Source: an uncultured Gammaproteobacteria bacterium
GTDB lineage: Bacteria > Pseudomonadota > Gammaproteobacteria > SZUA-229
Length of the DNA stretch: 43,019 nucleotides
Reading direction: 5' to 3'
Assembly: GCA_913065105.1 (NCBI GenBank)
Contig: CAJXZZ010000017.1
Span: 1 to 43,019 of the forward strand
Positions 1 through 43,019 of the stretch are shown here, piece by piece; the stretch's first letter is position 1, and every line of letters starts with the position of its first letter. The position numbers and the translations under genes are program-made. The notes beneath the pieces were generated by a model. That model was not told where the DNA came from and did not search any database. It worked only from the letters and a program-made list of their open reading frames with translations.

Positions 1-1018
1 ACTGAATATAATTATATTCTCAAACCCCATCTATTAAATCCCTTTTGAGATAGTAAAGGATTTATTCAATACTTGCGACCTGGTAACTCATTGTTATTCT
101 TTTTCTTTTTTGTATTAGTTAGACATAGTGCGACTTCCAAGAAGAAAGACGAATAACACGATTATCAATGGAGCCACATATTTCCCTGACATAATGACAT
201 CTGCCCCAGAAAGAATAACAGGCGTCAACCCTCCAAATACCAGAATGAACGCAAAGAGTGGACAGGCATGTTCCATACCCATGACTTTAGGTCTTGTTGT
301 AAAGATTGATAGATGTGTCTCTGAACACGGGTTGATTGGTATTAGAAGAAGAAGAAGAACGGATAGAATATAAATATAGTGTGTATGTGTTGTTACTATT
401 ATTGGCATTCTTTCCCTCTACTTTATCGCATTTATATATGTCTTCTGTAAATACCCATGCGAAGTTGAGGTTTACAACGATAAAAACATGGAGACCAAGG
501 ATGATAGTTCAGAACTATCTGATATTAGCGTAATGTGACACACTCGAATTAAAAATATGAGTTTACTATCTCAAAATAATAATAGAGGAAAGACATAAGT
601 TTGACGAATGTACTACATTCATCGATGATAACATGTGCATGAAGGGTACCATTGACATCGGCTACATATGTCAGATTGGCACCAAGATAATCACCCAGGT
701 ATGCAACAGCATCTTTGTTGAGATGACCCTGGATTGACGTAGCCTCTGTCGAAATGAAACTTTTCATGTGTTCGACTAATGACATCACACTCGGACCTGC
801 TTCACTTGAAGCACCGAGTTCTAATACAGTACTATCACATATACCAGGAACGATATCGAATATAACATTGATAGTATCATGGAAGGGTTGTGGCAAGGAA
901 TGGGTGACTTGCTGAGTCACCCACAATACAGAGTCATGCCCGATTCCATGATGGCACAGCAGTCTATATCCAAACATGCACAAGGTAGCCATCGCAATCA
1001 TTCCAACCATAGCATTCA
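1..1018. other. Anomalous segment without recognisable bacterial genes
   Basis: This kilobase differs from the rest of the window. It shows no tightly packed genes, no recognisable bacterial protein family and several short overlapping open frames on both strands. It has a GAA-type microsatellite near 345-360 and long AT-rich runs. It begins exactly where purD homology stops (about 1019-1030). The simplest reading is DNA of another origin (eukaryotic, viral or mobile) joined to a bacterial contig, by assembly error or by real insertion. The sequence alone cannot separate these. Confidence 0.55.
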
Positions 1019-1019
1019 C
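549..1019 (-). CDS. Hypothetical protein, possibly a fragment spanning a junction
   Basis: This is an open frame of 156 residues whose GTG start overlaps the purD stop codon. I do not recognise the product. It starts with a hydrophobic stretch (about residues 2-22), then a mixed-polarity region with no motif I can name, and it ends in a hydrophobic aromatic patch. The frame stays open a few codons upstream of the GTG, reading K-I-R-R-T-V-N-A, so the true protein may have begun inside DNA now replaced by purD. The composition looks like real coding sequence, but its source may not be the bacterium of the rest of the window. It may also be a chance open frame. Confidence 0.3.
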   Translation of the reverse strand: MNAMVGMIAMATLCMFGYRLLCHHGIGHDSVLWVTQQVTHSLPQPFHDTINVIFDIVPGICDSTVLELGASSEAGPSVMSLVEHMKSFISTEATSIQGHLNKDAVAYLGDYLGANLTYVADVNGTLHAHVIIDECSTFVKLMSFLYYYFEIVNSYF

Positions 1020-1984
1020 TGTACGTCTGATTTTCCGTCGATCGCATCAAGACAATGTTGTACCAGATCAGATTTTAGTCGCATCATGATTGGCTGGGTC
1101 TCTGGGTCACCGAAACGTACGTTGTATTCCAGTACTTTGGGAATGCCTTCAGCATTGATCATCACACCAGCATATAAAAAGCCGCTGAAACTGTTGCCTT
1201 CGTCCGCCATGCCTTTGACCGTCGGTTCGATGACCAGCTGCATGATGCGATCATGCATCTCTGGCGTAACTACCGGGGCAGGAGAGTAAGCGCCCATGCC
1301 GCCGGTATTTGGGCCCAGGTCGCCATTATCGCGCGCTTTGTGGTCTTGTGAGCTTGCCATCGGCAGGATGTTTTTACCGTCCACCATACAGATGAAACTG
1401 GCTTCTTCACCGTATAAGAATTCTTCAATGACCACGCGCGCACCGGCGTCACCAAATTTGTTGCCGGCCAGCATGTCTTTAACCGCGGCGATGGCTTCGT
1501 CATTGGTCTGCGCCAGGATGACGCCTTTACCGGCAGCCAGGCCATCGGCTTTGATGACGATGGGGGCGCCTTTTTCTTCTATGTAAGCAATCGCTGGTTC
1601 GATTTCGGTAAAGTTGCCATAAAAGGCCGTTGGTATTTTATGGCGTTCGAGAAAGTCTTTGGTGAATGCCTTGGAGCCTTCCAGCTGTGCGGCGGCTTTT
1701 GTCGGGCCAAATATTTTCAGGCTATTTTCGCTGAAGACATCAACGATGCCTTTGACCAGCGCGGCTTCAGGGCCGACGATGGTCAGATCGATCTGATTGC
1801 TTTTGGCAAAATCGAGTAGTGCGGGGATGTCTTCCGCACCGATAGCAACATTTTCGATATGGTTCTCTAATGCTGTGCCGGCATTACCGGGAGCGACGAA
1901 TACCTGAGTAACTAATGGCGACTGGGCAGCTTTCCAGGCAAGTGCGTGTTCACGGCCGCCGCTACCAATAACTAGAATTTTCAT
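1016..1984 (-). pseudogene. purD: Phosphoribosylamine-glycine ligase, 3'-truncated
   Basis: GAR synthetase joins phosphoribosylamine and glycine with ATP in the second step of de novo purine synthesis in the cytoplasm. The N-terminal GSGGREHAL motif, the ATP-grasp centre (IKADGLAAGKG at about residue 145) and the metal-site segment EYNVRFGDPETQ near residue 290 are intact. The reading frame ends after 322 residues, whereas the family runs to about 425-430. The missing part is the C-terminal domain that follows the MRLKSDL segment. No continuation is visible in any frame in the 1 kb beyond. The gene follows the ccoI-ccoS-zinc ribbon operon by 84 bases, not purH as in most relatives. Either the gene is truly broken, which would cause purine auxotrophy unless another copy exists, or the contig is chimeric here. 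Confidence 0.85.
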
Positions 1985-2068
1985 AATGCTGCTTTTTGGT
2001 GGGTTTAAATAAAGCGCGCCATTTTACACTAAAGAGCAGGGTTTTTTTGTTGTGTAATCCGCGTTAGC

Positions 2069-2623
2069 TTACTGGCAACTATAAAAATATAGCCAGTCGG
2101 TTTTGCAGATGCCGGTTAATTTATCCAGCAAGATTTGCTGCGGCATGGCTTCTTTCGGAAAGATATCCGTTATCTCGATGAAAACACGGGCGTAACCCGC
2201 CATTTTTCGCCAGTCGAAGTCAGCGATATTGGCGGTTGTATTGCATGATCTGCAGCTGATGCTTTCTTCAGTTTTATAGCTTAGCCAGTCTTTTACCGGT
2301 TTATTGCAATTCGGGCAGTGCGGGTCTCTTGCCTGTTTCTGGCTGACGATTAATTTTGCGGCATCATAGTGATGGATTATTACCTGGCAGAAATTTTCGC
2401 CGGCTGCAGAGGCTTCAAACTGTATCGCGGGTGAGCAGCCCATATAGGCAATGTAATCTAAAAATCGCTCACCGGTAAAAAAACCGCTGTCCTGTCCGGC
2501 GACTGGCGCAGCGATAAGACCGATGTGCTGTAACTGTGTCACAAATTGCGGCAGATCATTTATAGTAAAGTCATGCTGCTTTGGGCATAGATATAATGCG
2601 CATCGTGAAGTGCTGAGGCTCAT
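2069..2623 (-). CDS. Hypothetical zinc-ribbon protein linked to ccoS
   Basis: The protein has 184 residues and no family that I recognise. Near residues 120-148 it has two CXXC pairs (HCPNCNK and SCRSCNT), which form a likely zinc ribbon. The rest looks like a soluble alpha/beta protein with no signal peptide or membrane segment. Its ATG lies three bases after the ccoS stop codon, so it is very probably translated with ccoS and belongs to the ccoI-ccoS operon. That context hints at a role in cbb3 oxidase assembly or copper handling, but this is inference from position only. Confidence 0.75.
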   Translation of the reverse strand: MSLSTSRCALYLCPKQHDFTINDLPQFVTQLQHIGLIAAPVAGQDSGFFTGERFLDYIAYMGCSPAIQFEASAAGENFCQVIIHHYDAAKLIVSQKQARDPHCPNCNKPVKDWLSYKTEESISCRSCNTTANIADFDWRKMAGYARVFIEITDIFPKEAMPQQILLDKLTGICKTDWLYFYSCQ

Positions 2624-2626
2624 GAC

Positions 2627-2833
2627 TTATTTGCCTGGCTTTTGTTCAGGCTGGTCGGCAGAGTGTCTGTTTTCTGTTTTTTTATTATCACCAGCGTCGT
2701 CATCCATCAGTATGCGATGTGCGGGTCCTTCAAGGTCTTCAAACTGATCTGATTTCACCGCCCAAAAAAATACTGCGATAATGATTATTAAAAAAATCAG
2801 TGCAACGGGCAGTAATAAATAGATGATGTCCAT
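2627..2833 (-). CDS. ccoS: Cbb3-type oxidase assembly protein CcoS
   Basis: This small protein of 68 residues has one N-terminal membrane helix (about residues 4-26). The conserved segment WAVKSDQFEDLEGPAHRIL that follows is typical of CcoS. CcoS is needed for cofactor insertion into cbb3 oxidase in the inner membrane. The tail after residue 48 is polar and low in complexity. It lies 23 bases downstream of ccoI and 3 bases upstream of the zinc-ribbon gene, on the same strand. Confidence 0.95.
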   Translation of the reverse strand: MDIIYLLLPVALIFLIIIIAVFFWAVKSDQFEDLEGPAHRILMDDDAGDNKKTENRHSADQPEQKPGK

Positions 2834-2856
2834 AGTTTTTGGTTAGCTGCTTTTTG

Positions 2857-5349
2857 TTAACTGGTTCTGTTGAATTTCATTCTGTTAAGACGCATTGCAT
2901 TTAATACAACAACCAGTGAACTGGCGGACATACCAATTGCCGCCAGCCAGGGTTCGACATGGCCACTGGCGGCAGCGGGAATAGCGATGACATTATAGAG
3001 TAATGCCCAGCCTAAATTTTGTTTAATAATACGCAGGGTTTTAATCGCAATCTGGTAGCCATGATAGATGTGCTCGATGTTATTGCTTATTAAAATCATG
3101 TCTGCGCTAGCTGCAGCGAGTTGCGTGCCTTTACCCATCGCGATGGACAGGTCTGCACCGGCGAGTACGGGTGCATCGTTCACGCCGTCACCGGTCATTA
3201 CGACTATCGCGCCTTGTTCCTGTAGCTTGTTGACGTTTTCCAGTTTGTCCTTCGGTTTTAAGTTTCCGAGAAAATGTTTGATGCCAAGCTGTTCGCTTAT
3301 GCTCTGGGTGTTTTCGATTCTGTCACCGCTCATCAGATGCGTTTCTTTATGTGCATTATGTAAGTGCGTAATAAGCGCTTTTGCTTCCTGCCTTATCGTG
3401 TCTGCTAACACAAAAACAGCGATACATTGTTGTTTGGTGGCCAGATAGATGCTGCTTGAATTACCCGTGCCGGTAGTATTGGCGTCGCAAGTTACAGCGC
3501 TGTTTTGCTGTATGAAGTCCTCGTTGCCGATGAACCATTGTGTTTCATCGATGCTACCCTGTATGCCTTGTCCCGTGGTGTGGCTTAAGTCTTTTACGGT
3601 TAACAGTGGTCGTTGACTGGCTGTTAACAGGGCTCTGGCGATGGGATGTTCTGAATTAGCTTCCAGCGAAGCGGCGATGGTCAGTGCATCTTGTTCATCA
3701 TACGTCCTGTTTTCGATATCGCTGTTAATCACTAATATTTTTTCAAGTTCAATCTTACCTTCGGTGAGTGTGCCGGTTTTATCAAACACAAAATCAGTGG
3801 CATGTGCCAGTGTTTCCAGTGCATGTGCACGTTTTGGTAACAGGCCAATTTTGGCTAACTGACCACTTGCTGCAGTAATGGCTGTGGGCGTGGCAAGTGA
3901 AAGGGCGCATGGACAACTGACCACTAATGTCGCAATAGTGATCTCCAGCCACTGTGAGGCGTCAACGCTGTACCAGTAATAAGCGACTATCGCCGCGACG
4001 GTTAACAGGATACTGACGAACCAGCTGGCGATCTGATCGGCAAGTTTTGCGATCGCTGGTTTGGTGTGTTGGGCTTCATCGATTAAGCGCTGTATAGAAG
4101 ACAGCACAGAGTCTTCGCCAAGGTTACTGACCTGAATGATTAACGGATTTTCTGTATTAGTGCTGCCGCCTATCACAGGGTCATTAACTTGCTTGGTTAC
4201 GGGCAGGCTCTCACCGGTAACCAGTGATTCGTTAATTCCTGAGATGCCATTAATGATAATACCGTCAGCAGGGATAACTTCACCGGGGCGAACCAGCAGG
4301 TAATCACCGGTGTTTAATTCTGCGACGGCAATGTTTTCCTGTGCTTCGATGCTGCTTGATTTTTTACCGGCATAATTTTTTAATCTTGTCGCAATGGCCG
4401 GTTTTAAATTTAACAGCGCTTCTGTTACTTCTGATGTCTGTTTACGGGTGCCAAGTTCAAAATAACGTGCACTTAATAAGAAGAAGGTGAACATAGCGAC
4501 CGAATCAAAATATACTTCACCGCTGCCATTGATAGTGTTGATGAAACTTGCAGTAAAGGCGATACCGATGCCCAAAGAGATGGGTACGTCCATGCCGACA
4601 CGTTTATTAATAATGTCTCGATAGGCCGAAGTAAAAAACACGCTGGATGCGTACAGTAATAATGGAACGGTTAATGCCAGACTGATCCAGCGGAAGCTCT
4701 GTTTAAAAGATTCTTCCATGCCCCACCAGTTACCGGTGTACATGGCGACAGCAAAGATCATGATCTGCATTCCCAGAACGCCAGATAAGCCTAAACGTTT
4801 TATCTGTTGTTTGCGTTCTTTTTCGAGAATGCGCTGGTGTTGTTCGGGGTCGTAAGGGTGTGCCAGATAACCGATGCGTGAGATAGATTCAAGTATGTCG
4901 CTGAGCTGGATCTGGCGCTCATCCCAGCGAACGCGTGCGCGGTGATTGCTGTAATTGATATTGGCCGCTATTACACCTTCGAGTGCATTGAGGTGTTTTT
5001 CGTTAAGCCAGATACAGGCAGCGCAGGTTATACCTTCGAGAATAAGAGATACTTCCAGGATATTTTTATCGTTGGTCTGATTAACAAATTGCTTTTGAAC
5101 AACAGCGGAATCATAAGCTTTTAATTGTTGTAAAAATTCGGGTACGATCTCGTCAGGTTTTTCGGATGTGTTGGTGCGGTATTTATAAAAATCATCCATG
5201 CCACTATTGATGATTGCCTGTGACACTGCCTGGCAACCGTAACAACACATGGGCTTATTTTCACCCTTATATTCCACAATAATTTTCAGGTTATTAGCGA
5301 CAGGAAGGCCGCAGTGAAAACAATATGTAGGTTCTGCGTTGTTTTTCAT
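2857..5349 (-). CDS. ccoI: Copper-transporting P1B-type ATPase CcoI/CopA2
   Basis: This inner-membrane copper ATPase of 830 residues supplies copper for the CuB centre of cbb3 oxidase. The N-terminal extension holds two Cys clusters (C10/C13 and C35/C36/C39) typical of CcoI (FixI), then an HMA domain with CAAC at 109-112. The actuator motif TGES is at about 378-381, the membrane copper motif CPC at 479-481, the phosphorylation site DKTGTLT at 523, and a GDGVNDAP hinge lies in the last third. About eight membrane helices are visible. It is the first gene of the minus-strand operon with ccoS and is divergent from fnr across about 120 bases. The Cys-rich N-terminus and the ccoS neighbour favour CcoI over a copper-detoxifying CopA. 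Confidence 0.95.
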   Translation of the reverse strand: MKNNAEPTYCFHCGLPVANNLKIIVEYKGENKPMCCYGCQAVSQAIINSGMDDFYKYRTNTSEKPDEIVPEFLQQLKAYDSAVVQKQFVNQTNDKNILEVSLILEGITCAACIWLNEKHLNALEGVIAANINYSNHRARVRWDERQIQLSDILESISRIGYLAHPYDPEQHQRILEKERKQQIKRLGLSGVLGMQIMIFAVAMYTGNWWGMEESFKQSFRWISLALTVPLLLYASSVFFTSAYRDIINKRVGMDVPISLGIGIAFTASFINTINGSGEVYFDSVAMFTFFLLSARYFELGTRKQTSEVTEALLNLKPAIATRLKNYAGKKSSSIEAQENIAVAELNTGDYLLVRPGEVIPADGIIINGISGINESLVTGESLPVTKQVNDPVIGGSTNTENPLIIQVSNLGEDSVLSSIQRLIDEAQHTKPAIAKLADQIASWFVSILLTVAAIVAYYWYSVDASQWLEITIATLVVSCPCALSLATPTAITAASGQLAKIGLLPKRAHALETLAHATDFVFDKTGTLTEGKIELEKILVINSDIENRTYDEQDALTIAASLEANSEHPIARALLTASQRPLLTVKDLSHTTGQGIQGSIDETQWFIGNEDFIQQNSAVTCDANTTGTGNSSSIYLATKQQCIAVFVLADTIRQEAKALITHLHNAHKETHLMSGDRIENTQSISEQLGIKHFLGNLKPKDKLENVNKLQEQGAIVVMTGDGVNDAPVLAGADLSIAMGKGTQLAAASADMILISNNIEHIYHGYQIAIKTLRIIKQNLGWALLYNVIAIPAAASGHVEPWLAAIGMSASSLVVVLNAMRLNRMKFNRTS

Positions 5350-5468
5350 GGATTCTTGGTTGACGAAAAGGTAAGTTATAGGCTAAATCAAATGTATAAT
5401 AAAGGATTGAGCGACAAGGATTCGTTTCATCAATCTAAAAACTATGAAACCAAAGGCTGTATCTTACT

Positions 5469-6194
5469 ATGAGTACATTAAAGCATATTGATGTTAATCA
5501 TTTAAAAGTTCATTGCAAAGATTGTAACCTGCGAGAACTTTGTTTTCCGCACGGCATGAATGATGAAGAGCTGTCAAATATGGAAGCGGTGGTAGATCAG
5601 CCTAAACCCTTGCATAAAAATGATTTTCTGTATCGTGATGGCGATAAAGCTGTGGCTCTTTATGCGGTACGCTCAGGTTGTGTTAAAACCATGACGGAAA
5701 GTGCCAATGGTGAAGAACAGATCGTCGGTTTTCATTTGCCCGGTGAACTGCTTGGCCTCGACGGCTTTGCTGATGGTGCGCATACCTGTAATGCTTTAGC
5801 GTTGGAGACATCGAGTGTGTGTGAGTTGCCACTCGACCAACTGGAAAGTCTTTGCCATGAGCTGCCTGGGTTGCAGAGGCAGATGCGCCGCATTATGGGT
5901 AAAGAAGTAAATAACGATCATAAGTTACTCTTGCTACTTGGAAAAATGACAGCAGAAGAACGCCTGGCAAGTTTTTTGCTTAGTTTGTCTGCTCGAATGG
6001 AAGAGCGTCACTGGAAAGACTCTGAATTTAATCTGAGTATGCCAAGACAGGATATAGCCAATTACCTTGGTATGGCAGTAGAAACTGTCAGCCGTCTGTT
6101 CGCAGCATTTCAAGCTGATAAAATTATTGAAGTTGATCGCAGGCATATTACTATTATCGATATGCCTCGTTTGAAAGCTATTGTTGGCGAATAA
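5469..6194 (+). CDS. fnr: FNR-type oxygen-sensing transcription regulator
   Basis: This cytoplasmic regulator of the CRP/FNR superfamily has 241 residues. The four cysteines that hold the oxygen-labile [4Fe-4S] cluster in E. coli FNR are matched by C16, C19, C25 and C118. The cyclic-nucleotide-like beta barrel spans about 30-135, the dimer helix about 135-165, and the helix-turn-helix about 190-215. The recognition helix contains ETVSRLFAAFQ, so the E, S and R that read TTGAT half-sites are kept. It should bind TTGAT-N4-RTCAA sites, and two good candidates are seen (6283-6296 and 31991-32004). A TATAAT hexamer at 5395-5400 could be its -10 element, without a well-spaced -35. Confidence 0.95.
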   Translation: MSTLKHIDVNHLKVHCKDCNLRELCFPHGMNDEELSNMEAVVDQPKPLHKNDFLYRDGDKAVALYAVRSGCVKTMTESANGEEQIVGFHLPGELLGLDGFADGAHTCNALALETSSVCELPLDQLESLCHELPGLQRQMRRIMGKEVNNDHKLLLLLGKMTAEERLASFLLSLSARMEERHWKDSEFNLSMPRQDIANYLGMAVETVSRLFAAFQADKIIEVDRRHITIIDMPRLKAIVGE

Positions 6195-6282
6195 GACTTA
6201 AAAAATATCCTCTTTGGTTTAAACAGACAGTGCTCCCAGATAACATAACCTGAAAAAATTTAGCGTCATTATTGGGTGCGTG

Positions 6283-6323
6283 TTGATATATGTCATGTTT
6301 TTTTTATATTAGTTAAATATAAT
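6283..6323 (+). promoter_or_regulatory. Class II FNR-dependent promoter
   Basis: An FNR/ANR box, TTGATATATGTCAT, lies at 6283-6296 and a perfect -10 hexamer TATAAT at 6318-6323. The box centre (6289.5) is 41.5 bases upstream of the expected start site near 6331, which is the standard class II FNR spacing. No -35 hexamer is needed in this type. It would drive the Yip1-family gene and possibly read on into ccoNOQP. Confidence 0.7.
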
Positions 6324-6415
6324 GCCCCGCATATTTTTGTTATTTAAATTAATGATATATCAGTGTAGTATCTGTGAGAATTGCTCAACTCAACTATGAA
6401 GCTGGAGATAATACT

Positions 6416-7015
6416 ATGTTGTCACACTTAATCGGGATTTTGTTTAATCCGTCTGAAGAATGGAAAAAAATTCGTGATGTGAAATGTACTATCGGCAAGT
6501 GTTATTGCGGGTATGTTTTTATTATGGCAGCTATTGCACCTGTTTCCGGTTATTTCGGTACTACCATGTTCGGCTGGGAGATCGGTGCGCGTGAAGCGGT
6601 AAAGCTCTCACCTGATAGTGCGTTAATTATTGCTATTGCTTATTACTTTGTCATGTTGGTCGGTGTATTCAGCATGGGTTTGATGATTCACTGGATGGGT
6701 AAAACTTATAATGCGGAACAAGATCTTTCGCGTTGTATTCGTCTGGCGGCATTCACCGCAACACCTTTATTCTTAGTTGGCATTGTTGAATTGTTCCCTA
6801 TTTTATGGCTCAACTTTATCATTGGTCTTCCAGCACTGGCTTACTCGGTAAAACTGTTATATACGGGTGTTCCTGTAATGATGGAGATCGATGAAGAGCG
6901 TGGCTTCTTGTTTTCCAGTTCGATACTTGCTGTGGGTATGGTAGCGTTGATTGTGATGATGGTCGCTACAGCAATACTCTGGTTTAATGGCTTTGCACCA
7001 CAGTTTGTCGATTAA
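6416..7015 (+). CDS. Yip1-family inner-membrane protein
   Basis: This is a polytopic membrane protein of about 199 residues with around five hydrophobic helices. The N-terminal pattern H-L-I-G-I-L-F-N-P-S-E-E-W is typical of the bacterial Yip1/DUF1282 family. I chose the ATG at 6416 because GGAG stands about ten bases before it and because the family starts at this motif; an upstream GTG at 6374 in the same frame has no such site. It lies directly behind a class II FNR promoter and 181 bases before ccoN, which suggests low-oxygen expression. The molecular role of the family is unknown. Confidence 0.85.
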   Translation: MLSHLIGILFNPSEEWKKIRDVKCTIGKCYCGYVFIMAAIAPVSGYFGTTMFGWEIGAREAVKLSPDSALIIAIAYYFVMLVGVFSMGLMIHWMGKTYNAEQDLSRCIRLAAFTATPLFLVGIVELFPILWLNFIIGLPALAYSVKLLYTGVPVMMEIDEERGFLFSSSILAVGMVALIVMMVATAILWFNGFAPQFVD

Positions 7016-7113
7016 CGTAGTGGTCGGCCATTGTAAATATAAGTAGCAACTGACTTTGTGGCATTGATTTAATAACTATATATTAATAGACTAATATTTC
7101 TTTTTAAACTGAA

Positions 7114-7151
7114 CCTCGTAGAAGCTGAGCTTTATAGAAGTGCCTACGAGG
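7114..7151 (+). promoter_or_regulatory. Stem-loop in the ccoN leader
   Basis: CCTCGTAG (7114-7121) pairs with CTACGAGG (7144-7151), and a smaller AAGC/GCTT hairpin sits inside. It is followed by GAAATTTTT. It could be a weak terminator or attenuator after the Yip1 gene, or a stabilising structure in the ccoN 5' leader, 45 bases before the ccoN start. Confidence 0.45.
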
Positions 7152-7196
7152 GAAATTTTTATATAAGACCTATAACAATTTAGGCGGATTACATTT

Positions 7197-8621
7197 ATGA
7201 ACAATGAAACGATGACCTATGATTATTCCGTAGTGCGGCAGTTCGCAATTATGACTGTTGTACTTGGTATTGTTGGTATGCTGGTTGGTGTGTTAATCGC
7301 ATCTCAAATGGCCTGGCCAGTACTCAATTTTGATACGCCGTGGTTGTCTTTTGGTCGACTGCGCCCCTTGCATACTAATGCGGTTGTCTTTGGTTTTGGT
7401 GGCAGCGCGTTATTCGCCACATCTTATTATGTTGTTCAGCGTACCTGTCACGTACGTTTGTTTGCCCCACTGCTTGCGAAATTTACCTTTTGGGGCTGGA
7501 TGTTAATTATTGTTTCAGCTGTGGTGACACTGCCTATGGGGCTCACATCATCAAAAGAATATGCTGAACTTGAATGGCCGATTGATATTTTAATTACCGT
7601 CGTCTGGATTGCATACGCGGTAGTGTTTTTTGGTACGATTGCCAAACGCCGGGTGAAACATATATATGTTGCTAACTGGTTTTTTGGTGCGTTTATTCTT
7701 ACTGTTGCCATGTTGCATGTGGTGAATAGTGCGGCACTTCCCGTTAGTATGTTTAAATCTTATTCGGTTTATTCAGGTGTTCAGGATGCCATGGTGCAAT
7801 GGTGGTATGGGCATAACGCAGTGGGTTTCTTCTTAACCGCTGGTTTCCTTGGCATCATGTATTACTTCATTCCTAAGCAGGCTGGGCGTCCGGTTTATTC
7901 GTATCGTTTGTCTGTGGTACATTTCTGGGCTCTCTCGTTCACCTACATCTGGGCGGGGCCGCATCACTTGCATTACACCGCATTGCCTGACTGGACACAG
8001 TCCTTAGGTATGGTGTTCTCACTTATTTTATTAGCACCTTCCTGGGGCGGTATGATTAACGGCATCATGACGTTATCTGGTGCATGGGAAAAATTGCGTA
8101 CTGATCCAGTGCTTAAATTCCTTATTGTTTCTGTTTCTTTCTATGGTATGTCTACCTTTGAAGGGCCAATGATGGCGATTAAAACAGTGAATGCTTTATC
8201 TCATTATACCGACTGGACCATTGGTCACGTGCATTCTGGTGCGCTTGGTTGGGTAGCGATGGTAAGTATCGGCGCTATGTACTTCCTGATTCCAAAATTA
8301 TTTGATACTGAAATGTACAGTAAAAAACTGATTGAAACACATTTTTGGATAGCGACTATCGGTATCGTACTGTACATCACTTCTATGTGGATCTCAGGCA
8401 TCATGCAAGGTTTGATGTGGCGTGCGATCAATAATGACGGCACTCTGACCTACAGTTTTGTAGAAAGCGTACAAGCAATGCACCCATTCTATATTGTTCG
8501 TGCCAGCGGTGGTTTACTGTTCCTGACAGGCATGTTGATCATGGCATATAACATAAGTAAAACAATTGCACAGGGTAAAGCGGCGGTTGCCACTATCCCT
8601 CAACCTGCAGCAGCGCACTAG
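7197..8621 (+). CDS. ccoN: Cbb3-type cytochrome c oxidase subunit I
   Basis: This is the catalytic subunit of the high-affinity proton-pumping cbb3 oxidase in the inner membrane, 474 residues with about 12 helices. The ligands are visible: H59 (low-spin haem b, in [11 protein letters not shown]), H206 (CuB, in [10 protein letters not shown] with the neighbouring Tyr), H256/H257 (CuB, in GPHHLHYT) and H344/H346 (high-spin haem b3 and low-spin haem, in [10 protein letters not shown]). The length and ligand spacing match the Pseudomonas stutzeri type. It is the first gene of ccoNOQP, with ccoO starting 20 bases after its stop. Expression is probably FNR-linked through the promoter before the Yip1 gene; only a weak half-site is found directly upstream. 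Confidence 0.97.
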
Positions 8622-8641
8622 ACGTTAGAGGAAATATAATT

Positions 8642-9256
8642 ATGTCAACTATTCAAGATAAAGTTGAAACCAAAGTCGGTGTGCTCATTGTGTTATCACT
8701 GGTGGTCGTAATCTGGGGCGGGCTCGCACAGATTGTGCCTCTGTTCTTCCAGACATCAACAACCGAACCGGTTGCCGGTTTGAAACCGTACACTGCGCTG
8801 CAGTTAGAAGGTCGTGATATATATATTCGTGAAGGCTGCGTAGGCTGTCATTCACAGATGATACGTCCATTCCGTGCAGAAACTGAACGTTACGGTCATT
8901 ATTCTGTTGCCGGTGAGTTTATTTATGATCGTCCGTTCTTATGGGGATCAAAACGTACGGGGCCTGATCTTCATCGTGTTGGTGGTCGTTACTCTGATGA
9001 CTGGCATCGTGTCCATTTAACAAACCCACGCGACGTAGTGCCTGAATCAATTATGCCGTCTTATCCGTGGCTTGAAGTAAATGCCTTAGATGGCGGTGAT
9101 ATTCAGGCAAAAATGAATACTCTGGTTGTTCTTGGCCATCCGTATACGGATGCTGAGATTGAGGCTGCACCAGCAGCGCTGGAAGGTAAAACCGAACTGG
9201 ATGCCGTTGTTGCCTATTTGCAGTCACTGGGACTGCACGTGAAACAGCGTCGTTAA
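8642..9256 (+). CDS. ccoO: Cbb3-type oxidase monohaem subunit II
   Basis: This membrane-anchored cytochrome c subunit passes electrons from CcoP to CcoN. It has 204 residues, one N-terminal helix (about 11-33) and a periplasmic domain with a single CVGCH haem site at residues 66-70 inside [14 protein letters not shown], the family signature. The distal Met ligand is probably in the later [11 protein letters not shown] segment. It lies tightly between ccoN and ccoQ. Confidence 0.97.
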
Positions 9257-9296
9257 TGATTGCTATAAAAATTGAAACGCTATTGGAGTTGATCTA

Positions 9297-9479
9297 GTGG
9301 AATCATCATCAACTGAAGTATTTTGGCAGATAGTGTGGACCGTTTTCGCTTTTGTGTTTTTTATTGCTGTTGTCTTTTGGGCGTGGAGTGGCAAACGCAA
9401 GGAAAGTTTCGATAAAGCGGCAAGAATGGCACTTGATGATGATGCGGATTTGACGGATGAACAGCGTCGTGATCCTTAA
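9297..9479 (+). CDS. ccoQ: Cbb3-type oxidase subunit CcoQ
   Basis: This small single-helix protein of 60 residues has its helix at about 8-28, ending in FWAWSGKRKESFDKAARMAL, the usual CcoQ sequence. The tail is acidic. Translation starts at GTG with a GGAG site nine bases upstream. CcoQ stabilises the assembled oxidase, mainly the CcoP association. Confidence 0.93.
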   Translation: MESSSTEVFWQIVWTVFAFVFFIAVVFWAWSGKRKESFDKAARMALDDDADLTDEQRRDP

Positions 9480-9571
9480 AGATTGCGTTTTTAAATTATA
9501 CGAACTTGAATTATATATATTTAATGAACCGAACAGGTTTAAAGAATAAAACAAGGTTATGAGGAATTATT

Positions 9572-10474
9572 ATGTCTGACTTTACCAGCGAATTCTGGAG
9601 TTGGTTTATCATTGCAATCTCAGGTGGCGGCATTGTTTGGCTGTTCTATTTGTTAAGAGGCAATAATAAAGCTGATACTGAACAGGGTGTACCTACAGGA
9701 CATGTGTGGGATGAAGACCTTCAAGAACTAAATAACCCACTACCTCGTTGGTGGTTGTATATGTTCTATTTCACCATCTTCTTTGGTATCGGCTATCTTA
9801 TTCTCTATCCAGGCATGGGGTCTTTCAAAGGTGTACTTGGCTGGTCAGAGATTGGTGAGTATGAGCAGGAAGTCGCTGATGCAGACGCAGAGTTTGGCCC
9901 GTTATTTGCTAAATTTGAGCAAACCCCAATTGCTGAACTTGCCGGCGATACTGCAGCGATGAATGCGGGAGAACGTTTATTCGTTAACTATTGTGCTGTC
10001 TGTCATGGCTCTGACGCACGTGGAGCCGCTGGTTTTCCTAACCTTCGCGATAACGACTGGTTATATGGTGGTGCACCTGAGCAGATCGAAGCATCAATCA
10101 TGCAGGGACGAAATGGCGCTATGCCAGCGTGGGAGGCTCCACTTGGTGGTTCTGAAGGCGTTGACCAGGTTGCTAACTATGTGATGAGTATTGCCGGACG
10201 TGACGTTGATGATGATTTAGCGGCTGCTGGTAAAACAAAATTTGATATGTTCTGTGTTGGTTGTCATATGCCTGATGGTACTGGTAATCAGGCTTTGGGT
10301 GCTCCCGATCTGACGAATAATATCTGGTTATACGGTGGCTCGCCTCGTACGATTAAAGAGTCTATTGCAAAAGGCCGTGCGGGCAGAATGCCGGCTCATA
10401 GTGAGTTTCTGGGTAAGGCTAAATCACATATTCTTGCAGCCTATGTTTATAGTTTGTCTCACGAATCTGACTAA
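9572..10474 (+). CDS. ccoP: Cbb3-type oxidase dihaem subunit III
   Basis: This dihaem cytochrome c of 300 residues is the entry point for electrons into the oxidase. Two membrane helices (about 9-28 and 60-81) mark the long two-helix form. Haem sites are CAVCH at 141-145 and CVGCH at 228-232, each followed by the G-A-P/P-N-L and M-P distal-ligand segments. It is the last oxidase subunit gene, 92 bases after ccoQ, with a clear AGGAA-type ribosome site. Confidence 0.97.
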   Translation: MSDFTSEFWSWFIIAISGGGIVWLFYLLRGNNKADTEQGVPTGHVWDEDLQELNNPLPRWWLYMFYFTIFFGIGYLILYPGMGSFKGVLGWSEIGEYEQEVADADAEFGPLFAKFEQTPIAELAGDTAAMNAGERLFVNYCAVCHGSDARGAAGFPNLRDNDWLYGGAPEQIEASIMQGRNGAMPAWEAPLGGSEGVDQVANYVMSIAGRDVDDDLAAAGKTKFDMFCVGCHMPDGTGNQALGAPDLTNNIWLYGGSPRTIKESIAKGRAGRMPAHSEFLGKAKSHILAAYVYSLSHESD

Positions 10475-10520
10475 GTATAGGAACGTATACATAACTGTAA
10501 TTGATGTGTAGTATGAATTA

Positions 10521-10796
10521 ATGGATGCAATACCTTTAATACAACGTGTGGTAGCAATTTTATGGCCGTCTTTTATTACGGCCGGAATTGCAACCGTATT
10601 GTTTACTACTGCATTTGATCCGGCGGTTACTTTTATTGACTATGATATTAGTCGATTGGGTAGCTATTCAATCTGTTTTTTTCTATTCTGGTTTTTCGGG
10701 GCTATTACAGCTGCGGCGACCTGCTATTTTTTAAAACCTTGTCAAGCTATAAACAAAGCTAGAAAGGCGGCGGCTGAAAAAGTGAGCGGCAGTTAA
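10521..10796 (+). CDS. Small two-helix membrane protein in the cbb3 cluster
   Basis: This 91-residue protein has two hydrophobic helices (about 12-32 and 51-71) separated by a short loop, and a basic C-terminal tail. I do not recognise a named family. Its place between ccoP and ccoG, on the same strand with 46 bases after ccoP, suggests a role with the oxidase or its assembly. No cofactor motif is present beyond two scattered cysteines. Confidence 0.75.
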   Translation: MDAIPLIQRVVAILWPSFITAGIATVLFTTAFDPAVTFIDYDISRLGSYSICFFLFWFFGAITAAATCYFLKPCQAINKARKAAAEKVSGS

Positions 10797-10852
10797 ATAA
10801 TAGAAGTTCAGTAATATAACTGCGCGTTAAATACATACACAGAGCATTTTAG

Positions 10853-10876
10853 AAACACATGTTTTTTTATGTGTTT
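10853..10876 (+). terminator. Weak stem-loop between the 91-residue gene and ccoG
   Basis: AAACACAT (10853-10860) pairs with ATGTGTTT (10869-10876) around a T-rich loop, followed by TTAAG. It could attenuate transcription between the oxidase genes and the ccoG-ccoH pair. The stem is AT-rich and the downstream T-run is short, so termination would be partial. Confidence 0.35.
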
Positions 10877-10918
10877 TAAGCGTAGCTACAAATAACAGTA
10901 TTAGGTAATAAACTAATA

Positions 10919-12346
10919 ATGGTTGATAACGAATCCAAAGCGAATAACCAGGTCAGTGATGTCAAAGTAAGTGACGACGTAGAACAGTCGCTTTATGCAA
11001 AACGTCAAAAGATCTATCCTCGTGAAGTCCATGGTCTATTCGCTGCGTTACGTGCCATGGGTGTGGCAACTCTGCTAGGTCTGTATTATATCGTTCCATG
11101 GCTGCAATGGGATGAACGTCAGGCGGTTCTATTTGATTTGCCGGAACGAAAATTCTATATCCTTAATATGGTGTTTTGGCCACAGGATTTCTTTTACCTC
11201 GCTTTATTGTTAATTGTTGCAGCACTGGGGTTATTTTTTGTTACTGCGCTCGCTGGGCGAGTATGGTGTGGTTTCGCTTGCCCGCAGACTGTCTGGACTG
11301 AAGCTTTTTTATGGATAGAACGAAAAGTAGAAGGCTCACGTCCGCAACAGATGAAGCTGGATAAACAGCCAAGCTCTTTTCGTAAGATCAGAATTAAAAC
11401 CACTAAACATGTTATCTGGCTGGCCTTCTCCATTTTTACAGGACTGACTTTTGTTGGTTATTTCTCACCACTGCGTGAACTAGCGGTAGATTTTCTTACT
11501 TTTAATATCGGCCCCTGGGAAACGTTCTGGATTTACTTTTATGCTTTGGCAACTTACGGAAATGCCGGCTGGTTGCGAGAACAGGTGTGTCTTTATATGT
11601 GCCCCTATGCGCGTTTTCAAAGCGCGATGTTTGATTCGGACACAATGATTATCTCGTTTGATGAATCACGTGGTTTACCTAAAGGCCCAAGGAAGAAAAC
11701 AGTCGATAAAACAGTAGCTGGTTTAGGTGATTGTATCGACTGCACCATCTGTGTACAGGTTTGTCCGACAGGTATCGATATTCGTGACGGTCTACAGTAT
11801 CAGTGTATTGGTTGTGCCGCCTGTATCGACGCCTGCGACGATGTGATGGACAAAATGGGTTACGAGAAAGGTCTAATTCGATATACCACAGAAAACACGT
11901 TGCAGGGCAAGCAGACACATGTCATACGTCCTCGTATGATCGTTTATGCATTGATATTAATCGGTATAACCATCGGTACTTTTTATTCTATTTTGACGCG
12001 CTCACCAATCGGCATGGATGTGATACGTGATCGTAACAGCTTATATCGCGAAACCAGTGAAGGTTTGATTGAGAATGTTTATATCATCAAGCTATTGAAC
12101 ATGGATAAGCAGGATCACAGTTATACATTAACTGCAGAGGGAATAGACGAACTAATTCTTAAGAAAGACGCGACAGAGATAGTAGTGAAAAGTGGTGAGG
12201 TTGTTGAACTGCCAGTGCGCGTGCAGGTTGATGCTTATAATCTTAAACAACGCAGTAATGAAATTACATTTACCTTGAGCACGATAGGGTATGATGAATT
12301 AAGCGTCGTCGAGGAAGCTCGGTTCCTGGGGCCAAAATTTAAATAA
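10919..12346 (+). CDS. ccoG: Cbb3 oxidase accessory protein CcoG (FixG/RdxA)
   Basis: This is a membrane-bound iron-sulfur protein of 475 residues, thought to reduce copper during CcoN maturation. About five membrane helices surround the CGFACPQTVW motif (C117, C121) and the LYMCPYARF segment. Two ferredoxin-like [4Fe-4S] sites are seen at C272/C275/C278/C282 and C296/C299/C302/C306. The C-terminal 130 residues form the periplasmic beta domain typical of FixG. The gene is followed after 17 bases by ccoH. Confidence 0.96.
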   Translation: MVDNESKANNQVSDVKVSDDVEQSLYAKRQKIYPREVHGLFAALRAMGVATLLGLYYIVPWLQWDERQAVLFDLPERKFYILNMVFWPQDFFYLALLLIVAALGLFFVTALAGRVWCGFACPQTVWTEAFLWIERKVEGSRPQQMKLDKQPSSFRKIRIKTTKHVIWLAFSIFTGLTFVGYFSPLRELAVDFLTFNIGPWETFWIYFYALATYGNAGWLREQVCLYMCPYARFQSAMFDSDTMIISFDESRGLPKGPRKKTVDKTVAGLGDCIDCTICVQVCPTGIDIRDGLQYQCIGCAACIDACDDVMDKMGYEKGLIRYTTENTLQGKQTHVIRPRMIVYALILIGITIGTFYSILTRSPIGMDVIRDRNSLYRETSEGLIENVYIIKLLNMDKQDHSYTLTAEGIDELILKKDATEIVVKSGEVVELPVRVQVDAYNLKQRSNEITFTLSTIGYDELSVVEEARFLGPKFK

Positions 12347-12363
12347 TTATTATTCACCTAACT

Positions 12364-12897
12364 ATGCAAAATATTATGCAGTCTACTGATAAAAATAAAC
12401 CCTGGCACAGTTATCCATTGGTGTGGATGATGATTGCTATACCGTTTTCCGCCGTTATTATGGGTGTGGTGATGATCTGGCTGGCGGTGGATACCGATGA
12501 TGGACTGGTGGCAGATGATTATTACAAGCAGGGACTGGAAATAAATCGTGTGCTCAGCCGCGATAAAAAAGCGGCCGAGCTGGGTTTGAGCGCAATTATT
12601 GAATTTGATAACAGCGCAAGAATTATCAGGATGCAGTTCGATAAAGGTTCTCTTGAAACGTTCCCCAACAGTCTGCCGTTACGTCTGCAACACGCGACGC
12701 GTGAAAATAGTGATATAACCGTATTGTTAGATCACGGTATAGCTAATCAGTATATCGGTCATGTAAAACAGTCGATAAGTGAAGGTATCTGGTATTTTGA
12801 AGTTGCTGATAATAGCGAGATCGATTCAGACTGGAAACTTAATGCACGTAGTCACGTGCGCTCTAACAATGTTATTCATCTGCAAAGCGATCAGTAG
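12364..12897 (+). CDS. ccoH: Cbb3 oxidase assembly protein CcoH (FixH)
   Basis: FixH-family protein of 177 residues with one membrane helix (about 20-42) and the hallmark D-D-Y-Y-K-Q-G-L-E-I-N just after it. The rest is a periplasmic beta domain. CcoH is needed for late assembly and stability of the oxidase. The start may be the first ATG or one four codons later; neither has a strong ribosome site, so coupling to ccoG translation is likely. Confidence 0.93.
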   Translation: MQNIMQSTDKNKPWHSYPLVWMMIAIPFSAVIMGVVMIWLAVDTDDGLVADDYYKQGLEINRVLSRDKKAAELGLSAIIEFDNSARIIRMQFDKGSLETFPNSLPLRLQHATRENSDITVLLDHGIANQYIGHVKQSISEGIWYFEVADNSEIDSDWKLNARSHVRSNNVIHLQSDQ

Positions 12898-12944
12898 TCT
12901 TTACCTTCGTATCGCTAAATAAGTCCTGCGAATCAGATATTTCC

Positions 12945-12961
12945 CACAGACAGATTCTGTG
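12945..12961. terminator. Small hairpin between convergent ccoH and GGDEF genes
   Basis: CACAGA and TCTGTG form a six-pair stem with a five-base loop in the 81-base gap between two converging genes. There is no clear T-run on either side, so a role as a shared terminator is only suggested by position. Confidence 0.3.
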
Positions 12962-12978
12962 TGATATGCAGTGTTAAA

Positions 12979-14088
12979 TCAATTCGCCATTTTTTTAATA
13001 ACAACCTGATTCCTGCCAGTCTGTTTTGCCTGGTATAAAGCTTCATCTGCTTTGCCGAGCAACATTTTATCGAGGTGTTGCTGTTCTATTTCGCTTGTGT
13101 CAATGTGATATTTTAATTGACTTAATGATGCAAGACCGATAGATACAGTAGTGCCTAATGTATGATCGTTGATGATAAGCTTTTGTTGTTCTACCTGGCT
13201 GCGAATGCGCTCAGCAACTTCATGGGCAATCTGTATGCCTGTATCGGGTAATATAACGGCAAATTCTTCACCACCATAACGTGCGACGATATCACTGGAG
13301 CGAACTTGCTCACGCATTAATGCGACCAGCCTGACCAGAACGACATCGCCTACCTGATGACCATAAGTATCATTTATTTTTTTGAAATAATCGATATCAA
13401 TGAATAAGCAGACCAGGTCTGTTTTGTTGCGTATGCATCGGTCTATCTCGTGTTTTAAACGCTCGTCAAAATAGCGACGATTATAGGCATTGGTCAAGCC
13501 ATCTTGATAACCAATCTCCAGTGTACGTTGACGATTGATGCAGTTTTCAATAGATATGGCAATCATTGCGGCAAGTTTACGCAGGAAGGTTGTACCATCA
13601 CTTTTGTTATAGCGTTCTAGATCTTTACTCAGCAATAATTGGATGCCAATAATTTCATTACCGCGCTTCAATGGTAACAGTGCGGCAGACTGGTATTTAT
13701 TGTCGTCTTTAAAACCGATTAACCAGTCGTATTTGGTCAAAATACGTGTACCAAGGACGGGGCGGTCAGGTACGTCAGAAATAAGAAGATTGCTGGTTTC
13801 GGTATCAATAAAGCTTAACCCCGGAAAGCTGTTCTGATAACTCTCGGTGAGTAATCTTTCAACTTCATGAAAGCGGTCGACCAGACATAGCCTGATTTCA
13901 TCGATACGAAATTGTTTTTGCTTGTTTAGCAGTAGCTCGAATAGTTCCTTTGGCCCCTGGGCGGCGACTACAGATAGCGTAAATTCATCAAACGATGTTT
14001 GTGTTTGCTCATTACGCCGTGCCTGCTGAAGCAGTCGCTCCAGTTTTTCCCTTAGTTGTTTATTTTCTTCGAGGCGATTCTCTTCCAT
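12979..14088 (-). CDS. Diguanylate cyclase with GAF/DUF484-like sensor region
   Basis: This soluble protein of 369 residues should make cyclic di-GMP from two GTP. Residues 1-30 are a charged helical start, about 35-190 resemble a GAF or DUF484-like sensor domain, and 195-365 are a GGDEF domain. The active site is GGEEF at 272-276, preceded five residues earlier by RSSD (263-266), a product-inhibition I-site. The metal-site D in the FIDIDYFKKIND segment is present. No membrane helix or EAL domain is seen. It sits 66 bases upstream of nothing co-oriented but downstream of purH, in the interval where purD would normally follow purH. Confidence 0.92.
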   Translation of the reverse strand: MEENRLEENKQLREKLERLLQQARRNEQTQTSFDEFTLSVVAAQGPKELFELLLNKQKQFRIDEIRLCLVDRFHEVERLLTESYQNSFPGLSFIDTETSNLLISDVPDRPVLGTRILTKYDWLIGFKDDNKYQSAALLPLKRGNEIIGIQLLLSKDLERYNKSDGTTFLRKLAAMIAISIENCINRQRTLEIGYQDGLTNAYNRRYFDERLKHEIDRCIRNKTDLVCLFIDIDYFKKINDTYGHQVGDVVLVRLVALMREQVRSSDIVARYGGEEFAVILPDTGIQIAHEVAERIRSQVEQQKLIINDHTLGTTVSIGLASLSQLKYHIDTSEIEQQHLDKMLLGKADEALYQAKQTGRNQVVIKKMAN

Positions 14089-14154
14089 GAGGTTATTTAT
14101 AACATAATAGTTAGGTAAACTGTGTGGGTTTATTCACTAATGTAAGGTTGATAT

Positions 14155-15726
14155 CTAGTGTTTGAAATGGCGCATACCAGTAAATATCATGGCCATACCA
14201 AACTCGTTGGCAGCGGCGATAACTTCATCATCACGCATTGATCCCCCGGGTTGTATAACAGCAACAATGCCTGCCTCGTGGGCAGCGTCTATGCCATCAC
14301 GGAAGGGGAAAAATGCGTCCGATGCCATAACAGAGCCAGGGACTTCCAGACTGGCGTGTTCGGCTTTGATGCCAGCGATACGTGCACTGTTGATGCGGCT
14401 CATCTGACCAGCACCAACGCCGATGGTCATGTTGTTTTTAGCATAAACAATGGCATTGGATTTTACGAACTTGGCTACTTTCCAGCTGAATAATAAGTCG
14501 TTCATTTCCTGTTCAGAGGGTTGATGTTGACTGACTACCTTCATTTCGTTGAGTAATAGCAGGTCGGCATCCTGTACCAGCAAACCGCCATTGACACGTT
14601 TATAGTCGAGACGCGGGCTAGTGCCCTGCCATTGTCCACATTCAAGCAGGCGGATGTTTTTCTTTTCAGCGACGGCTTCGATGGCGTCACTGCTGATACT
14701 TGGTGCGATGATTACTTCAACAAACTGGCGCTCAATAATCGCTTTTGCGGTTTCTTCATCAAGTTCACGGTTGAAAGCGATGATGCCGCCAAATGCTGAT
14801 TCAGGATCAGTGCTATAGGCCTTGTTATAGGCATCCAGAATGTTGTTGCTGACAGAAACACCACAGGGATTAGCATGTTTTACGATCACACAGCAGGGTT
14901 CATCAAACTGTTTAACACATTCCAGTGCAGCATCAGTATCGCCAATGTTGTTATACGATAGTTCCTTACCCTGCAGTTGTTTTGCCGTGACAATACAGGC
15001 TTCTGTCGGATTTTTTTCTGTATAAAAGGCGGCTTGTTGGTGCGGGTTTTCACCGTAACGCATTTCCTGCACTTTGGTAAACTGCAGGTTAATGGTGCGT
15101 GGCAGTTCATCCATAGAACCGTCCTGTTTTACTCTGCCAAGATAATTGGCGATCATGCCATCGTAATTAGACGTGTGCTCAAAGGCTTTAACTGCAAGAT
15201 CGAAACGTGTGGCATCGCTGACTATACCTTCGTTGGCATGTAGTTCTTCCAGTACACGTTGATAATCTTCTGGATCAACAATGATGCTGACATAAGCATG
15301 ATTTTTAGCGGTGGCTCGAACCATCGCTGGGCCGCCGATATCAATATTTTCGATGGCATCATCTAATGAACAATTTTCTTTGGCTACCGTTGCCTCAAAA
15401 GGGTAGAGGTTGACCACCACTAGATCAATGGGAGCGATATCATTGTCTTTCATCACGTCGTCGTCGATACCGCGTCGACCTAAAATGCCACCATGAATTT
15501 TTGGATGCAGGGTTTTAACGCGACCATCCATGATTTCCGGGAAACCAGTGTGCTTGGATACTTCCATTACAGGAATCATATTATCGATAAGCAGTTTGGC
15601 TGTACCGCCGGTAGAAAGAATTTCCACGCCCTGAGCGTGCAATGTCCTGGCGAATTCGATGATACCGTTTTTATCGGAAACACTGATGAGTGCGCGTCGT
15701 ACAGGACGTTGAATAGCGTCGGTCAT
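14155..15726 (-). CDS. purH: Bifunctional AICAR transformylase / IMP cyclohydrolase
   Basis: PurH carries out the last two steps of IMP synthesis in the cytoplasm. The 523 residues are full length. The N-terminal IMP cyclohydrolase domain (about 1-200) includes [10 protein letters not shown] and the HPKIHGGIL segment. The C-terminal transformylase domain includes the catalytic K-H-A-N-P-C-G-V motif and the ending F-T-G-M-R-H-F-K-H. Upstream on the same strand are fis and dusB, as is common in this class. Downstream comes a GGDEF gene and then the cbb3 cluster instead of the usual purD. Confidence 0.97.
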
Positions 15727-15822
15727 AAGTCAGCCCTTAGAGGAATTTTTTGAAGGGGCGAATTATAACTTAGACTAGTGTTTAGTGTCACTTTCGTAAT
15801 GTTATAGCTTGTAAATAGATGA

Positions 15823-15907
15823 TTCACCGTGGAGACGCAGAGTTACTATGATTGTGCCTACGGCGCTGTAAACCTATGAAGTTACTACTCTGCGTCTTAG
15901 CGGTGAA
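15823..15907. repeat. Imperfect inverted repeat between fis and purH
   Basis: The 20-base arms at 15823-15842 and 15888-15907 match at 17 of 20 positions when one is reversed. Their shared core is TTCACCG, three variable bases, then AGACGCAGAG. The 45-base centre shows further weak symmetry around GTTACTA. The arms look like the short palindromic intergenic repeats (REP or MITE type) common in gammaproteobacteria. A role as an mRNA stability element or terminator before purH is possible. Confidence 0.7.
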
Positions 15908-15919
15908 TTTTTTAAGTTA

Positions 15920-16219
15920 TTATTTATGCAAATTATAGCTGCGTAATTTTTTTCGTAATGTTCCGCGATTCAAGCCAAGCAGTTCGGCAGCACGTGACTG
16001 GTTGCCCTTGGTGTGTTCCAGGATAGCTTCAAACAGAGGTTGCTCTATTTGCCTGAGTACCAGCTCATACATGTTGCTTGGCTGGGTGCCATCTAATTCG
16101 TACAGATAACGACGGATTGAATGCTTTACGGCATGACTTAGCTGTGAGATTTCCTCCGTCTTTCGCGTGCTATCGTCATTAGTGCTGATGGGGTTTTGAT
16201 CTGGGTTTTGTGCATTCAT
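15920..16219 (-). CDS. fis: Nucleoid-associated DNA-binding protein Fis
   Basis: This protein has 99 residues. The C-terminal helix-turn-helix (about 72-96) reads G-N-Q-S-R-A-A-E-L-L-G-L-N-R-G-T-L-R-K-K-L, the Fis signature. Fis bends DNA and regulates growth-related genes, including ribosomal RNA operons. Its start overlaps the end of dusB by four bases, the conserved dusB-fis arrangement. Confidence 0.96.
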   Translation of the reverse strand: MNAQNPDQNPISTNDDSTRKTEEISQLSHAVKHSIRRYLYELDGTQPSNMYELVLRQIEQPLFEAILEHTKGNQSRAAELLGLNRGTLRKKLRSYNLHK

Positions 16220-17211
16220 GCGGCTAAAGTGGGCTGCTGTAAGTTAAAAAATTCAGTAATCAGTTTGATCTGAGTGTTGGCACCATCAACCTGATTTATA
16301 TGTTTTCTAAACGATTCGGTTACTTGTCTATCTTTAATATAGCGGTCTTTAATATACCACCCGATGTGTTTGCGTGCGATACGAACGCCCGATAATTCAC
16401 CATAAAGTTGATATAAATTGTGTAGATGTTCAGTTAACACCAAACAAACCTCTTCATTTTCTGGAGGAGTAAGGAGTCTGTTCGTTGCCAGGTAATGTTT
16501 TATTTGTTTGAAAATCCATGGGTTGCCCTGTGCTGCGCGGCCGATCATAAGTCCATCCGCTGCGGTGTATTCAAGAACTGCTTTGGCTTTTTCCGGGCTA
16601 GTGATGTCGCCATTGGCAATGACTGGAATAGAGACTGCTGATTTTACAGCTGCAATGGTTTCATATTCTGCTTCACCCCTGTATGCATCGGCACGCGTTC
16701 TACCGTGGACAGAAAGCGACTGGATGCCGCAGTCTTCGGCAATTTTAGCAATGTTCAGGGCATTTTTGCTTTGCGCATCCCAACCGGTACGAATTTTTAA
16801 GGTAACCGGAACCTCTACGGCAGCAACAACAGAAGAAAGAATGTCGGCAACCAGGGGTTCATTTTTTAGCAGGGCAGAACCCGCCTGTACATTACAGATT
16901 TTTTTAGCCGGGCAGCCCATGTTGATATCAATTATCTGGGCGCCATGTTTTACATTAAATCGTGCTGCTTCAGCCAGTTTTAGTGGGTCAGTGCCGGCGA
17001 TCTGTACACTGCGAATGCCCTGTTCACCTTCATGGTTCAGACGTAGCTGCGTTTTTCTGGTCTTCCACAGCCGCTTTTCGGACGTGATCATTTCAGATAC
17101 GCACAGATCAGCACCCAGTTGGTAGCACAGTTTTCTGAAAGGACTATCGGTAACACCGGCCATCGGTGCCAGAATTACAGGGCTGTTAAATGTGTGTTTG
17201 CCAATATTCAT
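16216..17211 (-). CDS. dusB: tRNA-dihydrouridine synthase B
   Basis: This FMN-dependent enzyme reduces uridines in the D-loop of tRNA. The 331 residues form a TIM barrel starting with L-A-P-M-A-G-V-T-D-S-P-F-R. The catalytic Cys lies in the M-G-C-P-A-K-K segment near residue 100, and the Dus signature N-G-D-I-T follows at about 200. A C-terminal helical domain is present. It is translationally coupled to fis. Confidence 0.96.
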   Translation of the reverse strand: MNIGKHTFNSPVILAPMAGVTDSPFRKLCYQLGADLCVSEMITSEKRLWKTRKTQLRLNHEGEQGIRSVQIAGTDPLKLAEAARFNVKHGAQIIDINMGCPAKKICNVQAGSALLKNEPLVADILSSVVAAVEVPVTLKIRTGWDAQSKNALNIAKIAEDCGIQSLSVHGRTRADAYRGEAEYETIAAVKSAVSIPVIANGDITSPEKAKAVLEYTAADGLMIGRAAQGNPWIFKQIKHYLATNRLLTPPENEEVCLVLTEHLHNLYQLYGELSGVRIARKHIGWYIKDRYIKDRQVTESFRKHINQVDGANTQIKLITEFFNLQQPTLAA

Positions 17212-17280
17212 CAGGTGCGTAGTTTGACAGGTTCGAATAATTTGTAAAAGAGCTACTAATTATGTATTTGTAAGCAGTGA

Positions 17281-18216
17281 TTATAAAAAATTAAATTCGT
17301 AGGTCATGGCCTGTTTACCGGGGTCCTGAATTTCAAGAGTGATAGCGGTGCTGGCGTCTGGTTGTAGTAATTGTCGTTGCTTTGTTTCGGTTTGAAAGTC
17401 TTCGATGGATAAATAATCATCTGGAAGAAAACGTCTCGCGGCAATTGTGTCACCTCGGATATCGGAAAAATCTATTTGCAGAACAGGGTAAGGCTGAGCA
17501 AATTCGGCATTGTTTTTCATGGTGATATCTACTATCAGAGCATTTTTTTCATTTGGATGAGAGTAAACATTGCGGGTAATTAACTCCATTTTTGAAGCGT
17601 CACGAAGAGAAATGTTTTCACATTCAAGCTGCTTACAAATAGTAGTTATTAGCGTTTGAAATTCAGCTGTTTGACTAAATTCATCACGATTGAACCAGAG
17701 GTATTCGATGAATAAGGTTGCCGTTAATAACAGTATACCAACACTCCATAGTATGGTTGCAATAACGGAATTAGACCTGTCTGAGGGGTTTTCACGGAAT
17801 TGCTCAGGTACGACATGCGGCAATGATTCATTAATCGTCTCATCAAAGAAATCAAATGCATCTTTGCGTGATTCATCAGTAGCCGGTGTTTCGTTGAAGT
17901 TGATATGTTCATCGTCAAGCTGAATTTCAAGGTATTCGTTCGTCTCGATGTTACTATTGTTCGAATCGTTAAAATCGGTTTCTTGAGTTTCAGCGTCTAT
18001 AACTGCGCTGTCATCTACCTCAGATGAACCGTTGTCTGGTTCATTCTCTGATATTTTCTCATCGAGTAAAGAGTGTTGACGTTCGTTTTGGCTGGCGACT
18101 TCGAAGGCGTTAAAAACTTCATTACAGACACCGCAACGTACGAAACCATCGGCAATATTTATCTGTACTTCAGTTACTCTGAATCGGGTATCGCAATGTG
18201 GGCAATGTGTCTGCAT
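17281..18216 (-). CDS. DUF3426 protein with MJ0042-type zinc finger
   Basis: This 311-residue protein starts with a zinc-ribbon of the MJ0042 type (CPHCDTRF at residues 5-12 and RCGVCNEVF at about 27-35). An acidic low-complexity stretch (about 50-130) follows, then one membrane helix (about 152-175), then a C-terminal beta domain of the DUF3426 type. The family usually lies upstream of dusB in gammaproteobacteria, as here. Its function is not known. The N-terminus would be cytoplasmic and the C-terminus periplasmic. Confidence 0.9.
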   Translation of the reverse strand: MQTHCPHCDTRFRVTEVQINIADGFVRCGVCNEVFNAFEVASQNERQHSLLDEKISENEPDNGSSEVDDSAVIDAETQETDFNDSNNSNIETNEYLEIQLDDEHINFNETPATDESRKDAFDFFDETINESLPHVVPEQFRENPSDRSNSVIATILWSVGILLLTATLFIEYLWFNRDEFSQTAEFQTLITTICKQLECENISLRDASKMELITRNVYSHPNEKNALIVDITMKNNAEFAQPYPVLQIDFSDIRGDTIAARRFLPDDYLSIEDFQTETKQRQLLQPDASTAITLEIQDPGKQAMTYEFNFL

Positions 18217-18240
18217 AAAAAATTGATCGATATTTTGTGA

Positions 18241-19191
18241 CTAGAGATTAAACCCTTTGTTGCCCTGCAGTCCACCACTATGAATAGCAATGATGGTAGT
18301 GCCCGGCTTAAACGCTTTTGCTTTGATCCGCTCAAATAAACCATAAAACATTTTTCCGGTATAAATAGCATCTAGCGCAAAATCGTACTGAGATTGGAAT
18401 TCTGACATAAATTGAATCAACTCATCATTTAATTTTGCATAACCGCCAAAATGAAAATCAGTTTCGATATGCCAGTTTTTGGGCAGTGGGGTTGATTTTA
18501 TTTTTTCATGGTTAAGAAAGGTTTCAACTTCGTCGTTAAGAAATTCCCCACCTTTGAGTGCCGAAAAACCAATGGCTGTTTGTCTGGGGTTTAAAGCAGA
18601 GATTAAACCCGCCAGTGTTGCACCGGTACCGCTAGCGCAGCAGATGATATCAAAAGGGTTTTCAAGTTCATCGGAAATCTCTTCTACTATTTCTGCGCAG
18701 CCTTTGATCGCAAGTGAATTGCTGCCGCCTTCAGGCAGAATATAAACATTACCAAACTGTTGTCTTATCTTATTCAGGAAAGCCGTCTCATTTTTTTGTC
18801 TGTATTCTGCACGGTTTATATAATGTAGATGCATACCGCAGTCCTTGGCAAACGACAAGGTGGCATTGAGTGGTAAGTGTTCTTCACCGCGGATAAGGCC
18901 TATGGTATGAAAACCAAAGTGTTTTCCGGCGGCAGCGGTTGCGTAGATATGGTTGGACCAGGCACCGCCAAATGTTAATAAGGTATCGAACTGGTTTTCT
19001 TTGGCGTATATCAGATTGTATTTCAGTTTGCGCCATTTATTGCCGCCGAACTGAGGGTGGATTAAATCATCGCGTTTAACGTAGAGCTGAATGTCTGCCT
19101 GTTGAAGAAAGGGGCTTTGCAGTCGCTGTAAAGGACTGCCAGCTAGCTTATGACTGAAATCTAAAGACGAATGACCAGCGGCGTCTGACAA
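18241..19191 (-). CDS. PLP-dependent ACC deaminase / D-cysteine desulfhydrase family
   Basis: This 316-residue enzyme belongs to the fold-type II PLP family. The pyridoxal lysine lies in F-G-G-N-K-W-R-K-L near residue 50, the S-N-H motif follows at about 80, and a glycine-rich phosphate loop (A-S-G-T-G-A-T) near 187-193. Such proteins cleave 1-aminocyclopropane-1-carboxylate or D-cysteine; the sequence alone does not tell which, and D-cysteine desulfhydrase is the commoner activity in bacteria of this type. The gene lies 24 bases upstream of the DUF3426 gene on the same strand. Confidence 0.9.
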   Translation of the reverse strand: MSDAAGHSSLDFSHKLAGSPLQRLQSPFLQQADIQLYVKRDDLIHPQFGGNKWRKLKYNLIYAKENQFDTLLTFGGAWSNHIYATAAAGKHFGFHTIGLIRGEEHLPLNATLSFAKDCGMHLHYINRAEYRQKNETAFLNKIRQQFGNVYILPEGGSNSLAIKGCAEIVEEISDELENPFDIICCASGTGATLAGLISALNPRQTAIGFSALKGGEFLNDEVETFLNHEKIKSTPLPKNWHIETDFHFGGYAKLNDELIQFMSEFQSQYDFALDAIYTGKMFYGLFERIKAKAFKPGTTIIAIHSGGLQGNKGFNL

Positions 19192-19204
19192 ATGATTTGC
19201 TTAC

Positions 19205-19678
19205 TTAACGTGCAACCACGTGTAACACGGTCGAATATTCAAAAAAGACAACACGATCGTTATATGTCCAGCTTGTAATCGGTGGTTGGCCGACGCTATC
19301 TGAAGTAGCGAGGGGCTGGCCATATTCATTCTGTACCTTGTCCATACTCATGCCACGGCGAGGTAAATCAAGTAGTTTGATCTTTATTGTTTCACCCGGC
19401 TGCATTTCTTTCGCAGGCAATTGTAAAACGGTACCTGTTTGTTGAGTCGACTGGTGAGTAGTTTGTTGTTGCATCATGACTTCGACAGCCGAAGGTGCTC
19501 CTGGCACTACTGCCTGATCTTCATTACTATCTGCAGGATTATCTATAGCCTGGACCTCAGCATGTTCTTCCATCGCTGGGCGGTTTGCAAAGGCGCTGGA
19601 AGTCGATACCGACAATAACACGGCTGCAAACAAGGTGGAACTCAGTGTGTTTTGATCGAATAATCCGTTAATTTTCAT
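19205..19678 (-). CDS. Secreted protein with BamE/SmpA-like C-terminal region
   Basis: I take the ATG at 19678, giving 157 residues, because it is followed by a good Sec signal peptide ending in S-S-A-F-A. The open frame extends upstream to 19768 with other ATGs but none precedes a signal peptide directly, and no start has a strong ribosome site. After a Gln/Thr-rich linker (about residues 40-80) the last 60 residues contain R-G-M-S-M-D-K-V-Q-N-E-Y-G-Q-P and an I-T-S-W-T-Y-N-D segment. This pattern resembles BamE/SmpA-fold domains. There is no lipobox, so it should be periplasmic. The function is unknown. Confidence 0.75.
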   Translation of the reverse strand: MKINGLFDQNTLSSTLFAAVLLSVSTSSAFANRPAMEEHAEVQAIDNPADSNEDQAVVPGAPSAVEVMMQQQTTHQSTQQTGTVLQLPAKEMQPGETIKIKLLDLPRRGMSMDKVQNEYGQPLATSDSVGQPPITSWTYNDRVVFFEYSTVLHVVAR

Positions 19679-19787
19679 TGTTTTTTTTGTAAGAAAACTG
19701 TTCATGAGTTTGCTATATAACATTTGGTTGTTTTTATGATAGTTATAAGTGTAGCACCAGAATAGCAAAGTTCAGGTAAGTTACTAA

Positions 19788-21005
19788 TTATTCATTAAAT
19801 TTTTTCATTACCAGACAGGCGTTGGTGCCGCCAAATCCAAAGTTATTGGACATGGCTAGGTTGATATCAACATTATCCTGACGCTGTGTAACGATAGGCA
19901 TATCAATCGCGTTTTCATCCATCGTTTCTATGTTGGCAGACGCCTGGATGAAGTTATTTTTCATCATCAGCATGGTGTATATCGCTTCTTGAGCCCCTGA
20001 TGCGCCTAGTGAATGGCCGGCCAGTGATTTACTTGAGCTGATGGGCGGTACCTTGTCGCCAAAGGCTTCTTTAATGGCATAAAGTTCTTTCGAGTCGCCT
20101 ACTGGTGTGCTGGTGCCATGAGAGTTGATGTAGTCGAGATCTCCGTCAACGTCCTGCATCGCCATCTGCATACAGCGGATAGCACCTTCACCAGAGGGCG
20201 CGACCATGTCGACTCCATCGGAGGTTGCGCCATAACCAACGATTTCTGCGTATATCGGTGCGCCGCGTTTGAGTGCATGTTCGAGTTCTTCAACCACAAC
20301 ACAGGCGCCACCACCCGCAATAACAAAACCATCACGGTCTGCATCATAAGTACGGGAGGCTTTTTCTGGCGTTTCGTTATATTTGGTTGAAAGTGCACCC
20401 ATTGCATCAAACAGCATGCTCAGTGTCCAGTGTTCTTCCTCACCGCCACCGGCAAAAATGATGTCCTGTTTACCCATCTGAATCAGTTCATAAGCGTTAC
20501 CGATGCAATGTGTACTGGTGGCGCAGGCAGAACTGATCGAGTAGTTAACGCCTTTGATATGAAATGGTGTTGCCAGGCAGGCAGAAACGGTACTGGCCAT
20601 AGTGCGTGGCACCATATATGGGCCGACGCGGCGGATACCTTTTTCGCGAAGGATGTCAGCGGCTTCGACCTGGTTGGCTGAAGATGCGCCGCCAGAACCC
20701 ATGATGATACCGGTGCGAATATTCGAGACCAGGTTTTCGTCGAGTTTGGCGTCTTCAATCGCCTGTTGCATCGAGATGTAGGCGAAGGCTGCAGCATCAC
20801 CCATAAATCGTTTTACTTTTCGATCGATAAAGTCATCAACATTGATATCGATGCTGCCAGCAACATGACTGCGCATACCAACGTCAGCATATTCTTGTTT
20901 AAATTTAATACCTGAACGACCCTGTTGCAGTGAGTCCAGTACGGCATTTTTATCATTGCCGAGACAGGAGACTATTCCAATACCAGAAATTACGACTCGT
21001 TTCAT
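19788..21005 (-). CDS. fabB: 3-oxoacyl-ACP synthase I
   Basis: KAS I elongates acyl chains by condensing malonyl-ACP with acyl-ACP and is needed for unsaturated fatty acids. The nucleophile is C163 (with the first GTG counted; two less from the chosen start) in [11 protein letters not shown]. The catalytic His residues lie in N-S-H-G-T-S-T-P and [11 protein letters not shown] start at the ATG at 21005 because AAGGTG stands just upstream and the product then begins M-K-R-V-V-I-S-G like E. coli FabB; a GTG two codons earlier is in frame. It forms the classical fabA-fabB pair. Confidence 0.96.
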
Positions 21006-21014
21006 TACCACACC

Positions 21015-21551
21015 TTAAAAATCTTCTGTTGAAGTAAATAGACCAACGCGTAAATTTTTTGCTGCATAAATTTCGCGTCCATCAATTGACATAGTTGCAT
21101 CTGCAATGCCCATGACCAGGCCGCGTGCGATAACTCGTTTGATATCAATTTGATACTGAACCAGTTTGCCAGTGGGTAGTACCTGACCGGTGAATTTTAC
21201 TTCACCAACACCAAGTGCGCGACCACGCCCGGGGTGTCCAAGCCAACCCAGATAAAAACCGACCATCTGCCACATTGCGTCCAGACCCAAACAACCGGGC
21301 ATGACAGGATCATTTTTAAAGTGGCACTCAAAAAACCATAAACCAGGTTTGATGTCGAGTTCTGCCTGAATATGTCCCTTGTTGTAGGAACCACCTGCTT
21401 CATCTATATGTGTAATACGATCCATCATTAGCATGTTGGGTGCAGGTAATTGAGCGTTCCCTGGACCAAACAACTCGCCCCGACTGCAACTTAGCAAGTC
21501 TTCGTAGCTATATGAGCTTGGTCGAACGATTGTTTTCTCATCAGCAAGCAT
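21015..21551 (-). CDS. fabA: 3-hydroxydecanoyl-ACP dehydratase/isomerase
   Basis: FabA dehydrates 3-hydroxydecanoyl-ACP and isomerises the product, starting the unsaturated fatty acid branch. With the ATG at 21551 the protein has 178 residues, close to the usual 172. An AGAGAG ribosome site precedes this ATG; the longer frame to 21566 would need a TTG. The active-site pair is H77 and D91 in the segments F-E-C-H-F and G-L-D-A-M-W-Q. It ends ten bases before fabB on the same strand. Confidence 0.96.
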
Positions 21552-21617
21552 ATTTTCTCTCTTCAATTATTTCGGTTTTTAGATTAATCAGCTAATTTTA
21601 TCGGAAAATCATGTACG

Positions 21618-22016
21618 ATGATACGATTAATAGGTAATAGAGATGCTCTTAAGCAATACATAAAGATGATTGATATACTGTTGATTACTTTTATTTTAGC
21701 AGCCATCTGGTATTGGTGGGACACGCAGCAAAGCAACGAAATTGCGCTGCTCGTATGTAAACAGAAGTGTAGTAGTGCCGGTTTACAGTTGTTAGACGCA
21801 ACGGTAACCCGCCAGCGTAGCTGGCTTCGAAGGGGGCCGAATGGTCATTTGCAGATATGCCGTTTGTATAGTTTTGATTATTACAATGAGTCATCACAGT
21901 ATTCCGCTGAAGCGGCCTTTGGTGAGAGGGAAAATGCCTATATTGTCTTGATTGGTAAACAGGTTGTGGAAACAAATATACCGCATCAGGACCGCGGTAT
22001 GAAAAATTTTCATTAA
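21618..22016 (+). CDS. DUF3301 membrane-anchored protein
   Basis: The product has up to 132 residues. An N-terminal membrane helix (about 18-34) is followed by W-W-D-T-Q-Q-S-N-E-I-A and then L-L-D-A-T-V-T-R-Q-R-S-W-L-R-R-G-P-N-G, a pattern I associate with DUF3301. Most family members begin near the second Met (ATG at 21666), so the first 16 residues may not be translated. It is divergent from fabA across about 66 bases and is followed by a strong terminator. The function is unknown. Confidence 0.85.
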   Translation: MIRLIGNRDALKQYIKMIDILLITFILAAIWYWWDTQQSNEIALLVCKQKCSSAGLQLLDATVTRQRSWLRRGPNGHLQICRLYSFDYYNESSQYSAEAAFGERENAYIVLIGKQVVETNIPHQDRGMKNFH

Positions 22017-22043
22017 CAGTCTTCAGCAATAACTAGCGACAAT

Positions 22044-22069
22044 AAAAAGACCGCGTTTGCGGTCTTTTT
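22044..22069. terminator. Bidirectional rho-independent terminator
   Basis: A perfect 11-pair stem (AAAAAGACCGC with GCGGTCTTTTT) closes a four-base loop, with A-runs and T-runs on both sides. It stands between the converging DUF3301 and DUF4426 genes and can serve both. Confidence 0.92.
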
Positions 22070-22098
22070 ATTGCATTTTTGTTTGTAGTGAATACTTT

Positions 22099-22554
22099 TT
22101 AGTAAGTAAAGAAGCGCTTATTAAAATGCAATCTGGCAGCCCTGGTTTCACCTTCAGGTGTGACTTTCAAATCAAATTTGAGAAATTCACCATCGCTGAT
22201 TTTTGTTTCAGCTAGATAATAAATAGCAGTTCCTTCTGAGACTTCTTTGAACTCAAGTTTTTTAAGTTGCCCTGTGAGATTACTGGCGTGACCGGTTACT
22301 ACAGATTTTGTTGGTTTACCCGTGGTGTTCATTACCTTTTTTAAAACGGCGATATTGATAAGGACACGATTGTTTGCACGCGTAAGACCGTATTGTTTTG
22401 CGACCTCGGGCGAAATGGTGTCGCTTCTGAAGGCGTTGTAATGTATTACATAATCACCAAATTCTTGCGAATTTTCGGCGTAGCTATTTAAGCTGGCAAG
22501 CGATAGCGCGAGAATAAATAGTGCTTTAAATGATTTATTGATTAGATTATGCAT
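22099..22554 (-). CDS. DUF4426 periplasmic protein
   Basis: This 151-residue protein has a Sec signal peptide (hydrophobic core about 9-22, likely cut after S-Y-A-E or nearby). The mature start F-G-D-Y-V-I-H-Y-N-A-F matches what I recall of DUF4426. The rest is a small beta-rich domain with no catalytic motif. Close relatives are common in gammaproteobacteria and have no assigned function. It is transcribed alone and ends at the shared terminator. Confidence 0.85.
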   Translation of the reverse strand: MHNLINKSFKALFILALSLASLNSYAENSQEFGDYVIHYNAFRSDTISPEVAKQYGLTRANNRVLINIAVLKKVMNTTGKPTKSVVTGHASNLTGQLKKLEFKEVSEGTAIYYLAETKISDGEFLKFDLKVTPEGETRAARLHFNKRFFTY

Positions 22555-22735
22555 ATAGGCTCCTCATAGTTTGTCACTTATTATCATTATATGGTTAAAA
22601 ATAGGACATTTGTAGTAGTTATTTTAGTGAAAGGCAAAAATTGGCACCAGAGATGGGGTGTTTTTTTATGACCTTTCAGAAATAATATTACTGTTCCTTT
22701 AGGATAGTATTACTCTTATACGATCTAAACAACTG

Positions 22736-23878
22736 CTATTTAGTATTTTTGACAGTTTCTAATAAGTGCTGACCAATACATCGATAGCGCCAGTTTTTGC
22801 TGTTATTTAATTCTTCTTCCTGAAATTGATCATTTGCTTGCAGGTTATTTGTCTGGAGTAATATCAGTTTCTCAATATCTTTTTTGGTTTGCAATATAGC
22901 GCTTGAGACGCCTAGTTCTTCTGCTTTAGTGTTTACCTGTTGCTGCAAGGTTTTTAATAATAGCTTTTGTTCATTATCTAAAACAATAAATCGATTGTCT
23001 GGCCATTTCTCTTCTGGTGATTGTAAGGCGGTTTCTATGGCATGGAATAGTTGCTGCTTTTGTTGCTGGTTAATATTGTATTTACGGTCGATGAGCTGGT
23101 CGAGAGTCTCGTTGTTTTCAGGCGGATTAAGCGCGAGCTGAATGATAATGTCATCAGCCAGAATTTTTCTGCGCGTTTTATCTTTCAGTTGAGCAAGTTG
23201 CTCTCGCCATTGTGCAATTGATTGCACGATGGCGAGTTGTTTTCTAGTTAGTCTTGTTGAACCTTTGACGCGTGTCCAGAGTTTATCGATGGCTACTTGA
23301 AAGCTGCTTTCATCAGTCGGTAAGTTTGAGCTTTCCTCATCAAACCATGTCTTTCTACCAAGAGTATGTAGTTTTTCATCAAGTATTTTATGTAGCTGAT
23401 AAAGATAGAGCACATCATCGCCGGCATATTGAATCTGTGCACCTGTTAATGGACGTTGTAACCAGTTGGTACGGGTCTGTGATTTATCCAGCTGGATACC
23501 GAGTTCGTTTTCAACCAGTGATGCATAACCGATCTGATGTTGCTCTGATAGTAAAGCATTGGCAATCTGCGTGTCGTATATTGATGTTGGAGTTTCACCG
23601 AGGTAATAAAATAATACTTCCATATCCTGTGAGCAGGAATGAAATATTTTCGTTATCTGGTGATTGAGTAATATCTTTTGCAAGGCTGGCCTGGCATCAA
23701 AAGCTAGCGGATCGACACAGGCGACAACTGAATCAGTAGCGATCTGCACCAGTGCGAGCTGAGGGTAATAGGTTGTTTCACGAAAAAATTCAGTATCTAC
23801 CGCGATTATCTTTTCATTTTCCAAGTGTGAAACGAGTTCATCCATTGCGCTGGATGATGCGATTAATGTGGGTGTCAT
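22736..23878 (-). CDS. rnd: Ribonuclease D
   Basis: This 3'-5' exoribonuclease of 380 residues trims tRNA 3' ends. The DEDDy active site is visible: D28 and E30 in V-D-T-E-F-F, D85 in S-Q-D-M-E, and Y151 with D155 in Y-A-G-D-D-V. An HRDC domain follows at about 205-290, including R-L-T-R-K-Q-L-A and the later L-A-D-D-I segment. The length is normal. It overlaps nothing and ends 24 bases before no co-directional partner; gloA lies upstream. Confidence 0.95.
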   Translation of the reverse strand: MTPTLIASSSAMDELVSHLENEKIIAVDTEFFRETTYYPQLALVQIATDSVVACVDPLAFDARPALQKILLNHQITKIFHSCSQDMEVLFYYLGETPTSIYDTQIANALLSEQHQIGYASLVENELGIQLDKSQTRTNWLQRPLTGAQIQYAGDDVLYLYQLHKILDEKLHTLGRKTWFDEESSNLPTDESSFQVAIDKLWTRVKGSTRLTRKQLAIVQSIAQWREQLAQLKDKTRRKILADDIIIQLALNPPENNETLDQLIDRKYNINQQQKQQLFHAIETALQSPEEKWPDNRFIVLDNEQKLLLKTLQQQVNTKAEELGVSSAILQTKKDIEKLILLQTNNLQANDQFQEEELNNSKNWRYRCIGQHLLETVKNTK

Positions 23879-23902
23879 TTAATTAGTGAGTAGTAGCAAT
23901 TA

Positions 23903-24289
23903 TTAGGATTTAGGCTGCAGCAGCTCGATTTCATAACCATCAGGATCGGCGACGAATGCCAGTAGTGTGCTTCCGGCGTTCATTGGCCCTGGTTCACGGA
24001 TGATTTTTCCATCCGCAGCGCGTATTTTTTCTGTAGCCAGGTATACATCGTCAACTTCGACTGCCAGGTGGCCAAAACCTTTGCCGAGATCGTAGTGATC
24101 GGTGTCCCAGTTGTAGGTAAGTTCTAGTGCGGTGTTACGTTTCTCATCACCATAACCAAGAAAGGCGAGCGTAAATTTACCATCGGGGTACTCTTTTTGG
24201 CGCAATAAGGTCATGCCCAGTATTTCAGTATAGAATTTTATAGAGTTTTCTAAATTACCCACGCGAAGCATGGTGTGCAGTAATCTCAT
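23903..24289 (-). CDS. gloA: Lactoylglutathione lyase (glyoxalase I)
   Basis: Glyoxalase I converts the hemithioacetal of methylglyoxal and glutathione to S-lactoylglutathione in the cytoplasm. The 128 residues carry all four metal ligands at the same numbers as E. coli GloA: H5, E56, H74 and E122. This fits the short nickel-type class. The stop lies 24 bases upstream of rnd, so both may share a transcript. Confidence 0.96.
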   Translation of the reverse strand: MRLLHTMLRVGNLENSIKFYTEILGMTLLRQKEYPDGKFTLAFLGYGDEKRNTALELTYNWDTDHYDLGKGFGHLAVEVDDVYLATEKIRAADGKIIREPGPMNAGSTLLAFVADPDGYEIELLQPKS

Positions 24290-24377
24290 AATGTTATATA
24301 TATAGCGGTAGAATGTATTGCTGCTTATATTAACTTATAATAGCGCGTAATAATGCCCTTGATTTGAGATGACCGTC

Positions 24378-25124
24378 ATGGATTTTTCGTTTAACCCAAA
24401 AACTTTCAGAGATTTATTTCACAATGCTGTGGAACCGTATCTTGATGATGAACCTGGTGAAGGTGATATGAATTCATTGAGTCATTTGCTTGCTGCTATG
24501 GATCAGGCAATTGACGTAATGGCGCGGGCAGATGCTGACAGTGCTGTACAAAAGGATATGAGCGCTGAAAGTATGGGTTTGCTAGAAGAAAAGGACATAA
24601 GTAACATTGGTCAGTATGCACTGGACTTACTTGAAGGCATAGTTGCTGTTGTCGAGAAAAAATCTGGCAAGCAAAATAGGGCGTTACTGCGTTTGAGTTT
24701 ACCCTTGTCACTGTGGGTGGCTCGACATGGCGGCAAATTGGCACTGATTGATATGTTGGTAAATTCACTGGCAGGTTATGCTAATGAGATTTCTGAGCCT
24801 CATCTACTAGCAGAATTAACTATAGTCATCAGAGAAACTATAGATGCCTGTGACGATGATATTCGTCGAGATCTGGAACAAACTAACATGATGCGCCCCT
24901 GGCGGATATTAAATTTAAATTATGGCATTGTTGCAACACGCAGTCATCAGCCAGAACTGATTGAGCAGGCATATGATGCCCTGGTGAAAAATTTACCGCA
25001 GGATGCGCGTGGGTTCTTTAAAGAAGGTTTGCAACAAATGGATGCTATTGACTACCCAGAGGAAGTACGTGAAGTGGTAGAACGCTATAATAAAATGTGG
25101 GGTTCTGAGGGGCTGTTGCATTAA
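24378..25124 (+). CDS. Conserved-looking helical protein of unknown function
   Basis: This is a soluble, mostly helical protein of about 248 residues with no motif or family that I recognise. I take the ATG at 24378 because a TTGAG element stands nine bases before it; an ATG three codons earlier would overlap that element. The N-terminus is acidic (D-D-E-P-G-E-G-D). The middle has amphipathic helices, and the later W-R-I-L-N-L-N-Y-G-I-V segment looks like a TPR-type helix pair. The frame is long, ordered and well initiated, so I believe it is a real gene. It is transcribed alone, towards the repeat region at 25154. Confidence 0.8.
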   Translation: MDFSFNPKTFRDLFHNAVEPYLDDEPGEGDMNSLSHLLAAMDQAIDVMARADADSAVQKDMSAESMGLLEEKDISNIGQYALDLLEGIVAVVEKKSGKQNRALLRLSLPLSLWVARHGGKLALIDMLVNSLAGYANEISEPHLLAELTIVIRETIDACDDDIRRDLEQTNMMRPWRILNLNYGIVATRSHQPELIEQAYDALVKNLPQDARGFFKEGLQQMDAIDYPEEVREVVERYNKMWGSEGLLH

Positions 25125-25153
25125 AAGGTTTTTTACCGCGTCTCGACAACCAC

Positions 25154-25309
25154 TCCTCGGTAACTGCTCCTGCGTTACCCTAATACCGTCCCGTCCATGG
25201 ACATATGCATTACTCTACTACACGCCATCCATGGTGTTATGTGTTGTTCTAATTACGGGCTTCCTCGGCAATTGCTCCTGCTTTGCTCTAACACCTACAT
25301 CCATGTAGG
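25154..25309. repeat. Duplicated intergenic repeat with CATCCATG palindromes
   Basis: Two direct copies of a 34-base unit (25154-25187 and 25262-25295) agree at 28 of 34 positions and begin TCCTCGG. Three small palindromes accompany them: GTCCATGGAC (25193-25202), an ACGCCAT-CC-ATGGTGT hairpin (25222-25236 region) and CCTACAT-CC-ATGTAGG (25294-25309). The set lies between converging genes. It resembles the short repetitive palindromic elements found between genes in many gammaproteobacteria and may also end transcription. Confidence 0.75.
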
Positions 25310-25331
25310 CGTGCCCTATTCTGCGATAAAG

Positions 25332-25784
25332 CTATGCTTTTAACACTTTATGTTTTGTGCGGATAAAATCCTGATGTGGTACGTGCAGTAAGTCTGCCAG
25401 ACGGCGTAGCAGATGTTCTTCGTATTTATCCAGGTGACTGTCGGCATAAGCAAGTTGCCACAGGTCTTCTACAAGTTTAATTTTTTGCTGCTGTGAATAG
25501 TGCGTGTTGAGTAATGAAGTGAATGAATAGTAATCTGTTGCTTCATGCTTTTCATTGTGAGCCAGTTCGAGTAAGGCTTCGATTTCAGTCCTGTCGAGTT
25601 CAAAGCGTTGTTTTATTAATTGTCGTATTTTTATTTCTTCTTCTTTAGTTACCTGATCATCAACGTGTAACATCTCTACCATTAGCGCAGCCGAGGCTAG
25701 CTGTAGTCGGTGCTCAAGCGGTGTCTCGTTTCCTGCTTTTTCAGCAAGGTATTGATTAAAAAACTTTTGTAATTTAGTAAGCAT
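25332..25784 (-). CDS. TerB-like protein
   Basis: This 150-residue all-helical protein matches the TerB/DjlA N-terminal fold. The metal-binding type acidic pair is visible in H-V-D-D-Q-V-T-K-E-E near residue 40 and A-Y-A-D-S-H-L-D-K-Y-E-E near 115. Free-standing TerB proteins of this length are widespread and have no fixed role; tellurite resistance should not be inferred. It follows the glutaredoxin-like gene by about 20 bases on the same strand. Confidence 0.85.
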   Translation of the reverse strand: MLTKLQKFFNQYLAEKAGNETPLEHRLQLASAALMVEMLHVDDQVTKEEEIKIRQLIKQRFELDRTEIEALLELAHNEKHEATDYYSFTSLLNTHYSQQQKIKLVEDLWQLAYADSHLDKYEEHLLRRLADLLHVPHQDFIRTKHKVLKA

Positions 25785-25803
25785 GCGTACTGTCCAGGCC
25801 GGT

Positions 25804-26226
25804 TTATTTGATGCCGTTATGTTCGTTATTTAATAAGACCAAGGCGGTTTCTATTTGTTGAACACTAAAACCGTTTAACTGGTATTCGCCTATCAGCAGG
25901 ATCGGCACTGCGCCACCACCGTATTGCTCGTAAAGTTGTTTTCCAGTAGTAGTGTTTTCCACATCGTATTCGCAGTAGTGGACGTGGTTATGCTGAAAAT
26001 ATTTTTTTGCCTGATAGCAATAAGGGCACCACCAGGCCCCCAGCATGATGACATCGGGTTTTCCGGCAATAATTTCAGGTGTGCAATCAATGCTATTTAC
26101 TGGCTCATGGCGAGTGAAAATGATAAGTCCCAAAAAAAGTAATATGACTATATAGAGGCCATTACGTTTGCGTTTTTTCTTTATATTAGCACTGGCTTGG
26201 GTATCGATTATTTTGGTCATGGTCAA
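25804..26226 (-). CDS. Membrane-anchored glutaredoxin-like protein
   Basis: This 140-residue protein has a basic N-terminus, one membrane helix (about 23-40) and a thioredoxin-fold domain. The redox motif is W-W-C-P-Y-C at about 67-72, and the cis-proline segment G-A-V-P-I-L follows near 113. The domain should lie in the periplasm. CPYC is the classical glutaredoxin motif, so thiol-disulfide exchange is likely; the partner is unknown. It is followed by the TerB-like gene. Confidence 0.85.
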   Translation of the reverse strand: MTMTKIIDTQASANIKKKRKRNGLYIVILLFLGLIIFTRHEPVNSIDCTPEIIAGKPDVIMLGAWWCPYCYQAKKYFQHNHVHYCEYDVENTTTGKQLYEQYGGGAVPILLIGEYQLNGFSVQQIETALVLLNNEHNGIK

Positions 26227-26350
26227 TAAACAGTTGAAAAATCACTGTTGTGACCTGCGTTATACAAACGGGTTCAATCTAAGTAAAGAGCGCAAGTCTA
26301 AATTGTGACAGTTTATGTATTCTCGATATATGACAATGTTGTTAAATTTA

Positions 26351-26953
26351 CTAATAGTGACGATTGTTTCTTTGATATTGGCGTAACTGAGAGATAAAGT
26401 GACGACGGTAGTAGAGTACGGCGCTTGAGCCATTGGCTTTGACATCAATTATTTTCCAGCTATCACCACTAAGGCGCATGCGGAAATCTAGGCGAACAGG
26501 GGGAACGTCCGGACGGAAAATTCTGGCACTGACAAAGGATTCGGCAGGGCCGCGATAACGTGCTGGGTAGAATTTGACACGGGTGTTTTTTGCATCAAAA
26601 CTCCCCAGGTGCTTTGACAGGCTGGATAAAAACGTTTCTCGCAAATTCCGCTGGAAGTCAGATTTGTCTTTATCACTCATATTGCTAGCATAACGGCCAG
26701 TGATCCAGTGCGACATATTATCGAAGTCAAAATGAGGGATTATTTCGTTTTCGATGAAACCACGAAGTCGAGCGGCATTTACTTTGTCAGAATTGCTGCT
26801 GAATGTAGTAATTTTATCTAGTGCTGTGTGGATGACATAAGCCGGGTCGGTAGGCGTGATTGGCGGAGATGTAGAGGCAAACGACTGTGATGAAACAAGT
26901 AATAATGAGGTGAAAGTAAGAATGCATTGAGCTTGTTTAATAAATGATCGCAT
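26351..26953 (-). CDS. MlaC/Ttg2D-family phospholipid-binding protein
   Basis: This periplasmic protein of 200 residues has a Sec signal peptide (about 1-27, cut near S-F-A-S). The body fits the MlaC (toluene tolerance Ttg2D) family: P-H-F-D-F-D-N-M-S-H-W near residue 73, and V-D-F/L-D-F-R-M-R with a W-K-I-I-D-V segment near 160-175. MlaC carries phospholipids between outer- and inner-membrane Mla complexes. No mlaA, B, D, E or F gene is nearby, so this is an orphan copy and may have a related but different partner. Confidence 0.88.
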   Translation of the reverse strand: MRSFIKQAQCILTFTSLLLVSSQSFASTSPPITPTDPAYVIHTALDKITTFSSNSDKVNAARLRGFIENEIIPHFDFDNMSHWITGRYASNMSDKDKSDFQRNLRETFLSSLSKHLGSFDAKNTRVKFYPARYRGPAESFVSARIFRPDVPPVRLDFRMRLSGDSWKIIDVKANGSSAVLYYRRHFISQLRQYQRNNRHY

Positions 26954-27131
26954 GATGGTTTTACCTCTGTTTTATTTAGGGAGCCAATTTACTGTGACAT
27001 TAAATGATTGCCCTATAATAACAGGAATGTTTGGGGATACAACAGATGTGAATTGCCGATTATAAACGAGTGTTTAAATAATTCTGAGGCAGGCGATTTA
27101 TAGCCCCATAATACCCAGTAATAGTAGTGTG

Positions 27132-27653
27132 CTAGTAAAAATTATAGCGGGGGATGTGCTTTATTTTTACCTGACCGGTTTTGCCAAATACTGTGACTCG
27201 AGTAATGATCGGTGAGTCTCCACGGCAGTGTTCTTCGAAAGGAGTGCGTTCTCTGATATTGACACCAGCAAAGTTGACGGTGAATGCTGATGATATGGTT
27301 GCACCGCAGCTACCATCTAAATTCTGACTAAATACCTGAGGTTCGAGCGTGATGGTGTATTCGCCAGAACTAAGCATGCATGTTTTGGTGATTTTTTTTG
27401 TTTTTACGATACGGGTGTGTTCTGTTCTGCGGTCAATTTCAACCAAATTCCACGGAGAATAGGTGCCGTCTTCATCTGAATAGTGGAAAGTGGGACCTTC
27501 ATCACTTTTCAGTAAGGAATTAGTCAGTGTAATCATGTCGGATTCGATATTACATTTGTACGTGACCAGTGGGTATATTGCTTCAGCTGCAGTTACATCG
27601 GCCACATGTGCAGTGGTTAAAAATGAAAGTATCAGTATTCTTAGTTTGCTCAT
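27132..27653 (-). CDS. Hypothetical secreted protein downstream of the motor pair
   Basis: With the ATG at 27653 (GAG about ten bases upstream) this is a 173-residue protein with a signal peptide, likely cut in V-T-A-A-E. An ATG two codons earlier and a longer frame to 27746 are also open, but only the inner starts place the signal peptide at the N-terminus. The mature part has four cysteines (Y-K-C-N, K-T-C-M, G-S-C-G, E-H-C-R) that could make two disulfides. I recognise no family. It lies about 150 bases downstream of the ExbD-like gene on the same strand. Confidence 0.7.
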   Translation of the reverse strand: MSKLRILILSFLTTAHVADVTAAEAIYPLVTYKCNIESDMITLTNSLLKSDEGPTFHYSDEDGTYSPWNLVEIDRRTEHTRIVKTKKITKTCMLSSGEYTITLEPQVFSQNLDGSCGATISSAFTVNFAGVNIRERTPFEEHCRGDSPIITRVTVFGKTGQVKIKHIPRYNFY

Positions 27654-27807
27654 AACCATACTCACAAGCCAGGTGAATATTTGGGACTTGTTATATTTTT
27701 TTGTTGTGTTTACTAGATAGTATAGTGAAAAGGTGGCTATTTGCATGACTTCTGGGCTATCAGGAATAAGCTTATGTGCAATACGTTTTGAGATGTATTT
27801 TTATTGC

Positions 27808-28692
27808 CTATTCTCGATAATAATAATCATATTTTTGCAGTAAACCTTTCATGAATGTCCAGGCTTCGCTATAGGTAAGCCCACTTTCTTTCGGAATAAC
27901 TATCTTAATATAAAGTTTATTCGGGTGTTTCTTTTTAAGCCTGGCGAGTTCGCTGTGCAGCTGTTTTTCGGTAACAACGGTGTAATTTTCCTGGCCTGAG
28001 TCTTTGAAGCGAATACGTTCTTTGCCTTTGATGCGCTCAAAGTTAACACTGACAACATATTTTCCTTTGGCAGTTCGAGCAGGCTTTATTAACTTATCGT
28101 ACTTGACTTTTAATGAGCCGAAATCATCTTCTAAATTGGTCAATTTACGTGACTGGCTGTCACGTTCCTGGGAGATGATGATGATTTTCTGACGTTCTTC
28201 TTCTAGTGCATTTTGTTTTTGCTCAACATCGATACTTAGTTGCGACAGATTTTCATTCATTGCTGAAATCTGTGAACTTAAGTTGGCTATCATGTTTTCA
28301 TTTTTACTAACGGAGTTTTTTAATTGTTCATTGTCTGATAATACAATAACGATCTGTTTGTCTTTGTCATCCAGCTCAACATTCAGCTGATTTGACTGTT
28401 CACTGGCCTGTAATAATTGCATACGTAACATTGAGATCTCATTTTGTGCATGCGCTAGCTGTTCTTCCAGCGTGGCATTTTCCTGTGAGGTGTCATTGAT
28501 TATTTTAACCGCCTGTTCTTCAGCGGCCATGCTATTTCTGAGCTGGTCGAGTAACTCCCAGTTTTTTACCATGAGTAACATAGAGGTGAGCAGGAAGATG
28601 ATGACGACCACCATCATGATGTCGGTAAACGAGGGCCAGAAACTCTCGCTACTTAAATGGCCCTGGCGCAGATCAACAAATTCTTCGTTCAC
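27808..28692 (-). CDS. TolR/ExbD/MotB-like protein with long coiled coil
   Basis: This 294-residue protein has one membrane helix (about 21-42) that contains an acidic residue, D24, in S-F-T-D-I-M-M. The position fits the proton-carrying Asp of MotB, ExbD and TolR. Residues about 48-205 are a long coiled coil rich in E, Q, N and heptad leucines. The last 85 residues (V-T-E-K-Q-L-H-S-E-L-A-R-L-K-K-K-H-P-N-K-L-Y) resemble the periplasmic domain of ExbD/TolR. There is no OmpA-type peptidoglycan domain. It starts 33 bases after the MotA/ExbB-like gene. Together they should form a proton-driven motor with an unusual extended stator shaft. The role is unknown. Confidence 0.8.
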   Translation of the reverse strand: MNEEFVDLRQGHLSSESFWPSFTDIMMVVVIIFLLTSMLLMVKNWELLDQLRNSMAAEEQAVKIINDTSQENATLEEQLAHAQNEISMLRMQLLQASEQSNQLNVELDDKDKQIVIVLSDNEQLKNSVSKNENMIANLSSQISAMNENLSQLSIDVEQKQNALEEERQKIIIISQERDSQSRKLTNLEDDFGSLKVKYDKLIKPARTAKGKYVVSVNFERIKGKERIRFKDSGQENYTVVTEKQLHSELARLKKKHPNKLYIKIVIPKESGLTYSEAWTFMKGLLQKYDYYYRE

Positions 28693-28725
28693 GTGATAAC
28701 TCCTGATTAACCGATAGTTACAAGT

Positions 28726-29667
28726 TTAGGAGTCTGACGACGATGATGAACTGGATGACAGCCGGAAACCGTCGCGTAAAAGTGATTTTATTTCTTCGAT
28801 ATCTGTGCTCAGGGTTGTCAATCGATTGGCATAGGTTCCAGTTAACGCATTGAGATTACGCCCGGCTTCAGCAAAATCTATTTGCGTATTTGCCATTACG
28901 CTGGCCGCTTCATGTAAGGCCTTAACCAGATTACCAACTTCATGCAACATGCTGTCAGTCTGGTAAGTAAAGCGAGGCATGATGTAAAGCGTGGTTGCCT
29001 GTTCAATGCCGCTTAAAAGTTTTGTTTGCACATCAGTTAGTTTCATATAGAAATAACCAAAAAACAAATAACAGACAATGGCGGTGGCGGTGGTGGAAAG
29101 TGCGGTCGACATACCGTGAATAACGATGCTCATGCCGCTTATGCCATCGGCGCTATCGATAATGTCGGAAGCGCCCATCAGTGCAATCGATAAAGAAATG
29201 ATGGTGCCGAAAACACCAGTAAGAATTAATATGTTACTGATAAAACGTGGCAGACTTAAACGCGTACTTTCTGTTGCCACTAGTACAGATGCCAGGGCGC
29301 TATGGTTGACGGCAACATTGTGTTTGCTGATTTCCAGTACCGAGATATAACGGTTATAAATCAAACTTTTTTTACTTATACGTTCTGTTGGCAGTGTTAC
29401 TTCATCCTGCACATTTTGTATGAAACGAGCTAATGCATTTTCTTCTCTGCTGTAACGTAATAACAACATGATAAGACGAAGCAGGCCAATGAGAAACAGG
29501 GCAAGAATGCTGCCATTAACGATGAAACCGGTATTGGTTTCCTGTTTTTTGAGATAGAGATTGATTATGAACTCATGGTTGATCAGTAATAAAAAAGCGA
29601 CCAGTACCGATAACATCAAAAACTGGAATAAAACGCTACGACTGTAATTTGTTTTGTACTGAACCAT
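28726..29667 (-). CDS. MotA/TolQ/ExbB-like proton channel protein
   Basis: This 313-residue inner-membrane protein has four helices at about 10-33, 46-67, 136-160 and 180-205. The pair 3-4 carries G-V-F-G-T-I-I-S-L near 147 and the T-A-L-S-T-T-A-T-A-I stretch near 188, which match the channel-forming signatures of ExbB, TolQ and MotA. A cytoplasmic domain lies between helices 2 and 3. A short helical tail follows helix 4 and the protein ends in a run of eight serines. Its partner is the next gene. No TonB, Tol-Pal or flagellar gene is near, so it is neither a typical ExbB nor a typical MotA. Confidence 0.85.
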   Translation of the reverse strand: MVQYKTNYSRSVLFQFLMLSVLVAFLLLINHEFIINLYLKKQETNTGFIVNGSILALFLIGLLRLIMLLLRYSREENALARFIQNVQDEVTLPTERISKKSLIYNRYISVLEISKHNVAVNHSALASVLVATESTRLSLPRFISNILILTGVFGTIISLSIALMGASDIIDSADGISGMSIVIHGMSTALSTTATAIVCYLFFGYFYMKLTDVQTKLLSGIEQATTLYIMPRFTYQTDSMLHEVGNLVKALHEAASVMANTQIDFAEAGRNLNALTGTYANRLTTLSTDIEEIKSLLRDGFRLSSSSSSSSDS

Positions 29668-29850
29668 AACCGTGCCTGCTTAAATGCAAAGGTATATAAA
29701 ATTATAACTAATGGGTTTTCGAAGTATGCCAATTGTACGCTCTTATAGATAGATGTATATTAGCGAAAAGTAATAGATGTTTACTCAAAAGATATATAAA
29801 ACAATCGTTTGCGTCATCCCGGAGCACAGAATTTTCTGATTTGACGAGAT

Positions 29851-30408
29851 TTAATCTGTTTGCTCTCTCAAGCCGAAATTAAAACCTATAGAGAGACGAT
29901 GTTGTGAACTGTTGTTTTTACTTACTTCATGCGGAGCATCAGGCTTAAAAAAAATAAATTCTCCAGCCATTGGCTGGATTTCAATTCTTTTGTTGTTTGC
30001 ATTTTTTGTTTCATCGTAGATGATTAAATTACCCGAGTCCTCAGGCACGTTTACGTAATAGACACCAGATAAAAGTTCATCATCATCATCGTGAGTATGC
30101 AAAGTGGTGGTAGCATCTGGAGGCATGTAATTAAACCAGTAACCGGCACATAAATGCTTAATATTTAAAATCTCTCCAGCGAGTCTTGCGGCTTCTTTAA
30201 GCAGTGATTTTAACTCCGGAATATGTTGTTCATTTAGATAGATATTTTCATAACGGTCTTCGAATAAGTGGGTTTTTACAACACCTTCATCGTCCTGATG
30301 ATTTAAAAAATTCAACATAAGTATTTTGTTGAAGTTCTTTGGCAGAGTGGGATGTGTTTTGAAAATACTACTGGTGTCAGTATTGATGGGTGCGGGCCTG
30401 GTATTCAA
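29851..30408 (-). CDS. Putative 2OG-Fe(II) oxygenase
   Basis: This 185-residue protein has a double-stranded beta-helix pattern. The iron ligands seem to be in T-L-H-T-H-D-D-D-D near residue 102-110 and in A-P-H-E-V near 160, and the R that holds 2-oxoglutarate is in Q-H-R-L-S-I-G-F. The I-Y-D-E and G-E-F-I-F-F-K-P segments also fit the family. The substrate cannot be told. The gene is 121 bases downstream of nothing shared except hemN on the same strand, so it may be on the hemN transcript. Confidence 0.82.
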   Translation of the reverse strand: MNTRPAPINTDTSSIFKTHPTLPKNFNKILMLNFLNHQDDEGVVKTHLFEDRYENIYLNEQHIPELKSLLKEAARLAGEILNIKHLCAGYWFNYMPPDATTTLHTHDDDDELLSGVYYVNVPEDSGNLIIYDETKNANNKRIEIQPMAGEFIFFKPDAPHEVSKNNSSQHRLSIGFNFGLREQTD

Positions 30409-30529
30409 TGCATAACCTCAAAATTCAAAAACGTATGACAGAGATACAGTTAATCACATATTTATTGATAACAGCGATTTTCAGTGAAAATAACTCTGGC
30501 TTTATAAGATCCTGAGAGGCCCATGCAGA

Positions 30530-31918
30530 TTATATGACCCGCGAAAAACGGTTGCTATTTTTTTCCTGTAGATAACGATCAAACTGCATACATATAGATC
30601 GTGCGAGCAAGCGCCCCGTTGTGGTGATGGTTAGTTTTGTTTCGCTGATATTTAGTAAACCGTCATCGACCATCTGTTGTAAATTGTTTAGTGACGACTT
30701 GAAATAGGAATTAAAATTAATCTTCCACCTCTTTTCAAGTTTTTCGATGTCCAGATAATTATTACACATCAACTGGTTGATGACTTCGCGTCGTAAAACA
30801 TCATCGGCCTCGAGTTCGATACCGCGAAAAACGGGAATTTTGTTCTGATTTAAATAGCTTTCGTATTCTTCAATAGTGCGTACGTTCTGGCCGTAGTTAT
30901 CACCGATACGACTGATTGCAGTTATACCCATCGCTATCATGTCGCAATCGGCATTTGTTGAATAACCCTGAAAATTACGATGTAAGCTTCCTTCCTGTTG
31001 TGCTTTTACCAGGTCATCAGATTTTTTGGCAAAGTGATCCATGCCGATATATACAAAACCGGCATCCTGTAATTTATCGATGCACAATTGCAGGATATTT
31101 AATTTTTCTTCAGCTGAGGGTAATTCATCCTCATTAATCCGGCGTTGCGGTTTAAACATTTCAGGTAGATGTGCGTAATTATAGATTGCCAGACGATCTG
31201 GATCTAATTCGATAACGGTATCAAGCGTGTGAGTAAAACTTTTTACACTCTGTTTTGGCAGGCCGTACATCAAATCGATGTTGATAGATTTATAACCAAA
31301 ACGGCGAGCATCTTTAATGTGTTGTTTTATCTCTGCGGTGGACTGAACACGATTCACAGAATCTTGAACAGCAGGGTCAAGATCCTGTACGCCAAAACTG
31401 ATTCGGTTAAACCCCATCATGCTCAAGCTTTCTAAGCGTTGTTGGTCCACCGTTCGCGGATCAACTTCGATACCAAATTCGACCTGATCGTTTGCCGGGA
31501 CATTAAAATTTTCACGAATACATTCGATGATTTCGTTGATTTCTTCGTCGCTTAAAAAAGTGGGTGTGCCACCACCCCAATGTATCTGGCTTACTTCTCT
31601 GTCGTTTGCAAACAACTCACCCTGCAATTCTATTTCTTTTTTGAGCAGCTTTATGTACGGTGCGGCTTTAGTTTTATCTTTAGTGATGACCTTGCTGCAT
31701 CCGCAGTAATAACAAATCGTATCGCAGAAAGGAATGTGCAGGTATAAAGACAACGGCGAAGGTATGGGATCTTCATTACTGTATTTGACCCAGTTCTTAT
31801 AATCTTCATCATCATAATCGGTAGTGAACTGGACAGCCGTTGGATACGATGTGTAGCGTGGCCCGAATGTATCGTAGCGACGAATTAACTCTTTATTAAA
31901 GACAACTTTATTATCCAT
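30530..31918 (-). CDS. hemN: Oxygen-independent coproporphyrinogen III oxidase
   Basis: This radical SAM enzyme converts coproporphyrinogen III to protoporphyrinogen IX without oxygen and so supports haem synthesis for the cytochromes encoded here. The cluster motif is C65-X3-C69-X2-C72 followed by C74, in H-I-P-F-C-D-T-I-C-Y-Y-C-G-C. The length of 462 is normal for true HemN, and the G-G-G-T-P-T-F-L and C-terminal HemN domain are present. A class II FNR promoter precedes it (31963-32004), so it should be induced at low oxygen. Confidence 0.97.
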   Translation of the reverse strand: MDNKVVFNKELIRRYDTFGPRYTSYPTAVQFTTDYDDEDYKNWVKYSNEDPIPSPLSLYLHIPFCDTICYYCGCSKVITKDKTKAAPYIKLLKKEIELQGELFANDREVSQIHWGGGTPTFLSDEEINEIIECIRENFNVPANDQVEFGIEVDPRTVDQQRLESLSMMGFNRISFGVQDLDPAVQDSVNRVQSTAEIKQHIKDARRFGYKSINIDLMYGLPKQSVKSFTHTLDTVIELDPDRLAIYNYAHLPEMFKPQRRINEDELPSAEEKLNILQLCIDKLQDAGFVYIGMDHFAKKSDDLVKAQQEGSLHRNFQGYSTNADCDMIAMGITAISRIGDNYGQNVRTIEEYESYLNQNKIPVFRGIELEADDVLRREVINQLMCNNYLDIEKLEKRWKINFNSYFKSSLNNLQQMVDDGLLNISETKLTITTTGRLLARSICMQFDRYLQEKNSNRFSRVI

Positions 31919-31962
31919 AATTTACGAACTTTTTGTATGGGAAAGGGTGAATGTAGATTGCT

Positions 31963-32004
31963 ATGCTATGAAAAAAAACGTTTTATTAGCATGACATACA
32001 TCAA
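31963..32004 (-). promoter_or_regulatory. Class II FNR-dependent promoter of hemN
   Basis: On the minus strand the box TTGATGTATGTCAT occupies 32004-31991, and a -10 like TAGCAT occupies 31968-31963. The box centre is again 41.5 bases from the expected start near 31956. The box differs from the one at 6283 only at the first spacer base, which supports both. Confidence 0.7.
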
Positions 32005-32109
32005 CTGTCTGGTTGATTAGAGACTGATGGAATTCTAATATGTTGATGTACTTATGTTTATTGAAATTATGTGTGGTTTTTATTGTTCTAAGTCAATTTT
32101 TTGACTCAA

Positions 32110-32586
32110 TTATGCATAAACAACATTTTTTAACGCTTTAATTAATATCTCTTTATCTTTTTTATTAAGAAAAGAACCTAGTTCAAGCTCTTTGCCGTGT
32201 GAACAGATGAATACCTGTTTAGGGTAACCGCGGGTAGTCGGCTTTTTAACAAAAATCTTTGTCCATAAACGATGATATCTCCAGGATTTTTCCGCGTGAT
32301 AGCGCCCACGTTCGACAACTACGGTAGTTTCATCAAAAGTAATGACTTCAGTATTGAGGTTGGCGCGCACGCGCAGGTATAAGCAGATGAATAAAAAGCT
32401 AACGGAAAGGGCAGCGAAAGGAAAAATCAGCCATACCCCATGGAGTACATAATAACTGGATGTATAAATGATGATAAATGTCAGAGAGCCAGCAATTTTC
32501 ATATTAGATGACCAGCTGGCGGAGTTATTCGGTTTTAGTACGATTGTCGTTGAACCGTTGTCCTCATTGATGCGCGTCTCTACCAT
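32110..32586 (-). CDS. DUF2244 integral membrane protein
   Basis: This 158-residue protein has two membrane helices (about 29-47 and 51-70) and a small soluble C-terminal domain. The segments L-P/K-P-N-N-S-A-S-W, V-V-V-E-R-G-R-Y, and S-H-G-K-E-L-E-L-G-S-F-L match DUF2244. Such genes are often near respiratory oxidase genes, but the role is unknown. It stands upstream of hemN in the same direction, separated by about 190 bases that contain the hemN promoter. Confidence 0.87.
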   Translation of the reverse strand: MVETRINEDNGSTTIVLKPNNSASWSSNMKIAGSLTFIIIYTSSYYVLHGVWLIFPFAALSVSFLFICLYLRVRANLNTEVITFDETTVVVERGRYHAEKSWRYHRLWTKIFVKKPTTRGYPKQVFICSHGKELELGSFLNKKDKEILIKALKNVVYA

Positions 32587-32636
32587 ATTGCACGACCATG
32601 TTGCGTCCGACGTTTAAAACCTGATTAATTATAACA

Positions 32637-33599
32637 CTATAGATCGTGTTTTTTTAGTCGGTAAAGAAAGGCGTCTCGACTCAGACCGAGCAGCCTGGCG
32701 GCTTTGGATTTGTTCCCGCCTGAGTGTTTAAGTGCCTGTTTGATTAGATCGATTTCGAGTGATTCCAAATCAATGCCGTGTTCTGGCAGAGTGTATCCTG
32801 AACTGCTGGAGGTTTTACATTCGCGAATATCTAACGGTAAGTTTTCTTTGTGTATTACTTCACCGGGCAACAGGGCAGAGACATGTGCGCAGACATTTTT
32901 TAGTTCGCGAATATTGCCCGGCCAGGCATACTGTTTTAACTGAGTGAGGGCATCTGCACTAAGGGTGCATACTTCTGTGTGGTTTCGTTGTGCGGCTTCT
33001 AGTAAAAAATGTTTTGCCAGTTCAGGAATATCGCGCCGGCGCTGCTGTAAATTAGGCAGTTGTAATGTGACTACGCTTAAACGATAAAATAGATCCTGAC
33101 GAAATTTTCCTTGATCCATCAGTTGTAGAAGATTGTGATTGGTCGCGGCTATAATTCTGACATCGACGGTCTCATGTTCATGTGAGCCGACGCGCTGGCA
33201 TTCTCCATTTTCAACAAAACGTAATAATTTAGCTTGCAGTGAGAGCGGCAGCTCACCAATTTCATCGAGAAAAAGGGTGCCACCTGATGCTTTTTGTACA
33301 TAACCGTCTTTTCTTTCATCAGCACCGGTAAAGGCACCTTTTTCATGGCCAAACATTAGTGACTCAACCAGAGCCTCCGGTAATGCGGCACAGTTAATAA
33401 TAACAAATGGCTGGTTTGCACGTTTACTGCTCTGTTGTAATGCCTGAGCCATGAGTTCCTTACCGGTGCCCGTTTCGCCTTCAATTAAAATGTGTACATC
33501 GGCAGCGGCGGCAATCTGTGCGGTACGGATAACAGACTCTAAAATCGGTGAATGACCGATAATAGATGCGAAGGCGTCGTTATTGCTAAACTTAAACAT
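32637..33599 (-). CDS. Sigma-54-dependent activator without sensor domain
   Basis: This 320-residue protein consists of an AAA+ domain and a Fis-type helix-turn-helix. Walker A is G-E-T-G-T-G-K-E at 41-48, the sigma-54 contact loop G-A-F-T-G-A at 88-93, and Walker B G-G-T-L-F-L-D-E at 106-113. The C-terminal helix-turn-helix (S-G-G-N-K-S-K-A-A-R-L-L-G-L-S-R) spans about 287-315. No receiver, GAF or PAS domain is present, so it resembles PspF in layout and needs control by a partner protein or by its level. Targets are not visible in this window. It is 15 bases downstream of the TauE/SafE gene. Confidence 0.93.
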   Translation of the reverse strand: MFKFSNNDAFASIIGHSPILESVIRTAQIAAAADVHILIEGETGTGKELMAQALQQSSKRANQPFVIINCAALPEALVESLMFGHEKGAFTGADERKDGYVQKASGGTLFLDEIGELPLSLQAKLLRFVENGECQRVGSHEHETVDVRIIAATNHNLLQLMDQGKFRQDLFYRLSVVTLQLPNLQQRRRDIPELAKHFLLEAAQRNHTEVCTLSADALTQLKQYAWPGNIRELKNVCAHVSALLPGEVIHKENLPLDIRECKTSSSSGYTLPEHGIDLESLEIDLIKQALKHSGGNKSKAARLLGLSRDAFLYRLKKHDL

Positions 33600-33614
33600 G
33601 CTGGTTATCAGGTG

Positions 33615-34313
33615 CTAATGATGGTGGTGTTCCATTGGAATAAATAAGCTACCAATGGCCATAACAATAATCAGTAGTCCAACAATCTGCCTGGCACGTG
33701 TCGAATGTGCAAAGCGGGTAATCCAGGAGGTCATAAATCCTGCGGTGATCAGTGTCGGTAAAGTGCCCGCACCAAAAGCTAACATAGTGAGTGCGCCGTT
33801 GATCGCATCCCCTGCTGTGAGCGCCCAGATGAGTACAAAATAAACCAGTCCGCAGGGTAACCAACCCCAGATAAGACCATAAGCTAATGCTTTGGGTAGT
33901 GAGGCAACTGGTACAAGTTTTCTACCGATAGGTTCCAGGCGTTTCCATATGGGGATACCGATTTTTTCCACGCTGGCCAGTTGTGGTAACCAGCCGGTCA
34001 AATACAAACCGATGGCGACCATCATACAAACACCAATGATTCTTAATATGGCATGGCCCTGATCAAAACCCGCAGATTGCAATACGCTGGTACCAACCGC
34101 GCCAGCGATCAAACCAGCGATACCGTAACTGATCAAGCGGCCAATGTTGTACGACAGTACAAAAGTAAACAGTTTTGGTTTGTGGTTGCGTATTTCAGCA
34201 GGCAGGCTCAGGCTTAAAGCACCGATAATGCCACCACACATGCCGATGCAGTGCAGCGTGCTAAAAAAACCGAGTAAAAAGGCCGAGGTGAGGGTGACTG
34301 GATCGTTCATCAT
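33615..34313 (-). CDS. TauE/SafE-family membrane protein of the cbb3 type
   Basis: This 232-residue inner-membrane protein has about six helices. The N-terminal H-C-I-G-M-C-G-G-I-I-G-A-L motif is that of the cytochrome-biogenesis branch of the sulfite exporter TauE/SafE superfamily, often encoded beside ccoS and ccoI. A role in metal or thiol transport for cytochrome assembly is likely; sulfite export should not be assumed. It ends in M-E-H-H-H-H, a natural histidine tail that could bind copper or nickel. Here it is about 28 kb away from ccoI. Confidence 0.85.
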   Translation of the reverse strand: MMNDPVTLTSAFLLGFFSTLHCIGMCGGIIGALSLSLPAEIRNHKPKLFTFVLSYNIGRLISYGIAGLIAGAVGTSVLQSAGFDQGHAILRIIGVCMMVAIGLYLTGWLPQLASVEKIGIPIWKRLEPIGRKLVPVASLPKALAYGLIWGWLPCGLVYFVLIWALTAGDAINGALTMLAFGAGTLPTLITAGFMTSWITRFAHSTRARQIVGLLIIVMAIGSLFIPMEHHHH

Positions 34314-34320
34314 AAGGGCA

Positions 34321-34561
34321 GTGAATAACTAGTAGTTAATAGTGAAAAGTGGAAGCTATAGCTTCATGTTTAGTATCTGCCTGACCGGGAAGGCACTGGA
34401 GCTGATTGTTCGGTTGACTCGGTTCCGGGTTCTTTGCTCGAGTTAGAGTTACAACCTGATATTAAAAAGGTAGTACTAAATGTTGTCAAAACTAATATTG
34501 TTTTCATATTGTTACCAGTTGTTTTGTTTGAACTATTCACCATTAACTACTCGTTATTCAC
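34321..34561. repeat. 30-base inverted repeats flanking a small lipoprotein gene
   Basis: The arms 34321-34350 and 34532-34561 are inverted copies matching at 27 of 30 positions. They bracket the 45-residue lipoprotein gene almost exactly; the right arm overlaps the rimO stop codon. Each arm is itself made of heptamer-like units such as GTGAATA, GTTAATA and GTGAAAA. The layout is like a MITE carrying a small gene, or a pair of intergenic palindromic repeats. Confidence 0.8.
34370..34507 (-). CDS. Small putative lipoprotein of 45 residues
   Basis: The frame starts with a lipoprotein signal: M-K-T, a hydrophobic core, and the lipobox L-I-S-G-C with C19 as the lipidated residue. The mature 27 residues are polar and rich in S, E and P, with no motif. 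It stands between rimO and the TauE/SafE gene on the same strand, inside a pair of inverted repeats. The ribosome site is weak. The clear lipobox makes it more than a chance frame, but it may be a non-essential passenger. Confidence 0.6.
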   Translation of the reverse strand: MKTILVLTTFSTTFLISGCNSNSSKEPGTESTEQSAPVPSRSGRY

Positions 34562-35898
34562 TGAAGTTCAGCCCACATATCATACTCGTCAGTATCGGTG
34601 ATTGTCACCTGTGTGATATCACCCACTTTGTAGTGATTGTTTTCAGGCATTTCAATATAGACAAGTCCATCGATATCAGGTGCATCTGATGAGGTGCGCG
34701 CAACAATCATTTTTTCTTCATCATCAATAACGTCGATAATGACATCGCGTATTTTGCCGATATTTCGTTTTAACTTGTTGGCACTGATGCCGGCCTGTTT
34801 TTCCATAAAACGTGCAACACGTTCCTGTTTAACTTCTTCAGGTACGGCACCGTCCAGCTCATTGGCTTTAGCGCCATCGACATCTGAATAAGCAAAACAG
34901 CCAACGCGGTCGAGTTGTGCTTCATCGAGAAAGTCGAGTAGTTGTTGAAAATCTTCTTCGGTCTCGCCGGGAAAACCGGCGATGAAAGTGCTGCGTATGG
35001 TTATATCCGGACAGATCTCTCGCCATTGTTTTATCCGCTTCATGGTATTTTCAGATGAAGCTGGACGTTTCATCGCTTTTAATATTTTTGGGCTTGCATG
35101 CTGAAAGGGGATGTCCAGGTAGGGCAGGATCTTGCCTTCAGCCATCAGTGGGATAATTTCATTCACATGCGGGTAAGGGTAAACGTAATGTAGACGCACC
35201 CAGATACCAAACTGGCTTAAGGCCTCGCATAATTCAGTCATCCGGGTTTTAACCGGCATACCATTATAAAACTCGGTCCTGTATTTAACATCGACACCGT
35301 AAGCACTGGTGTCCTGTGATACGACTAATAATTCTTTAACGCCGGAGGCGGCCAGTCGTTCTGCTTCGAGCAACACATCATTGACAGGGCGACTCACCAG
35401 ATCACCACGTAAAGAGGGAATGATGCAGAAGGTGCAACGGTGATTACAGCCTTCTGATATCTTTAAATAAGCATAATGCCTGGGCGTAAGCCGAATACCC
35501 TGCGGCGGCACCAGGTCGATAAAAGGGTCATGTTTAGCTGGCAGGTGTTGATGAATTGCCTGCATCACTTCATCAGTGGCATGAGGGCCTGTTACAGCAA
35601 GTACGTTCGGGTGAGTCTGTTTAACGATATCGCCCTTTGCGCCGAGGCAGCCTGTGACGATGACCTTACCGTTTTCATCCAGCGCTTCACCGATAGCATC
35701 TAAAGACTCTTCTACAGCTGCATCGATAAAACCACAGGTATTGACCACCACCAGGTCGGCACCTTCGTAACTGGATACAATATCGTAACCTTCGGCGCGA
35801 AGTTGTGTGAGAATATGCTCTGAATCGACAGTTGCTTTCGGGCAGCCGAGACTGACGAAGCCAACGCGGTGTGTTTTATTTGCTGGTGTGGATGTCAT
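34558..35898 (-). CDS. rimO: Ribosomal protein S12 methylthiotransferase
   Basis: RimO is a radical SAM enzyme that adds a methylthio group to Asp89 of ribosomal protein S12. The N-terminal cluster cysteines are C19, C55 and C84, and the radical SAM motif is C151-X3-C155-X2-C158 in [16 protein letters not shown] domain closes the 446-residue protein. The start and length fit the family. Heptamer repeats lie both upstream (35942-36018) and downstream (34321-34561). Confidence 0.97.
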
Positions 35899-35941
35899 TA
35901 AAGAATACGATGAAAAAAAATGCTATTTTACCTGAAAAAAA

Positions 35942-36018
35942 AGTTGGCAGTTAGCAGTCATCAGTTTGCAGAAAATGCTCTAAAATAACTGCCAACTGCC
36001 AACTGCCAACTGCCAACT
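35942..36018. repeat. Heptanucleotide repeats in opposing orientation
   Basis: The right part (35987-36018) holds 4.6 perfect copies of AACTGCC. The left part (35942 to about 35971) holds four degenerate copies of the reverse unit (GTTGGCA, GTTAGCA, GTCATCA, GTTTGCA). The two halves can fold into a long imperfect hairpin. The array ends eight bases before the tcdA start codon and lies upstream of rimO, so copy-number change could affect translation of tcdA. Confidence 0.85.
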
Positions 36019-36025
36019 ATTAATT

Positions 36026-36805
36026 ATGAATGAAGAACGATTTGGCTCACTTGCCAGAGTTTATGGTAATGAGGAATTGCAAAAGATCCGTAATACACAT
36101 ATCTGTGTGGTTGGTATCGGCGGTGTAGGTTCCTGGGTGGTTGAGGCTTTGGCGCGTACCGGTGTCCAGCATATAACCTTGATCGATGGCGATGATATCT
36201 CACGCAGTAACATGAATCGTCAGTGTCATACCCTGGAATCAACCATCGGTAAAATGAAAGTCGAAGTCATGAAACAACGTGTTCTGGATATTAATCCTGA
36301 TTGTCATGTACGAGCAGTGGAGCAATATCTCGGTGACGATAATATTTTTGATCTATTGTTGCCCGATGCTTCACAACCTTTTGATTGTGTCATCGACGCG
36401 ATTGATCGCATCAAATATAAAGCGTTGATGATCTACTTCTGTAAGCGAAATCAACTACCGGTGATAGCCACTGGTGGCGCAGGTGGACTGACGGACCCGA
36501 CACAGATTGAAGTAAAGGACTTGTCACGTACATGGAACGATCCTTTAGCGTCTGCGGTACGCCTGGCGCTGCGACAAGTACATAACTTTGCGCGAAATCC
36601 TAAGCGCAGCTTTGGTGTACCCTGTGTGTATTCTACAGAACAGCAACGTTATCCTGATAAAGATGGCAATATCGGTTACCAAAAACCTGGTGTTGCTGGT
36701 TTGTCTTTAGACTGTGGTTTTGGTTATGGCTCAGCAGTTGTTGTAACGGCGACATTTGGTTTTGTTGCTGCAGCAAATGCTATTGAGCTTATTCTGAAAA
36801 AGTAA
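36026..36805 (+). CDS. tcdA: tRNA threonylcarbamoyladenosine dehydratase
   Basis: TcdA (CsdL) cyclises t6A at position 37 of tRNA to ct6A with ATP. The 259 residues form an E1-like fold. G-I-G-G-V-G-S-W-V-V-E-A-L-A-R is the nucleotide-binding loop (about 31-45), followed by D-G-D-D-I-S-R-S-N-M-N-R-Q. A later V-P-C-V-Y-S segment near residue 195 is the family Cys region. The AACTGCC array lies directly before its start, and no standard ribosome site is visible there. Confidence 0.95.
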   Translation: MNEERFGSLARVYGNEELQKIRNTHICVVGIGGVGSWVVEALARTGVQHITLIDGDDISRSNMNRQCHTLESTIGKMKVEVMKQRVLDINPDCHVRAVEQYLGDDNIFDLLLPDASQPFDCVIDAIDRIKYKALMIYFCKRNQLPVIATGGAGGLTDPTQIEVKDLSRTWNDPLASAVRLALRQVHNFARNPKRSFGVPCVYSTEQQRYPDKDGNIGYQKPGVAGLSLDCGFGYGSAVVVTATFGFVAAANAIELILKK

Positions 36806-36866
36806 TTTGTGCGTTAAGGACTAGATCATTGAGATGAATGATGGTGATTATTCATTTTTACTGTTC

Positions 36867-37880
36867 TTATGTCTGCGTTTTATGCCGGAAATAAATTATC
36901 ACAAACAATAACGCCAGCATAACAATCCAGATTACGATATAAAGTAAACGTGACTGTTTTGCTTTATGCGCGTCCAGCCAGGTTCTAGGTTTTATGCCGC
37001 GAAATAGAAATACCAGTTTGGACGATAAGTTAATGCAGACAATATTCACTGCAAGTAACAGGCTCGCACCGAGAGCATGATTGAATTCGCCAATGCTTAA
37101 CATTAAACCGATAGTGACGGCAGGCGGCATCAGCGCCACTGCCACCATAACACCGACAAGAACACCTGATGTGCCGCTGACTAAAGAGAGTGCGGCTGCT
37201 GCGCCGGAGGCGAGTGCGATAGCTGTGCTGGAGTACTGAACGTCAGTGCGCGCTATGAGCTCCATGCTGTCAAAATTGCCCGGCCAGATCAGGCCTATGC
37301 CGACAGAAAAAAGCACAGCGACGATGATGCCGAGAAAAATGGCTTTCAGTGATTCTATAACGAGTTTTGTTTCACCCAGTGAAGCGCCTAGAGAAAAAGC
37401 GATGTTTGGCCCAAGCAGTGGCGCGATAACCATAGCGCCGACAATAACGGCAAGGTTGTTTTCCAGTAATCCAATGGCAGCAACGATAGCGGATAATATG
37501 ACCAGTAAGATAAAGTTACTATCCAGCTGAGCGTCTTTTTCGACCTGTGCGAGAATCTCTTCACGGGTGCTCATCAAAGCTGTTTTTTTATCTTGTTCCT
37601 GTTGTTCACCGCTAAGAGTTTCGCTTTCAGCTTCAGTGACCTTAGGTAATGCGGTGTCAAGCGGGATGATCAGTACGTGATAATTGTCAGCATTGTGCAA
37701 AATAGTTTGTAATGCATCTAATACTTTTTGGCGTTTTTCAGGGCGGACTAATATGCGGGTAGAAATTCTACCGTCTTCATTATTTGGACCGAACCATATG
37801 TCTTCGACCTGCTGTTGTTCAGCAATGCCTAGAATGGTGTCATGGTGACCGGCATCCGCAATGACTTCGATAATTTTCAT
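36867..37880 (-). CDS. DUF389/TIGR00341-family membrane protein
   Basis: This 337-residue protein has a cytoplasmic N-terminal ferredoxin-like domain (about 1-80), an acidic linker, and then about seven membrane helices from residue 125. The segment G-A-M-V-I-A-P-L-L-G-P-N-I-A-F-S is the DUF389 hallmark, and S-G-T-S-G-V-L-V-G-V-M-V-A-V-A-L-M-P-P follows. It is probably a transporter or channel; the substrate is not known. It is transcribed towards tcdA, with 61 bases between the two stops. Confidence 0.9.
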   Translation of the reverse strand: MKIIEVIADAGHHDTILGIAEQQQVEDIWFGPNNEDGRISTRILVRPEKRQKVLDALQTILHNADNYHVLIIPLDTALPKVTEAESETLSGEQQEQDKKTALMSTREEILAQVEKDAQLDSNFILLVILSAIVAAIGLLENNLAVIVGAMVIAPLLGPNIAFSLGASLGETKLVIESLKAIFLGIIVAVLFSVGIGLIWPGNFDSMELIARTDVQYSSTAIALASGAAAALSLVSGTSGVLVGVMVAVALMPPAVTIGLMLSIGEFNHALGASLLLAVNIVCINLSSKLVFLFRGIKPRTWLDAHKAKQSRLLYIVIWIVMLALLFVIIYFRHKTQT

Positions 37881-37928
37881 CGTGGATGAGTATAACGTTT
37901 TATTATTATTTTTTACAAAATAAACAAC

Positions 37929-38063
37929 TTAGAGAGTGCTGTTAAAAATAAAAACTATAACCATAACAGCAACCGATCCTGCAAGAATGCATGGAAGCTT
38001 CAAGCATATGCCGGGTAATCCAGCACAGTGCTCTTTATCTTTACATTTGTTACAAATGCTCAT
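37929..38063 (-). CDS. Cys-rich small membrane protein of 44 residues
   Basis: A GGAG ribosome site (38070-38073) stands six bases before the ATG. The product has a hydrophilic Cys-rich N-terminus with C4, C7, C13, C20 and C25, starting M-S-I-C-N-K-C-K-D-K-E-H-C, and one membrane helix at about 26-40. The C-X2-C-X5-C-X6-C spacing suggests a metal or iron-sulfur site at the membrane face. I know no named family. The ribosome site and ordered layout favour a real gene. It is 49 bases upstream of the DUF389 gene on the same strand. Confidence 0.65.
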   Translation of the reverse strand: MSICNKCKDKEHCAGLPGICLKLPCILAGSVAVMVIVFIFNSTL

Positions 38064-38544
38064 TCAATACTCCGCAATAAGTGGTACGTTCCTGCTAACG
38101 TTGGTTTAAACCTCGTTTGTCAGGGTCTTCTACTGCTTCCGTAATAATGCAAACTAAAGCATTCAACTTATCCACGTTGATACTCTGCACCACCTAATTT
38201 AATAACTCAGGTAACACACTGGCATAAACTTATCGACTATCCAAAAACAATAGTTATCGGGTTATATGTTTATCCCAGCAGATATAAATATCTTCTTGTT
38301 GTTCAACAAGCTTTCTGTTTATCTTCATTTATTTGTCGTAGTAATATCCCAGTGTTGTGGAATAACTTTGTCCAAATTTTCAGATAATCTAATGATAAAT
38401 TATTTATCTGCACAACCGATTATAGAGGTAATTCCCAGTCTATGTGGTAGTTTTTTTCTAATAAATAGCAGATTCTATTGTTAGGGAAAATATAATGGAA
38501 AACAAGAGGTAAGCTTTTGACCCATATCAATATTAAGCTTGATA

Positions 38545-38577
38545 AACGTTACTTAATATTATGTTGCAGGTAACGTA
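38545..38577. repeat. Left copy of a diverged repeat flanking the cytochrome region
   Basis: The core TAATATTATGTTGCAG occurs here and, with one change, at 41873-41906 on the other side of the cytochrome-sulP block. This copy has inverted ends (ACGTTAC and GTAACGT). The right copy has weaker ends (GGTAAC and GTTAGCC). Confidence 0.5.
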
Positions 38578-38685
38578 TTTCTGTTGTTGAAAATAAAAAA
38601 GGTGATGAATAAACATCGCTTTTAAGTTCGCTTCCGCTTTCAAGACTTGTTTTTATTTCCGTGTTTCTTTCAAGCTTGAGACCAG

Positions 38686-38715
38686 GACCGTATCAGTGGA
38701 AATACTGATACGGTC
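38686..38715. terminator. Stem-loop downstream of the multihaem cytochrome
   Basis: A perfect 12-pair stem (GACCGTATCAGT with ACTGATACGGTC) has a six-base loop. It is 40 bases past the cytochrome stop. The T-rich run (TTGTCTTTT) follows on the plus strand, so it ends plus-strand transcription best. On the minus strand it may still protect or end the cytochrome mRNA. Confidence 0.6.
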
Positions 38716-38755
38716 TTGTCTTTTCTAACTACATGCCAGGATCATCCTGCATCAA

Positions 38756-41083
38756 TCAAAATTCACTATCGCCTACTTCATGACATCCGCTGCCGGCGCA
38801 ATTTTTGTTTTGCTCGACAGTACCGGTTTCTCCACCAATGTGTTTGTCTTTAGGGTCGAAATCACCCGCATGACAGCCGGCACAGAATGGCGCGTATTTT
38901 AATTCATCAGGATAATTGCCAATATTGATACCAGCTCCTATCGATGCTTCGTGACAGCCAGTACAGCCAGGATCCTTTCTATGGTTACCCGGGTAGTTAC
39001 CTTGAGCGCTGTGTTTGAAGATGCTCGGTGCCCAGCCGTTTGTTGAATGACACACGTCACACTGTTCATTCGTGTCTAAATGATCTGGTGGCGGTAGCTT
39101 GTAGGCCTTCGCGGCGCCGTTCTTAACGTGACAGCTATCACAGTTATTTATAGTACTGGCATCGTGAACCCAGGTGCCGCCTACGAAGGTTGCAGTGGTA
39201 TGACAGGATGAGCAATCTAGGGTAATCGGAAGGTGGGCGGGGTTGGTCTTGGCCGCCGTGCCTTTCGCCGTAACACCATCATGACAGGACGCACAATTGT
39301 CCACGATGCCGGTATGATCAAACACCCCACCGACGAAGGTAAGCGGGAGACTTGTGTTATGACAGATACCACAATCCTGGTTTGTTTGAACGTGTGTGAG
39401 TGTTTTACCTGTGGCGAACGCGCCATCATGACAGGATCTACAGTTGTCTACGATGCCTGCATGATCAAAGGTCCCCGGTATAAAGCCCGTGGTCTGGTGG
39501 CACACGCTGCAATCCTGAGTTGTTGGCACATGATTCGGTGGCGGTGTTTTTCCTCTGGCGGTTGCACCATCATGGCATGAGCCGCAGTTACTCGTAATAC
39601 CCGTATGGTCATATGTGGCACCAGCAAAAGCCTTGGTGTTATGGCACACCGAGCAATCTTCAATAGTCGGGATGTGGTTGAGAGCCGTACTCTTCTTGGT
39701 TACTGCTGCCGTAGATGTATCACCATGGCACGACGAGCAGTTATTTACGATACCGGTATGATCAAACACCGAGGGTTTAAAGGTACCTGCTACATGACAA
39801 ACACTGCAATCCTGCGCGGTCGGGAGATGGATGGCGGTGGTGGAATCTTTTTTGGGCCCTACTGGCGTCGCGGTAGGATTATCACCGTGACATGATGCAC
39901 AGTTATTCACAATGCCAGTATGATCAAAGGTACCATCGGCGAAATTGTTACCAATTGCATGGCACGATCCACAATCGGAGGTCGTAACAGGATGAGGATT
40001 AGTTGATTGCGCCTTTCCCAGGGCTCCGGCCGCAACAAAATCCACACTGCCATCATGACACGATTCGCAATTACCGCTGATACCCGTATGGGCAAAAAGG
40101 GTGGGTTTAGTAGCGAACGAATCATTCGTGTGGCAAACGTCACAATCCTGACCCGTTGGCAAATGGCTACCTGGTTTTCCGTAGAGTTTACCCGTGTTCG
40201 CGCTAAATTGACCACTGTGACAACCTTCACAACCACTGGTAATGCCTGAATGCACAGAAGCAAATAATGCAACCAATGCAAAATCGCCGGTACTGGTGTT
40301 ATTGTGACACTGACTGCATTCAGCCTTCGCCGGGATGTGTTTAACCTTCTTGGGCGTTGCAATACCGGTGTTGTGGCACGATGCGCAATCGCCGCCAACT
40401 ATGATCGGATCATGGATAAAGGTACCAGCGAATTTAATAAAGGTACTGGTAATGTGGCAATCGGAGCAGTTCAGGTTCGTCGCTATATGACCCAAAGACT
40501 TACCTTTGCTGATATTACCGTCATGGCAGGCCAGGCAATTGCTGGTATCTGTGTCCGCGTGGTCAAACGTCGCATCAGCAAAGCTCGTATGGATAACACC
40601 TAAAGTGGTATGGCAGACAGCGCAATCCTGATCGGGAGGAGTAGTCGGTATGTGATTTGGCAGTTTACCGACACTTACCACATTGTTGTGGCAAGAGTCG
40701 CACGCACCCACAAAAGAAGTGCCGGTATGATTAAAAGTGCCAGTGGTAAAAGTCCCCGGAGTATGGCAAACACCGCAATCCTCGGTAGTCGTCATGTGGG
40801 CATAGAAAGATGTGGTAAGAGGCTTACCTATCGCATCAACACCGTGACAGGAGTCGCAACGTTTACCTATAACCAACGGGCTGCTATGATCGACGAATGC
40901 GCCAATGAAACTCTCAGTGTTATGACACAATCCACAATCAGCGGTAGTGTCTCGATGAGTTTGAGTATCCGTCGCCGCTTTGGCGTTAATGCTAGTGCTA
41001 GTATTGTGGCAGGATTCACACGATTGGTCCGTTGCATCCAGCAAGTTGTGGTTGAAAATACCACCAGGCATTTTGAAAGACAC
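38756..41083 (-). CDS. Giant multihaem c-type cytochrome, 5' end damaged or missing
   Basis: The 775 codons from the first possible start (GTG) contain 28 CXXCH haem sites (residues 22 to 738) and one CX4CH (762-768). The middle is a tandem array of roughly 50-residue units, each with two haem sites, a conserved F-D-H-T-G-I and an N-H-V/I-P-T, which probably give the distal His ligands. The last 90 residues (W-A-P-S-I-F-K-H-S, then C-T-G-C-H and C-A-G-C-H) form a distinct closing domain. The frame is open upstream and encodes one more site, CVSCH (41090-41104), and a C-X7-CH, back to a TGA at 41222-41224, but there is no ATG and no signal peptide. A periplasmic or extracellular electron carrier is the expected role. 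As it stands, the gene would not be exported. Confidence 0.85.
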   Translation of the reverse strand: MSFKMPGGIFNHNLLDATDQSCESCHNTSTSINAKAATDTQTHRDTTADCGLCHNTESFIGAFVDHSSPLVIGKRCDSCHGVDAIGKPLTTSFYAHMTTTEDCGVCHTPGTFTTGTFNHTGTSFVGACDSCHNNVVSVGKLPNHIPTTPPDQDCAVCHTTLGVIHTSFADATFDHADTDTSNCLACHDGNISKGKSLGHIATNLNCSDCHITSTFIKFAGTFIHDPIIVGGDCASCHNTGIATPKKVKHIPAKAECSQCHNNTSTGDFALVALFASVHSGITSGCEGCHSGQFSANTGKLYGKPGSHLPTGQDCDVCHTNDSFATKPTLFAHTGISGNCESCHDGSVDFVAAGALGKAQSTNPHPVTTSDCGSCHAIGNNFADGTFDHTGIVNNCASCHGDNPTATPVGPKKDSTTAIHLPTAQDCSVCHVAGTFKPSVFDHTGIVNNCSSCHGDTSTAAVTKKSTALNHIPTIEDCSVCHNTKAFAGATYDHTGITSNCGSCHDGATARGKTPPPNHVPTTQDCSVCHQTTGFIPGTFDHAGIVDNCRSCHDGAFATGKTLTHVQTNQDCGICHNTSLPLTFVGGVFDHTGIVDNCASCHDGVTAKGTAAKTNPAHLPITLDCSSCHTTATFVGGTWVHDASTINNCDSCHVKNGAAKAYKLPPPDHLDTNEQCDVCHSTNGWAPSIFKHSAQGNYPGNHRKDPGCTGCHEASIGAGINIGNYPDELKYAPFCAGCHAGDFDPKDKHIGGETGTVEQNKNCAGSGCHEVGDSEF

Positions 41084-41224
41084 GATACTATGGCAGCTAA
41101 CGCAATCGTTGTTCGCTGTGTTTGCTGTGTTCCTTGTGTCTGGATGACCGACCGTTTGACCCTTCGCTTGACCAGAGCCATTAGCAACATGGCAGTAATT
41201 GAGCAGATCAACCTTGCACCATCA

Positions 41225-41426
41225 AACGAGAGAGATGAGATAGTACACATAATAAGGCAGATTGATTTTAAGAATGGTGATGTAAATCATTTCTTGAATC
41301 ATTTAGCCGGTGCAATGTTAATAGATATGTAATTAATTTTTTTAGGAGATGAAAAAGATGAACACAAAAAGAGGAAGAAAAGTTAACTACGGGGACAAAT
41401 AGAACAAAACAAAAAGGAAAGTTATG
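41225..41426. other. Mosaic stretch between cytochrome and sulP fragments
   Basis: This 200-base stretch continues neither gene. On the plus strand, codons at about 41226-41332 read as a plausible protein end (N-E-R-D-E-I-V-H-I-I, then N-H-F-L-N-H-L-A-G-A-M-L-I-D-M, stop). An AGGAG site and a 14-codon frame (start 41358) follow. The minus strand carries an ATG frame of 26 codons ending at the TGA before the cytochrome frame. A 12-base direct repeat AAAGGAAAGTTA occurs at 41413-41424 and 41435-41446, on the sulP break. A recombination scar or assembly join is likely. Confidence 0.5.
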
Positions 41427-41765
41427 AATCCCGGAAAGGAAAGTTAAGGTTAATGCTAATGAAATGAATTCTGCTGAACCCGGTTCGGCGTGGTTACTAA
41501 TGGCTGCAAAAACAACTATTGAAATAGCCGTTGTTGGTCCGGAAATAAGGTGACGAGATGAACCAAACAAAGCCGCAATAATTGGTGTAACCATTGCGGT
41601 ATATAAACCAAACTCAGGCGGTAGACCGGCGATGGTTGCAAAGGCAACACCCTGAGGTAAAACAATAACGGCACCCGTGAAACCCGCGATTAAATCAGCT
41701 TTCACTGACTCTTTTGTTATTAATTTAAACCACTGCAAAAACGGGAATATAGAATGTAAATTCAT
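41268..41765 (-). pseudogene. SulP-family anion transporter, 5' fragment
   Basis: The first 113 residues match SulP transporters: D-L-I-A-G-F-T-G-A-V-I-V-L-P-Q-G-V-A-F-A, G-L-P-P-E-F-G-L-Y, and F-G-S-S-R-H-L-I-S-G-P-T-T-A-I-S. Homology stops at L-T-F-L-S-G-I (about 41427). The open frame then runs 52 more codons of unrelated Ser/Phe/His-rich sequence to 41268. Full SulP proteins have about 500 or more residues with a STAS domain, so about four fifths is missing and the product cannot transport. The 12-base direct repeat at the break suggests deletion or misassembly. Confidence 0.9.
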
Positions 41766-42056
41766 TATTATTTTTCTACTCTTAATGTAGTTGAAAACGA
41801 ATACTTAGCTTGAAACGTATATTTTGAAATTGGGCAAATAATAAGCGCCAGCTATTCATTCAGAATAAATGGTAACGAATACCTAATATTATGATGCAGT
41901 TAGCCAAATACAGATCTTTAAGAAAAACCTTGCAAAAACGAAGTATATCACAATAAGCTAATATAATCTAAAATGGCTTATTAGACCTATATATCGGCTA
42001 TATGCAGATAATCTGATATTATCTTGCCTCATTTCACTACAAGTAGACTAATTTAC
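41766..42056. other. Intergenic region between sulP fragment and dbpA
   Basis: This AT-rich region of 291 bases lies between two divergent genes and should contain both promoters. I see no gene. The only structure noticed is the second copy of the TAATATTATG repeat. Confidence 0.6.
41873..41906. repeat. Right copy of the diverged flanking repeat
   Basis: The core TAATATTATGATGCAG differs from the copy at 38545-38577 at one position of 16. Both copies have the same orientation, and the pair encloses the cytochrome, mosaic and sulP fragment. Confidence 0.5.
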
Positions 42057-43019
42057 GTGACTAAAACAAACTTTTCGATGCTCCCTCTTCCTCCTGAACA
42101 ACTCGCTAATATAGAGTCACTTGGCTATGAACAAATGACCCCGATTCAGGCACAAGGTCTACCTGTCATTCTTGAAGGTAAAGATTTGTTAGCGCAAGCT
42201 AAAACGGGTAGTGGTAAAACGGCTGCTTTTGCAATCGGATTGCTAAATCATCTTGATGTTAAAAGCTATGAAACTCAGGCACTAGTACTTTGCCCTACTC
42301 GCGAATTAGCCGATCAAGTGAGCAAAGAAATTCGACGTTTAGCACGTGCCATTCCAAATACTAAGATTCTTACATTATGTGGTGGCAAACCTATCGTTCC
42401 ACAATTAACATCACTTGAGCACAGTCCACACATTGTTGTTGGAACACCAGGCAGAATTCTAAAGCATTTGGTAGATAAACGTTCTTTGAATCTTGATAAC
42501 TTAAAAGTGCTGGTATTAGATGAAGCAGATCGCATGTTAGATATGGGGTTTCATGAAGATATTATGCAAATCATTCATAACATGGCGCAAAAAAGACAAA
42601 CGTTATTATTTTCGGCAACCTATCCTGAAGAAATTAAAGATATTAGTGATGAAATACAAAATAATCCTGTTGATATTCGTTTAGAAACATCGCATAACGA
42701 AAATAAAATCAAACAAATATTTTATGAAGTAGAAAAAGGTGAGCGCACTAAAACATTAATTTCAATACTTCATCATTACAAACCAGAATCAACTGTTGTA
42801 TTTTGTAACCGCAAGCAACAGGCGCAAGAATTGGCTGAAGCATTATGGCAAGAAGGTTTTCATGCTCTCGCTTTGCATGGTGATCTTGAACAAAGAGATC
42901 GCGATCAGGTACTTGTTCAGTTTTCAAACAAAAGTAGCTCTATATTAATTGCAACGGATGTTGCCTCACGTGGTTTAGACATTAAAGATTTACAGGCGGT
43001 TGTGAACTTTGAGTTATCG
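42057..43019 (+). CDS. dbpA: ATP-dependent RNA helicase DbpA, cut by window end
   Basis: DbpA is a DEAD-box helicase that acts on 23S rRNA hairpin 92 during large-subunit assembly. The visible 321 codons include the Q motif (M-T-P-I-Q), A-K-T-G-S-G-K-T (about 48-55), P-T-R-E-L-A, T-P-G-R, D-E-A-D (about 156), S-A-T, H-G-D-L-E-Q-R-D-R-D-Q and A-T-D-V-A-S-R-G-L-D. The close match of L-C-P-T-R-E-L-A-D-Q-V and T-K-I-L-T-L-C-G-G to E. coli DbpA sets it apart from other DEAD-box proteins. I chose the GTG at 42057 since the product then starts like DbpA (M-T, then F-S, then L-P-P); an ATG at 42078 is the alternative. The 3' part, with the RNA-binding domain, lies outside the window. Confidence 0.95.
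   Translation, partial: MTKTNFSMLPLPPEQLANIESLGYEQMTPIQAQGLPVILEGKDLLAQAKTGSGKTAAFAIGLLNHLDVKSYETQALVLCPTRELADQVSKEIRRLARAIPNTKILTLCGGKPIVPQLTSLEHSPHIVVGTPGRILKHLVDKRSLNLDNLKVLVLDEADRMLDMGFHEDIMQIIHNMAQKRQTLLFSATYPEEIKDISDEIQNNPVDIRLETSHNENKIKQIFYEVEKGERTKTLISILHHYKPESTVVFCNRKQQAQELAEALWQEGFHALALHGDLEQRDRDQVLVQFSNKSSSILIATDVASRGLDIKDLQAVVNFELS

Follow-up and report, generated by a model that had tools for sequence, protein, structure and literature searches.

ExbBD, TolQR, MotAB and ZorAB are 5:2 proton-driven motors, and a central question in the biology of Gram-negative cells is how proton energy from the inner membrane is delivered to the outer membrane. Two adjacent genes, here called A and B, in a 43,019-nucleotide stretch of DNA from an uncultured gammaproteobacterium (the window) raise this question for a new case: do they encode one of the described motors, or another kind that carries its own shaft across the periplasm? 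More systems driven by 5:2 motors are still to be discovered, according to a recent survey (PMC12204202). The A-B pair appears to be an undescribed relative of the known 5:2-type motors, and the length of its shaft appears roughly equal to the distance between the two membranes. The pair and the parts of B are located in the window as follows:

28726..29667, minus strand: gene A, 313 aa, MotA/TolQ/ExbB-type channel subunit (Pfam PF01618)
27808..28692, minus strand: gene B, 294 aa, axle-shaft-head subunit (from the open reading frame and a structural model)
28567..28629, minus strand: axle helix, B residues 22-42, transmembrane; the codon of Asp24, putatively proton-binding, is at 28621-28623
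28087..28566, minus strand: shaft, B residues 43-202, continuous coiled coil, a single helix in the model
27817..28062, minus strand: head, B residues 211-292, ExbD/TolR-like, with an invariant YDYY near the C-terminus

The gene pair and its distribution

Both open reading frames lie on the minus strand. They are 33 bases apart, just as the initial annotation had described for a channel protein and its partner. B starts with GTG, from which Asp24 is numbered. The score of A against the Pfam MotA_ExbB model (PF01618) was just over the curated cut-off, and 34 of 41 A members matched that model at E 0.01. Four membrane helices and a short cytoplasmic C-terminal helix are predicted. The TM3 threonine (T155, in the sequence GVFGT, a GxxGT motif) and the TM4 threonine (T193) align with the ring threonines of the genome's own TolQ; T155, T192, T193 and G300-F301-R302 are invariant across 41 diverse members. 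The MotA/ExbB-like channel that had been proposed is thus borne out both by the family match and by the ring threonines.

Compared in an alignment with the genome's five other channel subunits, A carries one more helix at the N-terminus, and its C-terminal helix is longer. The cytoplasmic tail of A, about 100 residues, is mostly fixed in length, with a heptad rule less clean than that of the B coil; the TM4 Thr and the C-terminal GFR are separated by 107 residues in 60 of 84 members, and by 171 at most. At the very C-terminus (window positions 28729-28770), a nearly invariant GFR(L/P) precedes a tail that varies and is sometimes rich in serine. The single-chain model of A was unreliable (pLDDT 54), and comparison of the A profile with solved structures returned unrelated coiled coils and nothing else. 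Since the same genome also encodes a TolQ-TolR-TolA-like cluster and several ExbBD-like clusters of its own, the A-B pair adds to these motors and does not replace them.

Across an evenly drawn sample of the class, A was present in 55 of 369 gammaproteobacterial genomes, one copy in each, distributed over 26 coded families. A sample of the phylum added two families from outside the class that carry the pair, and 21 relatives came from named environmental assemblies, including Thiotrichaceae and Thiotrichales bins. At each of the 34 loci inspected, B comes directly after A, and the stop codon of A often overlaps the start codon of B. Conservation of this arrangement across many families excludes chance, and A-B is a real, widespread, single-copy family. 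The single copy and the conservation in many environmental lineages suggest an important, unnamed task in the envelope. One outlying genus departs from the arrangement: two of its genomes have a headless B (L153, L160/L173) and two have A with no adjacent B (L154, L155/L170), which may reflect decay or a head protein encoded elsewhere.

The survey of gene neighbours that the initial annotation had proposed gave the same conserved A-B pairing, with flanks that vary by lineage. These flanking genes are chromosomal housekeeping genes; RmuC, MlaC and MFP/RND were found in different lineages, and others were read by eye as ThiC, HemH, GroEL, HisB/HisH and RadC. Because the neighbours change with lineage, the core unit is two genes, and a fixed third gene was rejected. 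In two loci of one family (L113, 5638-6957; L114, 7495-8790), the gene immediately upstream of A, with the same strand, is of the RmuC family; the call comes from a Pfam match for L113, and the L114 gene looks alike. Searches of viral contigs and of phage and plasmid collections returned no matches, and a viral, phage or plasmid origin was rejected.

Axle, shaft and head of B

W19-P20-S21 and D24 of B are invariant in 41 diverse members. The model of B (pLDDT 79.7) consists of one helix over residues 22-202, followed by strand-strand-strand-helix-strand-helix at residues 212-288. The axle aligns with that of ExbD/TolR (E 1.4e-4). The initial annotation had read B as a single helix bearing Asp24, about 150 residues of coiled coil and a C-terminal domain resembling ExbD/TolR. 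The first element agrees with the invariant D24 and the one axle helix of the model; the long coil is present as well, but is nearer 160 than 150 residues. As for the last element, the predicted head does fold like TolR/ExbD (Z 8.4).

When the head was compared with solved structures by VIA-align, TolR took ranks 1 and 2 and ExbD ranks 4-6 (Z 8.4 to 6.5, 2.2-2.9 A). The best match was TolR 2jwk (2.2 A over 72 of 74 TolR residues), whose Z of 8.4 is only just above the level that the aligner calls common; TolR 5by4 (Z 7.8) and ExbD 8p9r (Z 6.9) were among the further matches. Foldseek alone gave no match to the head model at E 0.001. In the profile check that had been suggested for this domain, Pfam ExbD stayed below its cut-off for B in the window (E 7.3) and gave weak matches in 5 of 41 heads (best E 0.0015), so that the resemblance held for the fold and for those weak matches and did not hold for profile scores over the cut-off. 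The head profile had no sequence relation to the genome's own ExbD/TolR proteins (E 0.37), and a search of solved structures with it gave nothing significant. An OmpA-type domain had likewise been read as missing; none matched B in the window at E 10 and none was among the families listed for the 41 heads. As modelled, the head is TolR/ExbD-like by fold, which is not proof of descent.

Shaft length was expressed as the spacing between the axle Asp and the point where the head starts, anchored on motifs, in 89 B proteins. The spacing equals 187+7n in 80 of them (180, 187, 194, 201, 208, 215, 222, 250, 257, 264, 306, 495 and 579), and seven further proteins are off register by one four-residue stutter. 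None of the 89 has a spacing shorter than 180 residues. Most spacings (81 of 89) fall within 180-226, corresponding to straight shafts of ~23-30 nm; in a few lineages the spacing is 287-579 and the coil about 40-80 nm. On a tree of A, which was a quick build with some long branches so that counts of changes are approximate, the spacing changed at least 36 times versus 7 changes of the remainder modulo 7; a smaller A tree gave 25 spacing changes and 3 register changes. At least 29 of the 36 changes were therefore whole-heptad (binomial P ~1e-18 for a one-in-seven chance). There was no proline among the 16,539 residues of the coil regions. Between residues 53 and 213 the phase of hydrophobicity for a period of 3.5 residues stayed constant, within about -105 to -127 degrees.

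Any uninterrupted coiled coil should show indels of heptad size. Since the coil changes length by whole heptads, a single register would run from axle to head, as in a stiff rod; the heptad-quantised length, the lack of proline and the constant phase together argue for a continuous rigid rod as judged from sequence. At that level, what the heptad indels establish is that no flexible joint lies between axle and head, and this is a statement about rigidity, not rotation. With a helix rise of 0.15 nm per residue, the 160 coil residues beyond the membrane would measure ~24 nm if straight. In E. coli, the distance between the inner and outer membranes has been measured or modelled as 30-32 nm and that between outer membrane and peptidoglycan as ~8 nm (PMC8824477). 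By these distances, a 24 nm shaft would place the head past the wall and near the outer membrane, if the periplasm is E. coli-like. The very long coils do not fit straight spanning unless the periplasm is wide or the coil folds.

Some relatives have unusual coils. In the near relative L019 (6001-8315), a 25-residue unit, which reads as present in four copies, enlarges the B coil, and the A tail has expanded alongside it (repeated segment, 370 aa). In L106 (8159-10012) and L107 (8135-10240), B is 617 and 701 aa long, with coils that would measure ~70-83 nm if straight and that keep exactly the heptad register of the short ones.

Comparison with described motors

ExbBD and TolQR share with A-B the channel family, the axle Asp and a small alpha/beta fold of the periplasmic head, where the fold match is accompanied by no sequence relation in profile comparison. 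They differ in having a three-helix channel subunit, whereas A has four helices, and a short flexible linker in place of the rigid coil of ~160 residues in B; they also work with TonB or TolA. MotAB, like A-B, combines a four-helix channel subunit with a B-type axle, but its OmpA head is missing from B and A-B does not lie within a flagellar gene cluster. The nearest functional parallel is GldM, an inner subunit that, like B, has a long periplasmic shaft. The GldM shaft is 18 nm long and is thought to transmit force to the outer membrane (PMC9389320). It is built of four folded domains, in contrast to the one continuous helix modelled for B, and GldLM serves gliding and type 9 secretion in Bacteroidetes. 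In TPH-vWA transducers the axle protein itself bears a periplasmic effector domain, as B does; that domain is, however, a von Willebrand A head, usually paired, and a coiled-coil shaft is not described (PMC12204202).

The closest sequence matches were to Zorya. ZorB models matched the axle of 37 of 41 B members (best E ~1e-9) and A matched ZorA weakly. ZorAB of types I and II also resembles A-B in its adjacent channel and axle genes and in its catalytic Asp, which is D24 of ZorB in type I and D21 in type II. The ZorB and ZorA matches favour a stand-alone Zorya-like defence motor, in which B would sense phage damage to the envelope and A would open to signal in the cytoplasm. Yet the ZorB match covers the first 60-110 residues of B and never the peptidoglycan-binding domain, a Pal/OmpA-like domain that the B head lacks and that is required for Zorya function (PMC11890865). 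Whereas the cytoplasmic tail of ZorA is very long (deletion of aa237-696 of ZorA I takes out ~460 residues of it; PMC11890865), that of A has ~100. Zorya also comes with partner genes and a defence function, but ZorC/ZorD/ZorE-like neighbours of A-B were recognised neither by cluster nor by eye, the family scan having covered a sample; lineage-specific housekeeping genes were found there instead. Given also that carriers in the class sample have one copy each and that searches of plasmids, phages and viral contigs gave no match, we regard a defence motor of this kind as very improbable. Zorya membership was rejected because B resembles ZorB no further than the axle and A has a short tail.

A and B did not both match ZorAB with confidence, and the separate motor class with a long periplasmic shaft that the initial annotation had envisaged gains from the end of ZorB similarity after the axle, from the heptad-quantised rod and from the want of a curated name. 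No curated NCBIfam model names A or B. PRK09039 ('peptidoglycan-binding protein') matches B residues 16-170 at E 8.6e-5, far below its cut-off; the match comprises the axle and coil and ends at position 175 of the 350-position model. An action on incoming DNA, also suggested at the outset, is disfavoured, as no Zorya partners were recognised beside the pair, the plasmid and phage collections gave no match, and the neighbours are of a lineage-specific housekeeping kind. Non-flagellar motors are highly diverse in published surveys (PMC12505986). We came across no account of a shaft built as a coiled coil and ending in a TolR/ExbD-like head in the open-access literature searched, which does not prove its absence.

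Proposed mechanism and alternatives

We favour, with moderate confidence, a reading in which A and B form a proton-driven rotary motor of the inner membrane that transmits force through the periplasm by a stiff shaft. A ring of A would enclose the axle helices of a B dimer, in the manner of MotAB, ExbBD and ZorAB, and we infer that the stoichiometry is 5:2. Protons would pass Asp24 of B and the threonine ring of A (T155, T193), driving rotation of A and B against each other. The axle would run unbroken into a parallel coiled coil of ~24 nm ending in the TolR/ExbD-like head, and this rod of one register could either pass on force or set the angle and distance of the head. With shafts of the common lengths, the head would be placed past the peptidoglycan and close to the inner face of the outer membrane, where it may push, pull or turn a partner in the outer membrane or wall, as proposed for GldM. 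Axle, shaft and head are combined in one protein, and the length rule is testable: whole-heptad changes should be tolerated and register changes should not. Such a test would tell a shaft that passes on rotation from one that merely spans.

The coil might instead be a ruler or tether, with the head bound to the wall or outer membrane and the channel opening only at the right spacing. The floor in coil length (spacing 180) and its narrow common range would suit this, and the heads of MotB and ZorB do anchor, gating by pulling (PMC11890865). But very long coils exist, the heptad register suggests that angle may matter besides length, and the head has no OmpA-type wall-binding domain; we consider a ruler rather unlikely. 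The remaining alternative, a motor for lipid transport or outer-membrane lipid homeostasis with a divergent MlaC-like shuttle, is raised by the genes beyond the end of B in the window:

27132..27746, minus strand: secreted protein gene between B and the MlaC-like gene, no Pfam match
26351..26953, minus strand: divergent MlaC-like periplasmic lipid-binding protein gene (PF05494, E 8.4e-25), possible partner

The MlaC-like gene lies ~0.9 kb past the end of B and 1.8 kb beyond that of A; one small gene, kept in near relatives only (cluster c5, 8 loci), stands between it and B. Genes of this MlaC-like subfamily also occur immediately upstream of A in two other coded families, in three genomes of the first and one of the second, and for adjacency in three of 13 families the chance P is ~1e-5 to 1e-4. 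The subfamily was also found in 24 of 55 pair-bearing versus 16 of 314 other class genomes, a comparison biased by a profile built from pair-bearing genomes and by kinship among the genomes, which are not independent. Against this, about half of the pair-bearing families are without the subfamily, and two outlying families mostly have a single MlaC, canonical and high-scoring, located away from the pair. A lipid motor is accordingly an unlikely account of the pair, and an MlaC partner for the whole family was rejected, since the outlying families do not have the divergent subfamily beside the pair. For some lineages only, the MlaC-like gene is a lead, not proof. It enters a broader proposal, which we likewise hold to be improbable: a widespread, undescribed trans-envelope motor that reaches an outer-membrane target by its own shaft, with no TonB or TolA, and has a dedicated MlaC-like carrier in some lineages. 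If that were true, the flow of protons would power the movement of lipids or the remodelling of the envelope. The MlaC-like subfamily itself is distinct from canonical MlaC in score, is often a second genomic copy and does not lie in a recognised mla operon.
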